From contig NZ_CP016279.1 of the NCBI RefSeq assembly GCF_001542625.1, forward strand, positions 10,540,001 to 10,604,000: DNA of 64,000 nucleotides. The letters run 5' to 3'. This document shows, one piece after another, positions 1-64,000 of this stretch. The position numbers were made by a program, and so were the translations under genes. The first letter of the stretch is position 1. Each line of letters begins with the position of its first letter. The notes below the pieces were generated by a model. It saw only the letters and a list, made by a program, of their open reading frames with translations. It searched no databases and had not been told where the DNA came from. Origin of the DNA: Streptomyces griseochromogenes. Its GTDB lineage: Bacteria; Actinomycetota; Actinomycetes; Streptomycetales; Streptomycetaceae.

Positions 1-181
1 CGCGGGGCGCACCCTGGAGAACGCGGCGGACCAGGACAATCCGCTGCTCGTACGGGAAGCGGTGCTCGCCCTGCTCGAGGAGGACGGCTACCGCAAGGCG
101 GCGATGGGGCTTGCCGATTCGATGAAGTCCCTGCCCACCCCCGCCGAGCTCGTGCCCGACCTCGAGGCCCTGGCCGGATAG
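1..181 (+). CDS. Glycosyltransferase, C-terminal end (partial)
   Basis: Only the last 59 codons are in the window; the gene starts to the left. Reading from base 2, the peptide contains AADQDNPLLVREAVLALL and ends PTPAELVPDLEALAG. This is nearly the same as the end of the next gene (AADQDNPRLVRQAALDLL, PAPADLVPDLEALAA). It is therefore the C-terminal domain of a second GT-B (GT1, EryCIII/UrdGT type) glycosyltransferase. Such enzymes move an NDP-deoxysugar onto a polyketide. It lies 12 bp upstream of the next gene, so the two are one transcript and probably a duplicated pair. The acceptor and the sugar cannot be told. Confidence 0.88.
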   Translation, partial: AGRTLENAADQDNPLLVREAVLALLEEDGYRKAAMGLADSMKSLPTPAELVPDLEALAG

Positions 182-193
182 ACGGAGCCCTCT

Positions 194-1348
194 GTGCGTG
201 TACTGATGATGAGTTCCCCGCTGGCCTCGCACTTCGCCGCCATGGTGCCGCTCGCCTGGGCGCTGCGTGCGGCGGGGCACGAGGTGCTGGGTGCGGGGCG
301 TCCCGACATGGCGGCCGCGCCCCTCTCCGCGGGGCTGTCCGCCGTCACCAGGGGCGAGCCGGTCGGCTTCAACGAACAGCTCGCCCGCTATCTGCCAGAG
401 GGCATGCGCCCCGCCCAGGCCTTCGGGCGCGGCCTTTTCGACCGCATCGAGCAGGGATGCGAGCAGTGGTTCCTCGACGACCTCGTGGTGCTGCCCGAGT
501 ACCTGGACTTCGCCCGGCGCTGGCGTCCGGACCTCGTCGTCTCCGAACAGATCGACTTCGCCGGTACGGTCGTCGCCGGGGCGCTGGGTGTCCCGCACGT
601 CCGGCACCGCTGGGGTGTGGACCCGCTGAGCGGACCGCTGGGCGGGATGGCCGCGGAGATGTTCGGCCCCCTGTGCGAGAAGCTCGGTCTGGGCGGGCTG
701 CCCGAGTCGGCGCTGGTCCTCGACCCCTGCCCACCCGAGCTCCAGCTTCCGGAGGCCGCGGCCGGTGTGCCGATCCGCCCGGTTCCCTTCAACGGCAACG
801 GGCGGCTGCCGTCTTGGGCCCGGCGGGGTGAGCGGCGGCGGGTGTGCGTGAGCCTGGGCAACCAGACCCTGCTCCTCAACGGCGTGCCCTTGTTCCGGCA
901 CGTGATCGATGCCTTCGACGGCCTCGACGACCTGGAGGTCCTGGTCACCGTCGCCCCCGAGTACCGGGAGGCGCTCGGCGAACTGCCGGCGAGCGTACGC
1001 CTGGTGGATCCCGCCCCGCTGTCCCTCTTCCTCGCCGGCTGCGATCTGCTCGTCCACCACGGCGGTGCCGGGACGGCCATGACCGCCACGGCGGTGGGGG
1101 TACCGCAGCTGATACTCCCCCAGATCGCCGACCAGTTCTTCCACGCGGACCGCATCGTGGCGGCCGGGGCGGCGATCGCGCTGGAGGACGCGGCGGATCA
1201 GGACAATCCGCGCCTGGTGCGGCAGGCGGCGCTCGATCTGCTGGGCGACGACCGCCACCGCAAGGCCGCGGGGGTGCTGCGGGACGCGGTGGAGGCCATG
1301 CCCGCGCCCGCGGACCTCGTTCCCGACCTCGAAGCGCTCGCCGCGTGA
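194..1348 (+). CDS. Glycosyltransferase (GT1, deoxysugar transferase)
   Basis: 384 aa, GTG start. The N-terminal Rossmann domain begins RVLMMSSPLASHFAAMVPLA, typical of macrolide and aromatic polyketide glycosyltransferases. The C-terminal nucleotide-sugar domain carries HHGGAGTAMTA and VPQLILPQIADQF, the conserved donor-binding signature of EryCIII/DesVII/UrdGT2-type enzymes. Length is normal for the family. It probably attaches a 2,6-dideoxyhexose made by the sugar genes of this cluster to the aglycone in the cytoplasm. Such enzymes can act on O or C atoms or on a previous sugar; the sequence alone does not say which. It is followed after 28 bp by the ketoreductase, in the same operon. Confidence 0.93.
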   Translation: MRVLMMSSPLASHFAAMVPLAWALRAAGHEVLGAGRPDMAAAPLSAGLSAVTRGEPVGFNEQLARYLPEGMRPAQAFGRGLFDRIEQGCEQWFLDDLVVLPEYLDFARRWRPDLVVSEQIDFAGTVVAGALGVPHVRHRWGVDPLSGPLGGMAAEMFGPLCEKLGLGGLPESALVLDPCPPELQLPEAAAGVPIRPVPFNGNGRLPSWARRGERRRVCVSLGNQTLLLNGVPLFRHVIDAFDGLDDLEVLVTVAPEYREALGELPASVRLVDPAPLSLFLAGCDLLVHHGGAGTAMTATAVGVPQLILPQIADQFFHADRIVAAGAAIALEDAADQDNPRLVRQAALDLLGDDRHRKAAGVLRDAVEAMPAPADLVPDLEALAA

Positions 1349-1376
1349 CGAGCGCCCAGTACGAAGGTGAAACGAC

Positions 1377-2153
1377 ATGGAGATCATCGGACGTGGCTTC
1401 CTCGCCAGGCATCTGCGGCCGATAGCCGACGCCCACCCCGGGGTTGTTCTGCTGGCGGCCGGGGTGTCGGCGGCAGGGGACAGCCCGCAGGCCGAGTTCG
1501 GCCGGGAGGCCGATCTCCTCTACGAGACCATCGGCCACTGCGAGGAGCGCGGCAAGCGACTGGTGCTGTTCTCCACCGCTGCCACCGGCATGTATTCGCT
1601 GCGGGGCGAGGCGGGACGGGAATCCGGACCGGTCCGGCCGGCGACGGCGTACGGCCGGCACAAGCTCGCCCTGGAAGCGGTCCTCGCCTCCTCACGCCTC
1701 GACTATCTGATCCTGCGCCTCGCCCACGTGGTCGGTCCGCACCAGCCGGCTCACCAGCTCCTGCCGTCGCTCACCCGGCAGGTCGCCTCGGGCGCGGTCA
1801 GGATCTACCGCGGCGCGCGACGGGATCTGATCGACGTCAGCGACGTGGTGCACATCGTCGACGGGCTGCTGAGCACGGGCGTCGCCCGTGAGGTGGTGAA
1901 CGTCGCCTCCGGCCGCGCGGCGCCGGTCGAGGAGATCGTCGGCCACATCGAGACCTGCCTCGGCGTCCGTGCCGAGCGCGAGTTCCTGGACGCCGCCGGC
2001 GCCGCCCAGCCGGTCTCGATCGGCAAACTCCGCCGGCTCCTGCCGTCCGTCCAGGACATCGGCTTCGGCCCCGACTATCACCGCGCTGTGCTCGACAAGT
2101 ACGTACGGAATTACACGGAGCAAACCGCCCCGTCCTACGAAAGGTCCCACTGA
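1377..2153 (+). CDS. NDP-hexose 4-ketoreductase (extended-SDR family)
   Basis: 258 aa, ATG preceded by AAGGTGA. It looks like a short NAD-dependent epimerase/dehydratase: a compact nucleotide motif at the N-terminus (IIGRGFLARHL), FSTAATGMY (catalytic Ser/Thr region), and a YxxxK pair in AYGRHKLALE. Short proteins of this kind in angucycline and aureolic acid clusters (UrdR/LanR group) reduce the 4-keto group of a TDP-4-keto-2,6-dideoxyhexose, fixing the C-4 configuration. That role fits the 2,3-dehydratase and 3-ketoreductase found further right. It lies between the glycosyltransferases and an ABM protein, only 2 bp from the latter. The stereochemical outcome (axial or equatorial OH) is not readable. 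Confidence 0.82.
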   Translation: MEIIGRGFLARHLRPIADAHPGVVLLAAGVSAAGDSPQAEFGREADLLYETIGHCEERGKRLVLFSTAATGMYSLRGEAGRESGPVRPATAYGRHKLALEAVLASSRLDYLILRLAHVVGPHQPAHQLLPSLTRQVASGAVRIYRGARRDLIDVSDVVHIVDGLLSTGVAREVVNVASGRAAPVEEIVGHIETCLGVRAEREFLDAAGAAQPVSIGKLRRLLPSVQDIGFGPDYHRAVLDKYVRNYTEQTAPSYERSH

Positions 2154-2155
2154 TC

Positions 2156-2725
2156 ATGTCCCACCCCACCGGCGGCCAGGCCGTCTCGATCGCCCGCTTC
2201 ACGCTCAAGACCGAGTTCGCAGCCAAGGGCGCCGAGTTCGAAGCGCTCTTCCCCGCGTACGTTGCCGCCGCCAAGGCGGCGGAGGGCACGCTCCGCGCCG
2301 GCCTCGCCTCGTCCACCGCCTCGTCCGGGCGGTACCTCCAGCTGACCTGGTGGCGGGACTCCGAGGCCCGGCAGGCCATGATGAGCGACCCCGCCTTCTT
2401 CCGGAACGTGGGCATCAAGTACTTCACCCTGGCCCGGCACGACAAGGTCAATGGCGACTCGATCGCGGGCGGCCTCCCCGACGTGCCGTACGCGGTCGTG
2501 GCGCTGACCGAGCTGCCCGCCACCGAGGAGAACCCCGTCCAGGCCCTGCACGGCCTGGACGGCTTCCTGGCGGACCAGCTCGTACAGCCTGACGAGGAGG
2601 ACGTCCGCTACCTGCTGACCTGGTGGCGGGACGAGGACGCCTTCCGCGCGGCGCTCGCCACGGCGCCGGCCGCCCTCGACGGCGCCGAGTCGTTCGCCTT
2701 CCTTGCGGACGAGGTCAGCGGCTGA
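2156..2725 (+). CDS. Duplicated-domain ABM (antibiotic biosynthesis monooxygenase-like) protein
   Basis: 189 aa, starting 2 bp after the ketoreductase stop. Two ferredoxin-like half-domains follow each other, each ending in a conserved aromatic strand: LTWWRDSEARQAMM near residue 65 and LTWWRDEDAFRAAL near residue 155. Single-domain relatives (ActVA-Orf6, TcmH, ElmH) are cofactor-independent oxygenases that turn anthrones or naphthacenones into quinones. Fused two-domain forms also occur in type II polyketide clusters, sometimes with unclear or cyclase-like roles. A sister protein of the same architecture is encoded convergently just downstream. An oxygenase role is inferred from family only. 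Confidence 0.75.
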   Translation: MSHPTGGQAVSIARFTLKTEFAAKGAEFEALFPAYVAAAKAAEGTLRAGLASSTASSGRYLQLTWWRDSEARQAMMSDPAFFRNVGIKYFTLARHDKVNGDSIAGGLPDVPYAVVALTELPATEENPVQALHGLDGFLADQLVQPDEEDVRYLLTWWRDEDAFRAALATAPAALDGAESFAFLADEVSG

Positions 2726-2745
2726 CGGCCCGCACCCGGCGCGCA

Positions 2746-2786
2746 CATGGAAGAGGGCCAGGCGGTGCGCCTGGCCCTCTTCCATG
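2746..2786. terminator. Bidirectional terminator between convergent ABM genes
   Basis: A perfect 18-bp inverted repeat (arms 2746-2763 and 2769-2786, loop of 5). It sits exactly between the stops of the two convergent ABM genes. No long T-run follows; this is usual for Streptomyces terminators. Confidence 0.85.
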
Positions 2787-2803
2787 GACACCGTGAGTGG
2801 CGG

Positions 2804-3439
2804 TTACTTCCCCGCGGCGCCGTTCCGTGCCACGTGCGCGGTGCGCTCGGAGCGCACCTCCGCGACCTTGCCGACGGCGGCGAACTCCGCACTCTCCCGG
2901 GCCTTGAGGCGGTCCTCCTCCGACCGCCACCAGGTGATGGCCGTGTACGCGCCCGTCCGGGTCAGGGCACGGGCCAGGTCGAGGCGGGCGAGGCCGGTCG
3001 CGGCGTGCGCGGCCTCGGCGTACTCCTTGTACGTACGCTCGAACTCCTCCGCGCCCGCCTCGGTGGTCAGGTGCTCGATGACGATCACCGCGTCGGTGAG
3101 GTCTCCCGCCTCGATCCGGAGCACGTTCATGGACGGGTCGGCGGCGACGTCGACGAGCTGGTGGAACTCCTTGGCGTGCGACTGGAACACCTCGCTGCGC
3201 AGCACCTGCTGGAACGCCTCGGGCTCCAGCCACCAGCCGAGGTTGACATAGACGTCGGGGCGCTCGGTGACGCGTACGGCCTGGTGCGCGTGGAAGCCCT
3301 CCTGCGCGCGCATCCACTCCACGTGCTCCAGGAACCGGCGCTCGAACTCCTGTGCGCCTGCGGGGTCCTTGAGGGTGAAGGTGTTGATCACGGTGAAGAG
3401 CTTGCTGGGAGTCTGCTCCTCAGCGGGCTTGTCGGCCAT
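2804..3439 (-). CDS. Duplicated-domain ABM protein (second copy)
   Basis: 211 aa. ATG at 3439 chosen because CGAAAGG lies just upstream and the protein then starts MADKPAEEQTPSKLFTVINT. Two ABM-like half-domains are visible, with LGWWLEPEAFQQVL in the first and ITWWRSEEDRLKAR in the second. It resembles the ABM protein at 2156-2725 in layout, but the two are clearly diverged. Probable role: oxidation or assisted ring closure of the aromatic polyketide. It has its own promoter with three 7-bp repeats (3493-3521), separate from the aromatase gene behind it. Confidence 0.75.
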   Translation of the reverse strand: MADKPAEEQTPSKLFTVINTFTLKDPAGAQEFERRFLEHVEWMRAQEGFHAHQAVRVTERPDVYVNLGWWLEPEAFQQVLRSEVFQSHAKEFHQLVDVAADPSMNVLRIEAGDLTDAVIVIEHLTTEAGAEEFERTYKEYAEAAHAATGLARLDLARALTRTGAYTAITWWRSEEDRLKARESAEFAAVGKVAEVRSERTAHVARNGAAGK

Positions 3440-3492
3440 GGCTGTCGCCTTTCGCGGACTGAAGGGTGTGATGGGCGAGCATCGCCCGTGAG

Positions 3493-3521
3493 GTTCAAAG
3501 CGTGTTGGAGGGCCGTTGGAC
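3493..3521 (-). promoter_or_regulatory. SARP-type direct repeats upstream of ABM gene
   Basis: Three heptamers with 11-bp period: 3493-3499, 3504-3510, 3515-3521. Read in gene direction they are GTCCAAC, CTCCAAC and TTTGAAC. The near edge is 54 bp from the start codon. This is the layout of Streptomyces antibiotic regulatory protein boxes overlapping the -35 region. Confidence 0.6.
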
Positions 3522-3550
3522 GGAGAGCGCTCCGCCGGCACCCGTCGGGT

Positions 3551-4489
3551 TCAGCCGCGGCGCTCCTCCGCGTATGCCTTGGCGTGGCCCAGAGTGGCAC
3601 GGGAGTTGGCGCTCAGCGCTCCGCGCACGAACTCCCGCGCCTCGGCGACACCGGCCGCCTCACCGAGGATCTTCGTGATGTTCGCCGTGTTGAGGGTGAC
3701 GGTGTGCTGGGACGTGGCCAGGACGCCGTCGCCGTCCTCGGCCAGCTCCCAGTAGCCGGTGTGGAGGATCATCAGGGCGGGCAGGGTGATCTGTTTGTAG
3801 GCGATGCGGCGGTGGGGGAAGCAGACCCGGACCGACTTCGTGGTGTGCTGCGAGCCGTCCTTGGCGACGGTGTCCATCTCCAGGGTCTGCAGGCCCGGCG
3901 TGTCCTCGGTGAGGACGACACGGCCGACGTGCGGCAGGCGGTCGGTCCACAGCTGCGCCTCGTTGAGGAAGTCGTAGACGTCCTTCGCCGAGCCGCCGAT
4001 GCGCACGGTGTCCTCGAAGGAGAACGTGAGCTCGGCCGATTCCGTGACGCGCTCGATGTTCTCCTTCAGGGAAGCGAGCTCGGAACGGCTGTTGCGGTCC
4101 ACGGCCTCGTCGATCCAGCGCAGGTTCTCCGGGTCGTCGCCGACGGCCCGGTAGTCGTGCAGCAGCCGGACCCTGGACTCCTCCCCGGACAGCGGCTCGA
4201 TGATCCAGGTCCCGCCCATCGCGGCGACCGGCGGGGCCGGGACCTCCTGCCGGAAGGCGATCCGCAGCGCCGCGGGGTCCAGTGTGCGGCGGGAGGTCCA
4301 GTTCTTGGCCGTGCCGTTGGCGGTGGCCCAGATCCGGATGCGCTCCTCGGTCTCGCCGCGCTCGACGTGGTCGACGTACACGCTCGGCGGGAAGATCCGG
4401 GGCCAGTTCTCCACCTCGGCTATCAGGCGGTAGACCTCGGCGGCGGCTGCGCGCACGGTGATCTCGTGCTCGACCTCACGAACGGTCAT
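3551..4489 (-). CDS. Di-domain polyketide aromatase/cyclase
   Basis: 312 aa, ATG start, the usual length of ActVII-type enzymes. Two tandem START/Bet v1-like domains: residues about 1-150 (MTVREVEHEITVRAAAAEVY, NWPRIFPPSVYVDHVE) and about 155-300 (EDTVRIGGSAKDVYDFL, LPHVGRVVLTEDTPG). Di-domain aromatases act on C-9-reduced polyketide chains held on the acyl carrier protein, closing and aromatising the first ring. This agrees with the ActIII-like ketoreductase encoded 21 bp upstream in the same operon. Assignment to the reduced-chain aromatase class is by architecture; the exact chain length is unknown. Confidence 0.92.
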   Translation of the reverse strand: MTVREVEHEITVRAAAAEVYRLIAEVENWPRIFPPSVYVDHVERGETEERIRIWATANGTAKNWTSRRTLDPAALRIAFRQEVPAPPVAAMGGTWIIEPLSGEESRVRLLHDYRAVGDDPENLRWIDEAVDRNSRSELASLKENIERVTESAELTFSFEDTVRIGGSAKDVYDFLNEAQLWTDRLPHVGRVVLTEDTPGLQTLEMDTVAKDGSQHTTKSVRVCFPHRRIAYKQITLPALMILHTGYWELAEDGDGVLATSQHTVTLNTANITKILGEAAGVAEAREFVRGALSANSRATLGHAKAYAEERRG

Positions 4490-4510
4490 GATGAAGTGAT
4501 TCCCTTCGGC

Positions 4511-5296
4511 TCAGAAGTTGCCAAGTCCGCCGCAGACGTTCAGCGCCTGGGAGGTGATGGAGGCGGCGGTGTCGGAGGCGAGGTAGCCGACCAGGCCGGC
4601 GACCTCCTCGGGGGTGGAGTAGCGGCCGAGCGGGATCTTCGCCTGGAACTTCTCGAGGATCGCCGCCTCGTCCGTGTCGTACGCGGCCGCGTACCCGGCG
4701 CGCACCCGCTGGGCCATGGGTGTCTCGACATAGCCGGGGCAGACGGCGTTGACGGTGATCCCGGTGGGGGCCAGCTCATTGCCGAGCGCCTTGGTGAAGC
4801 CCACGACGCCGTGCTTCGACGCGGAGTACGGGGCCCCAAGGACCACGCCCTGCTTGCCCGCCGTGGACGCGATGTTGATGATCCGGCCCCAGCCGCGCTC
4901 CCGTATCCCGCCCTGCTTCAGCACGGCGCGGGTGACCTGGAAGACGCTGGTGAGGTTGGTGGCGATGACGTCGTCCCACAGCTCGTCCTCGATGTCGGCC
5001 GTGACGCCGCCGCCGCTGCGGCCGGCGTTGTTGACCAGCACATCGACGCGGCCGTGGCGCTCGACGACCGTGCCCACCAAGGCCCGCACACTCTCCGGAT
5101 CGCGCACGTCCGCGGTGCGGCCGTCGGCGTCGAAGCCCTCCGCCCGCAGCTCCTTCACCGTGAGCTCCACGGCCTCGGCGCCACGTGCGCAGATGAAGAC
5201 CTTCAGACCGGCCCGGCCCAGCTCACGCGCCGCCGCAAGGCCGATGCCGCTGGTCGCCCCGGTGATCAGGGCGACCCTCTGCTCAGTGCCTGTCAT
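4511..5296 (-). CDS. Polyketide C-9 ketoreductase (ActIII type)
   Basis: 261 aa, the same length as ActIII. ATG at 5296 has GAGGAG upstream. TGATSGIG (residues 12-18 region) binds NADPH; catalytic Ser144, Tyr157 and Lys161 are present (NIAS, PYSASK). The C-terminus SQALNVCGGLGNF is the family hallmark. It reduces the C-9 carbonyl of the nascent polyketide on the ACP. The ActIII 'PGG' motif at 94-96 reads SGG here. It is first gene of the ketoreductase-aromatase operon and diverges from the NTF2-like gene; three 7-bp repeats lie 50 bp upstream. Confidence 0.95.
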   Translation of the reverse strand: MTGTEQRVALITGATSGIGLAAARELGRAGLKVFICARGAEAVELTVKELRAEGFDADGRTADVRDPESVRALVGTVVERHGRVDVLVNNAGRSGGGVTADIEDELWDDVIATNLTSVFQVTRAVLKQGGIRERGWGRIINIASTAGKQGVVLGAPYSASKHGVVGFTKALGNELAPTGITVNAVCPGYVETPMAQRVRAGYAAAYDTDEAAILEKFQAKIPLGRYSTPEEVAGLVGYLASDTAASITSQALNVCGGLGNF

Positions 5297-5345
5297 GCTC
5301 GTACTCCTCTCGAAGAAATGATCGAGACCGAGCATGTCGCGACGC

Positions 5346-5374
5346 CTTTGAAACGGGTTCGAGGAGCGATGGAC
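5346..5374 (-). promoter_or_regulatory. SARP-type direct repeats for ketoreductase-aromatase operon
   Basis: Heptamers at 5346-5352, 5357-5363 and 5368-5374, period 11 bp. In gene direction: GTCCATC, CTCGAAC, TTCAAAG. The near edge is 50 bp from the ketoreductase start. Confidence 0.6.
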
Positions 5375-5393
5375 GCCCGCCGGTCGACCGGTT

Positions 5394-5411
5394 CTCGAAA
5401 GCGCTACGAAG
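5394..5411 (+). promoter_or_regulatory. SARP-type direct repeats for NTF2-like gene
   Basis: CTCGAAA (5394-5400) and TACGAAG (5405-5411), period 11 bp, ending 58 bp before the start at 5469. It shares the 172-bp divergent intergenic region with the ketoreductase box on the other strand. Confidence 0.5.
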
Positions 5412-5468
5412 CCGAGCGCCCATCATCGGTACAGGACAAGCGAGTTCACCGTGTGCAGAGAGGACCCC

Positions 5469-5912
5469 ATGACCGCGACGGACGAGGCGACCCCAGTCAG
5501 CGCCGCCACGCTCTACCACCAAGTCCAGCAGTTCTACGCGCAGCAGATGCAGCTCCTGGACGACGGCCGGGTCGAGGAGTGGGCCGGGACCTTCACCGAG
5601 GACGGCGTGTTCGCCGCCAACGCCCACCCCGAACCGGTCGTGGGCCGCGCCGCCATCACCGCGGCGGCGGCACGGGCCACCGAGGAGTACGCCGCCAAGG
5701 GGGTACAGCGCAGGCACTGGCTCGGCATGGTCTCCGTCGAGCCGGTCGACGAGCGGTCGGCCAACGCCCGCTGCTACGCCCTGGTGATCGAGACTCCGCG
5801 TGGCGGTCAGGCCGCGATCCGGGTCAGCACGCTGTGCGTGGACCGGCTGGTCCGCGACGGCGACGGCTGGCTCGTACAGGACCGCCGGGTCTCCCGGGAC
5901 GACCTGGCCTGA
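5469..5912 (+). CDS. NTF2/SnoaL-like protein of the polyketide cluster
   Basis: 147 aa. ATG at 5469 follows AGAGAGGAC; an in-frame GTG six codons upstream is less likely. The fold is NTF2-like: an N-terminal helix (LYHQVQQFYAQQMQLLDDG), WAGTFTEDGVFAANAHPEPVVGRAAI, and a closing strand with WLVQDRRVSRDDLA. Small proteins of this type (SnoaL-like; also the ActVI-A group) occur in aromatic polyketide clusters as cyclases, hydratases or accessory proteins. No catalytic residue set is clear enough to choose. It diverges from the ketoreductase and converges on the flavoprotein gene. Confidence 0.72.
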   Translation: MTATDEATPVSAATLYHQVQQFYAQQMQLLDDGRVEEWAGTFTEDGVFAANAHPEPVVGRAAITAAAARATEEYAAKGVQRRHWLGMVSVEPVDERSANARCYALVIETPRGGQAAIRVSTLCVDRLVRDGDGWLVQDRRVSRDDLA

Positions 5913-5926
5913 GCCACCCCGAGCCG

Positions 5927-5964
5927 GCTGCCCCCGTCCAGGTCCCCCGCCGGACGGGGGCAGC
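5927..5964. terminator. Terminator after NTF2-like gene
   Basis: 13-bp perfect stem (5927-5939 with 5952-5964), just after the NTF2-like stop, between convergent genes. Confidence 0.75.
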
Positions 5965-5990
5965 CATACGTCCGCCCGCAGCGCCCTGCC

Positions 5991-6026
5991 CGGCACGGGG
6001 CGCTGCGGCAGCAGCACCCCGTGCCG
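5991..6026. terminator. Second terminator hairpin, flavoprotein side
   Basis: 10-bp perfect stem (5991-6000 with 6017-6026) directly before the stop of the minus-strand flavoprotein gene. Confidence 0.6.
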
Positions 6027-6030
6027 GGGG

Positions 6031-7656
6031 TCAGGCGGGCCCGTGTCCCTCCGGCCGGGGCGTCGTCACCCGCCAGCCGAAGGACGTCGCCGCGCGGAGG
6101 GCGTCCGGCGTGACACGATCACCGCGCGCGGCCACATAGCCGTCGGGCCGGACCAGGAGCCACCCCTCGCGCCCCACCCCCAGCGCGTTGCGCAGGCCAC
6201 CGTCCGGGTCGGGCAGGTCGGCCGTGGCGACGCGCACCGAGAGCCAGTCTGCCCCGCGTACGGTCTCGGCGGCGTCGGGGGCACCGGCCGCACCGGACGG
6301 GGAGGGGAAGACCAGCAGGGTCCAGCGGGGATCGCGGAGCGCCTCGACGAGGGCGGCGCAGCCGGGGGAGCGTCGCGCGTCCTCCTCGGTCATGCGGGTG
6401 ACCCGCTCACCCGGCCGCGGCAGGTGACCGCCCGGATCTGTCGTGGTGAGCGGGCTCTGCGGATAGGACAGCTTCAGCCCCGACATCGCGGCCATGATCT
6501 TCCGCTCGATGCGGCCCTTGAGGGGCGGGGCGTTCCTGACGACCGCGAAGGCGACCGGCAGCATCACCTCCTGGAGGGCTCCCTTGAGGGCGACAAGGGC
6601 GGTGGCCTTCTTGGTGGCGCCGAGCAGGGTCCGGCCGACGGGAACGCGTTCCACGGCGTAGCTGTCGAGCAGTTCCTGGTCCGCCTGGCCCCGCACTACC
6701 ATCGCGAGCTTCCACGCGAGGTTGAAGGCGTCCTGGACGCCGGTGTTCATGCCCTGGCCCGAAGCGGGACTGTGTACGTGGGCGGCGTCGCCTGCGACGA
6801 AGCACCGGCCCACCCGCATCCTCTCGATCATCCGCTGCTGGATCGTGAACACCGAGACCCAGCTCGGCTCGTGCACCACCGCCCGGACGCCGAAGCCCTT
6901 GGCGAGCTTGCGCGAGAACCGCGCGGCGACCTCGGCGGGGTCACCGTCGTAGTCCACGTCCACTGTGTCGAGCAGCCGCCACTTGCCGGTCTCCGGGAAG
7001 GGAACCGCCATGATCGTGCCGCCTTCGACGTGCAGCCAGTGGATGCTGTCGTCGGGGACGTCCATGTCGATGACGGCGTCGGCGATCAGCCAGGTCTCGG
7101 TGGAGTCCCCGACCAGGCGCAGCCCCAGGCTTTTGCGGACGTGGCTGCGGCCACCGTCGCAGCCCACCAGCCAGGGGACCTCGACGGTCTCCTCGTCGCC
7201 CCCGGCGTGGTGCAGGGTCGCGGTGACACTTCGGTCGTCCTGGGTGAACGTCCCGAGGCGCACGCCCCATTCGACCTTCACACCGCGTGCGGCCAGGGCG
7301 TCGCGGAGGACCTCCTCCGTGCCCGCCTGCTCCAGCAGCGTCGTCTGCGGATAACGCGTGGGCAGCGCGCTGTAGTCGGCGCCCATCCGGGCCAGCCGGG
7401 TGCCGCCCTTGTGCATGCTGAACGCCTGCATGCGCCGGCCACGGGCCAGCAGCGCGGGGGCCAGGCCCATCTGGTCGTAGACCTCCATCGAGCGGGCGTG
7501 TGTGGCGACGGCGCGGCTGGTCGTGGCCGGCCCGTCGGCGGCGTCGACAAGGCGCACCCGGACGCCCCGGCGGTGGAGCTCGTACGCCGTCGTCAGCCCG
7601 ACCGGTCCGGCGCCCGCGATCAGTACCTGCGTCGGGCCGTCCGCTTCGTCACTCAT
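6031..7656 (-). CDS. FAD-dependent aromatic polyketide hydroxylase (group A, long form)
   Basis: 541 aa from the ATG at 7656; the ORF is open further upstream but that stretch is not conserved-looking. FAD/Rossmann motif VLIAGAGPVGLTTAYEL near residue 11, the DG motif (VGCDGGRSHVRK), and GDAAHVHSPASGQGMNTGVQD, which contacts FAD ribose/phosphate. A C-terminal thioredoxin-like region (LVFPSPSG, GWLLVRPDGYVAARGD) makes it the long class, with PgaE, RdmE, MtmOIV and OxyS. It uses NAD(P)H and O2 for hydroxylation or Baeyer-Villiger oxidation of the tetracyclic or angular intermediate. Which carbon is attacked cannot be inferred. Confidence 0.92.
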   Translation of the reverse strand: MSDEADGPTQVLIAGAGPVGLTTAYELHRRGVRVRLVDAADGPATTSRAVATHARSMEVYDQMGLAPALLARGRRMQAFSMHKGGTRLARMGADYSALPTRYPQTTLLEQAGTEEVLRDALAARGVKVEWGVRLGTFTQDDRSVTATLHHAGGDEETVEVPWLVGCDGGRSHVRKSLGLRLVGDSTETWLIADAVIDMDVPDDSIHWLHVEGGTIMAVPFPETGKWRLLDTVDVDYDGDPAEVAARFSRKLAKGFGVRAVVHEPSWVSVFTIQQRMIERMRVGRCFVAGDAAHVHSPASGQGMNTGVQDAFNLAWKLAMVVRGQADQELLDSYAVERVPVGRTLLGATKKATALVALKGALQEVMLPVAFAVVRNAPPLKGRIERKIMAAMSGLKLSYPQSPLTTTDPGGHLPRPGERVTRMTEEDARRSPGCAALVEALRDPRWTLLVFPSPSGAAGAPDAAETVRGADWLSVRVATADLPDPDGGLRNALGVGREGWLLVRPDGYVAARGDRVTPDALRAATSFGWRVTTPRPEGHGPA

Positions 7657-7702
7657 GCGTTCCCCAGGTCTCTCGCCCTTGTTCCAGTTGCCCCCCTCAG
7701 GA

Positions 7703-7731
7703 TTCGCAGGGTGATTGGAGGGTGGATCCAG
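7703..7731 (-). promoter_or_regulatory. SARP-type direct repeats for flavoprotein gene
   Basis: Three heptamers at 11-bp period (7703-7709, 7714-7720, 7725-7731). In gene direction CTGGATC, CTCCAAT, CTGCGAA; only the middle one is close to consensus. The near edge is 47 bp from the start at 7656. Confidence 0.42.
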
Positions 7732-7756
7732 GGGAGGTCGACGCGACGGCCCGCCG

Positions 7757-7774
7757 CTCAAACGGCCTTCGAAC
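7757..7774 (+). promoter_or_regulatory. SARP-type direct repeats for acyl-CoA ligase gene
   Basis: CTCAAAC (7757-7763) and TTCGAAC (7768-7774), period 11 bp, ending 69 bp before the ligase start. Opposite strand to the neighbouring flavoprotein box in the same divergent region. Confidence 0.58.
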
Positions 7775-7842
7775 GGCGCTCGCCGCCCGGCGGTTAAGAA
7801 GGGTCGGCCAACCGTTCGCTTCTGTGAGAAGGAGTCCGATTC

Positions 7843-9348
7843 ATGGTGTCCGCCAGATCAGACCGATCGCTGGACGCGCTACTGCTCGACGCCGCCGAGG
7901 AAGCGCCGGACCGGGCCGCAATCGTCACCGCGGACCGCACCGTCACCTTTCGTGAGCTGGACGCGGCCGCGAGCTCGTGTGCGGCGGGGCTGTCACGGTT
8001 CACCGAGCCCGGTGACGTGGTCGCCCTTGTCTCCACGCTCGACCCGGCGTTCGCGGCCGCGTACTACGGCATCGCGCGCGCCCGGTGCGTCGTCGCGATC
8101 GTGAACCCACTGCTGCGCGGTGCCGCCCTGCGGCACGTGCTCACCCTGTCCGCGGCCAGGGTGCTGATCTCCACCCCCGAGGTCGCCCAGCGGCTCGGCG
8201 AGGACGCCGAGGGCCTGCCCCCGGCCGTGGAGCGGCTGATCGAGTTCGGCAGCCCCGCCTTCGACGAACTGCTGCGCGCCGACGCCGACGGCCCCGCCGC
8301 CGGAGCCCGCAAGGACCACGATCCGGACGACGTGGTGTGCGTCCAGTTCACCAGCGGGACCACCGGCCCGTCGAAGGGCGTGCAGCTCACGCACCGCAAC
8401 CTGGTGGTCAACGCCGCCCAGATCGCCGACGCACACGGCCTGGACGCCGACTCGAAGATGCTCAACCACCTGCCGAACTTCCACCCGATGCATCTCAACG
8501 CGGGCGTCCACGCGGTCGCGGAGCAGATCCTGTGCGCCGCGCCCGACTCGGCGGTGGCGGTCGAGACGGCCAACCGGCACGGCGCGACCCATTACTACAG
8601 CCTGCCCGTGCGACTGATCAGACTGGCCGAGGACCCCCGGCTGCCCGGTCTGGCGCTGACGACCGTCCGGGGCATCCAGTCCGGCGGCGCGGCCCTGCCG
8701 GTGGCCGCCGCGAGTACGCTCTCCGCCCACTTCGGCGTTCCGGTGGCCCAGGGGTACGGGCTGGCCGAGACGTCTCCGCTGACACACTCCGACCGCCTTG
8801 ACGCTCCGGTGCCGGGTTCCGTCGGGCACGTCGTCGGCGACACCGAATGCCGGATCGTCGACGTCGACCTCCGGACGACACTGGGGGCGGGCAGGAAGGG
8901 CGAAGTTCAGGTCCGGGGCCCGCAGCTGATGAAGGGATACCTCGGTCTGTCGTCGCCGCTGGACGCCGACGGCTGGTTCTCCACCGGCGACCTCGGCTAC
9001 CAGGACGAGGAGGGCCGGCTCTTCCTCGTGGATCGGCTCAAGGACGTGTTCAAGCACGACAACTGGCTGGTGTCGCCCACGGAGATCGAGCGCGTGCTGG
9101 CCCGCCATCCCGCCGTGCGCGAGTGCGTGGTCTTCGACTACCCGCACGAGCAGAGCGGCGCCGTCGCCCGTGCGCTCGTCGTCCTGTCGGACCCTGCCAC
9201 GCCGGTCGAGGAGGTCGCGGCCTTCGTCAACGGCCAGGTGCCGTACTACGAGCGGATCGAGCGCGTCACGGCCGTGGAGGCCATCCCGCGTTCGCACAAC
9301 GGGAAGATCGTACGGCGCGACCTCCGCGAGGCCGCGCTACGCGCCTGA
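7843..9348 (+). CDS. Acyl-CoA ligase (ANL superfamily) of the polyketide cluster
   Basis: 501 aa, ATG with GAAGGAG upstream. Adenylate-forming core motifs are intact: FTSGTTGPSKG (P-loop), YGLAETSPLTHS (A5), STGDLGYQDEEGRLFLVDRLKD (A7/A8), and the catalytic lysine region SHNGKIVRRDL at the C-terminus. It activates a carboxylate as acyl-AMP and then acyl-CoA. Ligases of this kind (OxyH, MtmL, PokL) accompany tetracycline, mithramycin and polyketomycin clusters, where their role is linked to late cyclisation or chain processing rather than primary metabolism. Whether it acts on a starter acid, a side-chain acid or the polyketide is not decided by sequence. Confidence 0.9.
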   Translation: MVSARSDRSLDALLLDAAEEAPDRAAIVTADRTVTFRELDAAASSCAAGLSRFTEPGDVVALVSTLDPAFAAAYYGIARARCVVAIVNPLLRGAALRHVLTLSAARVLISTPEVAQRLGEDAEGLPPAVERLIEFGSPAFDELLRADADGPAAGARKDHDPDDVVCVQFTSGTTGPSKGVQLTHRNLVVNAAQIADAHGLDADSKMLNHLPNFHPMHLNAGVHAVAEQILCAAPDSAVAVETANRHGATHYYSLPVRLIRLAEDPRLPGLALTTVRGIQSGGAALPVAAASTLSAHFGVPVAQGYGLAETSPLTHSDRLDAPVPGSVGHVVGDTECRIVDVDLRTTLGAGRKGEVQVRGPQLMKGYLGLSSPLDADGWFSTGDLGYQDEEGRLFLVDRLKDVFKHDNWLVSPTEIERVLARHPAVRECVVFDYPHEQSGAVARALVVLSDPATPVEEVAAFVNGQVPYYERIERVTAVEAIPRSHNGKIVRRDLREAALRA

Positions 9349-9352
9349 GGCA

Positions 9353-9406
9353 CGCGGCGGCGGCCCGCCCCCGGATCTCTCCGTCCAGGGGCGGGCCGCC
9401 GCCGCG
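9353..9406. terminator. Long bidirectional terminator between ligase and cyclase genes
   Basis: Perfect 19-bp GC-rich stem (9353-9371 with 9388-9406), loop of 16, exactly between the convergent stops at 9348 and 9414. Confidence 0.85.
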
Positions 9407-9413
9407 GTCGGCC

Positions 9414-10184
9414 TCAGTCCTCGATCATCGCGACGGCACGGGTCCAGCCCGCCCCCGCACCGACGATCTTGATGGGGAAGCAGGACACGGTGAAACCGAA
9501 ACGCGGCAGCGCGTCGAGATTCGCCAGCCGTTCGATCTGGCAGTACTCGCGCTCCCGGCCCGCGAAGTGGGCGGGCCACAGAACCCCGCGGTCCCCGCCG
9601 GCCTGATAGCGCCCGATCATGTCGGTGAACGGCGCGTCCAGGCTGAAGGCGTCGGTGCCGATGACCCGCACGCCCATGTCGAGGAGAAGGTGCACGGCCG
9701 AGCGGTCGAGCCCGACGAAGTCGGTGAAGTACTTCGGGGTACCCACAAGCTCCGAGGCGCCCGTCTTCAGCAGCACGATGTCGAGTGCGCTGGGGGTGTA
9801 GCCGATGGAGGCCAGCTCCTTCTCCACGTACGAGGCGTCCACCGCACCCGGCTCCAGGCCGGTCAGGTCCAGGACGACGCCCGGGTTGTGGAACCACTCC
9901 AGCGGCATCTCGTCGATGTGGCGCGGCGCCCCGTCGGGCCCCTTCGACCCGTAGTGGGACGGCGCGTCGATGTGCGTCCCGGTGTGCGTGGTCAGGCTCA
10001 GGGTGTCGATGGAGAGCAGCTCGCCGTCGGGCAGCACCGACGGGTCGAAGTCGATGCCGAAGTGCTCGCGCATCTCCTCGCTCATGTGCACGGCGCCCTC
10101 GGCCGGGGTCATGACCGTGTGGGAGATCGGCTCGGGCTCCCAGCCGACCGCGTCGATCGGTGAGGAAAGATCGATCAAGCGCAT
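9414..10184 (-). CDS. Metal-dependent polyketide cyclase (cyclase/kynurenine formamidase fold)
   Basis: 256 aa, ATG with AAGGAG upstream. The signature HTGTHIDAPSHY at residues 67-78 supplies the metal-binding His67, His71, Asp73 and His77 of the PF04199 'cyclase' family. Relatives in aromatic clusters (OxyN, MtmY type) close the second and third rings after the aromatase has formed the first. It is the last gene of a three-gene operon behind an SDR and a flavoprotein. Primary-metabolic kynurenine formamidases share the fold, but the surroundings make that unlikely. Which ring it closes is inference. Confidence 0.88.
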   Translation of the reverse strand: MRLIDLSSPIDAVGWEPEPISHTVMTPAEGAVHMSEEMREHFGIDFDPSVLPDGELLSIDTLSLTTHTGTHIDAPSHYGSKGPDGAPRHIDEMPLEWFHNPGVVLDLTGLEPGAVDASYVEKELASIGYTPSALDIVLLKTGASELVGTPKYFTDFVGLDRSAVHLLLDMGVRVIGTDAFSLDAPFTDMIGRYQAGGDRGVLWPAHFAGREREYCQIERLANLDALPRFGFTVSCFPIKIVGAGAGWTRAVAMIED

Positions 10185-10219
10185 TCTGACTCCTTCGGTC
10201 AGTCGGATCGGGGGATTGG

Positions 10220-11467
10220 TCAGTCGGTCGTGAAGAGGTCGGTCCGCACCCGTACCGGCGTGGGGCCGTAGGCGATCCGGCGGGTGATCTTCATGCCGAT
10301 GGGGGTCTTGGTGATGAGCTTGCCGATCAGCGGCCGCAGCACGGCGGCGGGACCGCTGCCTCGCGCGAACATCCCCTTGGCCTGCATCACCTGCATCCGC
10401 ATCACCGTGTCGATGTCGCCACGGCGAGCGTCCTCGTAGCGCCGGAGGAAGCCTGCATCGGCGGTGTTCTCGCGCAGCGACTCCATGAGGACGGGGTGCA
10501 GGAGCGCCGCGTCCTGGAGGGCGAGGTTGATGCCCTGGGCGCCGAGCGGGCTGTGGGTGTGGGCGCTGTCACCGGCGAGGACAAGCCCGTCGCGCACCCA
10601 GCTCTTCGCCGCACCCGCGAAAACGTCCAGGAGCGTGAGGTCGTGCAGGCTGGTGAGCCCGGAGCGGATCAGGCCGGCGTAGGGCGGGACCGCTCTGGCG
10701 ATCTCCTCCCGCACGTGCTCGATGCCGTGCTTCGCGACCTCCCGGTAGCCCTTGTGGGGAAGGGTCCAGCCGATCTGCACACTGCCGGGCCAGGAGTGGT
10801 AGACGATGACCGGGCTGCCTTCGTAGCGGAAGATCTGCACATCCGGATCGCGGTCCGTGGGCGGCGGAGCGGGGAGTTTGAACCACAGGACATCGAAGTC
10901 GAAGACGTCGTTCCGCTCGTGTTCGATGTCGGCCAGCCGCCGGATCTTGGAGTAGCGGCCGTCCGCGCCGATCACACAGTGGGAGTGGACGGTGAACTCG
11001 CCCTCGGGGCCCTTGGCCAGGATCCCCCTGACCGCTCCGCCCTCCTCCCGCAGCGCGCTGGCCTTGCCCCCGGCGAGCAGGGTGAAGCCCTCGTATGCAC
11101 GGCACCGGTCAAGGAGCTCGCTGAGCAGGTGCCGCTGGGGAATGCTCAGGAGGTAGTTGTACGGCTCCGGGAGCTTGCGGTAGTCGATGTCGAGCTGGGT
11201 ACGGTCGCCCTCGACCAACCGGAACTTGGAGTGCCGGAAACACCCCCGGTTCTGGGCGCCTTCCAGAACCCCGAGCTGGTCGAGCAGCAGCAGCCCACCG
11301 GGCTGGAGTATCTCGCCGCGGTACTCGCGTTCGAGGGAAAGGGACCGCTCGGCGACCAGCACGCGGGCGCCCGAGCGCAGCAGCATGAGCGCCAGGGCGA
11401 GACCGGCGGGGCCGCCTCCCACGATGCAGAAGTCCGTCTTGATCTCGTTCAACTCAGTCTCCCCCAC
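10220..11467 (-). CDS. FAD-dependent hydroxylase (group A, short form)
   Basis: 415 aa from the GTG at 11467. An in-frame TTG at 11452 is a serious alternative: GGGGGAG lies 7 bp before it, and the protein would begin MNEIKTDFCIVGGGPAG. Motifs: CIVGGGPAGLALALMLL (FAD), VIGADGRYSKIRRLA (DG motif) and VLAGDSAHTHSPLGAQGINLALQD. It ends after the catalytic domain without the thioredoxin-like tail of the other flavoprotein. REYRGEILQPGGLLLL and IPQRHLLSELLDRC resemble hydroxylases acting on tetracycline-like or quinone substrates. It lies 6 bp behind the SDR stop and 35 bp before the cyclase, so all three are co-transcribed. Confidence 0.9.
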   Translation of the reverse strand: MGETELNEIKTDFCIVGGGPAGLALALMLLRSGARVLVAERSLSLEREYRGEILQPGGLLLLDQLGVLEGAQNRGCFRHSKFRLVEGDRTQLDIDYRKLPEPYNYLLSIPQRHLLSELLDRCRAYEGFTLLAGGKASALREEGGAVRGILAKGPEGEFTVHSHCVIGADGRYSKIRRLADIEHERNDVFDFDVLWFKLPAPPPTDRDPDVQIFRYEGSPVIVYHSWPGSVQIGWTLPHKGYREVAKHGIEHVREEIARAVPPYAGLIRSGLTSLHDLTLLDVFAGAAKSWVRDGLVLAGDSAHTHSPLGAQGINLALQDAALLHPVLMESLRENTADAGFLRRYEDARRGDIDTVMRMQVMQAKGMFARGSGPAAVLRPLIGKLITKTPIGMKITRRIAYGPTPVRVRTDLFTTD

Positions 11468-11473
11468 CGCGCC

Positions 11474-12226
11474 TCAGGCACGGAGCCCCAGGCCACCGTC
11501 CACGGTGACGGTCTGGCCCTGAATCCAGGCGGCCTCGTCGGTGCACAGGAGGGCGATGGCGTCGGCCACATCGCTGGGTGTGGTCAGTCGTCCGGCAGGT
11601 GTACGGGTGGCCAGCACGCGCGCCGCCTCCGGTGCCGTCGTCGCCTCGCCCTTGTCCAGCTTGGCTGTGGACACCGCGTTGACCGCGATGCCATGGGGCG
11701 CGAGCTCGACGGCGAGGTAGCGTACGAAGCTTTCCAGGCCCGCCTTCGCGACCCCCAGACCGACGTAGCCCGGCACGACCCGTCCGGCGCCGGAGCTGGA
11801 GACCGCCACGATCCTGCCGGAGCCCTTGGTCATCGCCTCGGCGAGTGCGGGCGCCGCGCTCAGCAGAGGGACGAGCGACACCTCCAGGGTGTCCCGGAAA
11901 CCGTCGAGATCCGGCTCGGCCGCCCGCATGGGCCGCAGGGACGAGGTGTTGTGCACGAAGACGTCCAGGGAACCGTGGGCCTTGGCCACCTGCTCGATCG
12001 CGGTCCGCATCCCCTCAGGCCGCGAGACGTCGGCCTTGAGCGCGGTGGCGGTACCGCCGAGCTGCCCGAGTGAGGCAACAGCGGCGTCCGCATCGGCGCA
12101 GGAGTGCGCGTAGTTGAGGTACACGTGGCATCCGGCGGCGCACAGCTTCCGCGCAGTCGCCAGGCCCAGTCCCCGTGTCGCCCCGGTCACCAGGGCGACA
12201 CGCCCTTCGAGTCCCAGCCTCGTCAT
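11474..12226 (-). CDS. SDR oxidoreductase, FabL/enoyl-reductase-like
   Basis: 250 aa. ATG at 12226 is chosen over one eight codons upstream because GGAAAGG precedes it and VALVTGATRGLG then sits at the usual place. The catalytic pair is spaced Tyr-x6-Lys (YVGLGVAK), as in enoyl-ACP reductases FabI/FabL, instead of the Tyr-x3-Lys of common SDR ketoreductases. The ending IQGQTVTVDGGLGLRA is typical of SDRs. In this operon (SDR, flavoprotein, cyclase) it probably reduces a carbonyl or double bond on the polyketide core; a role in lipid synthesis seems less likely. It carries its own repeat box at 12279-12296. Confidence 0.85.
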   Translation of the reverse strand: MTRLGLEGRVALVTGATRGLGLATARKLCAAGCHVYLNYAHSCADADAAVASLGQLGGTATALKADVSRPEGMRTAIEQVAKAHGSLDVFVHNTSSLRPMRAAEPDLDGFRDTLEVSLVPLLSAAPALAEAMTKGSGRIVAVSSSGAGRVVPGYVGLGVAKAGLESFVRYLAVELAPHGIAVNAVSTAKLDKGEATTAPEAARVLATRTPAGRLTTPSDVADAIALLCTDEAAWIQGQTVTVDGGLGLRA

Positions 12227-12278
12227 GCCTGGCCTTTCCATGAAGTTCATCGGTGCGATGACGATGGTGTGGCCGGGC

Positions 12279-12296
12279 GTTGGAGGGCGATTGGAG
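12279..12296 (-). promoter_or_regulatory. SARP-type direct repeats for SDR-flavoprotein-cyclase operon
   Basis: Two heptamers, 12279-12285 and 12290-12296, period 11 bp; in gene direction CTCCAAT and CTCCAAC, the best-conserved pair in the cluster. The near edge is 53 bp from the SDR start. Confidence 0.62.
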
Positions 12297-12320
12297 CAGC
12301 GATCGCGCGGGCGCCGCCCG

Positions 12321-13706
12321 CTACCAGGTGGTGTGCAGGGCAGCGATGAGACTGCGCGCCTGCACGTTCAGGTAATTGCCGTGCTTCAGCAGGTCCATGG
12401 CCTGCCCGACGGTGATCCAGAGGAAGCCGTCGGGGGCGTCGGCAGGGGTGTCCTCGCCCGCCTCGACGATGAGATAGCGGTTCTGCGCGTGATAGAAACG
12501 GCCGCCTTCCTCCGACTGCGTGGAGTCGTAGCGCACGCGGTCGCCGGTCGCGGCGAGCACCTCCTCCAGATAGGGAGGCGAGGGCAGACCCCGGCGATCA
12601 CCGGGGCTGCACTGAACGGTCGGGGCCAGCTCCGCCCCGGCAAGCGAACCGGCCTCGGTCCGCGCCCGGGCGAGAAGGTGCAGCACCCCGTCGAACTCCT
12701 TCGTCAGAAAGGCCGACACCTCCGGCCCGCGCGGTTCGAGCAGCGGCTGCGACCAGCGCCCGACCTCCCGGTTGGCCGCCTTCACATGGGCGCCGACGAT
12801 CCGGAAATACCGGCCGTCCTCATGAGTGATCTCCATGTCGGAGCAGTCCCAGCCCGCGACCTGGCCGAGCGGTATGCGGCGCTGCACATGGCGCTGCAGG
12901 ACGCGCTGCTCGGTCAGCAAGCCGAGAACCTCCTGGGTGCTGTGGCGGCCGGGGGAGTGGTCGATCGAGCGGCGCAGCGCCGCCCGGTAACCGTCCTCGG
13001 CCTCGGACTCCGGCGGCGCGGCGAACGGCATGCACGACAGGACCGTGCGCGCGTCCATGTTGACGGCGTTGTCCACGGTCAGCAGCCGCAGAACCTGGCC
13101 GAGCGTGAGCCAGCGGTAGTCCTCGTGCTCCGGTACGTCCTCAGTGGTCTCCACGACGATGTTGCGGTTGCGTTTGCGTAGGAACCAGGAGCCCTGTTCG
13201 GACTGGAGCGTGTCGACCAGCACGCGCCCGGGGCGCGGGGCGCGGAAGTACTCGACGTACGGCGTCGGCTGACCGCCGTGGACCCCGGTGTAGTTGCTGT
13301 GGGTGGCCTGCACCGTGGGCGACAGCTGGATCACATTGACGTTCCCGGGCTCCATCTTCGCCTGCATGAGACAGTGCAGGACCCCGTCGAACTCCTTGAC
13401 CAGGATGCCCAGGATCCCGGTCTCGGGCTGGTTGATGATGGGCTGGTCCCACCCGCTCTCCCCGACGTTCACCCGCAGGCCCTCGATGGAGAAGAACCGG
13501 CCGCTCCGGTGGACCAGGTCGCCGTACTCGGGCTCGAAGAACCAGCCGTCCAGTTCGCTCAGCGCACTGAGGGTCACGTCGAAGTCATGCGCCACCGCCC
13601 GCTCGCGGAGCCAGGACTCCAGCGCGTCGTCGGAGGTCAGCGGGGATTCGGCGGCGAGGGCCGAGCGGGTAAGGCGGAGGCCGTCATCGGCCGCGTCATC
13701 GGTCAT
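12321..13706 (-). CDS. NDP-hexose 2,3-dehydratase
   Basis: 461 aa; ATG at 13706 has GGGAG upstream. The protein is an internal duplication typical of the hexose 2,3-dehydratase family (TylX3, UrdS, MtmV). Each half has a W-S/D-QP-I/L block followed by G-x-L-V/x-F-L-x-K-EFDGVLH (ILVKEFDGVLHCLMQAK, FLTKEFDGVLHLLARAR), then PTVQ with a following P-YLE or P-YVEYF motif, and RY/RFYxxxNR. It removes the 2-OH of TDP-4-keto-6-deoxyglucose, the first step to 2-deoxysugars; the product needs the 3-ketoreductase encoded at 14561. Its promoter box lies inside the 3' end of the epimerase gene. Confidence 0.95.
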   Translation of the reverse strand: MTDDAADDGLRLTRSALAAESPLTSDDALESWLRERAVAHDFDVTLSALSELDGWFFEPEYGDLVHRSGRFFSIEGLRVNVGESGWDQPIINQPETGILGILVKEFDGVLHCLMQAKMEPGNVNVIQLSPTVQATHSNYTGVHGGQPTPYVEYFRAPRPGRVLVDTLQSEQGSWFLRKRNRNIVVETTEDVPEHEDYRWLTLGQVLRLLTVDNAVNMDARTVLSCMPFAAPPESEAEDGYRAALRRSIDHSPGRHSTQEVLGLLTEQRVLQRHVQRRIPLGQVAGWDCSDMEITHEDGRYFRIVGAHVKAANREVGRWSQPLLEPRGPEVSAFLTKEFDGVLHLLARARTEAGSLAGAELAPTVQCSPGDRRGLPSPPYLEEVLAATGDRVRYDSTQSEEGGRFYHAQNRYLIVEAGEDTPADAPDGFLWITVGQAMDLLKHGNYLNVQARSLIAALHTTW

Positions 13707-13759
13707 GAGTATCTCCCTGTCGTGCCTGCTCAAGGCACCTGCTTGAAGCCACCCCGTCC

Positions 13760-14428
13760 TCAAGGCGCCGCGGCGGCCGACGGACCGATGGTCGGGGGTG
13801 CGGTTGGAGAACCGTTCGAAGCGGACCGGTCCTCACGAGCGAACTGCTCGTAGAGCTCCTGGCACTCCTCGTACGTGGCCAGAAGCCCGGCCCGGGTGGC
13901 TTCCTCGACCGTGGGCGCGGCGGCGTCCTTGGCCGAGACGATCGGCTCGCCCGCCACGTCCCAGGGCAGGGCGAGGGAGGAGTCGAAGGGGTTAATGTCG
14001 AGCTGGGTGCCAGGCACATAGCCGGACGAACAGAGGTAGCTCACCAGGGTGTCGTCCGTGAGGGCCACGAAACCGTGGCCGAGACCTTCCGCGATGTACA
14101 CCGACCGGCCCGATTCGGCGTCCAGACAGGTCGTGTCGTACCGGCCGAACGTAGGTGAGCCCAGCCGCAGATCGACGACGAAGTCGCGGACCGCGCCGCG
14201 TGGACAGCTGACGACCTTCGCCTGGCCGGGCGGCAGCAGCACGCCATGGATCCCCCGGACCACACCGCGCCGGGAGACCGAGTAGTTGACCTGTGCCAGC
14301 GGTCGGGGATGGCCGACGGCGGCGAGCGCCTCGTACGAGAAGGACTCGTAGAAGCAGCCCCGCTCGTCCCGCAGTTGACGTGGCACGATGAGGAAGCTGT
14401 CGGGCACGCGAAGAGGTGTGATCTCCAT
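13760..14428 (-). CDS. dTDP-4-keto-6-deoxyhexose 3,5-epimerase (RmlC-like)
   Basis: 222 aa. Cupin-fold epimerase: RDERGCFYESFSYEAL (substrate-binding Arg/Phe), GVVRGIHGVLLPPGQAK with catalytic His61, FGRYDTTCLDAE, and YIAEGLGHGFVAL near 111-123 with a following Tyr131. It epimerises C-3 and/or C-5 of a 4-keto-6-deoxysugar, which usually leads to L-configured dideoxyhexoses or to D-sugars with inverted C-3. The last about 25 residues are Ala/Pro/Ser-rich (APPTIGPSAAAAP) and coincide with the promoter box of the dehydratase gene. It diverges from the 3-ketoreductase gene across 132 bp. Confidence 0.92.
   Translation of the reverse strand: MEITPLRVPDSFLIVPRQLRDERGCFYESFSYEALAAVGHPRPLAQVNYSVSRRGVVRGIHGVLLPPGQAKVVSCPRGAVRDFVVDLRLGSPTFGRYDTTCLDAESGRSVYIAEGLGHGFVALTDDTLVSYLCSSGYVPGTQLDINPFDSSLALPWDVAGEPIVSAKDAAAPTVEEATRAGLLATYEECQELYEQFAREDRSASNGSPTAPPTIGPSAAAAP
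13803..13820 (-). promoter_or_regulatory. SARP-type direct repeats inside the epimerase 3' end
   Basis: 13803-13809 and 13814-13820, period 11 bp; in gene direction TTCGAAC and CTCCAAC. The near edge is 97 bp upstream of the 2,3-dehydratase start, within the coding sequence of the preceding gene. Confidence 0.55.
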
Positions 14429-14473
14429 GACGGGGAGCGTAGGCAGCCGTCTTTGAGCGGGCCCCTACGCGGG

Positions 14474-14491
14474 CTCGAATCCTCCGGCCGA
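14474..14491 (+). promoter_or_regulatory. Weak SARP-like half-box before the 3-ketoreductase gene
   Basis: CTCGAAT at 14474-14480 matches the cluster consensus and ends 81 bp before the start at 14561. The second heptamer (14485-14491) does not match, so this is only a half-site. Confidence 0.28.
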
Positions 14492-14560
14492 GGATCGGCG
14501 TACCCCTGGCGGCCCGGGTGGCACGGGAACCAGGACGGCGGAAGCGACCGAGGTGGCGGC

Positions 14561-15589
14561 ATGACAGAGGAGAGCGCGGTGCTCGGGGTAGGTGTGCTCG
14601 GGTGCGCCGACATCGCCCTGCGAAGGGGCATTCCGGCGTTGCTCACGACCCCAGGGGTTCGCCTGGCGGCTGTGGCCTCCCGAGACGGGGCAAAAGCGCG
14701 GACCTTCGCCGAGCGGTTCCACTGCGACGCGGTCGAAGGCTACGACGCGCTGCTCGCCCGTACGGACATCGACGCGGTGTACATCCCGCTGCCCTCCGGA
14801 CTGCACGCCGAATGGGCGGACAAGGCACTGCGGGCCGGCAAGCACGTACTGGCGGAGAAGCCCCTGACCACCAGCGCGGAGGCGACTGCCGCGCTGGTGA
14901 CGACAGCTCGCGAACGCGGTCTGCTGCTCATGGAGAACTTCATGTTCGTCCGGCACCCGCTCCACGGTGAGGTGCGGAGACTGGTGGCCGAGGGCGCGAT
15001 CGGCGCACCCCGGGCGTTTCACGCCGCCTTCACCATCCCGCGACGGCCCGACGACGACATCCGCTACCAGGCGGCGCTGGGCGGCGGTGCCCTGCTCGAC
15101 GTCGCGGGATATCCGCTGCGCGCGGCCCGGCTCCTGCTGGACGGGCCGCCGGCCGTGATGGGCGCGGTGCTCGCCCACGACCCGGCCCGGGGTGTGGATG
15201 TCGGCGGCGCCGCTCTCCTGCGCACCCCGGGCGGGACCGTGGCGCAGCTGACGTTCGGCCTGGACAACGCCTACCAGTGCGCCTACGAGGTGTGGGGCAG
15301 CGAAGGGGTGATCCGGGTGGACCGGGCCTTCACTCCTCCGCCCGGGCACACGCCGGTGATCAGGATCGAGCGCGGGGGCGAGGCCGAGGAGCTGCGGTTG
15401 CCCGCCGCCGACCAGTTCGCTCTCGCCATGCGCTGCTTCGCCGCGACGGCGCTGTCCGGGGACGGGTTCGAGGATCACGCCCAGGACGCGCTGCGCCAAG
15501 CGGAACTCGTGGACGAGATCCGGCGGATGGCATCGGCCGGAAGGAGCACGGCGGGCAGTCCGGGCGTGGCCGGCCTGTCGGCCAACTGA
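14561..15589 (+). CDS. NDP-hexose 3-ketoreductase (Gfo/Idh/MocA family)
   Basis: 342 aa; ATG at 14561 with GAGGTGG upstream. The N-terminal Rossmann motif reads LGVGVLGCADIALRR, followed by VYIPLPSGLHAEWADKALRAGKHVLAEKPLTTS, which holds the catalytic EKP lysine of the family. It reduces the 3-keto group left after 2,3-dehydration, giving TDP-4-keto-2,6-dideoxyhexose (UrdT/SpnN-type role). It lies head-to-head with the epimerase. The natural family end is near DEIRRMA; the last about 17 codons are antisense to an NRPS adenylation remnant, so the original C-terminus appears to have been replaced at the cluster edge. Confidence 0.92.
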   Translation: MTEESAVLGVGVLGCADIALRRGIPALLTTPGVRLAAVASRDGAKARTFAERFHCDAVEGYDALLARTDIDAVYIPLPSGLHAEWADKALRAGKHVLAEKPLTTSAEATAALVTTARERGLLLMENFMFVRHPLHGEVRRLVAEGAIGAPRAFHAAFTIPRRPDDDIRYQAALGGGALLDVAGYPLRAARLLLDGPPAVMGAVLAHDPARGVDVGGAALLRTPGGTVAQLTFGLDNAYQCAYEVWGSEGVIRVDRAFTPPPGHTPVIRIERGGEAEELRLPAADQFALAMRCFAATALSGDGFEDHAQDALRQAELVDEIRRMASAGRSTAGSPGVAGLSAN

Positions 15590-15803
15590 GTGCGGGTCAC
15601 GAGGAGTTTGGGCGCCGCGTCACCGAAGATGTAGGAGATACGCTGGGCCGGGCAGTCGGGGTCGATCGGGACGTAGGCCGCGCCCGGCTTGACCACCGCG
15701 AGCAGGGACACACCCGGTTCGGCCGAGCGTGGCAGCGCCACCGCGACGAACCGCCCGGGTCCCGCACCGTTCTCCACCAGGTGCCGCGCCGGCCGGTTTG
15801 TTC
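15533..15803 (-). pseudogene. NRPS adenylation-domain remnant, piece 2 (minus strand)
   Basis: Minus-strand translation gives ARHLVENGAGPGRFVAVALP, then AVVKPGAAYVPIDPDCPAQR and FGDAAPKLLVT, the A1-A2 core region of a nonribosomal peptide adenylation domain. There is no start, no P-loop and no later core motif. It stops at PAVLLPAD, inside the 3' end of the 3-ketoreductase gene. It is therefore a roughly 90-residue relic. Confidence 0.8.
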
Positions 15804-15890
15804 GAAGAGCGGGCGCGACGTTCACCGCAGTCCGTCGCGGTCACCTCCGGCGGCACTTTGCTGACGTACGGAGAGGTGCTCGGCGAGGGT
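15797..15890 (+). pseudogene. NRPS adenylation-domain remnant, piece 1 (plus strand)
   Basis: Plus-strand translation gives AGLFEERARRSPQSVAVTSG followed by GTLLTYGEV, the usual first about 30 residues of an adenylation domain. In an intact domain this block comes directly before piece 2 on the same strand. Here it begins where piece 2 begins but on the other strand, so one piece has been inverted. After LTYGEV the similarity is lost. Confidence 0.75.
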
Positions 15891-15949
15891 ACGGCCCGGT
15901 ACCGCCTCCGGGGTGTGCCCGCCACGGCTCCACTCCTCAAGGAGTCACC

Positions 15950-16009
15950 ATGGAATCGGCACAGGATTCCTGGAGTCAGGACGTTCTCTCGCGCCCCCGA
16001 CAAGCCTGA
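15950..16009 (+). pseudogene. 19-codon ORF with good RBS, possibly a truncated gene start
   Basis: CAAGGAG lies 6 bp before an ATG, which opens a 19-residue peptide (MESAQDSWSQDVLSRPRQA) and stops at TGA. It could be the first codons of a gene cut off when the region was rearranged, or chance. No family is recognisable. Confidence 0.35.
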
Positions 16010-16033
16010 ATTTGCGATCACAGTGACTGACCA

Positions 16034-16059
16034 CCCCGTGCTGACGTGTCAGCACGGGG
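16034..16059. terminator. Hairpin in the boundary region
   Basis: Perfect 12-bp stem (16034-16045 with 16048-16059). It ends any leftward or rightward transcription in the scar between the cluster and the tRNA genes. Confidence 0.5.
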
Positions 16060-16145
16060 CCCGGATCGAGGAAGATCGAGCAGGAGCCAGAAGCACGCAA
16101 ACAGGCGCTTTTGCCTGATCCTTTCGCGTTCCCCCAGGTCAGCAA

Positions 16146-16180
16146 GGTAACGATGTCGGGTTCGAATCCCGTTGGGGGCA
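16146..16180 (+). pseudogene. Isolated tRNA 3' end (T-arm plus acceptor strand)
   Basis: GGTAAC, then a T-arm with loop TTCGAAT, then TGGGGGC and discriminator A: the last about 35 nt of a tRNA. No matching 5' half (D-arm, anticodon arm) precedes it. It resembles tRNA-Glu 3' ends in general pattern, and it sits 38 bp before tRNA-Asp and tRNA-Phe. A Glu-Asp-Phe tRNA cluster would be normal here. It is a likely attachment-site remnant. Confidence 0.55.
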
Positions 16181-16218
16181 CGCAACACCGTGTGCGACAC
16201 TGTTGCACGCACGAGCTT

Positions 16219-16293
16219 GGTCCTGTGGAGCAGTTTGGAGTGCTCGCCACCCTGTCAAGGTGGAGGCCGCGGGTTCAAATCCCGTCAGGACCG
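16219..16293 (+). tRNA. tRNA-Asp(GTC), first copy
   Basis: 75 nt. Acceptor GGTCCTG pairs with CAGGACC; anticodon loop CTGTCAA gives GTC; T-loop TTCAAAT; discriminator G. No CCA encoded. Identical to the copy at 21075. Confidence 0.97.
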
Positions 16294-16298
16294 CTGAG

Positions 16299-16312
16299 GT
16301 TTCACGTGAAAC
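16299..16312. other. parS: parS-like centromere site
   Basis: GTTTCACGTGAAAC, a perfect 14-bp palindrome equal to the Streptomyces parS consensus bound by ParB. It lies in the 24-bp gap between tRNA-Asp and tRNA-Phe. Wider context (AGG before, CCT after) extends the palindrome to 18 bp. It could also fold as a small hairpin in the tRNA transcript. Confidence 0.8.
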
Positions 16313-16317
16313 CTCGT

Positions 16318-16391
16318 GGCTGGGTAGCTCAGTTGGTACGAGCGATCGCCTGAAAAGCGATAGGTCGCCGGTTCGACCCCGGCCCCAGCCA
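16318..16391 (+). tRNA. tRNA-Phe(GAA)
   Basis: 74 nt. Acceptor GGCTGGG pairs with CCCAGCC; anticodon loop CTGAAAA gives GAA; T-loop TTCGACC; discriminator A. Followed by a short hairpin around 16399-16427 (GGCCCCG / CGGGGCC). Confidence 0.97.
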
Positions 16392-16459
16392 CAGTCAGAA
16401 GGCCCCGTTCGAAAGAGCGGGGCCTTCGTAGTACCGGCCTGACATCGGGGGAGGCGGCC

Positions 16460-16651
16460 ATGGAAGACGACTTCCGGGGTTTCGACATCGCACGACGCGG
16501 CTACGACCGCGCCCAGGTGGACACCTATCTGGCCCGCCTGACCACGGACCCGGCATCCGGAGCACCGCCCGTTTTCGACATCGTCCGGCGCGGGTACGAC
16601 CGAGCGCAGGTGGACGCACGGGTGGAGCAGCTGCGGAACAGGGGACGATGA
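16460..16651 (+). CDS. Small protein with two DivIVA-like RGYDRAQVD repeats
   Basis: 63 aa, ATG with GGGGGAGG upstream. Two copies of a motif are visible: FDIARRGYDRAQVDTYLARL at residues 8-27 and FDIVRRGYDRAQVDARVEQL at 39-58. FxxVRRGYDxxQVDxxL is the N-terminal signature of DivIVA/Wag31-type proteins, where it precedes the coiled coil that binds curved membranes. Here it is doubled in a protein too short to form the usual coiled coil. It overlaps the next gene by ATGA and is translationally coupled to a small membrane protein, so the two may act together. Exact function unknown. Confidence 0.75.
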   Translation: MEDDFRGFDIARRGYDRAQVDTYLARLTTDPASGAPPVFDIVRRGYDRAQVDARVEQLRNRGR

Positions 16652-16965
16652 CGATGAGCGGGAACGAGACCGGAGCGAACCCCGAGGCGGAGCTGGAGAA
16701 GGTCCGGGCGCGGTACGGACTGCTCGCGGTCGTGATCAGCAATCTCGCCATCGCCACGGTCGCGATCATCGGGGTGTGGCGGCTCCACGGCGACAAGTCC
16801 GTGATCGTCGGGGTGCTGACCGCCGCCTTCACCGCGGTGAGCAGCATGACCACCGCCTACCTGGGCATCAAGGCGGTGTCCAACACCGCGAAGTCGCTCG
16901 CCCTCGGGGACGGGCTCGGCCGGCGGCGCACGGAGGCCGCCCCGCCCGATCAGCACACGCCCTGA
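16648..16965 (+). CDS. Small membrane protein, two predicted TM helices
   Basis: 105 aa. ATG overlaps the previous stop (ATGA); a second ATG two codons on is possible. TM1 is about residues 25-44 (LLAVVISNLAIATVAIIGVW) and TM2 about 51-72 (VIVGVLTAAFTAVSSMTTAY). The N-terminus is acidic and charged; the C-terminus is a short basic tail with SLALGDGLGRRR. No family recognised. Coupling to the DivIVA-motif protein suggests a membrane-associated pair. Confidence 0.78.
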   Translation: MTMSGNETGANPEAELEKVRARYGLLAVVISNLAIATVAIIGVWRLHGDKSVIVGVLTAAFTAVSSMTTAYLGIKAVSNTAKSLALGDGLGRRRTEAAPPDQHTP

Positions 16966-17023
16966 GCGCCCCGAAGCAAATCGTTCGCCAGTGATTTCCC
17001 CGAGGTGAGATCCTGGACCGCGT

Positions 17024-20000
17024 ATGTCTACGCATCCAGCCCCCGCCCTCGGCACCCTCGCCACCCGTCTGACCGAACTGTCGCTGCGCGACGCGCACCG
17101 GCTCGGCAGGCGGCTCGAGGGCGCGCGCAAGATCCGTAAGCCGGAGGCCCAGGCCGCCGTCCTCGCCGAGATCGAGGCCGAGATCGGCAAGGCCTCGGCA
17201 CGTATGGACGAGCGGCGCTCCCGTGTGCCCGCCGTCATCTACCCGGAGCAGCTCCCGGTCAGCCAGAAGAAGGACCGGATCGCCGAGGCCATCCGCGATC
17301 ACCAGGTCGTCATCGTGGCCGGTGAGACCGGCTCCGGCAAGACCACGCAGATCCCCAAGATCTGTATGGAGCTGGGGCGCGGCGTCCGCGGCATGATCGG
17401 GCACACCCAGCCCCGCCGTATCGCCGCCCGGACCGTCGCCGAGCGCGTCGCCGACGAGCTGAAGACGCCCCTCGGCGAGGCCGTCGGCTGGAAGGTCCGC
17501 TTCACCGACCAGGTGAACCCGGACGCCACCTTCGTCAAGCTGATGACGGACGGCATCCTGCTCGCCGAGATCCAGACCGACCGCGAGCTGCGCGCCTACG
17601 ACACGATCATCATCGATGAGGCCCACGAGCGGTCCCTCAACATCGACTTCCTGCTCGGGTACCTGGCCCAGCTGCTGCCGAAGCGGCCGGATCTGAAGGT
17701 CGTGATCACTTCCGCGACCATCGACCCCGAGCGCTTCTCCCGGCACTTCGGCGACGCCCCGATCATCGAGGTCAGCGGCCGCACCTATCCCGTCGAGGTC
17801 CGCTACCGGCCGCTCCTCGAAGAGGACTCCGAGGACGCCGACCGGGACCAGATCACCGCGATCACCGACGCCGTCGAGGAGCTGATGGCGGAGGGGAAGG
17901 GCGACATCCTCGTCTTCCTCTCCGGCGAGCGGGAGATCCGGGACACCGCGGACGCGCTCACGAAGAAGCAGTACCGGTTCACCGAGGTGCTGCCGCTGTA
18001 CGCCCGGCTCTCGCACGCCGAGCAGCACCGGGTCTTCCAGCCGCACACCGGACGCAGGATCGTTCTGGCGACCAACGTCGCCGAGACCTCCCTGACCGTC
18101 CCCGGCATCAAGTACGTCATCGACCCCGGCTTCGCCCGGATCAGCCGCTACAGCCACCGCACCAAGGTCCAGCGGCTGCCCATCGAGCCGGTCTCCCAGG
18201 CCAGCGCCAACCAGCGCAAGGGCCGCTGCGGCCGTACGTCCGACGGCATCTGCATCCGGCTGTACAGCGAGGACGACTTCCTCGCCCGGCCGGAGTTCAC
18301 CGACGCCGAGATCCTGCGCACGAACCTCGCCTCCGTCATCCTCCAGATGACCGCGGCCGGCCTCGGCGACATCGAGAAGTTCCCCTTCATCGACCCGCCG
18401 GACCACCGCAACATCCGCGACGGCGTGCAGTTGCTGCAGGAGCTGCACGCGCTGGACCCGGCCCAGAAGGACCCGCGCAAGCGCCTCACCGACACCGGCC
18501 GCAAGCTGGCCCAGCTGCCCGTCGACCCCCGGCTGGCCCGCATGGTCCTGGAGGCAGACAAGAACGGCTGCGTGCGCGAGGTCATGGTGATCGCGGCCGC
18601 GCTGTCCATCCAGGACCCGCGCGAGCGCCCGGCGGACAAGCAGGCCCAGGCCGATCAGCAGCACGCCCGCTTCAAGGACGAGACGAGCGACTTCCTCGCC
18701 TACCTGAACCTGTGGCGGTACGTCCGCGAGCAGCAGAAGGAGCGCGGATCGTCGTCCTTCCGCCGGATGTGCAAGCAGGAGTACCTGAACTTCCTGCGCA
18801 TTCGCGAATGGCAGGACATCTACACCCAGCTGCGCACGGTCGCGAAGCAGATGGGAATGCACCTGGAGGAGCCTTCGGCGGGTACCGACGCCCCCTCCGA
18901 CCGCGTCCACATCTCGCTCCTGGCCGGCCTCCTCTCCCACGTCGGGATGAAGGACGTGAAGGACGGCAACAAGAACGAGTACCTCGGCGCCCGCAGCGCC
19001 AAGTTCGCGGTCTTCCCGGGCTCGGCGCTGTTCCGTAAACAGCCCCGGTTCCTGATGTCCGCCGAACTCGTGGAGACCTCCCGCCTCTGGGCCCGGGTCA
19101 ACGCGAAGATCGAGCCGGAGTGGGTCGAACCGCTGGCCGGACACCTCCTGAAGCGGACGTACAGCGAACCGCACTGGGAGAAGGACCAGGCCGCCGTGAT
19201 GGCGTACGAGAAGGTGACGCTGTACGGCGTCCCGATCGTCGCCCAGCGGAAGGTGAACTACGGCCGGATCGACCCGGAGGTCTCCAGGGAGCTGTTCATC
19301 CGCAACGCCCTGGTCGAGGGCGACTGGCGCACGCACCACAAGTTCTACGCGGACAACCGCAAGCTGCTCAGCGAGGTCGAGGAGCTGGAGCACCGCGCCC
19401 GGCGCCGGGACATCGTCGTCGACGACGACACGCTCTTCGACTTCTACGACCAGCGGGTGCCCGGACACGTGGTCTCCGGTGCCCATTTCGACTCCTGGTG
19501 GAAGCACAGGCGGCACGAGCAGCCCGACTTCCTGGACTTCGAGCGGGAGATGCTCATCCGCGAGTCGGCGGAGGCGGTCACCAAGGCCGACTACCCGGAC
19601 TCGTGGCGGCAGGGTCCGCTCAAGTTCCGGGTGACGTACCAGTTCGAGCCGGGCGCGGACGCCGACGGCGTGACCGTCCACATCCCGCTCCAGGTGCTCA
19701 ACCAGGTCACGGACGAGGGCTTCGACTGGCAGATCCCGGGCCTGCGCGAGGAGGTGGTGACGGAGCTGATCCGTTCCCTCCCGAAGCCGATCCGCCGTCA
19801 CTACGTGCCCGCGCCGAACTACGCGAAGGCGTTCCTGGAGCGCGCCGTGCCGCTGCAGGAGCCGCTGACGGTGACGATGACGCGCGAGCTGAAGCGCACG
19901 GTCGGCGTCCCCTTCGAGGCGGACGACTTCGACTGGGCGAAGGTCCCCGACCATCTGAAGATCACCTTCCGTATCGTCGACGAGCGGCGCCGGAAGCTGG

Positions 20001-20980
20001 CCGAGGACAAGGACCTGGAGGCGCTGAAGCTGCGGCTGAAGCCCAAGGCGCGCAAGGCCCTGTCCCAGGCCGCGGCCGCGACCGCATCCCGCGAGGGCGG
20101 CGAGTCCCTGGAGCGCAAGGGCCTCACCGACTGGACGATCGGCACGCTCACCCGGGTCTTCGAGACGCGCCGGGCCGGGCAGCCGGTGAAGGCGTACCCG
20201 GCGCTGGTGGACGACGGCGACACGGTCTCGGTCCGCCTCTTCGACACGGAGGCCGAGCAGGCGGAAGCCATGTGGAAGGGCACCCGGCGCCTCATCCTGC
20301 GCAACATCCCGGTGAACCCGGCGAAGTTCGCATCCGAGAAGCTGACCAACGCCCAGAAGCTGGCGCTCTCCGCCAACCCGCACGGCTCCGTCCAGGCCCT
20401 CGTCGACGACTGCGCGATGGCCGCGGCCGACAAGCTGATCGGGGACTTCGGCGGGCCGGTGTGGGACGAGGAGTCGTTCCGGAAGCTGTACGACAAGGTG
20501 CGCGCGGAGATCGTCGACACGACGGTCCGTACGGTCGGGCAGGTGCAGCAGGTCCTGGCGGCCTGGCAGGCCTGTGAGCGCCGTCTGAAGGCCACGAAGA
20601 GCCCCGCCCTCCTGGCGAACCTGACGGACGTCCGGGGGCAGCTGGACGCCCTGGTGAAGCCCGGATTCGTGACGTGGGCGGGCATACGACGCCTGCCCGA
20701 CCTGATGCGCTACCTGGTGGCCGCCGACCGGCGCCTGCAGCAGATGCCGACCGGCGTCCAGCGGGACACCACGCGCATGGAGAAGGTCCACGAGATGCAG
20801 GACGAGTACGCCTGGCTCCTGGAACAGCTGCCGCAGGGCCGGCCGGTGCCGTCCTCGGTCCTGGACATCCGCTGGATGATCGAGGAGCTCCGGGTCAGCT
20901 ATTTCGCGCACGCGCTCGGCACGGCGTACCCGGTCTCCGACAAGCGGATCGTGAAGGCGATCGACGCCGCCGTACCGTAA
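17024..20980 (+). CDS. hrpA: ATP-dependent RNA helicase HrpA (DEAH box)
   Basis: 1318 aa, close to the usual 1300 of HrpA. Walker A GETGSGKTT at residues 100-108, DEAH at 198-201, SAT in motif III (VITSATIDPERF), and motif VI QRKGRCGRTSDG. After the two RecA domains come the HA2/OB-fold region and the long C-terminal DUF3418 segment (about 800-1310) that defines HrpA against shorter DEAH proteins. It unwinds structured RNA and has been linked to mRNA processing and stalled or collided ribosome handling in other bacteria. Monocistronic, followed by a hairpin and a tRNA-Asp gene. Confidence 0.96.
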   Translation: MSTHPAPALGTLATRLTELSLRDAHRLGRRLEGARKIRKPEAQAAVLAEIEAEIGKASARMDERRSRVPAVIYPEQLPVSQKKDRIAEAIRDHQVVIVAGETGSGKTTQIPKICMELGRGVRGMIGHTQPRRIAARTVAERVADELKTPLGEAVGWKVRFTDQVNPDATFVKLMTDGILLAEIQTDRELRAYDTIIIDEAHERSLNIDFLLGYLAQLLPKRPDLKVVITSATIDPERFSRHFGDAPIIEVSGRTYPVEVRYRPLLEEDSEDADRDQITAITDAVEELMAEGKGDILVFLSGEREIRDTADALTKKQYRFTEVLPLYARLSHAEQHRVFQPHTGRRIVLATNVAETSLTVPGIKYVIDPGFARISRYSHRTKVQRLPIEPVSQASANQRKGRCGRTSDGICIRLYSEDDFLARPEFTDAEILRTNLASVILQMTAAGLGDIEKFPFIDPPDHRNIRDGVQLLQELHALDPAQKDPRKRLTDTGRKLAQLPVDPRLARMVLEADKNGCVREVMVIAAALSIQDPRERPADKQAQADQQHARFKDETSDFLAYLNLWRYVREQQKERGSSSFRRMCKQEYLNFLRIREWQDIYTQLRTVAKQMGMHLEEPSAGTDAPSDRVHISLLAGLLSHVGMKDVKDGNKNEYLGARSAKFAVFPGSALFRKQPRFLMSAELVETSRLWARVNAKIEPEWVEPLAGHLLKRTYSEPHWEKDQAAVMAYEKVTLYGVPIVAQRKVNYGRIDPEVSRELFIRNALVEGDWRTHHKFYADNRKLLSEVEELEHRARRRDIVVDDDTLFDFYDQRVPGHVVSGAHFDSWWKHRRHEQPDFLDFEREMLIRESAEAVTKADYPDSWRQGPLKFRVTYQFEPGADADGVTVHIPLQVLNQVTDEGFDWQIPGLREEVVTELIRSLPKPIRRHYVPAPNYAKAFLERAVPLQEPLTVTMTRELKRTVGVPFEADDFDWAKVPDHLKITFRIVDERRRKLAEDKDLEALKLRLKPKARKALSQAAAATASREGGESLERKGLTDWTIGTLTRVFETRRAGQPVKAYPALVDDGDTVSVRLFDTEAEQAEAMWKGTRRLILRNIPVNPAKFASEKLTNAQKLALSANPHGSVQALVDDCAMAAADKLIGDFGGPVWDEESFRKLYDKVRAEIVDTTVRTVGQVQQVLAAWQACERRLKATKSPALLANLTDVRGQLDALVKPGFVTWAGIRRLPDLMRYLVAADRRLQQMPTGVQRDTTRMEKVHEMQDEYAWLLEQLPQGRPVPSSVLDIRWMIEELRVSYFAHALGTAYPVSDKRIVKAIDAAVP

Positions 20981-20992
20981 TCACTCACACAC

Positions 20993-21025
20993 GGAGGGTG
21001 AGTTCGACCAGGGGGCTCACCCTCC
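20993..21025 (+). terminator. hrpA terminator
   Basis: 10-bp perfect stem (20993-21002 with 21016-21025), 12 bp after the hrpA stop and 50 bp before tRNA-Asp. Confidence 0.7.
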
Positions 21026-21074
21026 TGTACAGTCTCTTCTCGCAGCGCAATGCAGCAAAAGCGCGGCGAAACAT

Positions 21075-21149
21075 GGTCCTGTGGAGCAGTTTGGAGTGCT
21101 CGCCACCCTGTCAAGGTGGAGGCCGCGGGTTCAAATCCCGTCAGGACCG
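21075..21149 (+). tRNA. tRNA-Asp(GTC), second copy
   Basis: 75 nt, base-for-base the same as the copy at 16219-16293. Acceptor GGTCCTG/CAGGACC, anticodon GTC. It stands alone behind hrpA, with its own terminator. Confidence 0.97.
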
Positions 21150-21150
21150 C
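21135..21150 (+). repeat. 16-bp direct repeat, copy 1 (tRNA-Asp 3' end)
   Basis: ATCCCGTCAGGACCGC, the 3' end of the tRNA-Asp gene, recurs 63 bp downstream at 21198-21213. Confidence 0.85.
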
Positions 21151-21153
21151 AGC

Positions 21154-21192
21154 AGAGGAGGCCCTCATCCGATGTGGATGAGGGCCTCCTCT
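21154..21192 (+). terminator. tRNA-Asp terminator
   Basis: Perfect 17-bp stem (21154-21170 with 21176-21192), loop of 5, followed by TTC. It lies between the two copies of the 16-bp repeat. Confidence 0.9.
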
Positions 21193-21197
21193 TTCAC

Positions 21198-21213
21198 ATC
21201 CCGTCAGGACCGC
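21198..21213 (+). repeat. 16-bp direct repeat, copy 2 (extra tRNA-Asp 3' end)
   Basis: Exact copy of the tRNA-Asp 3' end, without the rest of the tRNA. Looks like an attachment-site duplication or a tail left by a lost insertion. Confidence 0.8.
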
Positions 21214-21380
21214 GATCGAAGGGCCCCAGGGGGTCCTTCCGCTGTTCACCTGAGGCCCCGCCCCGCGCCCGCTGCCCCGACGAAGCCCGGCGCGGCCGCT
21301 CGCGCCCTTGACGACGTCACATTCCACCGGTACCCAGAAACCAAGGGCCCGTCTCCCCGTACGGCCCCTGGAGGTGGCGT

Positions 21381-21635
21381 ATGACGGCATCGGCCAGGCA
21401 CGAGACGCGGGCGCTGCTGAGGGCGCATCTGGCGGCCGCCTCGTCCTACCGGCACCTCACCCGCCACTGCCCGATATGTCATCACCTGCTGCGACTGGCG
21501 ATGGCCACCGGCCCTCGCCCCCCGGAGCCGGGCGGCGAGGTCGTCGAGGTCATCGACGTCGTGGAGGTCATGGACGTCGTGCAGAGCGCAGAGGTCGTCG
21601 AGGTCATCGAGAGCGAAGCCTCCCGAAGCGCGTGA
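21381..21635 (+). CDS. Small conserved Streptomyces protein (DUF6274-like)
   Basis: 84 aa, ATG preceded by CTGGAGGTGG. N-terminal half is helical and contains a CPICHHLL motif with possible metal ligands (Cys30, Cys33 and adjacent His). The C-terminal half is a low-complexity VVEVIDVVEVMDVV repeat, encoded by imperfect GAGGTC/GACGTC repeats. It resembles short proteins annotated DUF6274 next to bldC in many Streptomyces; that link is from memory. Function unknown. Cytoplasmic, no signal peptide. Confidence 0.7.
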   Translation: MTASARHETRALLRAHLAAASSYRHLTRHCPICHHLLRLAMATGPRPPEPGGEVVEVIDVVEVMDVVQSAEVVEVIESEASRSA

Positions 21636-22095
21636 TCCACGCCGGGCCCAACTCCCGCTCGGGCGTGGCACGCTGGAACGCGTGGTTCCATTAGCGCACA
21701 CATGCCGATGTCAACAAGCATCGCGGCGTGTGACGGGAGTCACCGCATGAGTTTTCAAAACCGCGGAACTTACCCCCGTCCTACAACTGGTCAATTTAAT
21801 ATGTGCAATTGCACTCCCCCCGGAGGCCACGCACAGCCGTTCCGACAACCCTCCCCAGACTCCGACAAGGCAGCTCACAGAGGTGCCGCGCCGCCGTCCG
21901 CAGCGCACAAAAAAGATCGCGCTGGACCCGGCGGAGTCCAGCGCGATCTACGACGCACCCTGTGTCGCTGCCTACAACGTTCTCTTCGGCTTGGGCGTGG
22001 GCCCTGTTGGGGCAGGTCCCGCGTCGCTTGGAGCTAGGGTTTCGGGCGCCTCGGCCGGTTGGGGGACCGACCGTTCTGCCCGGTTATTCGGTTGT
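21636..22095. other. Non-coding stretch between the DUF6274-like gene and bldC
   Basis: 460 bp. It holds the bldC terminator (21914-21949) and, around 21770-21830, an AT-rich patch unusual for this genome. No ORF here has convincing codon use. Confidence 0.5.
21914..21949 (-). terminator. bldC terminator
   Basis: Perfect 14-bp stem (21914-21927 with 21936-21949). On the minus strand it is followed by a run of six T, a classical intrinsic terminator, about 145 bp after the bldC stop. Confidence 0.85.
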
Positions 22096-22302
22096 TCAGG
22101 CCTCGCTGCGCTGCTGCGGGATGCCCGCGAGCAGAGCGCGGACCTCGGCCTCGCGGTAGCGGCGGTGCCCGCCGAGCGTGCGGATCGAAGTGAGCTTGCC
22201 GGCCTTCGCCCACCGCGTGACCGTCTTCGGGTCCACGCGGAACATCGTGGCGACCTCAGCCGGGGTCAGCAGCGGCTCGGCATCAGGGGTGCGAGCGGTC
22301 AT
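22096..22302 (-). CDS. bldC: Developmental regulator BldC (MerR-like winged HTH)
   Basis: 68 aa, exactly the length of BldC. ATG at 22302 has GAGGAGG upstream; longer frames are not needed. The whole protein is a MerR-type DNA-binding domain without effector domain: LLTPAEVATMFRVDPKTVTR is helix-turn-helix, GKLTSIRTLGGHRRYREAEV the wing. BldC binds head-to-tail on direct repeats and holds back sporulation genes during vegetative growth in Streptomyces. Next to hrpA and vdh it is in its standard place. An inverted repeat at 22319-22340 lies just upstream. Confidence 0.97.
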   Translation of the reverse strand: MTARTPDAEPLLTPAEVATMFRVDPKTVTRWAKAGKLTSIRTLGGHRRYREAEVRALLAGIPQQRSEA

Positions 22303-22318
22303 GAGCGGCCTCCTCGGG

Positions 22319-22340
22319 AGAACCGAACCTTCTCGGTTCT
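22319..22340. promoter_or_regulatory. Inverted repeat in the bldC leader
   Basis: AGAACCGA (22319-22326) and TCGGTTCT (22333-22340), 6-bp spacer, 17 bp upstream of the bldC start and overlapping the area of the ribosome-binding site. Could be an operator or an RNA hairpin limiting translation. Confidence 0.4.
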
Positions 22341-22541
22341 TTCCTCTAAATTCTGCACCTTGACCCACGTTGCCCGAAATGGCGGACGCGGGCCGAGTCG
22401 GTTATAGGACGAACGGCTTGTCCTCGGCACTACAACTACACCATCTGTCCAGCCACGTCGGCCAAACCGATGGAATTGCCCTCCCAGGTGTTCATCAGCG
22501 ACGGAAGCCGATGGACCATGCCATAGCGGACAGTCACGCCA

Positions 22542-22560
22542 CTGTGACGATCAGTCACAG
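22542..22560. promoter_or_regulatory. CTGTGAC-N5-GTCACAG palindrome
   Basis: Perfect 7-bp arms around a 5-bp spacer. Two further GTCAC sites flank it (22533-22537, 22572-22576). Typical shape of a dimeric regulator operator; about 240 bp upstream of bldC. Confidence 0.45.
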
Positions 22561-22821
22561 GACGATCAGGAGTCACCAGACCCCCCATAGCGTGCAATGC
22601 AGAGAATCCGCCCACATTGGAGCATAGCGGGACGGACGGAGCCCTCCCCGGACTCCTTGTCCTATTTTGGCACGAGGGGCGGCAAGAGGCGCAAGGGCCG
22701 TGTAAGTGCCGTCCGTCACCCTTAGGGACAAAAGCCCGGATCGAGACCAACGTCCCGTCAGGTGGTCAAGTGCCGTAGACCGTACGTCCTTCGGTGGCTT
22801 TTTGACCGTGATCCACGTCAC

Positions 22822-23664
22822 TCAGTTCGCGGAACGCCGGTCACGTACCGCCCGCCACCGCTCCACCAGCCGCCCGTACGCCTCCCCGGCGGCCATCCCG
22901 TCGCCCCGGTGCAGCGCCTCGATGCCGTCGGCCACGTCCGCCGCCGAGTGGTCGTCCGCCAGTTGACCGGCCGGCACCGCGTGCACCAGGCCGCCGTAGT
23001 CCAGCTCCACCAGCGAGCGCGGGTGGAACTCCTCCAGCCAGCGGCCGACGTCCACCAGGCCGTCGATCAGCGGCCCTTCCTCGATGGTGTCCTTCAGCGT
23101 GCGCAGCGCCCGCGCCACCCGGCGCCGGGCCTGCACCATCGGGGTGCGGTAGCGCAGCATCGGCGGCACCTCGCCGGCCCCCTTGTCGTACCGGCGCTCC
23201 TCGTCGGAGACCAGCACGAACCAGTTCAGCGGGATCTGCCAGGTCGCGGTGCGGATCCAGGGCCGGGCGTCCGGGTTGCGGGCGAGCCAGCGCTCGTAGT
23301 CCTGGGCGGCCTGGCGGCGCACCACCGGCGGCAGCACCGCGTCCAGCACCGGCGCGGGCAGCTCCTCGGCGAGATCGCCCAGGGCCTGCCAGCCGCGCAG
23401 CCGGGTCCGCCAGGGACAGACGCAGACGACCCCGTCGACGTCCACCACGAAGGCGTCGCTGCTCTCGTGTACCGGCACCGGGACAGGCGGCGTGGGCAGC
23501 AAGTCGGCGAGCGAGCGGCGCAGTTCGTCCTGGTAGGTGGGGCGGTCGGGGCGCCGGGCGTAGCGCGCCCAGTGGGTGCGCTCCGGCTCCGGGAAGGCGG
23601 CCAACGGCTCGTAGACACGCAGGTACGCGGCATAGGGGACGACCACGGAGGACACCTTGGGCAC
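22822..23664 (-). CDS. Conserved hypothetical protein between bldC and vdh
   Basis: 280 aa. GTG at 23664 chosen because GGGAGGGAG lies in front and the protein then begins MPKVSSVVVPYAAYLRVYEP; the frame is open for another 57 codons. No signal peptide or TM segment. Features: DAFVVDVDGVVCVCPWRTRLRGW (two Cys), WIRTATWQIPLNWFVLVSDEERRY, and a C-terminal helical part (VELDYGGLVHAVPAGQL). It is conserved at this position in Streptomyces as far as I remember, but I know of no function. It diverges from vdh by 200 bp. Confidence 0.85.
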   Translation of the reverse strand: MPKVSSVVVPYAAYLRVYEPLAAFPEPERTHWARYARRPDRPTYQDELRRSLADLLPTPPVPVPVHESSDAFVVDVDGVVCVCPWRTRLRGWQALGDLAEELPAPVLDAVLPPVVRRQAAQDYERWLARNPDARPWIRTATWQIPLNWFVLVSDEERRYDKGAGEVPPMLRYRTPMVQARRRVARALRTLKDTIEEGPLIDGLVDVGRWLEEFHPRSLVELDYGGLVHAVPAGQLADDHSAADVADGIEALHRGDGMAAGEAYGRLVERWRAVRDRRSAN

Positions 23665-23864
23665 GCCTGCTCCCTCCCCATCGGACCCGGCTCGAAACCC
23701 TTGCAAATCGTCCCACGGCGATGCGTGCGTGAGCGGCGCGGGAGAGTGATCCTGAACACTGCGCGGATGGCTGGTGGGCGCAGGGCCTACGCTCATGCCA
23801 CAGCCCCCGCCACCCGCACGGGGGCTACGCCCCACCCGCCGCTACTTACACAGGAGTCACCACA

Positions 23865-24962
23865 GTGACCGACGTAACCGGCGCACCTGCTGATGTCCTG
23901 CACACCCTGTTCCAGTCGGACCAGGGCGGCCACGAGCAGGTCGTGCTCTGCCAGGATCGCGCCAGCGGTCTCAAGGCCGTCATCGCCATCCACTCCACCG
24001 CCCTGGGCCCGGCCCTCGGCGGAACGCGCTTCTACCCGTACGCGACCGAGGCCGAGGCCGTCGCCGACGCCCTCAACCTCGCGCGCGGGATGTCGTACAA
24101 GAACGCCATGGCCGGTCTAGGCCACGGCGGCGGCAAGGCCGTGATCATCGGCGACCCGGAGCGCGACAAGACCGAGGAGCTGCTGCTCGCCTACGGGCGC
24201 ATGGTGGCCTCGCTCGGCGGGCGCTACGTCACCGCGTGCGACGTCGGCACGTACGTCGCCGACATGGACGTCGTGGCCCGCGAGTGCCGCTGGACCACCG
24301 GCCGCTCCCCCGAGAACGGCGGGGCCGGCGACTCCTCCGTGCTCACCGCCTTCGGCGTCTACCAGGGCATGCGCGCCTCCGCCCAGCATCTGTGGGGCGA
24401 CCCCTCGCTGCGCGGCCGCAAGGTCGGCATCGCCGGCGTCGGCAAGGTCGGCCACCACCTGGTGCGCCACCTGCGCGACGAGGGCGCCGAGGTCGTCATC
24501 ACGGACGTGCGCGCGGACGCCGTGCAGCGGATCCTCGGGCAGTACCCCGAGGGCGTGTCGGCCGTCGCCGACACCGACGCGCTGATCCGGGTGGAGGGGC
24601 TGGACATCTACGCCCCCTGCGCCCTCGGCGGCGCGCTGAACGACGACACCGTGCAGGTGCTCACCGCCCAGGTGGTGTGCGGCGCCGCCAACAACCAGCT
24701 CGCCCACCCGGGTGTGGAGAAGGACCTCGCGGACCGCGGGATCCTCTACGCGCCGGACTACGTGGTGAACGCCGGCGGGGTCATCCAGGTGGCCGACGAG
24801 CTGCACGGGTTCGACTTCGACCGGTGCAAGGCGAAGGCGGCGAAGATCTTCGACACCACGTTGGCCATATTCGCACGTGCGAAGGAAGACGGCATTCCGC
24901 CGGCCGCCGCGGCCGACCGGATCGCCGAGCAGCGCATGGCCGAGGCCCGCGCGGCGCGCTGA
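23865..24962 (+). CDS. vdh: Valine (branched-chain amino acid) dehydrogenase
   Basis: 365 aa, GTG start behind CAGGAG. Glu/Leu/Phe/Val dehydrogenase family: substrate-binding Lys79 in [10 protein letters not shown] and catalytic Lys91 in [13 protein letters not shown]-binding [15 protein letters not shown] near 192. It deaminates valine, leucine and isoleucine oxidatively, giving 2-oxo acids for CoA-ester precursors (isobutyryl-, methylmalonyl-CoA) used in fatty acid and polyketide synthesis. The sequence is very close to the S. coelicolor Vdh that I recall, in the same neighbourhood. A hairpin follows the stop. Confidence 0.96.
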
Positions 24963-25281
24963 TCCGGGTGCGATCGGACCCCGATCGGGTGTCCGATCGC
25001 ACACATGCGCGGTACCCGTCGGCGGGAACTTAGAGAGAACTCTCACTTCCACCGGCGGGTCGCACCCCGATAAGTGGTTAAAATCGCCACTGACCAGCGA
25101 GGACAGGGCGCCTCGAGGGTCCTGTGCACACGCGCGTGCTGCGGGCGACGTACCGTATGGGCGCGGGCTCAGGTACCGTGGAAGCCCTACGGACCGGCCT
25201 CTCTGCGGAGGGTCCGTTCCGGATCATGAACGCGTGTCAGACTCTGGGGTTGTCAAGCCCCGTCACCGAGGGGGTCGAGCC
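24963..25281. other. Gap between vdh and the DUF3073 gene
   Basis: 319 bp. It contains the vdh hairpin (24968-25002) and the leader of the DUF3073 gene. No other gene or clear promoter element seen. Confidence 0.5.
24968..25002 (+). terminator. vdh terminator
   Basis: 11-bp perfect stem (24968-24978 with 24992-25002), directly after the vdh stop; the loop itself holds CCCGATCGGG. Confidence 0.65.
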
Positions 25282-25533
25282 ATGGGGCGCGGCCGGGCCA
25301 AGGCCAAGCAGACAAAGGTCGCCCGCCAGCTGAAGTACAACAGCGGTGGGACTGACCTGTCACGTCTGGCCAATGAACTGGGCGCATCGACTTCGAGCCA
25401 GCCGCCGAACGGCGAGCCGTTCGAGGATGATGAGCAGGACGAGGACGATCTTTACTCTCGGTACGCCGACCTCTATGAGGACGACGACGAGGACGAGGAC
25501 GAAGGTCCCTCACAACACCGTCGCGGCGCTTGA
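25282..25533 (+). CDS. DUF3073 family small acidic protein
   Basis: 83 aa, ATG behind GAGGGGG. The N-terminus is basic and conserved (MGRGRAKAKQTKVARQLKY), the middle LSRLANELG, and the tail is strongly acidic (DDEQDEDDLYSRYADLYEDD). This matches the actinobacterial DUF3073 family, found next to purM in Streptomyces. Function unknown; the charge split suggests nucleic acid or ribosome contact. Convergent with purM. Confidence 0.88.
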   Translation: MGRGRAKAKQTKVARQLKYNSGGTDLSRLANELGASTSSQPPNGEPFEDDEQDEDDLYSRYADLYEDDDEDEDEGPSQHRRGA

Positions 25534-25552
25534 CCTTGCACTGAGCACTCAC

Positions 25553-25579
25553 CCGGTCGGTGGCACAGCCACCGACCGG
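25553..25579. terminator. Bidirectional terminator between DUF3073 gene and purM
   Basis: Perfect 12-bp stem (25553-25564 with 25568-25579), 3-nt loop, between convergent stops. Confidence 0.85.
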
Positions 25580-25599
25580 CTTCTGTGCTACCCGCCGGA

Positions 25600-26667
25600 T
25601 CAGACCGCGTAGTCCCCGACCAGCTCCGCGCCGGTCTCCTTGTCTCCGCGCTCGCTGATCTCGCCCGCGACCCACGCGTCGACCCCGCGGTCGGCCAGGG
25701 TGGCGAGGGCGACGTCGGTGGACTCCTCCGGCACGATCGCGATCATGCCGACGCCCATGTTCAGGGTCTTCTCCAGCTCCAGGCGCTCGACGTCGCCGGT
25801 CCTGCCGACCAGGTCGAAGATCGCGCCCGGGGTCCAGGTGGCCCGGTCGACGGTGGCGTGCAGCTCGTCGGGGATGACCCGGGCCAGGTTGGCCGCGAGT
25901 CCGCCGCCGGTGATGTGGCTGAACGCGTGCACGTCGGTGGTGCGGGTCAGCGCCAGGCAGTCCAGCGAGTAGATCTTCGTGGGCTCCAGCAGCTCCTCGC
26001 CGAGGCTGCGGCCGAGGTCCGCGACCTCCGCGTCCAGGGCCAGGCCGGCCCGGTCCAGCAGCACGTGGCGGACCAGGGAGTACCCGTTCGAGTGAAGCCC
26101 GGAGGCCGCCATGGCGATCACCGCGTCACCCTTACGGATACGATCCGCGCCCAGCAGCCGGTGAGCCTCCACGACGCCCGTACCGGCGCCGGCGACGTCG
26201 AAGTCGTCCTCGCCGAGCAGACCCGGGTGCTCGGCCGTCTCGCCGCCCACCAGGGCGCAGCCGGCCAGCACGCAGCCCTCCGCGATGCCCTTGACGATCG
26301 CGGCGACCCGCTCGGGGTGGACCTTGCCGACGCAGATGTAGTCGGTCATGAACAGCGGCTCGGCACCGCACACGACGATGTCGTCCATGACCATGGCGAC
26401 CAGGTCGTGGCCGATGGTGTCGTAGACGCCCATGCGGCGCGCGATGTCGACCTTCGTGCCGACGCCGTCCGTGGCGGAGGCGAGCAGCGGGCGCTCGTAG
26501 CGCTTGAGGGCGGAGGCGTCGAAGAGGCCGGCGAAGCCGCCGAGGCCGCCGAGGACCTCGGGGCGCTGGGTCTTCTTCACCCACTCCTTCATCAGCTCGA
26601 CGGCGCGGTCGCCCGCCTCGATGTCGACGCCCGCCGCTGCGTAGCTGGCACCAGTTGTCTCAGACAT
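25600..26667 (-). CDS. purM: Phosphoribosylformylglycinamidine cyclo-ligase (AIR synthetase)
   Basis: 355 aa. PurM signature GVGTKVDIARRMGVYDTIGHDLVA near residues 68-91 and the glycine-rich ASGLHSNGYSLVRHVLL region. It uses ATP to close FGAM to aminoimidazole ribonucleotide, step five of de novo purine synthesis, and its fold is shared with PurL. It lies 34 bp behind purF on the same strand, so the two form an operon purF-purM. Length and start are standard. Confidence 0.97.
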   Translation of the reverse strand: MSETTGASYAAAGVDIEAGDRAVELMKEWVKKTQRPEVLGGLGGFAGLFDASALKRYERPLLASATDGVGTKVDIARRMGVYDTIGHDLVAMVMDDIVVCGAEPLFMTDYICVGKVHPERVAAIVKGIAEGCVLAGCALVGGETAEHPGLLGEDDFDVAGAGTGVVEAHRLLGADRIRKGDAVIAMAASGLHSNGYSLVRHVLLDRAGLALDAEVADLGRSLGEELLEPTKIYSLDCLALTRTTDVHAFSHITGGGLAANLARVIPDELHATVDRATWTPGAIFDLVGRTGDVERLELEKTLNMGVGMIAIVPEESTDVALATLADRGVDAWVAGEISERGDKETGAELVGDYAV

Positions 26668-26701
26668 GACTGTGAGAGCTTTCGTGTCGTACTGCGGGGT
26701 G

Positions 26702-28231
26702 TTACGGGCGACGGATCGCGTCGGCCGCGGCCGTGGCTGCCGGACCGGCGGCGAGCTCGGTCTCCAGGAGCTGCTTGCCGAGCAGCTCGGGGTCCGGCAG
26801 CTCCATCGGGTACTCGCCGTCGAAGCAGGCGCGGCACAGGTTCGGCTTGGCGATCGTGGTCGCCTCGATCATGCCGTCGATGGAGATGTAGGCCAGGGAG
26901 TCGGCGCCGAGCGAGGTGCCGATCTCGTCGATGCTCATGCCGTTGGCGATGAGCTCGGCACGGGTGGCGAAGTCGATGCCGAAGAAGCAGGGCCACTTCA
27001 CGGGCGGCGAGGAGATCCGGATGTGGACCTCGGCCGCGCCGGCTTCGCGCAGCATCCGCACGAGCGCCCGCTGGGTGTTGCCGCGCACGATCGAGTCGTC
27101 CACGACGACCAGGCGCTTGCCCTTGATGACTTCCTTCAGCGGGTTCAGCTTCAGGCGGATGCCGATCTGGCGGATGGTCTGCGAGGGCTGGATGAAGGTG
27201 CGCCCGACATAGGCGTTCTTCACCAGGCCGGCGCCGAAGGGGATGCCGGACGCCTCCGCGTAGCCGATGGCCGCCGGAGTGCCGGACTCCGGGGTCGCTA
27301 TGACCAGGTCGGCCTCGGCAGGGGCCTCCTTGGCCAGGCGGCGGCCCATCTCGACCCGGGAGAGGTACACGTTCCGGCCGGCGATGTCGGTGTCCGGACG
27401 GGCCAGATACACGTACTCGAAGACACAGCCCTTGGGCTTCGCGTCCGCGAATCGGGACGTTCGCAGGCCGTTCTCGTCGATGGCGACGAACTCGCCCGGC
27501 TCGATCTCCCGCACGAAGCTGGCGCCGGTGATGTCCAGGGCGGCGGTCTCGGAGGCGACCACCCAGCCGCGCTCCAGGCGGCCGAGGACCAGCGGGCGGA
27601 TGCCCTGCGGGTCACGGGCGGCGTAGAGGGTGTGCTCGTCCATGAAGACGAGCGAGAAGGCGCCCCGCACCTTCGGGAGCACCGCGTGCGCGGCCTCCTC
27701 GATGGTCAGCGGCTTGCCGTCCTCGTCGACCTGGGCGGCCAGCAGGGCCGTCAGCAGGTCGGTGTCGTTGGTGGCCGCGACCCGGGCGGACCGGCCGTTG
27801 GTGTCCTTCGGCAGTTCGGCGACCATCTCGGCGAGCTGCGCCGTGTTCACCAGGTTGCCGTTGTGGCCGAGCGCGATGGAACCGTGCGCGGTGGCGCGGA
27901 ACGTCGGCTGGGCGTTCTCCCACACGGAGGCACCGGTGGTCGAGTAGCGGGCGTGTCCGACCGCGATATGACCCTGGAGCGAACCGAGAGAGGTCTCGTC
28001 GAAGACCTGGGAGACCAGTCCCATGTCCTTGAAGACGAGGATCTGGGAGCCGTTGCTGACCGCGATTCCCGCGGATTCCTGACCCCGGTGCTGGAGGGCG
28101 TAGAGCCCGAAGTACGTGAGCTTTGCGACCTCTTCGCCCGGAGCCCAGACACCGAAGACGCCACACGCGTCCTGGGGGCCTTTCTCGCCGGGGAGCAGAT
28201 CGTGATTGAGTCGACCGTCACCACGTGGCAC
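26702..28231 (-). CDS. purF: Amidophosphoribosyltransferase
   Basis: 509 aa, GTG start. The nucleophile Cys23 lies in PQDACGVFGVW after a 22-residue propeptide, as in Bacillus-type PurF, which is processed to expose the N-terminal cysteine. VVVDDSIVRGNTQRALVRML near residue 370 is the PRPP-binding loop. Cluster cysteines expected in Bacillus-type enzymes occur near 249 (GCVFEY), 395-455 and at the C-terminal region (CRACFDGEYPM). It makes phosphoribosylamine from PRPP and glutamine, the committed step of purine synthesis. First gene of purF-purM. Confidence 0.97.
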   Translation of the reverse strand: MPRGDGRLNHDLLPGEKGPQDACGVFGVWAPGEEVAKLTYFGLYALQHRGQESAGIAVSNGSQILVFKDMGLVSQVFDETSLGSLQGHIAVGHARYSTTGASVWENAQPTFRATAHGSIALGHNGNLVNTAQLAEMVAELPKDTNGRSARVAATNDTDLLTALLAAQVDEDGKPLTIEEAAHAVLPKVRGAFSLVFMDEHTLYAARDPQGIRPLVLGRLERGWVVASETAALDITGASFVREIEPGEFVAIDENGLRTSRFADAKPKGCVFEYVYLARPDTDIAGRNVYLSRVEMGRRLAKEAPAEADLVIATPESGTPAAIGYAEASGIPFGAGLVKNAYVGRTFIQPSQTIRQIGIRLKLNPLKEVIKGKRLVVVDDSIVRGNTQRALVRMLREAGAAEVHIRISSPPVKWPCFFGIDFATRAELIANGMSIDEIGTSLGADSLAYISIDGMIEATTIAKPNLCRACFDGEYPMELPDPELLGKQLLETELAAGPAATAAADAIRRP

Positions 28232-28432
28232 GCCACCGAGTGTAGGCGAGACCGACCACTGGTCCGAATTGGGGATACGCGCTCGTAACGGATCAGGGCT
28301 TGTCGATCACCTTGGTGGTTTCTTCGTTTTCCCTGGTCAGCGAGTTTCTGGGGCGATCGGACGCATCGTCGGAGGGTCGACGGGCGCTGGCCTTGGGTCC
28401 ACTCGCCGTATGCGCGAGTGAGGTGTCGCACA

Positions 28433-28879
28433 TCATTCGGGTGCGTGTCGGCTGAGATCGACCCGGTCGCCGTCGCCGTCGGTCAGCGTCAGTTTCCCGT
28501 CATCGGACCTTGCGGTGAGCGTGCCGGTGGTCAGGGTGCGGGCCAGGGCCCGCTCGAAGTCCATCCGGTCCTGGTCGCAGGCCATCCTGGTGGTGCGCAG
28601 GTCGCCGAAGGTGATCCGGTCGCCGTGCACGGTGGCCCGGGCGCCGAACTGGTTGCAGCCGAGGTTGCCGGCCGCCTTCCCGTCCGTGTCGATCCGCAGG
28701 TGTGCGGCGGCGGGCGCGTCCCGGGTGGTGCCGTCGGCGGCGGTGAGGCCGTCCACCCGCCAGTCGACACCGGTCACCGGCCGCGCGGTCTCCCCGCTCC
28801 GGGCACTGCCACAGGCCAGTGTGAGCGGGACGAGCACCGCGACCGCCGTCAGGATCATGTGCTGCTTGTGCCGGTTCAT
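28433..28879 (-). CDS. META-domain (HslJ-like) lipoprotein
   Basis: 148 aa from the ATG at 28879. A start at 28918 overlapping the upstream stop by ATGA is equally possible; it adds 13 residues. Signal peptide MNRHKQHMILTAVAVLVPLT followed by lipobox LTLAC, so it is a membrane-anchored lipoprotein facing outward. The mature part has GVDWRVDGLTAADGTTRDAP, NLGCNQFGARATVHGDRITF and TTRMACDQDRMDFERAL, the META/HslJ fold with two cysteines. Relatives are linked to heat or novobiocin tolerance in E. coli; role here unknown. Confidence 0.85.
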   Translation of the reverse strand: MNRHKQHMILTAVAVLVPLTLACGSARSGETARPVTGVDWRVDGLTAADGTTRDAPAAAHLRIDTDGKAAGNLGCNQFGARATVHGDRITFGDLRTTRMACDQDRMDFERALARTLTTGTLTARSDDGKLTLTDGDGDRVDLSRHAPE

Positions 28880-28914
28880 GGGGGTTCGACGGCCTGCCGG
28901 GGCCGCCGGTTCCG

Positions 28915-29712
28915 TCATGCCATGACCGGCAGCAGGCCCCCGATGTCCGCGCGCTCCCCGCTCGCGCTGACCTTGGCCTGCTTGACGGCGTCCGCCCAGG
29001 CCACCCGCCCGGTGGCGAGCCGGATCCAGGTCAGCGGGTCGGTCTCGACCACGTTGGGCGGGGTGCCCCGGGTGTGTCGGGGTCCCTCGACGCACTGCAC
29101 CACGGCGTACGGCGGCACCCGCACCTCGGTGGAGCCGCCGGGCGCCTTCACGGCGAGCGCGTCGGCGAGCAGCCGGGTGGCGGCGGCGAGGGCCTGGCGG
29201 TCGTACGGCACGTCCAGGCCGGGGACCGCGGCGTTGAGGTCGTCGGTGTGGACGACGAGTTCGACGGCGCGGGTGACGAGGTAGTCGTCCAGGGGCAGCG
29301 CGCCCGCGTTGGTCTCCAGGAGCCGGGTGCCGGGGTGCTCGGCGAGGAGGGTGCGCAGGGACGCCTCGACGTCCGCGAGGTAGGAGTCGAGATCGGGGTG
29401 GTCCGAGGCGAGGCCGCGGGTGAACTCGTCTATGGCCGGGGCGCTCCCGGCCGTGGCGAAGGGCCAGTGCACGACCGTCACGTTCTGCTTCGGCGGGGCC
29501 GGCTTCTCCAGGGCGCGGTGGACGGCGGTGACCGCCATGCCGATGTGCGCGATCAGTTCGCGTACGGTCCACTCGCCGAGCCGCGTGGGCAGGGCGAGTT
29601 GCTCGGGGGTGAGGCCTCGCACGGCCTCCCGTACGTCGCCGAGCTGGCCGAGGACGGCGGCGCGGGTCCTGGCGGGGTCGTAGCTGCGGGCGCGCTTCTT
29701 GGCCGGGGGCAT
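28915..29712 (-). CDS. Maleylpyruvate isomerase / mycothiol-dependent DinB-fold protein
   Basis: 265 aa. Four-helix DinB/MDMPI fold at residues about 15-165 with metal-binding histidines in LGEWTVRELIAHIG and VELVVHTDDLNA. A C-terminal SCP2-like part follows (ASGERADIGGLLPVM), common to actinobacterial 'maleylpyruvate isomerase family' proteins (TIGR03083). Such proteins use mycothiol, the actinobacterial thiol, for isomerisation or transfer reactions. The actual substrate is unknown. It probably co-transcribes with the META lipoprotein; it lies 10 bp behind the TetR gene on the same strand. Confidence 0.85.
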   Translation of the reverse strand: MPPAKKRARSYDPARTRAAVLGQLGDVREAVRGLTPEQLALPTRLGEWTVRELIAHIGMAVTAVHRALEKPAPPKQNVTVVHWPFATAGSAPAIDEFTRGLASDHPDLDSYLADVEASLRTLLAEHPGTRLLETNAGALPLDDYLVTRAVELVVHTDDLNAAVPGLDVPYDRQALAAATRLLADALAVKAPGGSTEVRVPPYAVVQCVEGPRHTRGTPPNVVETDPLTWIRLATGRVAWADAVKQAKVSASGERADIGGLLPVMA

Positions 29713-29722
29713 GGCGGTGAGC

Positions 29723-30361
29723 CTATGCCTTCACGGCGTAGCCCTTCAGGCCGTTTTCCACCAGGTCGAAGGCGCGGTGGGCGCGTTCGACGGCCCCGGC
29801 CGCGATGGCCTCCGGGCTCTCGCCGGCGGCGAGGCGGCGGTGGTGGTCCTCGATCAGGGCGTTGCGGGCGGCGCTGAGGGTGGTGGCGGCGACCGTGGCG
29901 AGCACCGGGTCTCCGCTCTCCTCCGCCAGGAGGTCGGTCATCGCCCGGATGCCCCGCTGAGCGGCGACGACGACCCGTTCCCGCAGCACGGGCGTCTCCT
30001 CGACGACCCGGCGCACCAGGAGGACGAACGGCTCGCTGTGCAGGCCGACGGAGGGGTCCCGGACCTCGATCATCTCCAGGAACTGCCGGCGTACGGCGTC
30101 CACGGCGGACTCACCCGGGCCCCGGTCGCGCACCGCGCGGGCCGCGTCGCCGAAATGCTCCTCCATGGGGTGGAAGACCAAGTCCTCCTTGGAACCGAAG
30201 TAGTTGAAGACGGTCATCTTCGACACGTCGGAGGCATCGGCGATCTCCTGCACCGACACCTTGTCGAAGCCGCTTTCCACGAAGAGGTCGAGCGCGGTCC
30301 GGTAGATCCGCCACTTGGTGTCGCGCTTCTTGCGCTCCCGCAGTCCCAGCTCTTCGGCCAT
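29723..30361 (-). CDS. TetR-family transcriptional regulator
   Basis: 212 aa. N-terminal HTH: IYRTALDLFVESGFDKVSVQ, then EIADASDVSKMTVFNYFGSK, ending in EDLVFHPMEEHF. Ligand domain is all-helical with no identified effector. It diverges from a DHA2 drug exporter gene over about 95 bp that contain an imperfect AT-rich palindrome, so it very likely represses that exporter and itself. Two genes follow it on the same strand and may share its transcript. Confidence 0.93.
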   Translation of the reverse strand: MAEELGLRERKKRDTKWRIYRTALDLFVESGFDKVSVQEIADASDVSKMTVFNYFGSKEDLVFHPMEEHFGDAARAVRDRGPGESAVDAVRRQFLEMIEVRDPSVGLHSEPFVLLVRRVVEETPVLRERVVVAAQRGIRAMTDLLAEESGDPVLATVAATTLSAARNALIEDHHRRLAAGESPEAIAAGAVERAHRAFDLVENGLKGYAVKA

Positions 30362-30382
30362 GCGGTCACCTTACCAAGATGA

Positions 30383-30419
30383 ATTTTATGCTCGGCTCAA
30401 ATCTAAGCCCGGATAAAAT
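30383..30419. promoter_or_regulatory. AT-rich palindrome between tetR and MFS genes
   Basis: ATTTTAT (30383-30389) and ATAAAAT (30413-30419) flank an imperfect CGGCT/AGCCC inner repeat; centre near 30401. It is the only AT-rich patch here and lies between the divergent starts, as expected for the TetR operator. Confidence 0.5.
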
Positions 30420-30457
30420 ATTGACTCGGTACATGAACGCCGGGCAGGGTGGTGCCC

Positions 30458-31924
30458 ATGACCGAAACCCAGCGCAAGATCGGCTTGCTCGCCTGCCTGG
30501 TCACGATCGTCCTGGCCGTCCTGGACACGCAGATCGTGTCCGCCGCGAGCTTCCCGATCGTCCACGACCTCGATCCCGACCACGGCGTCGTCGACATCTC
30601 CTGGCTGGCCAGCGCCTTCTCGCTGGCCTCGGCCGCGATGCTGCCGCTCTACGGCAGGCTCTGCGACGCCCTCGGCGCCAAGCGGGTCTTCCTCGGTGCC
30701 CTCGCCACCTTCCTGACCGGTTCGGCGCTGTGCGGCGCGGCCCGATCGATCGACTGGCTGATCGCTTCGCGGGCCCTGCAGGGCGTCGGCGGGGGCGGGC
30801 TGATGAGCGTGACGATGGTGGTGATCGCCCAGCTCAAGGACCCCGGCGAGAAGAAGAACAAGGGCGCGGGCATCGGCGGGATCATCGGGGGCGGCGGCAT
30901 GGCCGTGGGCCCCTGGCTCGGCGGCTTCCTCGCCGACCATGCGAGCTGGCGCTGGGCCTTCTACATCAACCTGCCGCTCGGCATCGCCGCCCTGGCCGCC
31001 GGCGTGGTCGTACTGAAACTCCCCCGGCACACCACCAGCCGCGCGATCGACTTCACCGGTGCCGCGCTCGCCGCCGCGTTCTCCACCGCGCTGCTGCTGA
31101 TCACACAGTGGGGCGGCAAGCAGTACGCCTGGACGTCCCCGCAGATCCTCGGCCTGGCCCTCGCCTTCCTCGGCGCCCTCACCCTGTTCCTGCGCCGCCA
31201 GTTCACCGCCGCCGAGCCGATCCTGCCGCCCTCGCTGTTCCGCGTACCCGAACTGCGGCTCGGCTTCGCGATCCAGGGGCTGATGGGCGCGGCGATGGTC
31301 GGCGCGATGTACTACGTCCTCGTCTATCTCCAGCTCGCCCGGCACGTCAACAGCTCCGCCGCCGGCCTGTACCTGATCCCGATGGCGGCGGGCATCATGG
31401 CGGTCGGCGTCGCGACGGGCCGGCTCGGCGAACGCGGCTGGTCCGAGCGGACGTTCGTGCTCAGCGGCTCCGCCGTCACCACCGCCGCCTTCCTGCTGCT
31501 GGCCACCACCGGCACCCACACCTCGCTGTGGCAGCTGCGCGGCGCCCTGCTCCTCGTCGGTCTCGGCTTCGGCCAGCTCCTCGGCCAGCTGATCCAGCTC
31601 GTGCAGCAGGCGGCCCCGGGCCATCAGCTCGGCGTCGCCACCACCGCCATCCGCTTCTTCCAGACCCTCGGCATGGCCCTGGGCGTCGCCCTCTTCGGCA
31701 GCCTCATCGACCGCCTGTACGACGGCCCGGGCGATGTCGGCTCCCTCGCCGCCCTGCGCGGCGCGGCCCGTACGGCGGGCGTGACGGCGTACGTCTCCGC
31801 GATGGACACGGTGTTCCTGTGCGGGGCCGGGGTGATGACGCTGTGCCTTCTCCTCGCCCTGCGGCTGCCGAAGGCCCGTCCCGTCGCGGCCGAGCGGCAG
31901 CCGGAGAAGACCCTGGCCGCATGA
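30458..31924 (+). CDS. MFS drug/proton antiporter, DHA2 (14-TM) family
   Basis: 488 aa from the ATG at 30458 (a GTG three codons earlier is also possible). First helix carries VLAVLDTQIVSAASFPIV, the DHA2 motif D1 (LDxxIVxxA). Loop 2-3 has GRLCDALGAKRVFL (motif A), and helix 5 has GGGMAVGPWLGGFLAD (motif C, typical of exporters). Fourteen hydrophobic segments are visible. It likely exports a drug-like compound and is controlled by the divergent TetR. A strong hairpin separates it from purL. Confidence 0.93.
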   Translation: MTETQRKIGLLACLVTIVLAVLDTQIVSAASFPIVHDLDPDHGVVDISWLASAFSLASAAMLPLYGRLCDALGAKRVFLGALATFLTGSALCGAARSIDWLIASRALQGVGGGGLMSVTMVVIAQLKDPGEKKNKGAGIGGIIGGGGMAVGPWLGGFLADHASWRWAFYINLPLGIAALAAGVVVLKLPRHTTSRAIDFTGAALAAAFSTALLLITQWGGKQYAWTSPQILGLALAFLGALTLFLRRQFTAAEPILPPSLFRVPELRLGFAIQGLMGAAMVGAMYYVLVYLQLARHVNSSAAGLYLIPMAAGIMAVGVATGRLGERGWSERTFVLSGSAVTTAAFLLLATTGTHTSLWQLRGALLLVGLGFGQLLGQLIQLVQQAAPGHQLGVATTAIRFFQTLGMALGVALFGSLIDRLYDGPGDVGSLAALRGAARTAGVTAYVSAMDTVFLCGAGVMTLCLLLALRLPKARPVAAERQPEKTLAA

Positions 31925-31925
31925 G

Positions 31926-31959
31926 GAAGGCCCCGCCCGGACGTCCGGGCGGGGCCTTC
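31926..31959. terminator. Bidirectional terminator between MFS gene and purL
   Basis: Perfect 16-bp stem (31926-31941 with 31944-31959), GC-rich, between convergent stops. Confidence 0.88.
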
Positions 31960-31978
31960 GCCGGAGGCGAGCGCGGGC

Positions 31979-34255
31979 TTACGCGAGCAGCGCCTCGATG
32001 GTGCCCTCGTGTGCCTCGCGCAGCTCGGCCAGGGAGAGGGTGAACTCGCCCTGGACCTCCACTGCCGCATGCGCATCGGACGCGGCGCCCTCCACGACAC
32101 CGATCCGCGTGACCGGCAGGCCGCGCGCACCGCACATGTCGTTGAAGCGGACCTCCTCGGAGCGCGGCACCGCGACGATCGCACGGCCGGCCGACTCGGA
32201 GAACAGGAACGTGAAGGCGTCGAGCCCGTCCGGTACGACCAGACGCGCGCCCTTGCCGCCGAGCAGCGCCGACTCCACGACCGCCTGGACCAGACCGCCG
32301 TCGGACAGGTCGTGCGCGGAGTCGATCATGCCGTCGCGGGAGGCCGAGATCAGGATCTCGCCCAGCAGCCGTTCACGCTCCAGGTCGACCTTCGGGGGCA
32401 GACCGCCGAGGTGGTCGTGGACCACCTGCGACCAGGCCGAGCCGCCGAACTCCTCGCGCGTGTCGCCGAGGAGGTAGATCAGCTGGCCCTCCTCCTGGAA
32501 GGCGACCGGGGTGCGGCGCGCGACGTCGTCGATGACACCGAGGACGGCGACCACCGGGGTCGGGTGGATGGCCGCCTCGCCCGTCTGGTTGTACAGCGAC
32601 ACGTTGCCGCCGGTCACGGGCGTGCCCAGCTGCCGGCAGCCGTCGGCAAGGCCGCGCACCGCCTCGGCGAACTGCCACATCACCGCCGGGTCCTCGGGCG
32701 AACCGAAGTTCAGGCAGTCCGAGACCGCGAGCGGCTTGGCGCCCGTGGTCGCCACGTTCCGGTAGGCCTCCGCCAGCGCCAGCTGGGCGCCCGTGTACGG
32801 GTCCAGCTTGGCGTACCGGCCGTTGCCGTCGGTCGCGATCGCCACGCCGAGGCCGGTCTCCTCGTCCACCCGGATCATGCCGGAGTCCTCGGGCTGGGCG
32901 AGGACGGTGTTGCCCTGGACGAAGTGGTCGTACTGCGAGGTGATCCACTTCTTGGAGGCCTGGTTGGGCGAGCCGACCAGCTTCAGGACCTGGTCCTTCA
33001 GCTCCTCGGAGGTCACCGGACGCGGAAGCTTGTTCGCGTCGTCGGCCTGGAGCTCGTCCTGCCAGGACGGGCGGGCGTACGGACGCTCGTAGACCGGGCC
33101 CTCGTGGGCCACGGTGCGCGGGTCGACGTCGACGATCTTGCCGCCGTGCCAGTAGATCTCAAGACGGTCGCCGTCGGTGACTTCCCCGATGACCGTGGCG
33201 ATGACGTCCCACTTGGCGCAGATCTCCAGGAAGCGGTCGACCTTCGCCGGCTCGACCACCGCGCACATGCGTTCCTGCGACTCGCTCATGAGGATCTCCT
33301 CCGGCGAGAGCGTGGAGTCGCGCAGCGGTACGTCGTCCAGGGTCACGCGCATACCGCCGGAACCGTTGGAGGCGAGCTCACTCGTCGCACACGACAGACC
33401 GGCCGCACCCAGGTCCTGGATGCCGACGACCAGCTTCTCCTTGAAGGCCTCCAGGGTGCACTCGATGAGGAGCTTCTCCTGGAAGGGGTCGCCGACCTGG
33501 ACGGCCGGACGCTTCGAGGGCTTCGCGTCGTCGAAGGTCTCGGAGGCGAGGATCGAGGCGCCGCCGATGCCGTCGCCGCCGGTCCGGGCGCCGTAGAGGA
33601 TGACCTTGTTGCCCGTGCCGGAGGCCTTGGCGAGGTGGATGTCCTCGTGCCGCATCACACCGATGGCACCGGCGTTGACCAGCGGGTTGCCCTGGTAGCA
33701 GGAGTCGAAGACGACCTCGCCGCCGATGTTGGGCAGGCCCAGGCAGTTGCCGTAGCCGCCGATGCCCGCGACGACGCCCGGCAGGACGCGCTTGGTGTCG
33801 GGGTGGTCGGCCGCGCCGAAGCGCAGCGGGTCCACGACCGCGACCGGGCGCGCGCCCATCGCGATGATGTCGCGGACGATGCCGCCGACACCCGTGGCCG
33901 CGCCCTGGTAGGGCTCCACGTAGGAGGGGTGGTTGTGCGACTCGACCTTGAAGGTGACCGCGTACCCCTGGCCTACGTCCACCACACCGGCATTCTCGCC
34001 GATGCCGACGAGCAGGGCGTCGCTCTGCGGGGCCTTCTCGCCGAACTGGCGCAGATGGACCTTGGAGGACTTGTACGAGCAGTGCTCGGACCACATGACC
34101 GAGTACATGGCGAGCTCGGCGCCGGTCGGGCGGCGGCCCAGGATCTCCACGATCCTCTCGTACTCGTCCTTCTTCAGACCGAGTTCGGCCCAGGGCAGCT
34201 CGACGTCGGGGGTCGCGGTCGCGTGCTCGACCGTGTCCAGAGGCGTCCGGCTCAT
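31979..34255 (-). CDS. purL: Phosphoribosylformylglycinamidine synthase subunit PurL
   Basis: 758 aa, the small actinobacterial/Bacillus PurL that works with separate PurQ and PurS. Motifs: [16 protein letters not shown] near residue 55, [20 protein letters not shown] near 103 and a second ATP-site region with [15 protein letters not shown]. It converts FGAR to FGAM with ammonia from PurQ. The start overlaps the purQ stop by ATGA, and the order purS-purQ-purL is the classical operon. Confidence 0.97.
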
Positions 34256-34932
34256 GCGCCCACCAGCTTCTTGAGGATCGAGGTGAAGAACGGGAGACCG
34301 TCGGTACGGCCCGTACCGATCAGCGGCTCCACGGCGTGCTCGGGGTGCGGCATCAGGCCCACGACGTTGCCGGCCTCGTTGGTGATGCCGGCGATGTCGC
34401 GGAGCGAGCCGTTGGGATTGAAGTCGACGTACCGGAAGACCACCCGGCCCTCGGCCTCCAGCTTGTCGAGCGTGTACTCGTCGGCGACGTACCGGCCGTC
34501 CATGTTCTTCAGCGGGATGTGGATCTCCTGGCCCTGGCGGTAGTCGCCGGTCCAGGCCGTCTCCGCGTTCTCCACCCGCAGCTTCTGGTCGCGGCAGATG
34601 AAGTGGAGGTGGTCGTTGCCGAGCATCGCGCCCGGGAGGAGGTGCGCCTCGGTGAGGACCTGGAAGCCGTTGCAGATACCGAGCACCGGCAGACCGGCCT
34701 TCGCCTGCTCGATCACGGACTCCATCACCGGCGAGAACCGGGAGATGGCACCGGCGCGCAGATAGTCGCCGTAGGAGAAACCGCCGGGCAGCACCACGGC
34801 ATCGACCTGATGCAGGTCCTTGTCCTTGTGCCAGAGGGCGACCGGCTCGGCACCCGCGAGGCGGATCGCCCGCTGTGTGTCCCGGTCGTCGAGGCTTCCC
34901 GGGAAAGTGACGACGCCAATACGAGCGGTCAC
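34252..34932 (-). CDS. purQ: FGAM synthase glutaminase subunit PurQ
   Basis: 226 aa, GTG start overlapping the purS stop (GTGA). Class I glutamine amidotransferase: nucleophilic Cys in [15 protein letters not shown] (near residue 87), and His/Glu in [15 protein letters not shown] near the C-terminus. It releases ammonia from glutamine for PurL. Coupled to both neighbours by 4-bp overlaps. Confidence 0.97.
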
Positions 34933-35192
34933 TTGGCCGCCTCCGCCACTTCTTCCACCTTGACGGTGAAGTCCTCGATCACGGTGTTGGCGAGGAAGGA
35001 TTCCGCCAGATCGTGGATGCGGGCGAGTGCGGCGTCGTCGACCGGCCCGTCAACTTCCAGTTCGAATCGCTTTCCCTGACGTACGTCGGAGATGCCTTCG
35101 AAACCCAGGCGCGGCAGCGCACGCTGGACCGCCTGGCCCTGGGGGTCGAGGATCTCCGGCTTGAGCATGACGTCGACTACGACGCGTGCCAC
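34929..35192 (-). CDS. purS: FGAM synthase subunit PurS
   Basis: 87 aa. The GTG at 35192 is preferred over one two codons earlier because GGGAG then has a spacing of 5 bp and the protein begins [20 protein letters not shown], as in other Pur[22 protein letters not shown] and [14 protein letters not shown] are conserved. It bridges PurQ and PurL for ammonia channelling. First gene of the operon. Confidence 0.95.
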
Positions 35193-35503
35193 TGGCACTC
35201 CCGGTGTGTGGTGCTGAGCAGGTTCCTTCAGACTACCCGTACAAAATTTCTACGCGGGTAGAGTTGTAGGAAACTACGTGAGTCGCATCACGATCGGGTG
35301 ACAGGAGGGCGCCCTCACCAAAAGTTCTGGGAAAGTTCCACAGGTCCGACCACGACACCTATTGCGCGAGGACACGCGGACGGATTTAGTCGGGCTTCAC
35401 TTTGCATTGCCGGGCACTGTACAAATGAATTGGCAATAGCCGATACTCGGCACGTCATCGCCGATGAGCTGTATCGACGTGCCGCACGAAGGGACCGATA
35501 TTC
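35193..35503. other. Divergent purS / lsr2 promoter region
   Basis: 311 bp, lower in GC than its surroundings, especially 35240-35280 and 35395-35450. It must hold the purSQL promoter and that of the lsr2 gene. GTAG-GAAA-CTAC at about 35266-35277 is a short palindrome. No riboswitch-like fold recognised. Confidence 0.5.
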
Positions 35504-35821
35504 GTGGCGCAAAAGGTCGTGGTCACTCTCTTTGACGACATCGACGGCTCGGAAGCGGCGGAAACGATCGCCTTCGGACTCGACGGCAAGTCGTACGAGA
35601 TCGACCTGAACGAAACCAACGCCAAAAAACTGCGCAAGGCGCTCGCGCCCTACGTGGAGGCCGGCCGCAAGCGGTCGCGGTCCGGCAAGGCGTACAAGCA
35701 GACGGAGGTCGCTCCCGACCCGGCCGCCGTGCGCGCCTGGGCCCAGGCGAACAAGATGGACGTACCCGCGCGCGGACGCATCCCCAAGAAGGTCTACGAA
35801 GCGTTCAGCGCCGCGCAGTGA
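35504..35821 (+). CDS. Lsr2-family nucleoid-associated protein (LsrL position)
   Basis: 105 aa, GTG start behind GAAGGGA. N-terminal dimerisation part MAQKVVVTLFDDIDGSEAAE; C-terminal DNA-binding domain with the AT-hook-like RGRIP motif (VPARGRIPKKVYEAF). Lsr2 proteins bridge AT-rich DNA and silence transferred genes, including secondary metabolite clusters. Streptomyces have two; the one beside purS is, from memory, LsrL, the less studied copy. Followed by a strong hairpin. Confidence 0.95.
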   Translation: MAQKVVVTLFDDIDGSEAAETIAFGLDGKSYEIDLNETNAKKLRKALAPYVEAGRKRSRSGKAYKQTEVAPDPAAVRAWAQANKMDVPARGRIPKKVYEAFSAAQ

Positions 35822-35837
35822 AGCCCGCGAAGGGGCA

Positions 35838-35869
35838 GCTCCCAGGGTCCGTCAGCGGGCCCTGGGAGC
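35838..35869 (+). terminator. lsr2 terminator
   Basis: 10-bp perfect stem (35838-35847 with 35860-35869) extended inward by three pairs, 17 bp after the stop. Confidence 0.75.
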
Positions 35870-35978
35870 CGTTCACTTGGCTCCGAGGGGGAGCCGACTT
35901 GCGCAACCCCCCTGCTGATCAGCTAATGTCTGGGACACGCCGAGGGGCGAGGCCGAAAGGCCGGATCCCACGGACCGT

Positions 35979-36050
35979 GCGGGTGTAGTTCAGTAGTAGA
36001 ACATCCCCCTTCCAGGGGGAAGGCGCAGTGTGCAATTCCTGTCACCCGCT
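35979..36050 (+). tRNA. tRNA-Gly(TCC), non-canonical D- and T-loops
   Basis: 72 nt. Acceptor GCGGGTG/CACCCGC, D-stem GTTC/GAAC, anticodon stem TCCCC/GGGGA with loop CTTCCAG (anticodon TCC) are sound. The D-loop is AGTAGTA instead of AGTGGTA, so G18 is A. The T-arm region reads CAGTG-TGCAATT-CCTGT: the position of psi55 is G and the T-stem pairs poorly in the standard register (a 4-bp stem with a 10-nt loop fits better). A specialised or degraded tRNA-Gly. Confidence 0.85.
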
Positions 36051-36129
36051 CTGGCATCGGTCACGACCACTCTTGTGGATCAGGTAGGCTGGTGCTCGCA
36101 CCGATCGGTGGGAGCCGATCGGGAGCAGT

Positions 36130-36202
36130 GCGGACGTAGCTCAGTTGGTAGAGCGCAACCTTGCCAAGGTTGAGGTCGCGAGTTCGAGCCTCGTCGTCCG
36201 CT
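36130..36202 (+). tRNA. tRNA-Gly(GCC), first copy
   Basis: 73 nt. Acceptor GCGGACG/CGTCCGC, anticodon loop TTGCCAA (GCC), D-loop AGTTGGTA with GG, T-loop TTCGAGC. Canonical throughout, in contrast to the tRNA-Gly(TCC) 79 bp upstream. Identical to the copy at 39942. Confidence 0.97.
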
Positions 36203-36210
36203 CGGGAATG

Positions 36211-36241
36211 AGACCCCGGTCCACTGGACCGGGGTCTTTTC
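36211..36241 (+). terminator. tRNA-Gly terminator
   Basis: 13-bp perfect stem (36211-36223 with 36225-36237) followed by TTTT. Confidence 0.9.
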
Positions 36242-36329
36242 GTGCGCCCTCCGCCTCGCTGACATTTGTCATGCCCCGTGATGACACCGCGCACTGCCGC
36301 TCCGCCCGGCCCACCGGGACGCTGAAGTC

Positions 36330-37268
36330 ATGAACAACCACGGACACGAGCGCGTGATCGAGGTCACCGACCTCAGGCGTGTCTACGGGGGCGGGTTCGA
36401 GGCCGTACGCGGAATCACCTTCTCCGTGGCGCGCGGCGAGATCTTCGCCCTGCTGGGCACCAACGGCGCGGGAAAGACATCGACGGTCGAGCTGCTGGAG
36501 GGGCTCGCGGCACCGGCCGGGGGCCGGGTACGCGTCCTCGGCCACGATCCCTTCCGGGAGCGGGCCGCCGTCCGCCCCCGCACCGGAGTGATGCTCCAGG
36601 AGGGCGGATTCCCGTCCGACCTGACCGTCGCCGAGACCGCCCGGCTGTGGGCGGGCTGCACCAGCGGGGCACGGCCCGAGGCGGAGGTGCTGGAACTGGT
36701 CGGACTCGCCGGGAAGACCGGCGTACGGGTCAAGCAGCTGTCCGGCGGTGAGCGGCGGCGCCTGGACCTGGCACTCGCGCTGCTCGGCGATCCCGAGGTG
36801 CTCTTCCTCGACGAGCCGACCACCGGGCTCGACGCCGAAGGCCGCCGGGACACCTGGGAGTTGGTACGCGGCCTGCGCGACGCGGGCACGACCGTGCTGC
36901 TCACCACGCACTACCTGGAGGAGGCGGAAGGCCTCGCCGACCGGCTCGCCATCCTGCACCAGGGACGCATCGCCGTCTCCGGGACCCCCGCCGAGGTCAC
37001 CGCGGGGCGGCCCTCCCGGATGTCCTTCGAACTGCCCGACGGCTACTTCCTCGGCGACCTGCCGCCGCTGGCCGACCTCGGGGTCTGCGGGCACGAGAGC
37101 GACGGCAGGCTCGTCCGGCTGCGCACCCGCGAGCTCCAGCGGACCGCCGCCGGGGTACTGGCCTGGGCCGAGCGGGCCGGGGTCGAGCTGCGCCGCCTCG
37201 ATGTGCGCTCGGCCTCACTGGAAGAGGCGTTCCTCGGGATCGCACAGGAGCAGGAGGTCATGGCATGA
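36330..37268 (+). CDS. ABC transporter ATP-binding protein (DrrA-like)
   Basis: 312 aa. Walker A LLGTNGAGKTSTVELLEG near residue 43, signature LSGGERRRLDLALALLGD, Walker B EVLFLDEPTTGLDAEGR, and H-loop TTHYLEEAEGLADRLAIL. The DrrA-type C-terminal extension after residue 230 is present. It powers export together with the permease encoded next; genes overlap by ATGA. Substrate unknown. The following two-component genes in the same direction suggest the classic BceAB/DesK-like 'transporter plus sensor' set. Confidence 0.95.
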   Translation: MNNHGHERVIEVTDLRRVYGGGFEAVRGITFSVARGEIFALLGTNGAGKTSTVELLEGLAAPAGGRVRVLGHDPFRERAAVRPRTGVMLQEGGFPSDLTVAETARLWAGCTSGARPEAEVLELVGLAGKTGVRVKQLSGGERRRLDLALALLGDPEVLFLDEPTTGLDAEGRRDTWELVRGLRDAGTTVLLTTHYLEEAEGLADRLAILHQGRIAVSGTPAEVTAGRPSRMSFELPDGYFLGDLPPLADLGVCGHESDGRLVRLRTRELQRTAAGVLAWAERAGVELRRLDVRSASLEEAFLGIAQEQEVMA

Positions 37269-38044
37269 GCAGCATCACCTGGGCACCGGCGGTCCGCCGT
37301 CTGCGGGCGCTGGCCGGGGCGGAACTCGCCCTCCTCGGCCGCAACCGCAGCGTCGTGTTCACCGCGCTGGTCATGCCGCTCGTGCTGCCGTTCAGCATGC
37401 GGCCGGCCCTGGACCAGATCGACCTGAAGAAGGAGGGGCTGAGCATCGGCCCGGTGATGATGACGGCCGCGGTCGGCTTCTCCTTCCTCTTCGCCGTCTA
37501 CACCTCCCTGGTCAACGCCTACACCGCCCGCCGCGAGGAACTCGTCCTCAAACGGCTGCGCACCGGCGAACTCTCCGACACCGAGATCCTCGCCGGCACG
37601 GCCCTGCCCGCGGTCGCTCTCGGCCTCGCCCAGGCGCTGCTGCTGTGCACGGGCTGCGCGGCCCTGCTGCACTCCGGAGCGCCCAAGGCGCCGTATCTGA
37701 CCCTGCTGGGTCTGGCGGCCGGGCTGGTCCTGGGCGCCGCGCTGGCCGCGCTCACCGCGTCCTTCACCCGGACCACCGAGAGCGGACAGGTCACCGCGCT
37801 GCCGCTGGTGTTCGTCTCGACGATCGGCTCCGGCATCGCCGTCCCGGCCGACGTCCTGCCCGACCGGCTCGCCTCCGTCTGCGACTTCCTCCCGTTCTCC
37901 CCCGCGCTCCGGCTGGTCCGCGCGGGCTGGACCGGGGAGCTGAGCGCCGCCCAGGCCCTCGGCGCGACGGCGACCGCGTTGGCCTGGATCGTCGTGGCGG
38001 TGTTTGCTGTACGACGGTGGTTCCGGTGGGAACCGCGGCGCTGA
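37265..38044 (+). CDS. ABC-2 type transporter permease
   Basis: 259 aa, start overlaps the ATPase stop (ATGA). Six hydrophobic segments, including VFTALVMPLVLPFSM, MMTAAVGFSFLFAVYTSLVN, GLAAGLVLGAALAALTASF and a C-terminal AWIVVAVFAVRRWF. Typical of single-copy DrrB-like permeases that dimerise. It forms the exporter with the ATPase; the cytoplasmic loop RREELVLKRLRTGELSDTEI is the coupling helix region. Confidence 0.93.
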   Translation: MSSITWAPAVRRLRALAGAELALLGRNRSVVFTALVMPLVLPFSMRPALDQIDLKKEGLSIGPVMMTAAVGFSFLFAVYTSLVNAYTARREELVLKRLRTGELSDTEILAGTALPAVALGLAQALLLCTGCAALLHSGAPKAPYLTLLGLAAGLVLGAALAALTASFTRTTESGQVTALPLVFVSTIGSGIAVPADVLPDRLASVCDFLPFSPALRLVRAGWTGELSAAQALGATATALAWIVVAVFAVRRWFRWEPRR

Positions 38045-38062
38045 GGAACGGGGGAGGCGCGG

Positions 38063-39307
38063 ATGCTGGGGCGGATACGGCGGCTGCAGCAGCGGCACTG
38101 GCGGGAGCGCAGCAAGGCCGAGCGGGTCGAGCTGCAGAGCATGGTCACCTGGCACAGCAGCATCTGGGTACTCCCGCTCGGCTGGCTGCTGCTGCCGATG
38201 ATCGGCGGGCTCGCCCACCGGCTCGCGCCGGTGGCGATCGGCGGGCTGCTGCTCGCCGTGACCCTCCTGCAGTGCGCGGCGGCGAGCCGGGTTCTCGGGC
38301 CCGCGCTCGACCACTACCTCGCCCGTGCCGAACTGCCCGCACGCGCCATGCGCGGTCCGGCCGTCCTGCTCGGCGTGGCGCTCGCGGCGATCGTGGCGCT
38401 CGCCACGGTCGACGGGATCGACGCGGTCACCCTCCGGCTCGCGATCGGCGCGGTGCTCATGCCCTTCGGGCTGCCGTACGCGCTCACCGTGCCCGTCCGC
38501 ACGTTCCTGCGCCGGGCCGCGGTCCTCGCCGCGCTGATCGTGGCCGCCTTCGCGGCCGTGCGCGCGAGCGGCCTCGGCAGCTTCGCCACGCTGATCGTGA
38601 CGGCCTTCGCCACCGGCTTCTCCCTGGCGGCCGCCCGCTGCGGCGCCTGGACCCTGTCCGTGCTCTGGGAGGCGGAACGCGCCCGGGAGATCGAGGCCCG
38701 GCTCGCCGTCGCCGAGGAGCGGCTGCGGTTCGGCCGGGATCTGCACGACGTGCTGGGGCGGAACCTGTCGGTGATCTCCCTCAAGAGCGAGCTGGCCGTG
38801 CAACTGGCCCGGCGGGGGCGGCCGGAGGCCGTGGAACAGATGATCGAGGTGCAGCGCATCGCGCAGGAGTCGCAGCGCGAGGTGCGGGACGTCATACGCG
38901 GCTACCGGGAGGCCGACCTCGTGGTCGAACTCGCCGGAGCGCAGGGCGTGCTCATGGCCGCCGGGATCGACTGCGAGGTCCGTGCCGAGGCCGCGCGGCT
39001 GCCCGCAGAGGTGCAGTCCGCGCTCGGCTGGGTGGTGCGCGAGGCGGCCACCAACGTGCTGCGGCACGGGGACGCGGGACGGTGCGCCGTGGGGCTGCGG
39101 ATGCGGGAGGAACGTGTGGTGCTGACGGTGGAGAACGACGGGGTGGCCGGAACCCCCCACGGGGGTGGGGGTTCCGGGCTCCCCGGGCTGCGCGAGCGGC
39201 TGGCCGCCGTGGACGGGACGCTGGAGGCCGGGCTCGTCGGCAAGGACCGGTTCCGGCTGGTGGCCGAGGTGCCCCTGAAGCAGGAAGCGAGCGAAGTCAC
39301 CTCATGA
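38063..39307 (+). CDS. Sensor histidine kinase (HPK7, DesK-like)
   Basis: 414 aa. Five or six TM segments in residues 35-200 and no large extracellular domain, so it may sense the membrane or the transporter. The dimerisation domain has RFGRDLHDVLGRNLSVISLK with phospho-acceptor His228. The ATPase domain has VVREAATNVLRHGDAGR (N-box) and GSGLPGLRERLAAVDG (G-box). It autophosphorylates and passes the phosphate to the response regulator whose gene overlaps it by ATGA. Likely regulates the two ABC genes just upstream. Confidence 0.95.
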   Translation: MLGRIRRLQQRHWRERSKAERVELQSMVTWHSSIWVLPLGWLLLPMIGGLAHRLAPVAIGGLLLAVTLLQCAAASRVLGPALDHYLARAELPARAMRGPAVLLGVALAAIVALATVDGIDAVTLRLAIGAVLMPFGLPYALTVPVRTFLRRAAVLAALIVAAFAAVRASGLGSFATLIVTAFATGFSLAAARCGAWTLSVLWEAERAREIEARLAVAEERLRFGRDLHDVLGRNLSVISLKSELAVQLARRGRPEAVEQMIEVQRIAQESQREVRDVIRGYREADLVVELAGAQGVLMAAGIDCEVRAEAARLPAEVQSALGWVVREAATNVLRHGDAGRCAVGLRMREERVVLTVENDGVAGTPHGGGGSGLPGLRERLAAVDGTLEAGLVGKDRFRLVAEVPLKQEASEVTS

Positions 39308-39918
39308 GCAACCCGGTACGGCTGTTGCTCGCCGACGACGAGCATCTGATCCGGGGCGCGCTGGCCGCCCTGCTCTCCCTGGAGGACGATCTGCTGGTCG
39401 TCGCGGAGGCCGCGAGCGGTCCCGAGGCGCTGGCGATGGCACGGGCGCACCAGCCCGATGTGGCCGTGCTCGATCTCCAGATGCCGGGCGCCGACGGTGT
39501 GAAGGTCGCCACATCCCTGCGCACCGAACTGCCCGCCTGCCAGGTGCTGATCGTCACCGGTCACGGACGGCCCGGGCATCTGAAGCGGGCGCTCGCGGCC
39601 GGTGTGCGCGGGTTCGTCCCGAAGACGGTCAGCGCGCAGCGGCTCGCCGAGATCATCCGCACCGTGCACGCGGGAAACCGCTACGTCGACCCGGAGTTGG
39701 CCGCCGACGCGATCTCCGCCGGGGACTCCCCGCTGACCGCGCGGGAGGCCGAGGTACTGGAGCTGGCCGCCGACGGGGCGCCGGTCGCGGAGATCGCCGA
39801 GCGGGCCGCGCTGTCCCCGGGAACCGTGCGGAACTACCTCTCCTCGGCCGTCACGAAGCTCGGCGCGGAGAACCGTCATACGGCAGTGCGTCTCGCACGG
39901 GAGCGAGGTTGGGTATAG
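39304..39918 (+). CDS. NarL/FixJ-type response regulator
   Basis: 204 aa. Receiver with acidic pair DD11-12, phospho-acceptor Asp57 in VAVLDLQMPGADG and Lys in FVPKTV. C-terminal LuxR-type HTH: LTAREAEVLELAADGAPVAE, then IAERAALSPGTVRNYLSSAV. Its start overlaps the kinase stop, giving an ABC-kinase-regulator operon of four coupled genes. The stop lies 23 bp before a tRNA-Gly gene. Confidence 0.96.
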   Translation: MSNPVRLLLADDEHLIRGALAALLSLEDDLLVVAEAASGPEALAMARAHQPDVAVLDLQMPGADGVKVATSLRTELPACQVLIVTGHGRPGHLKRALAAGVRGFVPKTVSAQRLAEIIRTVHAGNRYVDPELAADAISAGDSPLTAREAEVLELAADGAPVAEIAERAALSPGTVRNYLSSAVTKLGAENRHTAVRLARERGWV

Positions 39919-39941
39919 TTGCTCTCGCGCCACGGCGCAAC

Positions 39942-40014
39942 GCGGACGTAGCTCAGTTGGTAGAGCGCAACCTTGCCAAGGTTGAGGTCGCGAGTTCGAG
40001 CCTCGTCGTCCGCT
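39942..40014 (+). tRNA. tRNA-Gly(GCC), second copy
   Basis: 73 nt, same sequence as 36130-36202. Acceptor GCGGACG/CGTCCGC, anticodon GCC. The four-gene ABC/two-component operon lies between the two copies. Confidence 0.97.
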
Positions 40015-40022
40015 CCACAGCG

Positions 40023-40048
40023 AAGGCCCCCGGTTTCCCGGGGGCCTT
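40023..40048 (+). terminator. Terminator after tRNA-Gly
   Basis: AAGGCCCCCGG/CCGGGGGCCTT stem followed by TTTT; it also separates the tRNA from convergent purC. Confidence 0.88.
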
Positions 40049-40057
40049 TTCTCGTGC

Positions 40058-40957
40058 CTACGACCAGCTGCTGCCCGTCAGCCGCTCGTACGCCTCGACG
40101 TACTTCTGCCGGGTCGCCTCGACGACCTGCCGCGGCAGCGGCGGCGGGGGCTGCTCGCTCTTACGGTCCCAGCCGGAGGCGGCGGAGGTCAGCCAGTCGC
40201 GGACGAACTGCTTGTCGTACGACGGCTGCGCCCGGCCCGGCTGCCACTGGTCGGCCGGCCAGAAGCGGGAGGAGTCCGGGGTGAGGACCTCGTCGGCGAG
40301 GACGAGCGTGTCCCCGTCGAAGCCGAACTCGAACTTGGTGTCGGCCAGGATGATCCCCCGGTCGCGGGCGATGTTCCGGGCCCGGGAGTACACGGCGAGC
40401 GTGGCCTGGCGCAGCTGGGCCGCGGTCTCCGCGCCGACCTGGCGGACGACCTCCTCGTAGGAGACGTTCTCGTCGTGCTCGCCGACCTCGGCCTTGGTCG
40501 CCGGGGTGAAGATCGGGGCGGGCAGCTCCGAGCCGTCGACGAGACCTTCGGGGAGGGCGAGACCGCAGACGGTGCGGGACTCGGCATACTCCACGAGGCC
40601 CGAGCCGGTGAGATAGCCGCGGGCCACGCACTCCACCGGGATCATCTTCAGCGACTTGCAGACCAGCGTGCGACCGGCCCAGTCGGCCGGGGCGCCCTCG
40701 GGGAGTTCGGTGCTGATCACATGGTTGGGGGCCAGGTCCCGCAGCTGGTCGAACCACCACAGGGAGAGCTGGGTGAGGACGCGGCCCTTGTCGGGGATCT
40801 CGGTGGGCAGCACCCAGTCGAACGCGGAAATGCGGTCGCTGGCGACCATCACGAGGTCGCCCGCCTCGTTCTGGTACAGCTCGCGCACCTTTCCGGTGTG
40901 CAGGTGCACCAGGCCCGGAACCTGGATCGGCTCGGGCTTTTCTACGAATCCGGACAC
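40058..40957 (-). CDS. purC: SAICAR synthetase
   Basis: 299 aa. GKVRELYQNEAGDLVMVASDRI at residues about 23-45 binds ATP, SAFDWVLPTEIPDKGRVL follows, and the signature IPVECVARGYLTGSGL and LADTKFEFGF are complete. It condenses CAIR with aspartate in purine synthesis. Monocistronic and separate from the other pur genes here, as in other Streptomyces. Length is that of the longer (actinobacterial/yeast-like) PurC form. Confidence 0.97.
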   Translation of the reverse strand: MSGFVEKPEPIQVPGLVHLHTGKVRELYQNEAGDLVMVASDRISAFDWVLPTEIPDKGRVLTQLSLWWFDQLRDLAPNHVISTELPEGAPADWAGRTLVCKSLKMIPVECVARGYLTGSGLVEYAESRTVCGLALPEGLVDGSELPAPIFTPATKAEVGEHDENVSYEEVVRQVGAETAAQLRQATLAVYSRARNIARDRGIILADTKFEFGFDGDTLVLADEVLTPDSSRFWPADQWQPGRAQPSYDKQFVRDWLTSAASGWDRKSEQPPPPLPRQVVEATRQKYVEAYERLTGSSWS

Positions 40958-41029
40958 GGTTCCTCCCCGTGGTTCTGTCCAAGTGCCTCGATTCTCCCTT
41001 ATCGGGGCGATCGGTTTCGGTCAGGGGTG

Positions 41030-42526
41030 TCAGTCGCGTTTGCAGATGCGGTCCAGCAGGTTCGCCGTGGCCCGCTGGATCCGGGGGTCCACATGGCCGG
41101 GGCGGTCCAGGGACGGGGACCAGGCGAAGGTGCCGGCGGCGAACACCCAGGCGCCGGAGGGCGCGCGGTACAGCGACGTCTCCTGGTGGCGCAGAACGCC
41201 GTCGTTGTCGGTGTAGGGGGAATGCGCGAGGAGGATGCGCTCCTCGTGCTCGGGCAGCGGGGTGCGCGGGAAGTACCGGTCGGCCTCGCCGGCGACCAGG
41301 CCGTCGATCGCGTCCCCCTCGTGCGCGCCGGTCGCCTCCCACAGCCAGTGGCCCGCGTTGCGGACGATCAGCGGATGCGGCTCGGGCACCCGGCCCGCGT
41401 ACTGGATGCCGACCAGTTGCTGCTCGGGCCGGTCGATCTCGCGCCACAGCACCGGTTTTCCGGGGCCCTTGCGCTTGCGGCAGGTCAGCAGCCGGTCGGG
41501 GACACCGGACGGTGAGGGCCCCAACTCCACCTGCCAGTACATGGTGTTGGCGGAGAGGAAGACCAGCGAGGTGCCCCGGTCGCGGGCCTCCTCCACAGCG
41601 CGGCGCATCGGCACGGACCAGTACTCGTCGTGGCCCGGGAAGACCAGGCCCCGGTAGCGGGTCGGGTCGATGCGGCCGGCGTGCAGATCGCGGGCGTCGG
41701 CGTAGGCGAGGTCGTAGCCGTAGCGCTCGGCCCAGCGGATGAAGTCGTAGGCGTGGCCGACGTGCAGCGGCAGGCCGGCGCCCGCGTACGGACGGTCGAA
41801 GGAGACGGTCGTGGCCGCGTCGGCCTCGCCGAGCAGCCGGCCCCCCTCGTCCCAGGCGTGGTAGAGGCTGGCGCCGGTGCGGCCGTCCTCCGGGTAGAGG
41901 TTGTACGCCTGCCAGGTGATGTCGGGCAGCAGCAGGAGCAGGTCGGCGGGCTGGTCGTCGCGGACCGTGAAGGGCACGTGGGAGCGGTAGCCGTCGGCGG
42001 TGGTGAGGACGGCCACATAGGCGCCGATGCTCCAGTGGGAGGGCACCTGGAGGCGCCAGGAGAGCCACCAGTGGTGGCAGGAGACCGTGCGGTCGGCGGC
42101 CAGCGGCTGGGGCTGGACGATGCCGGAGAGCCGGGGACTGGTGGTGATCTTGGCGGCGCCGTCGCCGCCGTAGTGGCCGATCCGGTAGATGTCCACGCTG
42201 AACTGCTGCGGCGGGTCGACCGTGATGTGGAAGTCGATGGCCTCCCCGGGCGTGACCGCACCGGTGGAGGTGAAGCCCTTGATCTGGCGGTGCACATCGT
42301 CGGCCGCGCGGGGGCCGGCACCCGCCGGGCGTGGCGCCGGGACGCGCGGCCGCTCGCCGGCCGGCTGTTGCGGACTCGGGTCGACGTACCAGGGCACGAC
42401 GTGGCCCGTGTCGTCGAAGTAGGTCTCACTGCCACGCAGCCAGGGAACCGGGCCCTGGCCGAAGGGATCCGTGACGGCGTGCGCGAGTGCTCCGGACTCC
42501 CAGCGGCGGATGCGATCCGAGGCCAT
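41030..42526 (-). CDS. N,N-dimethylformamidase beta-subunit-like protein
   Basis: 498 aa, ATG with GGAGGGGAGC upstream. Large C-terminal region (about 150-495) resembles the LargeC domain of N,N-dimethylformamidase: LLLLPDITWQAYNLYPEDGR, FDRPYAGAGLPLHVGHAYDF, YRGLVFPGHDEYWSVPMRRA and SLVFLSANTMYWQVEL. The N-terminal third has an Ig-like beta fold (IDFHITVDPPQQFSVDIYRI). No signal peptide is visible. Actual activity on DMF is doubtful; conserved near purC in Streptomyces. Confidence 0.85.
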   Translation of the reverse strand: MASDRIRRWESGALAHAVTDPFGQGPVPWLRGSETYFDDTGHVVPWYVDPSPQQPAGERPRVPAPRPAGAGPRAADDVHRQIKGFTSTGAVTPGEAIDFHITVDPPQQFSVDIYRIGHYGGDGAAKITTSPRLSGIVQPQPLAADRTVSCHHWWLSWRLQVPSHWSIGAYVAVLTTADGYRSHVPFTVRDDQPADLLLLLPDITWQAYNLYPEDGRTGASLYHAWDEGGRLLGEADAATTVSFDRPYAGAGLPLHVGHAYDFIRWAERYGYDLAYADARDLHAGRIDPTRYRGLVFPGHDEYWSVPMRRAVEEARDRGTSLVFLSANTMYWQVELGPSPSGVPDRLLTCRKRKGPGKPVLWREIDRPEQQLVGIQYAGRVPEPHPLIVRNAGHWLWEATGAHEGDAIDGLVAGEADRYFPRTPLPEHEERILLAHSPYTDNDGVLRHQETSLYRAPSGAWVFAAGTFAWSPSLDRPGHVDPRIQRATANLLDRICKRD

Positions 42527-42738
42527 GGTCGCTCCCCTCCCTCATGCCCCCGTGCCCTGTGTCGGTCGTGCTCGGTCGCGCTGTCGTATGTCGCATGCCT
42601 TTGCCATGTGCGCGGTCGATCCCAGCACATCACATAACGCACGGGCTCGGTCACTATTCGTTGCGAATTGACCTGAAGTGGAAGACGGTGCTCCGCTACG
42701 TCGCCGGGTCGGTCACCACACCGGGTGGGCCGGCCGGG

Positions 42739-44535
42739 TCAGACGAGCCGCACCGGCTTCTCCGGACGTATGCCGGTCTCGGCCAGCCAGGCGCGCAGCG
42801 GGCCCGAGTCTCCCTCCTCGATCAGGCTGAGCACCTTGGGTGCGAGATCGGGGGCTCTCTCCCCGCCGAGCAGCAGGGAGGGGCCGTCCAGCCAGTCCAG
42901 GGCGGGGGCCGCACCGGCCGTGTCCACGGCGGCGCAGCACACCATCGCCGTGACGTGGTCGGCGAGCAGTTCCCGGGCCGTGCGCGGGGGCTGGAGCGGG
43001 AACAGCGGCAGGGCTCCCTCGTCCCACAGGGCGCTTTCGCTTCCCAGGGCCTGTCCGGCGGCGGTCGCGCCCCGCGGTGCGCAAGCCTCCTCGCGGGCCA
43101 GCGCCGCGCTCAGGCCCGCGGCGAGGACGGAGCCGCGCTCGGTGCCGGAGCCGGTGTCCTCGTCCCCGTACTCCGCGGCGCCGGCGCTCTCCTCGTCCGG
43201 GGCGGCCGGCTGGGGGACTCCGGGACGGACGCACGCCGGGTGGGCCGGCTCGGTCAGGTGGTCCAGGACGCGGGCCAGCGTGGGGCCGCCGGGGCCGGAA
43301 GCGGCCGGGGCGAACGTGGGGCGGACACCGAGGGAGTCCAGGACGCGGTGCAGCCGGGCCGCGTCCGCGCGCCAGGTCCGGTCGACGACCTCCTCCGGAT
43401 ACGCCTGCCAGTCCACCGGGGCCCAGTCCGGTCCGGACTCGGCCGGGACGCCGTGGAAGAGACGGGCGGCGAGCAGCGAGGCGGCCTCGTCCACCGTGCC
43501 GGGCTCCTCCAGGAGGTCGCAGGCGGGGCGCTCGCCGAGGCGGGAGGCGAAGCCCTCGGCCAGCCGGTCGCGCCGGGACAGCTCGGTGAGCGCGGCCACG
43601 ACGCCCGCGTCCAGCCGGGAGGGCCAGCGGCCCATGCGCCAGGCGGGCAGCGCCACCTTGGTCAGCAGACGGTCCCAGCCCGCGTAGGCGAGCCCGACCT
43701 GCTCCTGGGCGACGATCCGCAGTCCGTAGTCCACGGCCTGCGCGCGCTCGGCCGCCGCCGCCGCGACCCCGCGCTCCATCAAGGTCGCGTGCTCACGGCA
43801 GGCGCGCAGCAGCAGCCGCGCGACCCAGCCGAGGGCGGCGCACACCCCGCGGGTCACGGCACAGCGGCCGGAGGTCATGGCGACGGCCACCGCCGCGTCC
43901 AGACCGCGCACATAGCGGCGGGCGGCCGCTATGTCCGGGTGCGCCGAGGGGCCCGTACCGGCGACGACCGGGGCGAGGACCGCGCGCAGCTCGCCGACGC
44001 GCATCCACCACAGGAACGGGGAGCCGATGACGAGGACAGGGGCGGTGGCGGCACGGCGCTGTGCCCGGAAGCCCGGTCCGGGGCCCGCTATCTCGTCGTG
44101 CGCCGGACGCGGGGGCGGGCCGTGGGCCGGATGGGTCCGGTCCTCCAGCCAGCTGTCGCAGTCCGGGGTGAGCGCTATGGCCGAGGGCGCCGGGACGTCG
44201 AGGCGGTCGGCGAGGTCGCGCACCAGCCGGTACAGATCCGGGGCGGAGGCCTCCGGGATCGGGATCGTCGGGCTCACGGCCGGGCGGGCGCGGGCCACGA
44301 CCAGGGCGATGCCCGCGGCGGCCAGCAGCACGAGCACGGCGGGCACGCCCACGACCCAGCGGGCCGCGTCCCAGCCCGGACCGACGAGATGGCCGGTGGA
44401 ACCGCCGGCCAGCAGGATCACCTCGGCGGCCGCCGGCAGCACGGCCACCGCCAGCGCCCGGCTCCGAAGGCGCAGCACGGCCAGGGCCCGGGAGCGCGCC
44501 GCCTGCGCGCCCGCCTCCACACCGATTCCGCTCAC
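42739..44535 (-). CDS. Membrane protein with degenerate M48-like layout, function unknown
   Basis: 598 aa, GTG start behind GGTGAGG. N-terminal TM pair: AVLPAAAEVILLAGG near 30-47 and VVGVPAVLVLLAAAGIALVV near 62-82; a third hydrophobic stretch at about 195 (VLVIGSPFLWWMRVGEL). The arrangement of TM pair, catalytic-domain-like region and ALTPDCDSWLE recalls M48 peptidases, but no HExxH is present, so proteolysis is unlikely. The C-terminal half is Ala/Glu/Arg-rich. It sits between purD and the formamidase-like gene, as a conserved hypothetical does in other Streptomyces. Confidence 0.75.
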   Translation of the reverse strand: MSGIGVEAGAQAARSRALAVLRLRSRALAVAVLPAAAEVILLAGGSTGHLVGPGWDAARWVVGVPAVLVLLAAAGIALVVARARPAVSPTIPIPEASAPDLYRLVRDLADRLDVPAPSAIALTPDCDSWLEDRTHPAHGPPPRPAHDEIAGPGPGFRAQRRAATAPVLVIGSPFLWWMRVGELRAVLAPVVAGTGPSAHPDIAAARRYVRGLDAAVAVAMTSGRCAVTRGVCAALGWVARLLLRACREHATLMERGVAAAAAERAQAVDYGLRIVAQEQVGLAYAGWDRLLTKVALPAWRMGRWPSRLDAGVVAALTELSRRDRLAEGFASRLGERPACDLLEEPGTVDEAASLLAARLFHGVPAESGPDWAPVDWQAYPEEVVDRTWRADAARLHRVLDSLGVRPTFAPAASGPGGPTLARVLDHLTEPAHPACVRPGVPQPAAPDEESAGAAEYGDEDTGSGTERGSVLAAGLSAALAREEACAPRGATAAGQALGSESALWDEGALPLFPLQPPRTARELLADHVTAMVCCAAVDTAGAAPALDWLDGPSLLLGGERAPDLAPKVLSLIEEGDSGPLRAWLAETGIRPEKPVRLV

Positions 44536-44755
44536 GAGCCGACCTCACCCCCTCCCTGCCGTGTCCCGCGCTGTCCTGGCGTTGCTCACTCCCCCACTGT
44601 GGCACCCGCCACTGACATCGCAATGCCGGTGGGCCAAGTGCCGGAACGCTTGCGCCGCACCCTAGTTGGGGCCTCGGTCCCCGTCAGCCGGATGGGCGAT
44701 TGCTCACTCGATGGAATGGCTTTGGTCAGAGGTGGGTGACAGAAAGCAAAGATCA

Positions 44756-44779
44756 GGCCCCGGATTCTCATCCGGGGCC
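44756..44779 (-). terminator. purD terminator, distal hairpin
   Basis: Perfect 10-bp stem (44756-44765 with 44770-44779), 4-nt loop, followed on the minus strand by a T-containing stretch. Confidence 0.75.
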
Positions 44780-44796
44780 CGGGTGGCTTCGAGGTG

Positions 44797-44826
44797 CACG
44801 CGGCCGACCGCTTCACCGGCCGCGTG
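44797..44826 (-). terminator. purD terminator, proximal hairpin
   Basis: 10-bp stem (44797-44806 with 44817-44826), 10 bp beyond the purD stop. Confidence 0.65.
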
Positions 44827-44835
44827 TCTCGGCCC

Positions 44836-46098
44836 TCACGCCTCGGCCGTCGCCTCGGCCGCCTTCGCCGCGATGTCCGTGCGGTGCTGCGAGCCGTCGA
44901 GACGGATACGGGCCACCGCCCGGTACGCCCGCTCACGGGCCTCGACCAGGTCCTGGCCGGTCGCCGTGACGGACAGCACACGTCCGCCCGCGCTGACGAT
45001 CGCGCCACCGTCCCGCTTCGTCCCGGCGTGCAGGACGTAGGCGTGCGGGGTGTCCTCGGCGGTCACCTCGTCCAGGCCGCCGATCGGGTCGCCGGTGCGC
45101 GGGGTGCCGGGGTAGTTGTGGGAGGCGACGACCACGGTGACGGCCGCGTCCTCGCTCCAGCGCAGGGGCTCCAGGACGTCGAGGGTGCCCTTCGCCGCGG
45201 CCAGCAGCACCCCGGCCAGCGGGGTCTTCAGGCGGGCCAGCACGACCTGGGTCTCGGGGTCGCCGAAGCGGGCGTTGAACTCGATGACACGGACGCCGCG
45301 CGAGGTGATCGCGAGCCCCGCGTAGAGCAGACCGGAGAACGGCGTGCCACGGCGGCGCATCTCGTCCACCGTCGGCTGCAGCACCGTCTGCAGCACCTCT
45401 TCGACCAGCTGCGGATCGGCCCAGGGCAGGGGCGAGTACGCGCCCATGCCGCCCGTGTTCGGGCCCTCGTCGCCGTCCAGGGCGCGCTTGAAGTCCTGGG
45501 CGGGCTGCAGCGGCACGACGCTCTGCCCGTCGGTGATGGCGAACAGGGACACCTCGGGGCCGTCGAGGAACTCCTCGATGACGACGCGCTCGCACCCGGC
45601 CGCGTGCGCCTTGGCCGCCTCGATGTCGTCGGTGACCACGACACCCTTGCCGGCGGCCAGCCCGTCGTCCTTGACCACGTAGGGCGCGCCGAACGCGTCG
45701 AGGGCCTCGGCGACCTCCTCCTGAGTCGTGCAGACGTACGACCGCGCGGTCGGTACCCCGGCCTCCGCCATGACGTCCTTGGCGAAGGCCTTGGACCCCT
45801 CGAGCTGAGCGGCCTTCCCGGAGGGGCCGAAGACGGGGATGCCCGCCTCGCGCACGGCGTCGGCCACACCGGCGACCAGCGGGGCCTCCGGGCCGACGAC
45901 GACGAGGCCGGCACCGAGGTCGCCGGCCAGCGCGGCCACGGCCTTGCCGTCGAGCGCGTCGACCTGGCGCAGCTCGGCCACCTCGGCGATGCCTGCGTTG
46001 CCGGGGGCGCAGTACAGCGCGGTGACGTCGGGGTCGAGGGACAGGGAGCGGCACAGGGCGTGTTCGCGGGCGCCGCTGCCGATGACGAGGACCTTCAC
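44836..46098 (-). CDS. purD: Phosphoribosylamine-glycine ligase (GAR synthetase)
   Basis: 420 aa. GTG at 46098 gives the standard start MKVLVIGSGAREHALCRSLS. ATP-grasp enzyme: GLAAGKGVVVTDDIEAAKAH, and LDGDEGPNTGGMGAYSPLP (family signature), VIEFNARFGDPETQVVL. It makes GAR from phosphoribosylamine and glycine, the step after PurF. Monocistronic between dnaX and the membrane protein gene. Confidence 0.97.
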   Translation of the reverse strand: MKVLVIGSGAREHALCRSLSLDPDVTALYCAPGNAGIAEVAELRQVDALDGKAVAALAGDLGAGLVVVGPEAPLVAGVADAVREAGIPVFGPSGKAAQLEGSKAFAKDVMAEAGVPTARSYVCTTQEEVAEALDAFGAPYVVKDDGLAAGKGVVVTDDIEAAKAHAAGCERVVIEEFLDGPEVSLFAITDGQSVVPLQPAQDFKRALDGDEGPNTGGMGAYSPLPWADPQLVEEVLQTVLQPTVDEMRRRGTPFSGLLYAGLAITSRGVRVIEFNARFGDPETQVVLARLKTPLAGVLLAAAKGTLDVLEPLRWSEDAAVTVVVASHNYPGTPRTGDPIGGLDEVTAEDTPHAYVLHAGTKRDGGAIVSAGGRVLSVTATGQDLVEARERAYRAVARIRLDGSQHRTDIAAKAAEATAEA

Positions 46099-46343
46099 GG
46101 GGGTCAGCCTAATGGCAAGGTTGCCGAAGCTCGGGGGGCGGGGAAGTTGTGCGTTCCTCCTAAGGGCGCCCGGCGCAGGTGCGGGGCGACAGCGTGGCGG
46201 CGCCCGGGCCGGCACAGGATGCCGGCGCCGTCGGCCCCCGCCCTTCGGCGCATCGGCATGAACGGCCTCGACCCCGAACGCCGGACGAGCGGTGCTCACC
46301 CACCGGCGTCGAAGAGGACCAGTCGAAGAGGATCAGAGCAGGA

Positions 46344-48638
46344 TCACTCGTTGGAGAACTCCTCCACCACCGTCGCCCCCAGCTCCCGGACGATCAGGTC
46401 GTGCCCGGACAGGGCCGACTCGTCGAGGTCGGGGTCGTCGTCCTCGGGGATGTCGTCCTCCGGGGCGACCGGGGGCGGCTCGGGCGCGGCGGCGGGCCGC
46501 GGGGCAGGGCCGGCCGGCGCCGGGGTGGCCTGGGCGCCGCCCTGAGGTGCGGCGGGCGCGGGGGAGGCGGGCTGGGAGGCCGCCGGGCGAGGGGCCGCGG
46601 GAGCGCCGTAGCCACCGCCGGCGGGCGTGCCGCCGTAGCCCGCGCCTCCGCCGAAGCCCGGTGAGCCGCCGGACGGCGGGGGCACGGAGCCGCCCGAGGG
46701 GTCGACGACCGCCTCGATCTTCCACTGCACGTTGAACTGCTCGGACAGCGCCTGGCGCAGCACGTCCTCGCTGCCGCTGCTCGCGAAGTTGTCACGGGCA
46801 CCGGCGTTGACGAAGCCGAGCTGGAGGGTGGTGCCGTCGAAGCCGGCCACCTGGGCGTTCTGGCTGAGCAGGATCCAGGTGAAGCGGCGGCGGTTCTTCA
46901 CCGCCTCCAGGATGTTCGGCCAGAGCATGCGGGGGTCGAGGCCGCCGGCGGGGGCGGCCGGAGCCGGGGCCGAGGGAGCGGCCGGAGCCGCGGGCGCCTG
47001 GCGCTGGGGCTGTGCCGGAGCGGGGCTCTGCTGGGCTCCGGCCGGAGCGGCAGTGGGCCAGCCACCGGGCCGCCGGCCGCCGCCGGCGGGGGCGGCGGTG
47101 GGCCAGGCACCCGGGGCCGGGGCCGCAGGGGCGGGTGCCGCAGGGGCGGGTGCCGCGGGGGTGGCCGAGGGGGCCGGAGCGGGAGCGGGCGCCTGGGGCG
47201 CGGGCTCGGGAGCCGCCGGAGCCGGTGCGGGTGTGGGTGCGGGGGCTGCCGGTGCGGGAGCTGCCGGTGCGGGTGCGGGAGTCATGGGCGCCGCGGCGGC
47301 CGGAGCACCCTGACCGCCGGAACCACCCCCCGCCCGTACGGCCGCGCGGGCGGCGGCGGGCCCACCACCGGGCGGCACCGGCGCGCCGCCCTGGGCCATG
47401 CCCCCCTGGGCCATACCGGCGTGGGCCTCGGGTCCGGGGACGTACCCCATGGCGGGCGCACTGCCCCCGCCAGCGAAGCCGACGCCGCGCTCGAGGCGGT
47501 CGAGGCGGGCCATCACGGAACGCTCGTCCCCGTAGGCGGCCGGGAGCAGCACGCGTGCGCAGATGAGTTCGAGCTGGAGGCGGGGCGAGGTGGCTCCGCG
47601 CATCTCGGTGAGGCCCTCGTTGACGAGGTCGGCGGCACGGCTCAGCTCAGCGGCGCCGAACGTCCCGGCCTGGGCCTGCATACGCTCCAGCACGTCGGCC
47701 GGGGCGTCGATGAGCCCCTTCTCCACCGCGTCCGGCACGGCGGCGAGGATGACCAGGTCCCGCAGCCGCTCCAGCAGGTCGGTGACGAAGCGCCGCGGAT
47801 CGTTGCCGCCCTCGATGATCCGGTCCACGACCTCGAAGGCCGCCGCCCCGTCACCGGTGGCGAAGGCCTCGACGACGGAGTCGAGCAGGGACCCGTCGGT
47901 GTACCCGAGCAGCGAGGTGGCCATGGCATAGGTCACACCCTCCTCGCGCGCGCCGGCGAGGAGCTGGTCCATGACGGACATGGAGTCACGCACGGAACCG
48001 GCGCCGGCCCGCACGACGAGCGGGAGCACACCCTCCTCGACGGGGATGTTCTCCCGTCCGCACACCTCGGCCAGGTAGTCCCGCAGCGTCCCCGGCGGCA
48101 CGAGCCGGAACGGATAGTGATGGGTCCGCGACCGGATCGTCCCGATGACCTTCTCGGGCTCGGTGGTGGCGAAGATGAACTTGAGATGCTCCGGGGGCTC
48201 CTCGACCACCTTCAGCAGAGCGTTGAAGCCGGCCGACGTGACCATGTGGGCCTCGTCGATGATGTAGATCTTGTACCTGCTGCCGGCAGGGCCGAAGAAG
48301 GCCTTCTCGCGCAGCTCACGGGCGTCGTCCACGCCACCGTGGGAGGCGGCGTCGATCTCGATGACGTCGATGGACCCCGGGCCGTTCCTGGCCAGGTCCT
48401 GGCAGGACTGGCACTCCCCGCAGGGCGTCGGGGTGGGACCTTGCTCACAGTTCAGACAGCGCGCCAGGATGCGCGCGCTGGTCGTCTTCCCGCACCCGCG
48501 CGGCCCGCTGAACAGGTACGCGTGATTGACCCGGTTGTTCCGCAGCGCCTGCTGCAGCGGGTCGGTGACATGCTCCTGCCCGATGACCTCGGCAAAGGTC
48601 TCCGGGCGATAGCGGCGGTACAGCGCGAGAGACGACAC
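46344..48638 (-). CDS. dnaX: DNA polymerase III subunit gamma/tau
   Basis: 764 aa. GTG at 48638 gives MSSLALYRRYRPETFAEVIG; the open frame further upstream overlaps the SRP RNA gene. Walker A FSGPRGCGKTTSARIL, four zinc-binding Cys in CLNCEQGPTPTPCGECQSC, Walker B IYIIDEAHMV, SRC motif TIRSRTHH. After residue about 380 there is a long Pro/Ala/Gly-rich linker, interrupted by a short folded block (PRMLWPNILEAVKNRRRFTW), and an acidic tail. It is the clamp-loader subunit of the replisome. No slippery heptamer for a frameshift was found. Confidence 0.96.
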   Translation of the reverse strand: MSSLALYRRYRPETFAEVIGQEHVTDPLQQALRNNRVNHAYLFSGPRGCGKTTSARILARCLNCEQGPTPTPCGECQSCQDLARNGPGSIDVIEIDAASHGGVDDARELREKAFFGPAGSRYKIYIIDEAHMVTSAGFNALLKVVEEPPEHLKFIFATTEPEKVIGTIRSRTHHYPFRLVPPGTLRDYLAEVCGRENIPVEEGVLPLVVRAGAGSVRDSMSVMDQLLAGAREEGVTYAMATSLLGYTDGSLLDSVVEAFATGDGAAAFEVVDRIIEGGNDPRRFVTDLLERLRDLVILAAVPDAVEKGLIDAPADVLERMQAQAGTFGAAELSRAADLVNEGLTEMRGATSPRLQLELICARVLLPAAYGDERSVMARLDRLERGVGFAGGGSAPAMGYVPGPEAHAGMAQGGMAQGGAPVPPGGGPAAARAAVRAGGGSGGQGAPAAAAPMTPAPAPAAPAPAAPAPTPAPAPAAPEPAPQAPAPAPAPSATPAAPAPAAPAPAAPAPGAWPTAAPAGGGRRPGGWPTAAPAGAQQSPAPAQPQRQAPAAPAAPSAPAPAAPAGGLDPRMLWPNILEAVKNRRRFTWILLSQNAQVAGFDGTTLQLGFVNAGARDNFASSGSEDVLRQALSEQFNVQWKIEAVVDPSGGSVPPPSGGSPGFGGGAGYGGTPAGGGYGAPAAPRPAASQPASPAPAAPQGGAQATPAPAGPAPRPAAAPEPPPVAPEDDIPEDDDPDLDESALSGHDLIVRELGATVVEEFSNE

Positions 48639-48722
48639 GCATACGAGGTTATAGGCGCCCACCGACAACCAGCCCCGCCCAAGGCGCCGCCCCGGCGGCC
48701 GGACCCCGTCCCGCGAACGCAA

Positions 48723-48819
48723 GCGCCCCCCACGCACCCGCCAGAGCCGACCTACCCTTGCTGCCTTCCGGCCCTGGGGGAGTTCAGTCAGATAGCGCCA
48801 CGTGAGGGGCTGCGCCCAA
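48723..48819 (-). ncRNA. ffs: Signal recognition particle RNA (4.5S type)
   Basis: On the minus strand the apical part reads CCCAGGGCCGGAAGGCAGCA then AGGGTAGGTCGG, the GNRA-capped, Ffh-binding domain IV of SRP RNA. The outer strands pair around GCAGCCCCTCACG and GCGTGGGGGGCGC. About 97 nt; the exact ends are estimated from the pairing. It lies just upstream of dnaX on the same strand, its usual place in Streptomyces. Confidence 0.93.
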
Positions 48820-48911
48820 CAGTACCCGATCGCGGCCCACGGGCTGTACCCGATGCGGGCCTGCGGGAACGAGTTCGCGAGCACTCCCCTCGGTCATGTA
48901 ATGTTTCCGGC

Positions 48912-48999
48912 GGAGGATTCGCCTAGAGGCCTAGGGCGCACGCTTGGAAAGCGTGTTGGGGGCAACCCCTCACGAGTTCGAATCTCGTATCCTCCGCCA
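48912..48999 (+). tRNA. tRNA-Ser(GGA)
   Basis: 88 nt with encoded CCA. Acceptor GGAGGAT/ATCCTCC, anticodon loop TTGGAAA (GGA), long variable arm, T-loop TTCGAAT. The only tRNA in the window with genomic CCA. Confidence 0.97.
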
Positions 49000-49020
49000 G
49001 TGCCTCACCGGGCACGATGT

Positions 49021-49054
49021 CGAAGGGCCCCACTGTTCGCAGTGGGGCCCTTCG
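49021..49054 (+). terminator. tRNA-Ser terminator with UUCG tetraloop
   Basis: Perfect 15-bp stem (49021-49035 with 49040-49054) around TTCG. Confidence 0.9.
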
Positions 49055-49084
49055 ACGTTGTCCGTCCCAGTTTCCGTTTCGGCT

Positions 49085-49120
49085 CAGAGGGCCGGACCAC
49101 ATCCGTGGTCCGGCCCTCTG
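49085..49120. terminator. Second hairpin, after the DED-domain gene
   Basis: Perfect 16-bp stem (49085-49100 with 49105-49120), 4-nt loop. It is placed to stop minus-strand transcription from the 49.2-53.2 kb operon. Confidence 0.85.
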
Positions 49121-49217
49121 GCGTATGTCCGTCTCGGTCGGTCTTCCGGCCCGTCCCCCGGCAGTGGCTCCGGGCTGGGTGCCGGAGTCGCCGAGGGGCC
49201 GGTTCGTCAGGGGAGGA

Positions 49218-49688
49218 TCAGTCCTCGTCGGGGTCGAGGACGCGGCCCTTGAGCCTGATGGGATTGGCGGCGCCCACCCGGAGCTCGCCGTCGGTGTAGC
49301 GGCCCGGCGTCGCGCCGTCGACGGCGGTGACCTGGGCCGCGTAGCCGAGAGCCTCCTGGTTGGTGGACAGGTACGGGTTGTGGGTGAAGGTCAGCTTGCG
49401 GCCCGAGTCGGCCAGCTTGCCCTGGGTGGTCTTCAGGTTGCCCTTGGCCTGGAGCGTGTTGACGTCGTGGTAGGCCCAGGAGAGCCAGCCGGTGAACGCG
49501 AAGCCCGTGGGTGCCTTGAGGGTGAAGGTGACGTCGCCGGGGTTCACCGGGTCCGGGACGGTGCTGAGGATGCCGAAGCTGAGGTGGGCCGGGACTCCGC
49601 CCGGCGCGTCCTCCACGATGCCCTGCTGGAGGATGTACAGCTTGTTCTCGGCTCCCGGCTGAACGGGGGCCTCGGTCTGCGTGGCCAT
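49218..49688 (-). CDS. Stand-alone DED-tail domain protein
   Basis: 156 aa, ATG behind AAGGGAA. Nearly the whole protein is one beta-rich domain with LYILQQGIVEDAPGGVPAHL near residue 17, TLKAPTGFAFTGWLSWAYHD, GATPGRYTDGELRVG and a C-terminal VLDPDED. The same landmarks occur at the C-termini of the NHL-repeat protein (53376-54980) and the Gly/Tyr-rich protein (55612-56226) of this locus. No signal peptide or TM helix. I do not recognise the family. Last gene of a four-gene minus operon. Confidence 0.82.
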   Translation of the reverse strand: MATQTEAPVQPGAENKLYILQQGIVEDAPGGVPAHLSFGILSTVPDPVNPGDVTFTLKAPTGFAFTGWLSWAYHDVNTLQAKGNLKTTQGKLADSGRKLTFTHNPYLSTNQEALGYAAQVTAVDGATPGRYTDGELRVGAANPIRLKGRVLDPDED

Positions 49689-49795
49689 GGTTTCCCTTCT
49701 GTGGGTGGGGGTGTCCGCGTGCGCGGATCCGCTGGTCGCGGGCTTGGGGGTGGGCTCGCTCACGGGCCGTCGGGGCCGGAGCCGGACGCCTCGGG

Positions 49796-50491
49796 TCAGG
49801 CGGGGTGCGCGGGGTCGGTGGGCGCGTGGTCGGCCAGCAGCGGGCCGAGGACGACGAGGGCGCCGAGGGTGACGTCCTCGTAGAGGTAGAAACCCGCTTC
49901 CAGAGGCGGCGGCTCGTCGTCGGTGCGCTCGTCGTCGTCGGCGTCGTCGGCGGCGGCGTCCGGGGTGGTCCCGTGTCCGGTGTCGTCCGGTCCGACGTGG
50001 GGGGCGGGCGTGGAGAGCAGGTCCGTGAGGTCCTGTGCGGCGCCCTGGAGGGCGGTGCGGGCGGTGCTGACCAGCAGGCGCAGGGGGAGGTCGAGGGCGT
50101 TGGCGGTGCGCTGGCCGGGGATCAGCTTCGCCGCGGTGGGGGCCTGTGCGGTGGCGGCGGCGAGCCACTGCACGGGCAGGACGCAGGCGGAGACGATCCG
50201 CTCGCGGGACATGAGGGGCGGGGGCTCGCCGTCGATCATGAGGTCCTCCCACTCCATGAGGTCGAAGAGGAACTGGCCGCCCTTGTAGAGGGGCCAGGGG
50301 CGGACCGTGTCGAGCAGGACGCGGGCGCGTTCGGGTTCGCGTCGGCGCAGAGCCACGCCGTGCCTGGCCAGGGTGCACAGGCACTGGCGCAGACAGCTGT
50401 TGGTGCCGCCGAGGAACGCGAAGGCCCGGTGGTCGGTCGAGGTCAGCGGGCCGGGGACGGTGGCGTCGGCCGGCGGGGGTGTGGTGGTCAC
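49796..50491 (-). CDS. Unknown acidic protein coupled to the polyprenyl synthase gene
   Basis: 231 aa. GTG overlaps the stop of the upstream polyprenyl synthase gene (GTGA), so the two are made together. Notable: AFLGGTNSCLRQCLCTLARH (three Cys in a helix-like stretch), WPLYKGGQFLFDLMEWEDLM, and a central leucine-rich helical segment. A strongly acidic linker (DDADDDERTDDEPPPLE) precedes a final hydrophobic strand GFYLYEDVTLGALVVLGPLL. No family recognised and no signal peptide. Likely a partner of the synthase or the DED-domain proteins. Confidence 0.75.
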   Translation of the reverse strand: MTTTPPPADATVPGPLTSTDHRAFAFLGGTNSCLRQCLCTLARHGVALRRREPERARVLLDTVRPWPLYKGGQFLFDLMEWEDLMIDGEPPPLMSRERIVSACVLPVQWLAAATAQAPTAAKLIPGQRTANALDLPLRLLVSTARTALQGAAQDLTDLLSTPAPHVGPDDTGHGTTPDAAADDADDDERTDDEPPPLEAGFYLYEDVTLGALVVLGPLLADHAPTDPAHPA

Positions 50492-52140
50492 AGTGGCCTT
50501 GAGGTGACGTAGTGGGCGATCTGCCGCAGGACGGCTTTGCCTTCGTTTTCGGGGATGATCCGCAGGTCTTCTTCGAAGCGGGCGATGCCTTCGGCGGCGA
50601 GCCGGTCGGCGAGGTCGGTGGCGTACTCGATGGAGCCGTGCCGGCGCATGGCGGCGAGCAGCTCCTCGGCGTGCTGCTGGGTCTTGTCGCTCCGGCGCTG
50701 CCGCAGGACGTCGAAGAGGCGCGGCCGCTCGTAGGTGCGGGCGGTGCGGAAGAGGTGGATCAGCATCACCGTGCGCTTGCCTTCGAGCAGGTCCCCCAGG
50801 GGCTCCTTGCCGTAGAGGGCCTCCTCGCCGACCAGGTTCAGGATGTCGTCCTGGATCTGGAAGGCGATGCCGATCAACCGGAACGCCTCGTCGAACCGGC
50901 GCAGTACGGCGGGGTCGGTGACGCCGGCGCAGACCGCGCCGATGCGACACGGGCTCATGCACGTGTACCAGCCGGTCTTCTTGGTGCTCATCGTGAAGTA
51001 GGCCTCGTCGGCCTCGGGGACGACCTCGTGGCGGATCCAGCCCAGTTCCATGGCCTGGCCCTCGATCGATTCCCGGCACATGTGCACGGCCTCGTGGATG
51101 AGACCGAGGGTGCGGACCAGGCCGAGTGTTTCGAGGTTGGACAGGACGGCGTCGACGGCGAGCAGGTTCAGCCCGTCACCGACGTTGACGGCCAGGCCCA
51201 GCCCGTGTTCCTCGTGCATGGTGGGCAGGCCGCGCCGATGGGTGGACTCGTCGGCGATGTCGTCGTGGACGAGGAAGCCGTTGTGGAACAGCTCCAGGGC
51301 GGCGGCGGCGCGTACGGCGTCGTCGGGGCGTCCGCCGAAGGCCGCGCAGGCCGCGATGGTCAGCGTGGGCCGCAGGCCCTTGCCCTGCCGGGCGGGATAG
51401 GAGCGCATGAGGTCGTACAGCTCGGCGCGCGGCTCGCGGTCCGGCAGCAGCCGTTCGATCTCCTCGTTGGTGCGGGCCCGGCACCGGCGCATGGTCTCCA
51501 TCAGGTCCGCGTCACGGACGGAGTCCTCCAGCGACCAGCTGGTGCTGACGCGGCCGTCCCACAGCAGGCGCGCGGGCCTGACGGTGGTGTCGCCGATCAG
51601 CGCGGGTGGCGCGGGCGCGTCCTCGGGGGAGCGCCGGGCGAGGAAGTCCAGCGCCGTCCAGTCGACCGGCTCGGCCGCCGGATCCGGGGCGGCGGGCGCC
51701 GCACTTCCCCACAGCTGGGGCGCCTGTTCGCGGTAGACGCCCCAGAGTTCCTGCATGCTGCGCAGACCGGCCGCGCGCTGGGAAAGCAGCGCGAAGGCGC
51801 GCCACACGGCGAGGGCCTCGTCCCGGGAGCCGCGGACGTCGAGGCTGTCGGGCAGGACCTGGTCGACGGGCGGGCGCTGGAGGTCGAACAGCAGGTTCAT
51901 GGCCCGGTTGTCGAAGACGACCTCGACGTCCGGGTCCGGGCAGCGGTCCTGGCGTACGACGATGCGGCTGTGCCGTGCGACGAGCGTGGCGTGGCTGCCG
52001 TCGTTGAAGTGCAGGCCGAGCCGGATGCCGCGCAGCTGGTCGGCGGCGGCGGCGAGGATGGCCGGCGCCCGGTCGGACAGGGCGGCCACGGTCTCGTCCA
52101 GCAGCCGGGCACCCGTGAACGCGGGCAGGGTCTCAGTCAT
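50488..52140 (-). CDS. SCP2-like domain fused to a polyprenyl diphosphate synthase
   Basis: 550 aa. Residues about 20-135 look like an SCP2 sterol-carrier fold (GLHFNDGSHATLVARHSRIV, DVEVVFDNRAMNLLFDLQRP, LPDSLDVRGSRDEAL). After a Pro/Ala linker, residues about 205-545 are an isoprenyl synthase: first Asp-rich motif DDIAD at 293-297, KGLRPTL before it, and second motif DDILN at 431-435 followed by LGDLLEGKRTVMLIHL. DDxxN resembles short-chain GGPP synthases. It makes, and may hold, a prenyl diphosphate. Starts inside the previous gene (8-bp overlap). Confidence 0.85.
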   Translation of the reverse strand: MTETLPAFTGARLLDETVAALSDRAPAILAAAADQLRGIRLGLHFNDGSHATLVARHSRIVVRQDRCPDPDVEVVFDNRAMNLLFDLQRPPVDQVLPDSLDVRGSRDEALAVWRAFALLSQRAAGLRSMQELWGVYREQAPQLWGSAAPAAPDPAAEPVDWTALDFLARRSPEDAPAPPALIGDTTVRPARLLWDGRVSTSWSLEDSVRDADLMETMRRCRARTNEEIERLLPDREPRAELYDLMRSYPARQGKGLRPTLTIAACAAFGGRPDDAVRAAAALELFHNGFLVHDDIADESTHRRGLPTMHEEHGLGLAVNVGDGLNLLAVDAVLSNLETLGLVRTLGLIHEAVHMCRESIEGQAMELGWIRHEVVPEADEAYFTMSTKKTGWYTCMSPCRIGAVCAGVTDPAVLRRFDEAFRLIGIAFQIQDDILNLVGEEALYGKEPLGDLLEGKRTVMLIHLFRTARTYERPRLFDVLRQRRSDKTQQHAEELLAAMRRHGSIEYATDLADRLAAEGIARFEEDLRIIPENEGKAVLRQIAHYVTSRPL

Positions 52141-53212
52141 GGGCACCACCGGCGAACTCCACGATGCCCCCGGTGCGAAAGCCGATACGGCGCCCGCCGA
52201 TACGGCCCTCCACGGTGCACGGGCCGAGGGTCTCGTGCACGCTGAACGGGTGCAGGCTCGTCTCGGACGGGTTGGCGATCCGGCCCGCCGTGTGCGAGCG
52301 GAAGTCGAGGACGAGACGGTCGTCGCCGAGCCGGGCCGTGATCAGCAGCCGGCCGGGCACCTCGGCCGTCGACGGTGTGCCCAGCACGTCCGCCAGCGGC
52401 GGCACGATCACCACCCGGTCGCGGTCCAGGCCGCCGCTGACCGCGACCCGCAGGTTGCGGCGCGGAAAGTGCCGCACCATGCGCCCCTCGTGCCACAGCA
52501 TCACCGACCCGTTGGCCGCGTCCGGCGCACCTGCGGGCTGGATCAGGGTGAAGACCACCGCCGAGGGCGGAGCGGCATCGGCCGGGCCCGAAGGGTCGTT
52601 GACGAACCCGAACACCCAGCCCCCGAGCGCGGGCCAGGACCACCGGCCGCGCACCCGCTCGTGATACCCCAGCAGGTCCGTCGCCGTGACCGTGCCGTCG
52701 CCGTGCCGCAGGGTGCCGGTGCCGAGGACGCCGGGCTCCGACTGCCACCGCAGGTGCTCGTCCTCGCCGAAGGGCGCGCACTGCGAGGTGCACGGCCTGC
52801 TGGTACGGGTCAACCGCACGTCGACCGCCGGTACCGCCGACCGGCCCGCCACCCGGAACGCGCCGGACTCGCCGTGCCGGTGCGGCAGCCGGAAGGCCGA
52901 CCAGGGCAGTTCGGGCTGATCGGCGTTGAACTGCGTCGAACTCCAGCCGTGCCCCTCCTCGTGGACGAGGAGGATCGCCATGTGCTGGCCCTCGGCCGCC
53001 GTGCCGGTACCGCTGCGCCGCCCGTCGGCCGGGGCGCCCGGATCCGCGAGGACGGCGCCGGTGGAGGACCCCAGCACGGACAGGTTGGCGATCAGGGCTT
53101 GCCGGCCGCAGCGTGACAGGAACGCGTAGTGCAGCCACTTGCGGTCGAGTGGATGAGTGAGCGGGGCGTGCGGAAAGGGGCCCGGGGGCCCGAACCTCGG
53201 AAGGGTCGGCAT
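52133..53212 (-). CDS. CrtC/AttH-like lipocalin-fold protein
   Basis: 359 aa from the ATG at 53212; a GTG 14 codons earlier lacks a better RBS. Beta-rich, with WSSTQFNADQPELPWSAFRL, RGRWSWPALGGWVFGFVND, SVMLWHEGRMVRHF and VEGRIGGRRIGFRTGGIVEF at the end. This layout (two lipocalin-like halves with W/G-rich strands) is that of AttH and carotenoid 1,2-hydratase CrtC families, which act on or bind isoprenoid chains. Next to a prenyl synthase this suggests an isoprenoid-binding or -hydrating role. First gene of the minus operon; overlaps the synthase gene. Confidence 0.7.
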   Translation of the reverse strand: MPTLPRFGPPGPFPHAPLTHPLDRKWLHYAFLSRCGRQALIANLSVLGSSTGAVLADPGAPADGRRSGTGTAAEGQHMAILLVHEEGHGWSSTQFNADQPELPWSAFRLPHRHGESGAFRVAGRSAVPAVDVRLTRTSRPCTSQCAPFGEDEHLRWQSEPGVLGTGTLRHGDGTVTATDLLGYHERVRGRWSWPALGGWVFGFVNDPSGPADAAPPSAVVFTLIQPAGAPDAANGSVMLWHEGRMVRHFPRRNLRVAVSGGLDRDRVVIVPPLADVLGTPSTAEVPGRLLITARLGDDRLVLDFRSHTAGRIANPSETSLHPFSVHETLGPCTVEGRIGGRRIGFRTGGIVEFAGGAHD

Positions 53213-53375
53213 GGACACATTTCGAAAGCTAACCCACAGTTGCCAATCTGTCACTTGAAGTAACGATCGGGCAGATGACCTGGTATTACAGAAACGTTCA
53301 CTTCCGTATTCCGGGTTCTGTATCGCAAAGAGCCGTCCGTGGCGGACACTCCGCCACGGACGGCTCCGGCCCGCG

Positions 53376-54980
53376 TCAGTCCTCGTCGTCCCCGAGAACG
53401 GTTGCTCTCAGGCGTACCTCCGGCCGGCCCGCGATCACCGCTCGTCCGTCGGCGTACCGGCCCGGCTCGGCGTCCGCCCGGGCCCGGATGCCGAGGGTGT
53501 AGACCAGGGCCGCCGCCGGATTGCCGGGGGTGTTCAACCGGGGTTCGTCCGTCACCGACAGCGACGTGCCGCCCTCGCACACCGCTGCCGTCGGCTCCGG
53601 AGCCGCGACCACGGAACCGTCGACGCGGTAGTACGCGCATGTCGCCCGGCCCTCGAAGAGGAACCCCGTCGGAGCGGTGAAGCGGTGCTCCACGCGTCCG
53701 GGGGCCCAGGTGTCCGTGGACGAGACCCGAACGTGGATCAACTCACTGCCGCCGCGCGGGATTTCCAGCCCGACCTCCTGACGTACCAGCAGCCGCGCGG
53801 CCGTCGACGGCGTGGCGGCCCGGTCCGCGTCCTCGGCGCGCTCGCCCTCGGCGCGCTCGCCCTCGCCGTGCGGCTGCGGACTCTTGTCCCGTTCCCGCTC
53901 GCTCCCGTCCGGTTCCGGCTCGGCGGCCCGGGAGGCTCCGGTGGTGAGGGGCAGGGCCGCGATCCGGTGGTGGAAGTTGTCCGCCACGAGCAGCCGCCCG
54001 GTCGGGTCCACGGCCAGACCGCACGGATAGGCCAGCGAACCGCCGACGGTGTTCTCCGCCGCCTCGTCCGTCGCGGCCGCCGGGTCCTGCCCCGCGACGA
54101 CGCGCGCCACTCCGTCGGCCAACCGCCATACGCGGTGTCCGTTCATGTCGGCGACGTAGACGGCCCCCTGGACGTCGACCGCCACGGCGCACGGGGCGCT
54201 CCAGTCGGCTGCCGTGGCGTCGGCGTTCCCGCCCGGCGGCCCCGCCAGCACCCGAAGCGTGCCGTCCGTGCCCAGCAGCAGCACCCGACGGCCCACCGGG
54301 TCGGCGATGTACAGCCGGCCCGACGCGTCCGTCGCCAGACCTGCCGGCAGGAACGCCTCCCCGGCGTCGGCCGCCCCTGGATGTCCGGACCGTCCGGATG
54401 CCGCGACGACCGTGCTGATGACACCGTCCCCGCCGACCCTGCGCACTCGGGGAGTGCCCGCCTCGCCGACGTACAGCGATCCGGAGCCGTCCACGGCCAG
54501 GGCGCAGGGGGCGTCCAGCCGGGCGCGGCCGGCGGGGCCGCCGTCACCGTCGCCGCCGCGGGAGCCGTCTCCCACGACGGTGCCGATGACGCCCGAGGGG
54601 TCCAGCCGGCGGACCCGGTGGTTCATCTCATCGGCGATGAACACGGCCCCGTCCGCGCCGACCGCGAGGGCGGCGGGGAAGCCGAGGCGGGCTCGCACCG
54701 CGTCGGCGCCGTCCCCGGCGAAGCCCCGCAGTCCGTCCCCGGCGACCGTGGTCAGCACGCCGGAGCCGTCGATCCGGCGGACCCGGTGGTTGGCGTGATC
54801 GGCGATGAAGACGGCGCCCTGTCCCACGGCCACGTCCGCGGGGAAGGCCAGCCGCGCCTCCGGCGCCGGCCGCCCGTCCCCGGAGAATCCGGCGGTGCCG
54901 TTTCCCGCCACGGTGACCGGCGGGTCGTTCCGGTCCGGGGAGACCGGCTCCCGCGTCCGGGCCGCCGCCTTCGCCGTCAC
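53376..54980 (-). CDS. NHL-repeat beta-propeller with C-terminal DED-tail domain
   Basis: 534 aa from a GTG at 54980 that overlaps the stop of a 25-codon ORF (GTGA). An ATG at 55094 in the same frame is the alternative (572 aa). Residues about 20-330 hold five to six NHL blades, for example GQGAVFIADHANHRVRRIDG, GADGAVFIADEMNHRVRRLD and DVQGAVYVADMNGHRVWRLA. A charged Glu/Arg linker follows, then the DED-tail domain (VRQEVGLEIPRGG, HRFTAPTGFLFEG, EPGRYADG, VLGDDED). No signal peptide. Propellers of this type usually bind ligands or proteins. Confidence 0.82.
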   Translation of the reverse strand: MTAKAAARTREPVSPDRNDPPVTVAGNGTAGFSGDGRPAPEARLAFPADVAVGQGAVFIADHANHRVRRIDGSGVLTTVAGDGLRGFAGDGADAVRARLGFPAALAVGADGAVFIADEMNHRVRRLDPSGVIGTVVGDGSRGGDGDGGPAGRARLDAPCALAVDGSGSLYVGEAGTPRVRRVGGDGVISTVVAASGRSGHPGAADAGEAFLPAGLATDASGRLYIADPVGRRVLLLGTDGTLRVLAGPPGGNADATAADWSAPCAVAVDVQGAVYVADMNGHRVWRLADGVARVVAGQDPAAATDEAAENTVGGSLAYPCGLAVDPTGRLLVADNFHHRIAALPLTTGASRAAEPEPDGSERERDKSPQPHGEGERAEGERAEDADRAATPSTAARLLVRQEVGLEIPRGGSELIHVRVSSTDTWAPGRVEHRFTAPTGFLFEGRATCAYYRVDGSVVAAPEPTAAVCEGGTSLSVTDEPRLNTPGNPAAALVYTLGIRARADAEPGRYADGRAVIAGRPEVRLRATVLGDDED

Positions 54981-55054
54981 GCTGTCACCGTCCGGCGCCG
55001 CCGCAGGGGCGCCCGGGCGGCGTCTCCCACCCTCCACGGCCTCGTCATCCGCAT
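54977..55054 (-). CDS. Putative 25-aa leader peptide of the NHL gene
   Basis: ATG at 55054 has AAAGGAG 7 bp upstream, the best ribosome-binding site of this area. The peptide (MRMTRPWRVGDAARAPLRRR + RTVTA) is Arg-rich, and its TGA overlaps the GTG of the NHL gene. It may couple translation of that gene, or it may mark a frameshift that once joined both frames. Confidence 0.42.
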   Translation of the reverse strand: MRMTRPWRVGDAARAPLRRRRTVTA

Positions 55055-55611
55055 GTCCGTCTCCTTTCCGAGCCGTCGCTGACACCCCCTGCATACCGGC
55101 CGGGCCGACGCCCGCGGGAGCAGCGCACCGAGCGCTCCACCCGCACGAGGGAGGAGCCGCCGGGGACGGACGGAGAGGACGGACGGAGAGGACGGACGGC
55201 GGGGGCCGGGACGGACCAGACGGCCACGGGCGCCACCGGCTTCAGCGGGCGCTGGGCCGGCGCGCTCCGCATCCGTGCGCCCCCGCATGCCCCCGCTCCA
55301 CTCGAACAAGTGACGCAGAATCGATCCCGCATTTCAAATGGGGGAACGGCTGCATATCGCCCGCGGGGCCCGGCTACCCATGGGCCTGGACGACGGCCCG
55401 GCGCATGCCGTTCGACTGCGTGACGACCCGACCGAAGCCTCCGGTGGCGTCCTGCGCTCCGTCCGCGGACACCGCTCTCATGGCGTCCCGTGCTCCGCGC
55501 ACCGCGCGGAATCGGCGCCAGGCCCTGGCCGTCCCGGCGGTCCGGGGTGATCCGCGCCAGGACGTCCTTTTCACCGCACGCTTCGATCACAGCCCCAGGA
55601 GGGACTCGGAG
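55055..55611. other. Divergent promoter region of the DED-domain locus
   Basis: 557 bp between the NHL gene and the plus-strand pair. It has a 13-bp tandem repeat (2.8 copies) at 55164-55199 and a relatively AT-rich patch at 55305-55340, the best place for promoters. No ORF in it has a convincing start or domain. Confidence 0.5.
55164..55199. repeat. 13-bp tandem repeat, 2.8 copies
   Basis: Unit GGACGGACGGAGA repeated in phase. Low complexity; no protein depends on it. Confidence 0.8.
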
Positions 55612-56226
55612 ATGGCCACTGAAGTGCAGTCCGCGAAGAAGGAAGCCTACAAACGGGGCGAGGATCAGGGGCGGGCCGACGCGCTGGCCGGACGCCCGTA
55701 CGCCGACCCGCCACGCGACGGCACACGCGGGGAGAAGGACCACTACGCGAACGGCTACGACTGGGGTTACGAACAGGGCCGTGCGCAGAAGCTGGACCTG
55801 GTGGTCTGGCAGGAAGGAGGGGTCGAGGACGCCCCCGGTGGCCTGGGCACCACCATCAACATCTGCGTCCGTACGCCGAACTGGAGCGAGACCGTCGACG
55901 CCGGTGAACGGGAGCACGTCTTCACCGCCCCCACCGGATTCCGCTGGAACGGCATGGTGGGCGCCCAGTACAAGCGCATGGACCAGACGACGGGCGGCAG
56001 CCTGCCGCCCGTCCAGGCCAAGGTCGACGCCGACGGGCGCACGCTGACCTTCACCTACCACGTGCACCTGAACACGACCGACCAGGACAAGGACTGCATC
56101 GTCTACACCTGCGGTCTCGAAGCCGTCGACGGCGCCAAGCTCGGTCGCTACACCGACGGCGTCGCCCAGCTCGGCACCGCGCCCCCGGCCAAGCTCAAGG
56201 CCGAGGTCATCGAGGACGAGGACTGA
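55612..56226 (+). CDS. Gly/Tyr-rich N-terminus plus DED-tail domain
   Basis: 204 aa, ATG behind AGGAGGG. Residues 1-60 are hydrophilic with spaced Gly/Tyr: AYKRGEDQGRADALAGRPYA, YANGYDWGYEQGRAQ. The spacing faintly recalls the ribosome modulation factor motif. Residues about 62-204 are the DED-tail domain: LVVWQEGGVEDAPGGLGTTI, VFTAPTGFRWNGMVGAQY, GAKLGRYTDG, and VIEDED at the very end. No signal peptide. Followed after 20 bp by the anchor-K/lamin-tail gene, same operon. Confidence 0.82.
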   Translation: MATEVQSAKKEAYKRGEDQGRADALAGRPYADPPRDGTRGEKDHYANGYDWGYEQGRAQKLDLVVWQEGGVEDAPGGLGTTINICVRTPNWSETVDAGEREHVFTAPTGFRWNGMVGAQYKRMDQTTGGSLPPVQAKVDADGRTLTFTYHVHLNTTDQDKDCIVYTCGLEAVDGAKLGRYTDGVAQLGTAPPAKLKAEVIEDED

Positions 56227-56246
56227 GAGAGCAGGAGCAGGACACC

Positions 56247-57110
56247 ATGACCACCGTCGTCACTTCCGGCGTCTTCCCGTCCACCACCCCGGCCATCTCC
56301 CCGGTCAACGGGCTGGGCACCGCAGACGTCAGATGGGGCAGCAGCGGCTCCCAGAGCGGGTACCAGTTCCGCGGCGCGGCCGCGGACGTCGAGCTCGACG
56401 GCACCGAGTTCGTCGTCGGTACCTTCGTGCACCGCAACCTCCCCACCACCGTCAGCCCGAGCAAGTTCAACGTCCTGCTCGCCGTCAACGTCATGTTCGA
56501 GGACGGCAGCACGACCGATCTGAACTTCGCCTTCCATCACTACGAGACACCCAACAGCACCGGCAGCAGTCCCGTGGACGACGATCTGGTCGATCTCCAG
56601 GAGTTCATCCACCCTCAGCCGGTCACGATCGGCGGGAAGCAGTACAGGGCGGTGCTGAGCGGGTTCAAGCGGGGCGGCCGGATCGTCCGGCAGTTCCGCA
56701 GCCCCGAGGGCGGAGTCAACTTCGCCGAGGTCGTCTGCATGTTCGCCTTCGACGAGCCGGACGTGATCATCTCCGACCTGCGCTACCTGGGCAGCGGCAC
56801 GGGCCAGCCCGACGAGTACATCGAGATCTTCAACAAGGGCGGCGCGCCCCAGGATCTGACCGGCTGGATGGTGGAGTGCAAGCCCACCGGGCACGCCTAC
56901 ACCTTCCCGCCGGGGACGGTCATCCAGCCCGGCCAGCGCTACCGGGTCTACACCGACGAGGTCCGCCAGGAGTTCGGCGGCTTCTCCTTCGGCTCCTCCG
57001 AGCAGGTGTGGCGTGACGAGGGCGGCATCGGCCGCCTGGTCCACGACGGCTTCGTCGTGGACCAGTACCCCTACCTCGACAAGGGCTTCAACAAGACCGC
57101 CGCGCCGTAG
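56247..57110 (+). CDS. Choice-of-anchor-K-like domain plus lamin-tail domain
   Basis: 287 aa. Residues about 20-168 resemble the 'choice-of-anchor K' beta domain: FVVGTFVHRNLPTTVSPSKF, VNVMFEDGSTTDLNFAFHHY, SPEGGVNFAEVVCMF. Residues about 173-270 are a lamin-tail (LTD) Ig-like fold: IISDLRYLGSGTGQPDEYIE, IFNKGGAPQDLTGWMVE, YTFPPGTVIQPGQRYRVYTD. LTDs usually sit on secreted or envelope proteins, yet no signal peptide or sortase motif is present. It pairs with the DED-domain protein upstream; probably a binding or scaffold protein. Confidence 0.82.
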   Translation: MTTVVTSGVFPSTTPAISPVNGLGTADVRWGSSGSQSGYQFRGAAADVELDGTEFVVGTFVHRNLPTTVSPSKFNVLLAVNVMFEDGSTTDLNFAFHHYETPNSTGSSPVDDDLVDLQEFIHPQPVTIGGKQYRAVLSGFKRGGRIVRQFRSPEGGVNFAEVVCMFAFDEPDVIISDLRYLGSGTGQPDEYIEIFNKGGAPQDLTGWMVECKPTGHAYTFPPGTVIQPGQRYRVYTDEVRQEFGGFSFGSSEQVWRDEGGIGRLVHDGFVVDQYPYLDKGFNKTAAP

Positions 57111-57125
57111 CGGGTCCGAACGCGG

Positions 57126-57150
57126 GGCCCCGGCCGTCCGGGCCGGGGCC
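57126..57150. terminator. Terminator after the anchor-K/LTD gene
   Basis: Perfect 10-bp GC stem (57126-57135 with 57141-57150), between convergent genes. Confidence 0.78.
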
Positions 57151-57166
57151 TTCGTCGTCGTCCGGT

Positions 57167-58033
57167 TCAGCGTCGGCGGGGGCCGCCGAAGCCGTGTTCC
57201 GAGAGGTCGAACCAGTTTCCTTCGGGGTCCATGGCCCGGTACTCGGCGAAGGGGCGGTCGGTGAAGCGTTCGGCCGGCTCCGGGGTGCCGGCCGCCACCA
57301 GGGCCTCGGAGGCGGCGGCCGTGTCCCCGATGTGGAAGCCGAAGTGGTTCATGCCCACCGGAGTCTCGCCGTCGAGCCGGTGCTTGATCAGGGCGAGGGT
57401 CAGATGGCCGTCGGAGAGGAAGCGGCTGCCGTCCGGATCACGGTGGAAGAGCTCCATCTCGAAGACCGAGGAGTAGAAACCGGCCAGCTTCTCCGGGTCA
57501 CGGGCCACGATGGCCAGATGCCGGAGTCTGGGCCGAGTGGCGGGTTCGTCCACGGTGGAATCCCCCGCGTCGGGGGCCTGCCGCGCCTGGGGCGCCGCGG
57601 GGACCATGTTGTGGAACGCGCTGATCGACCAGTGGCGCTGCGCCGTCCGTTCCACGACGGCCAGCGCGTGCGTGGCGGTCAGCGGCTCGCCGTCCGGGGC
57701 GACGACGGTGGACTCCGCCTCGACCGTGGCCAGGTCGGGGCGGAGGAACCGGACGGCCACGACGCGTGCGTCGAGGGTGGTTCCGGCGTACGGCCCGTGG
57801 AAGAGGGCGTCGTGGCCGGCCTCGATGCCGGTCCGGCCGCGCGGCTTGTCTCCTCGTACGGTCGTGAAGTCGCAGTCCTCGGCGAAGCTCGCGGCGAAGA
57901 GCGCGGCGTCACCCGCCGCCCAGCCACGGGCCATCTCGGCCCACAGGGCCCGGATCGCCCGGGCGTCGTCCTGGGTGACGTCCCCGGCGCCGTCCTGGGC
58001 GGGGGTCTTCGTTCCTTCGGGCTGATGCGTCAC
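57167..58033 (-). CDS. NTF2-like (SgcJ/EcaC) domain fused to a VOC/glyoxalase domain
   Basis: 288 aa, GTG at 58033 behind GGAGG. Residues about 10-140 are an NTF2-like domain of the SgcJ/EcaC type (IRALWAEMARGWAAGDAALF, FAEDCDFTTVRGDKPRGRTG, AQRHWSISAFHNMVPA). Residues about 165-285 are a vicinal oxygen chelate domain: RLRHLAIVARDPEKLAGFYS, GMNHFGFHI, EYRAMDPEGNWFDLSEHGF, with possible metal ligands His, His and Glu/Asp. A tailoring or detoxifying enzyme; substrate unknown. It starts 2 bp after the JAMM-like gene, same operon. Confidence 0.85.
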   Translation of the reverse strand: MTHQPEGTKTPAQDGAGDVTQDDARAIRALWAEMARGWAAGDAALFAASFAEDCDFTTVRGDKPRGRTGIEAGHDALFHGPYAGTTLDARVVAVRFLRPDLATVEAESTVVAPDGEPLTATHALAVVERTAQRHWSISAFHNMVPAAPQARQAPDAGDSTVDEPATRPRLRHLAIVARDPEKLAGFYSSVFEMELFHRDPDGSRFLSDGHLTLALIKHRLDGETPVGMNHFGFHIGDTAAASEALVAAGTPEPAERFTDRPFAEYRAMDPEGNWFDLSEHGFGGPRRR

Positions 58034-58035
58034 TC

Positions 58036-58725
58036 TTAAGCCTCCACCAGTGAACGCGTACGGATACGCAGGGCGAACTCGGGGCACTCGGCGCCCTCGG
58101 CGGCATGCCGGGGAGGCGGGGCCCAGGCCGCCAGGGCGTGGTAGAACGCGCTGCCGCGTCGCTCCAGGTAGCAGATGATGTTGAGGGGCCACCGGGTCCG
58201 GCCGAAGAGATGACGGTCCATCGGAGTCGGGCGCTCGCTGAGCGTGTGGCCCCGTTCCGACGGCGGGCCCAGGCGGTGCCAGTCCGGGTGCATGTGGATG
58301 GAGCCGAGCAGGTCCATCCCCAGGGCATCGGCCTCGCGGGAGGCCCGGAGCAGGTCGTGGGAGTCCATCCACCAGCCACGGTGCTCGTTCTCGTACGCCG
58401 GGCCGAACTTCGGCACGATCGTCTCGCGGAACTCCTGTCGAGCCGCCGGATCACTGGTACGTGCGTTATGGCCGAAGGCGATGCGCCGTACCTGGTAGGT
58501 CGTCGCCTCCGCGCTGCCCATCAGGAGCGCGAAGCAGGGCAACGGGGCCTCGGGGGTGATGAGTCGGTACTCGCTCATGGCCGTACCGAGAAAGTCCGCG
58601 AGTGCCTCGTCGTCCATCAGGACGGTGGGAGGAGCACAGGCGGTGCGCAGAGGTGCGGAACCGTCGGGGGTATTACATCGGGCGTCCGGTAAGGCGGACT
58701 CGGATGTGTTCGTCACAGCGGACAT
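58036..58725 (-). CDS. JAB1/MPN (JAMM)-like metalloprotein
   Basis: 229 aa, ATG behind GGAGACC. LLGSIHMHPDWH supplies the HxHP of a JAMM metalloprotease (His144, His146); a possible third ligand is Asp170 in RPTPMD, further away than usual because of a 12-residue insert. An upstream Glu in YENEHRGWW could be the catalytic acid. JAMM proteins cut isopeptide bonds or C-terminal extensions of ubiquitin-like or sulfur-carrier proteins. No such partner is encoded nearby. Alternative: a metal-binding protein without protease activity. Confidence 0.62.
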   Translation of the reverse strand: MSAVTNTSESALPDARCNTPDGSAPLRTACAPPTVLMDDEALADFLGTAMSEYRLITPEAPLPCFALLMGSAEATTYQVRRIAFGHNARTSDPAARQEFRETIVPKFGPAYENEHRGWWMDSHDLLRASREADALGMDLLGSIHMHPDWHRLGPPSERGHTLSERPTPMDRHLFGRTRWPLNIICYLERRGSAFYHALAAWAPPPRHAAEGAECPEFALRIRTRSLVEA

Positions 58726-58900
58726 GGGGGTGTGGTCTCCGTTGGGGTGGGGGTGGGGAGGCCCGTGGAGCGGATGCCCGGAGACGCTACTTGAGAGTTC
58801 ACCATCTTTGCCCGGCCGCCGTGAATCGTGGGGTTTTCCCTACGGCTCGTTAGGGACTTGCGCCGGGCGGTGTGCCTGGCCCTCACGGAGTGCCCGCCGA

Positions 58901-58934
58901 CCGTCCGGGCCACCGGGTGCGGTGGCCCGGACGG
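58901..58934 (-). terminator. HNH nuclease gene terminator
   Basis: Perfect 14-bp stem (58901-58914 with 58921-58934), 6-nt loop, 30 bp beyond the stop of the nuclease gene on the minus strand. Confidence 0.82.
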
Positions 58935-58963
58935 GCCGGAGGTTCAGGGTCGCCCGGCACCGC

Positions 58964-59638
58964 CTACGGAGCGGGCTGGTAGGTCACGTTCGTGCCGGGG
59001 CACGACTGTGCGAGCTGTTTGAGCGCGTCGACTTCCTCCGCGTCGGCGGTGAGTCCCCAGCGGAGTTTGGTCGCGACCCACTCCGAGAGGTACCGGCAGG
59101 TGACTTCGACGGTCGGCGGCAGCCACTGGGCCGGGTCCTGGTCGGCCTTGCTGCGGTTCGAGGCCGCCGACACGGCGACGAGGGAGGTCGGGACGTCGAG
59201 GTCGTTGGCGTAGGCCTCGCGCCGCCCGGCCGTCCACTGCGACGCCCCGGAGTCCCAGGCCTCGGCCAGCGGCACCATGTGGTCGACGTCCAGGGCGGCG
59301 GCCGAGGAGATCCACTTGGAGTCGTAGTACGACCACCAGCGCCCTCCGGACAGCTTGCAGCCCGGGAGGATCAGGGGAGGGTCGATCGCCTCGGAGATGA
59401 GCACCTCCGCCCGGGTGTTGCAGCCGTCGTTCGGGTTGTTGCCCGCGTTCCAGTGTTTGAAGCTCGTTCGCTGATAGCCGGTGCGCACCTCCGCCGCGAC
59501 CGGGAGTGCGTGCACCGCCGTCGCGAGGGGCACGGTGTACGCCGGGGCGGAGCGGTCCCGCGCCTGGGCAGGCGTGGGGGCGGCGAGGGGCATGACGAGT
59601 ACGGCCGCGAGGGCGGCCCACCTGAGGCTTTTGATCAC
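58964..59638 (-). CDS. Secreted HNH endonuclease (DUF1524/GmrSD-like)
   Basis: 224 aa. Sec signal peptide MIKSLRWAALAAVLVMPLAA with cleavage after AQA (about residue 26). Catalytic core LDVDHMVPLAEAWDSGAS with Asp119-His120, then NDLDVPTSLVAVSAASNRSK with Asn161 and Lys164, the HNH pattern of DUF1524. Cys73, Cys94 and later Cys pairs probably form disulfides. It is likely an extracellular DNase, common in Streptomyces for nutrient recovery or defence of the colony. Confidence 0.92.
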   Translation of the reverse strand: MIKSLRWAALAAVLVMPLAAPTPAQARDRSAPAYTVPLATAVHALPVAAEVRTGYQRTSFKHWNAGNNPNDGCNTRAEVLISEAIDPPLILPGCKLSGGRWWSYYDSKWISSAAALDVDHMVPLAEAWDSGASQWTAGRREAYANDLDVPTSLVAVSAASNRSKADQDPAQWLPPTVEVTCRYLSEWVATKLRWGLTADAEEVDALKQLAQSCPGTNVTYQPAP

Positions 59639-59808
59639 GTCAAGCAGAGTTGACGTTGGATACCTCGTTCGAGGGGTTTGACTCGAATGAATGAGCCATA
59701 TGGGCGCGCCAGTTCACCCGGGCACCGGGGGCGGCGACGACTGGATCGGCGGCCTCGCCCACGTCGTCTTCCAGGACCCCGAGGGCGCCGTTCCGGGTCG
59801 TTGCGCGG

Positions 59809-60417
59809 TCACCCCCGGGGTCGCGCGCCCAGGTGTCCGACCCCGGCGGCCAGTGCCGCCGTCACCGGCCGCGGGGGGACGTCCGGGGCGCCCTGGGGCT
59901 TTGCGGGAAGCCGGGTCCGGGCGCTCAGGGGGAGTTCGATCTGGACTCCCCCCGACCGGGTCAGGTTCACCGGGTTGCCGGGGTGGAGGCCGCGCAGGCC
60001 GCCCGGGATCCGGGCCATGTCCGTCACGGTGTCGAAGGCCGGGGCGAGGGCGACGAGGCTGTGGGCCAGGGTGGCTGCCGCGGCGCGGTTGCCACCGCCG
60101 AGGAAGATCGAGCGGGGGGCCTCGGGTCGCCGATGGCCGTGCAGGGAGATCACCAGCGTCACGGAGGCGAGGAACTCCTGGAGGGTCTCGCAGTGGGGTG
60201 CGGCCATCCGATGCGACGGGATGTGCACCAGGTCGCCCGCCGGCTGGGTGAAGACCAGGCAGCTGGCGCCCGTACGGGCCGCCACCTCGTGGGCCAGTTC
60301 CGCCGTGCCGCCCTCCTTGGTGCCGTGCAGGGCGATCAGCCCGATGTCCGAGCGGAGCGTCAGCGCGGCGGCGAACTCCACGCCCTCGATCACCACGCTC
60401 TCGGTCTCCACCGTCAT
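59809..60417 (-). CDS. Poly-gamma-glutamate hydrolase family protein
   Basis: 202 aa from the ATG at 60417, which overlaps the stop of the CopC-CopD gene (ATGA). Motifs of the phage-type PGA hydrolase family (PF05908, zinc enzymes): ALHGTKEGGTAELAHEVAAR with His31 and Glu35, FTQPAGDLVHIPSHRMAAP, LVISLHGHRRPEAPRSIFLG. Cytoplasmic by sequence (no signal peptide). It should cut gamma-glutamyl polymers, though many chromosomal relatives have no tested substrate. Confidence 0.82.
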   Translation of the reverse strand: MTVETESVVIEGVEFAAALTLRSDIGLIALHGTKEGGTAELAHEVAARTGASCLVFTQPAGDLVHIPSHRMAAPHCETLQEFLASVTLVISLHGHRRPEAPRSIFLGGGNRAAAATLAHSLVALAPAFDTVTDMARIPGGLRGLHPGNPVNLTRSGGVQIELPLSARTRLPAKPQGAPDVPPRPVTAALAAGVGHLGARPRG

Positions 60418-62201
60418 CGCACCACCCGCACGGACTTCGCCACCGTCACCTGGTCCACCTCCGACACCCGTACCGTCACCTTCATCGTCCACGTCCCCGG
60501 GATCGGCAGGTCGAAGGAGTCGGCGGCCCAGTAGCCGCCCCGGTCGGTGACCCGGGTGTCCAGGGGGCCGACCTGCTGGGCGGGGAGGGTGAGGGCGATG
60601 CGCAGTTCGGGGACCGAGGACAGGCCGCCGTCGGGGCCGTAGACCACCGCCTGGACGGAGTTCGTGCCGACCCGGCCGGGATCGAGGGTGATCTGGACCT
60701 TGCCGTGGCCGCCGGGGGTGCCGACGTCGAAGGGGATCGTGGTGACCGAGGCCGTCGGGATACCGGTCGCCGGCGTGGTGGAGTCCGCCGCCTCGGCCGC
60801 AGCCCGGCCCGGCAGCGTGCTCGTCAGGAAGGTCGTCAGGACGAGAACCAGGACGCCCACCGCCACCTCGGCCAGCACCGAGCGGCGCAGGCGCTCCGGC
60901 AGCGGGTGGGGCGAGGCGGGGGGTTCGGGGGCCGGGGGGAGCGGTGGGCCGCCGGCCGGCTCCGGGACGCGGTCCCGCCGCGGTGCCTGGGGCAGGCTCG
61001 CCAGACGGGCCGTCCAGCGGCGGGAGCGGGACGCGGCCGCGAGCAGGACGGCGACCGCCACCAGCTTGGCCAGCAGGAGGCGGCCGTAGACGGTGTCGGT
61101 CAGCGCCTGCCAGGAGCCCAGGCCCCGCCAGGACTGGTAGACGCCGGTCACCACCAGGACCGTGACGGAGACGAAGGCCAGGCGGGAGAAGCGGCTGACG
61201 GTCCGGGCCGGCAGGGCGGCCGGGTCCGCGGAGGTCCGGCGCAGCGTCAGGAGCAGGGCCGTCAGGCCGCCCAGCCAGGCCGCCATGGCCAGCAGGTGGA
61301 GCGTGGCGGAGGTGATCGCCAAGGGGACCTGGAGGCCCGCCGAGGCGTGCTCCGAGGCCGCCCAGGTCAGGGAGAGGGCGACGGAGAGGATCGCGGCGGC
61401 CGCGAGGGCGGCCCGGCGGGGGATCCGTCGGCGCCGTCCGCGCGGGAACAGCGCGCAGGCGGCCGCCAGGAGGAGCAGGGCCAGACGGGCGAGCAGGAGT
61501 TCACCGGGGCGGGTCGTGGCCGTGCGGGTGAGCGCGGAGAGGGTGAACGCCCGTGCCGGGGAGGTGCCCTCCTCGTAGGGGGCTCGCAGGAGGAAGAGGG
61601 CGATCGTCGAGGCGGACAGGGTCCCCCAGGCGGCCAGCACCGGTGTGCGCAGGTGGGACCGCCCCGCAGGGCGGCAGTACGCCACGAACGCCGCCGTGCC
61701 GAGGAGCAGCGCCACCGCCAGGTAGGCGAGGTAGCGCGCGATGTTGTACAGGCTCGTCGTCGCCGGGTTCTCCGTGCGGTCCGGGAGCACGCTCGTGGTC
61801 GTGGCCGTCCGTTTGCCCACCGAGAACGTCAGCGCGCCGGACACCGGGTGGCTGTCCGCGGACACCACCCGCCAGGCCACCGTGTAGGTGCCGGTGCCCA
61901 GCCGGGAGGGCAGCGGGACGCGGGCCGTGTCGGAGCGGCCGGGGGCGTGGCCGGCCTCGCCGGTGCGCACCCGGTGGTTCCGGGGGTCGTAGACGCGCAG
62001 CGAGTCGGTCAGCAGGCCCACCGACTCCGTGAAGGTCAGCGTGACGTACCGGGGGGCCGCCCTGAGGACGGCTGCGTCGGCGGGGTCGCTCTCGCGCAGG
62101 GCCGCGTGCGCCGAGGCGGGCGCGACCGCGCCGAGGAGGAGCAGGAGCAGGCCCGCGCACAGCACGGTCAGCCGTCGCAGCCACCGGTGGTCGTCGCGCA
62201 C
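60414..62201 (-). CDS. CopC-CopD fusion, copper transport/resistance protein
   Basis: 595 aa, GTG behind GGGAGGGGTGAG. Signal peptide residues 1-31; the mature protein begins HAALRESDPADAAVL, with the N-terminal Cu(II) ligand His of CopC and a second one in VVSADSHPVSGAL. Residues about 150-420 contain about eight TM helices of CopD. After a Pro-rich linker, one more TM helix is followed by an extracytoplasmic YtkA/FixH-like domain (VQITLDPGRVGTNSVQAVVY). It takes up or sequesters copper at the membrane. Coupled with the PGA-hydrolase-like gene. Confidence 0.93.
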   Translation of the reverse strand: MRDDHRWLRRLTVLCAGLLLLLLGAVAPASAHAALRESDPADAAVLRAAPRYVTLTFTESVGLLTDSLRVYDPRNHRVRTGEAGHAPGRSDTARVPLPSRLGTGTYTVAWRVVSADSHPVSGALTFSVGKRTATTTSVLPDRTENPATTSLYNIARYLAYLAVALLLGTAAFVAYCRPAGRSHLRTPVLAAWGTLSASTIALFLLRAPYEEGTSPARAFTLSALTRTATTRPGELLLARLALLLLAAACALFPRGRRRRIPRRAALAAAAILSVALSLTWAASEHASAGLQVPLAITSATLHLLAMAAWLGGLTALLLTLRRTSADPAALPARTVSRFSRLAFVSVTVLVVTGVYQSWRGLGSWQALTDTVYGRLLLAKLVAVAVLLAAASRSRRWTARLASLPQAPRRDRVPEPAGGPPLPPAPEPPASPHPLPERLRRSVLAEVAVGVLVLVLTTFLTSTLPGRAAAEAADSTTPATGIPTASVTTIPFDVGTPGGHGKVQITLDPGRVGTNSVQAVVYGPDGGLSSVPELRIALTLPAQQVGPLDTRVTDRGGYWAADSFDLPIPGTWTMKVTVRVSEVDQVTVAKSVRVVR

Positions 62202-62256
62202 CTCACCCCTCCCGTCCCTGCCGTCTGTATAGGTACGCGGGAACCGGCCGCCGTGC

Positions 62257-63018
62257 TCACCACGTCGGCCGTGCCGACACCCCGCCGTCCACCACCAGGT
62301 CGTGGCCCGTGATCCAGGAGGCGAGGGGCGAGGCGAGGAACACGCAGGCGTCGGCCACGTCCCGCGCGTGGCCCAGGCGGCCGGCGGGGACGGCGTCGAG
62401 CCAGCGGCGCACGCCGTCCGGCCAGACCTCGGCGAGGCCGTCGCGGTCGATGAGGCCGGGCGAGACCGTGTTGACGCGGATGCCTCGCGGGCCGTACTCC
62501 AGGGCGGCCGCGCGCGCGTGCATGACGACGGCGGCCTTGGCGGCGCTGTAGTGGGCGTGGCCGGGCGCGGGGTGGCCGGCCTCGATGGAGGCGATGTGGG
62601 TGATGGTGCCGCCGCCGTGCTCGCCCAGGTGCCCGGCGGCGGCCTGGGTGCAGGCGAAGACGCTGGTGAGGTCGGTGTCGACGACCGTGCGCCACTCGGC
62701 CGCCGTCATACCGGGCAGGGGCTGGACCGGCTGGACGGCCGCGTTGTTGACGACGGCGGTGAGACGGCCGCCGGACCAGTCGGTCGTCTCGCGGACCAGC
62801 CGGTGGCACGCCTCCTCGTCCGTCAGGTCCGCCCGCAGTACGACCGCCTCGCCGCCCAGGGCGCGGATGCGCTCGGCGACGTCGCCGGCCGCCCGCACGG
62901 CCGTACGGCAGTGGAGGGCCACCGCGGCGCCCTCCTCGGCGAAGCGCAGGGCGATGGCGCGGCCGATGCCGCCGCCCGCGCCGGTCACGAGGGCGGTCTG
63001 TCCGTCGAGCAGGGTCAT
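62257..63018 (-). CDS. SDR family oxidoreductase
   Basis: 253 aa. ATG overlaps the cupin gene stop (ATGA). NAD(P) motif VTGAGGGIG near residue 12, NNAA, catalytic Ser/Tyr/Lys in HIASIEAGHPAPGHAHYSAA and following K, ending ITGHDLVVDGGVSARPTW. Classical SDR, substrate unknown. Third gene of a GNAT-cupin-SDR operon with overlapping starts. Confidence 0.9.
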   Translation of the reverse strand: MTLLDGQTALVTGAGGGIGRAIALRFAEEGAAVALHCRTAVRAAGDVAERIRALGGEAVVLRADLTDEEACHRLVRETTDWSGGRLTAVVNNAAVQPVQPLPGMTAAEWRTVVDTDLTSVFACTQAAAGHLGEHGGGTITHIASIEAGHPAPGHAHYSAAKAAVVMHARAAALEYGPRGIRVNTVSPGLIDRDGLAEVWPDGVRRWLDAVPAGRLGHARDVADACVFLASPLASWITGHDLVVDGGVSARPTW

Positions 63019-63491
63019 GGGCGGCACAGTTCCGCGATCCGGGCGGCCTCGGCCGGATAACGCGCCGCGAGCTCCCCCGCGTCGCCGTGCTCGTAGCCCT
63101 CGTAGGTGAATCCGGGGGCCATGGTGCAGCCGAAGAAGGTCCACGCGCCGCCGGGTGTCACCCGGGCACCCATCCAGGTGCCGGCGGGCACGGTGAGCTG
63201 GACGTGCTGTCCGGCGCCGAGCGCGGGCCCCAGGACGGCGGTGCGGGTGGTGCCGTCGGGGGCGAGGAGCAGGAGGTCGAGCGGGTCGCCCAGGTAGAAG
63301 TGCCAGATCTCGTCGCTGGGCAGGCGGTGCAGGGCGCAGAAGTCGTCCGCGGTCAGCAGGGCCACTATGGCGGAACCCTCGGGGCGGCCGTCCGGGCGCC
63401 CGGGTCCTGCCCAGGTCTGCCGGAAGAGGCCGCCCTCGCGGGGGATCGGCTGCAGGCCGTAGTGGGCGATCAGCTCGTCAGGCGTGGTCAC
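63015..63491 (-). CDS. DUF985 cupin protein
   Basis: 158 aa, GTG. Cupin of the DUF985 type: HYGLQPIPREGGLFRQTWAG, HRLPSDEIWHFYLGDPLDLL (metal His/Glu), LGAGQHVQLTVPAGTWMGAR and FGCTMAPGFTYEGYEHGDAG. Start lies within the GNAT gene (14-bp overlap). Biochemical role of the family is unclear. Confidence 0.9.
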   Translation of the reverse strand: MTTPDELIAHYGLQPIPREGGLFRQTWAGPGRPDGRPEGSAIVALLTADDFCALHRLPSDEIWHFYLGDPLDLLLLAPDGTTRTAVLGPALGAGQHVQLTVPAGTWMGARVTPGGAWTFFGCTMAPGFTYEGYEHGDAGELAARYPAEAARIAELCRP

Positions 63492-64000
63492 CCGGGAAGG
63501 CTACCTCCCGTTCCAGAAAGGCCAGTTGGGCGCGCTTCTCGGGCAGGTACACGTCGGGGAGGTCGACCTCGGGGAGCACCACCTGGCGGCCTTGCCCGAA
63601 TCCGTGGCGCTCGAAGCGGGCGATCGCCTTGGTGTTGCGTACGTCCGGGTCCACCACGACCCGGCGGCGGTCCAGGCCCAGCAGGACGTACGAGGCCATC
63701 GCGGTCAGCAGGGCCGAGGTCCAGCCGGGGCGCGGGCCGGACGCGGGGGCGGGGGCGAGCAGGAGGTGGACGCCGATGTCGCCGGGGCGGACCTCGTAGC
63801 ACGCGCCGACCCGGTCGGCCTCGGGCTCGTAGGTCTGGAGCAGGGCGGCCGGTTCGCCGTCCTTGGTGACGAGGTGGGCGTGGTGGGTGTCGAGGGTGGC
63901 CATGTGGGCGTAGGTCTCGGCCACTTGGGCCCGGGTGAGACCGGTCATGCCCCAGAACGCGGCGCGCTCCTCGCTCACCCAGGCGTGGACCGTCTCCGCG
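63478..64000 (-). CDS. GNAT acyltransferase, siderophore-type (partial at right edge)
   Basis: At least 174 codons; the frame runs off the window. A GTG at 63978 could start it, but in-frame sequence beyond it (AETVHAWVSEERAAFWGM) matches the conserved W-x-x-D/E-x-R-x-x-FWGM block of the IucB/MbtK/AlcB acyltransferase family, so the real start is outside. Other landmarks: HLVTKDGEPAALLQTYEPEA, GIGVHLL-like GDIGVHLLLAPA, RRVVVDPDVRNTKAIARFER, GFGQGRQVVLPEVD. Such enzymes acylate a hydroxylamine or lysine N6 in siderophore synthesis. Confidence 0.85.
   Translation of the reverse strand, partial: AETVHAWVSEERAAFWGMTGLTRAQVAETYAHMATLDTHHAHLVTKDGEPAALLQTYEPEADRVGACYEVRPGDIGVHLLLAPAPASGPRPGWTSALLTAMASYVLLGLDRRRVVVDPDVRNTKAIARFERHGFGQGRQVVLPEVDLPDVYLPEKRAQLAFLEREVAFPGDHA

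Follow-up and report, generated by a model that had tools for sequence, protein, structure and literature searches.

A seven-gene Streptomyces cassette combining a prenyl synthase and an AttH-type protein with three proteins that share a C-terminal domain

Introduction

Differing heads are carried on one common C-terminal module in type IX secretion CTDs, PEP-CTERM proteins and dockerins, while Gram-positive pilins, MSCRAMM adhesins and cohesin modules are Ig-like beta-sandwiches. The AttH/CrtC-like double-barrel enzymes include CghA, Fsa2, Phm7, kievitone hydratase and 25-phosphosteroid lyase. Among the prenyl synthases, the cargo polyprenyl transferases of family-2 encapsulins are described with disordered N-termini (PMC8346489).

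In this study, a locus of seven genes, A to G, was investigated in a 64,000-nucleotide stretch of Streptomyces griseochromogenes DNA, hereafter the window (contig NZ_CP016279.1, positions 10,540,001 to 10,604,000). A literature search among open-licence papers found no paper on this locus. The cassette and the family-2 encapsulin transferases (PMC8346489) both comprise an actinobacterial prenyl synthase that is extended at its N-terminus and accompanied by accessory genes, but the cassette differs in its lack of a shell gene at the locus, a cargo score under the cut-off, a conserved N-terminal domain and an AttH-type partner. Protein D shares the fold of the AttH/CrtC-like enzymes, from which it is separated by 8-14% identity, the lack of any Pfam match and its linkage to a prenyl synthase. 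The domain shared by A, E and F is similar in fold and size to pilins, MSCRAMMs and cohesins, a generic similarity with 2-16% identity in the matches shown; unlike them, it occurs in proteins with no signal-peptide-like stretch and stands at the extreme C-terminus, where it is acidic-ended in the cassette. In its varied heads on a common C-terminal module the cassette also resembles the type IX CTD, PEP-CTERM and dockerin systems, although none of its genes was recognised as a known partner for transport or scaffolding. For this compact cassette, which occurs in scattered Streptomyces, our data suggest an undescribed two-enzyme isoprenoid module and three shared-tail proteins that form a small scaffold or display system.

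Gene layout and protein domains

The seven genes of the cassette, with the basis of each assignment, are as follows.

49218..49688, minus strand: A, stand-alone shared domain, 156 aa, ending in DPDED (alignment, AlphaFold model)
49796..50491, minus strand: B, acidic protein of unassigned family, 231 aa, GTG start (gene call, profile search)
50488..52140, minus strand: C, conserved N-terminal domain of about 150 aa and E-type polyprenyl synthase (PF00348)
52133..53212, minus strand: D, AttH/CghA/kievitone-hydratase-type double beta-barrel protein, 359 aa (AlphaFold, PDB matches)
53376..54980, minus strand: E, NHL beta-propeller, linker and shared C-terminal domain, ending in DDED (PF01436)
55612..56226, plus strand: F, short Gly/Tyr/Arg-rich head and shared C-terminal domain, ending in EDED (domain alignment)
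56247..57110, plus strand: G, choice-of-anchor K and lamin-tail domain, without the shared domain (NF038131, PF00932)

A preliminary description of this DNA had recognised the three domain proteins, all of which are present where it placed them, with F on the plus strand. It had also tied the minus-strand genes together through coupled starts. This holds for D-C-B, in which C and D overlap by 8 bp (52133-52140) and the GTG start of B overlaps the stop of C by 4 bp (GTGA, 50488-50491), but not for A and E, which are set apart by gaps of 107 bp (A-B) and 163 bp (E-D). Beyond the cassette, a poly-gamma-glutamate hydrolase-like protein is encoded at window 59809-60417 (PF05908, E 2.4e-19).

The relationship of the three domains is clear from local alignment, with scores of 211 (A-F), 180 (E-F) and 138 (A-E) against best values of 54, 53 and 68, respectively, in 500 shuffles per pair. 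Their three-row alignment has 32 identical columns, including APTGF, GRY.DG and the terminal DED; of the motifs listed earlier, QEG.VEDAPGG is clear in A and F, whereas E differs at that place, and the E domain scores 162.8 bits against the domain profile. The AlphaFold model of the domain, made from A, is an Ig-like beta-sandwich, and its nearest folds include pilins, MSCRAMMs and cohesins. The domain might have proved to belong to one well-known family, and this was ruled out: Pfam returned nothing for A and F up to E 1 and matched E only outside the shared domain, NCBIfam had no match to A and F, PHROG had none to A, E or F, and a PDB sequence search with the domain gave none up to E 5.

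The acidic extreme C-terminus pointed out in the preliminary description is a consistent property of the cassette proteins. Counting the window, A ends in (D/N)ED in all 12 copies; of the 11 E copies that bear the domain, 10 end in DED and one in DEDQ; F ends in EDED in 11 of 12, and a more distant A-like protein (P0028) has the end EDD. However, the acidic end is missing from the F-slot proteins of two variant loci (L034 and L108) and from the domain proteins of a second setting described below, so the tail is a trait of the cassette and not of the domain.

Outside the shared domain, the NHL propeller of E (PF01436, 90 bits against a cut-off of 20, in five stretches) and the choice-of-anchor K and lamin-tail domains of G (NF038131, 114.9 bits against 30; PF00932, 63.8 against 34.3) were all recovered above their cut-offs, as previously proposed. 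The head of F may resemble ribosome modulation factor; Pfam gave no family for F up to E 1. Across all loci, the heads found on the shared domain comprise NHL propeller, Gly/Tyr-rich, lectin-like, DUF11 and DUF642 types. In a crude hydropathy scan, no signal-peptide-like stretch was found in A-G or in eight proteins from other contexts and variant loci, the best 12-residue means being 0.80-1.56 compared with 2.43 and 2.86 in two positive controls.

The prenyl synthase part of C was borne out by a match to PF00348 (E 4.2e-53, 180.6 bits against a cut-off of 27), while the NCBIfam isoprenyl synthase models match it below their cut-offs. The first Asp-rich motif, DDxxD, reads DDIAD in the window and is invariant as DDIxD in 18 of 18 sequences. 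The second motif of E-type polyprenyl synthases is usually DDxxD with Asp as its last residue, and at this position all 18 sequences have DDxLN, in which Asn replaces the last Asp. The preliminary description had called the N-terminus SCP2, which Pfam did not confirm: PF02036 gave no match for the window C up to E 1 or for seven N-termini up to E 10, and the four SCP2 matches of the same genome at E 0.01 do not include C. By hhalign, this region scored 24.9 against SCP2 over 68 columns (probability 10%), compared with 12.3-16.7 for four SCP2 sequences taken singly and 9.9-14.1 for five column shuffles, so that, judging from sequence comparison, it may be considered only weakly SCP2-like. A PDB search with eight C N-termini returned two designed repeat proteins and weaker unrelated matches. 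The own genome of the window also has four SrpI-like (family-2 encapsulin) shell matches (L113-L116).

For D, the earlier CrtC/AttH-like assignment agrees with structure. The AlphaFold model (pLDDT 85) finds AttH-type double-barrel proteins in the PDB, and the match to the AttH/CrtC superfamily extends over the whole length and lies well above unrelated rows. The CrtC profile PF07143 matched neither D nor its own genome, and gave no match in control genomes either.

Distribution and conservation

Twelve loci emerged when genomes from 84,980 species were scanned for the domain; as the two patterns used represent A- and F-type domains, more distant ones are under-represented in this number. Ten genomes have all seven genes on a single contig in identical order (the window, L024, L026, L027, L028, L030, L031, L032, L033 and L107). 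In a further locus (L025) A alone is missing, at the end of the contig, and in one further genome the cassette is divided between two contigs (L029, L035); L105 and L106 have contigs as long as those of L030 and L032 and were left out of the genome count. Orthologues of A occur in 11 other loci and those of F likewise in 11, the D-C and C-B overlaps are seen again in other loci, and the window genes, compared pairwise with five loci, have dN/dS values of 0.12-0.67. The flanks (up to 4 kb per side in ten loci, including the partly deleted L036) are mostly unrelated past tens of bases next to A or G, the exceptions being a protein of about 200 aa that neighbours A in four of these loci and a 1.1-kb stretch of the L027 right flank that matches the left flank of L030. 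The fixed gene order within changing flanks indicates that A-G acts as one unit in varying surroundings. L036, in G101, has a natural internal deletion (10026-13749) from mid-D to mid-G, which removes E and F and leaves A, B and C intact.

The conserved protein of about 200 aa adjoins A in L024, L027, L028, L030 and L035 and is absent in the window; its N-terminus looks secreted in most copies. Beyond the A end of the window cassette, between it and dnaX, lies a tRNA-Ser (GGA; 48912-48999). Insertion at a tRNA was considered and rejected: the cassette ends about 220 bp from this gene, and no tRNA was found in nine fetched cassette or variant loci, nor in L036 and L089, so the proximity in the window is probably chance. 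The right flank was located in G009 with neither dnaX nor a tRNA in the next 1.5 kb, and it therefore provides no clean empty site. Plasmid or viral origin was likewise set aside, as D and F had no match among 72,556 plasmid records and, of 39 pattern stretches in viral contigs, not one coded for a relative of D. For anti-phage defence, PADLOC gave one weak match, of the NHL propeller to PD-T4-6 (E 2.7e-6, 117 residues), which was taken as a propeller match.

Variant loci display the same genes in other combinations. In L034, an E without the domain is followed by D, C and B, then by an F-slot protein whose F-type domain bears a legume-lectin-like and DUF11 head, and finally by A; G is missing. 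In L108 the D-C pair is kept (D 68%, C 73% identical), and an F-like protein with the head retained and a strongly diverged domain (E 2.6e-15) lies about 3.5 kb from D, beside a DUF642 protein, with one unrelated gene between; A, B, E and G were not called within 20 kb. L109, from another genus of the family, has a D-C-B operon with a shorter B relative (36% identity) and no domain protein in the fetched 20 kb, and in L110 both D and C are broken. In a tree of 62 domains, for which a copy from the second setting served as arbitrary root, A forms a clade with support of 0.76 that includes the A-like P0036, E forms a clade with support of 1.0, and the F-slot proteins except that of L108 cluster with the DUF11-headed P0037. 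These separate clades and the F-slot grouping indicate that the domain copies are old and that the F slot keeps its domain while swapping its head.

In wider searches, C relatives with the same N-terminus fused to the synthase number at least 63, the N-terminus being conserved, and D homologues at least 396, 120 of them listed; both are lower bounds because about 8,000 candidates were scored for each list. Their named sources include actinomycetes, cyanobacteria and Proteobacteria, with Chloroflexi (Roseiflexaceae) in addition for D. The longest contig in 15 of the 63 C clusters has the same size as that of a listed D cluster, a pairing by size match alone, in which at least one pair (3,618 bases, different sources) may be coincidence. 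Within Streptomycetaceae, where adjacency was directly observed, C adjoins a whole or partial D in all 17 gene-called loci with C.

The preliminary description asked whether the domain co-occurs with the prenyl synthase and anchor-K/lamin-tail genes. A sample of 295 genomes of the genus was searched with the domain, B, D and G. The domain was found in ten genomes, B in four and D in six (four strong, one of these truncated, and two weak partial matches). B and strong D coincide with the domain in the same four genomes (G000, G017, G101 and G102), so every genome with B or strong D also carries it. Ten of 365 genomes in a second sample, taken from the family, have D matches (six intact, one broken, three partial), and five of the six intact-D genomes have domain proteins within about 4 kb. 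The association stands as a conserved cassette, with AttH-like D and B, in one set of Streptomyces loci, but L109 departs from it, as do six of the ten domain genomes, which lack B and D (G048, G060, G104, G146, G160 and G247). These six have NHL-propeller proteins with a single or double copy of the domain; in the 20 kb fetched, A, B, C, D, F and G were not called. In this second setting (L037-L042) the propeller proteins are leaderless and glycan genes lie nearby in five of six loci: one glycosyltransferase-2 family with UDP-GlcNAc 2-epimerase in L037, L038 and L040, a different glycosyltransferase-2 family in L039 and L041, and neither in L042. G-like sequence was seen in 31 of the 295 genomes, often as just one half of G. 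The anchor-K/lamin-tail association holds for G in the cassette but not for near-full-length proteins 41-48% identical to G, which stand without cassette neighbours in six genomes (L082-L087).

Discussion

Considering the observed gene content, order and conservation, the C-D linkage, the exchange of heads and the fold models of D and the domain, the best explanation, to which we give a probability of roughly 0.4, is an isoprenoid core of C and D and a cytoplasmic assembly organised by the shared Ig-like domain. C would make a linear all-trans prenyl diphosphate, probably of about C20 as far as chain length can be predicted, and D, as an AttH-type barrel, may hydrate, cyclise or eliminate on this product, with B as the translationally coupled partner of both. 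The leaderless A, E, F and perhaps G would be brought together through the common domain, which, since the heads are exchangeable and the domain is constant, is read as a docking or assembly module, the stand-alone A being its putative minimal subunit. The domain proteins could build a small particle or coat, and the C-D product would be made or retained on it or around it. The acidic end may act as a docking tag, and the three proteins could belong to one complex, as the preliminary description proposed.

Two rivals deserve serious weight, surface display and mere co-carriage of the two halves. For the former, which we regard as somewhat unlikely, the domain would be an adhesin- or pilin-like Ig module exported by a non-classical route, and the C-D prenyl product would anchor or coat the surface. 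The heads are indeed of extracellular type (NHL, legume-lectin-like, DUF11 and DUF642, together with the lamin tail and choice-of-anchor K of G), the closest folds of the domain include pilins, MSCRAMMs and cohesins, and in five of the six second-setting loci genes for a UDP-GlcNAc 2-epimerase, a family-2 glycosyltransferase or both are found near the domain proteins. However, the crude hydropathy scan points the other way, and no export gene was recognised in A-G, with the family of B unassigned; the old domain copies with swapped F heads and the lack of an N-terminal hydrophobic stretch favour a cytoplasmic assembly.

An unlikely but likewise serious alternative is that one cassette carries two independent modules, a small isoprenoid operon (D-C-B) on the one hand and Ig-tailed proteins unrelated to it on the other. 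Each half does occur alone, as D-C-B in L109 and as the NHL type only in six genomes, and orphan G-like proteins are found in six genomes. Against this, the association is seen again at the diverged D-C loci L034 and L108, and gene order is fixed in 12 genomes while the flanks differ. An isoprenoid cargo variant of family-2 encapsulins, with C as a cargo-type polyprenyl transferase without a shell, loaded via a terminal tag, is highly improbable: f2_encap_cargo4 (NF041169, NCBIfam) is the second-best profile for C and the genome carries SrpI-like shells, but the 180.6 bits fall far under the cut-off of 450, some 1.6 Mb separate the locus from the closest shell gene, neither the window nor any of 112 fetched loci contains a relative of the four shells by tblastn, and the conserved N-terminus of C differs from the disordered ones described in PMC8346489.

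The assembly-based reading can be taken further, to an undescribed system in which the isoprenoid of the prenyl synthase/AttH pair is held in a leaderless Ig-domain assembly with interchangeable heads, all within one Streptomyces cassette, and in which C-D is an unrecognised isoprenoid pathway; in this full form we consider it quite doubtful. Independently of any link to the domain proteins, C and D form a small enzyme pair with high conservation, each with relatives in several phyla, and C is predicted to supply a prenyl product to the AttH-type enzyme D. The domain family, for its part, offers a way into the study of those Streptomyces proteins that are leaderless and of NHL, lectin-like or DUF642 type. 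If the two halves cooperate, isoprenoid chemistry would be tied to a protein-assembly domain that is absent from every library searched.
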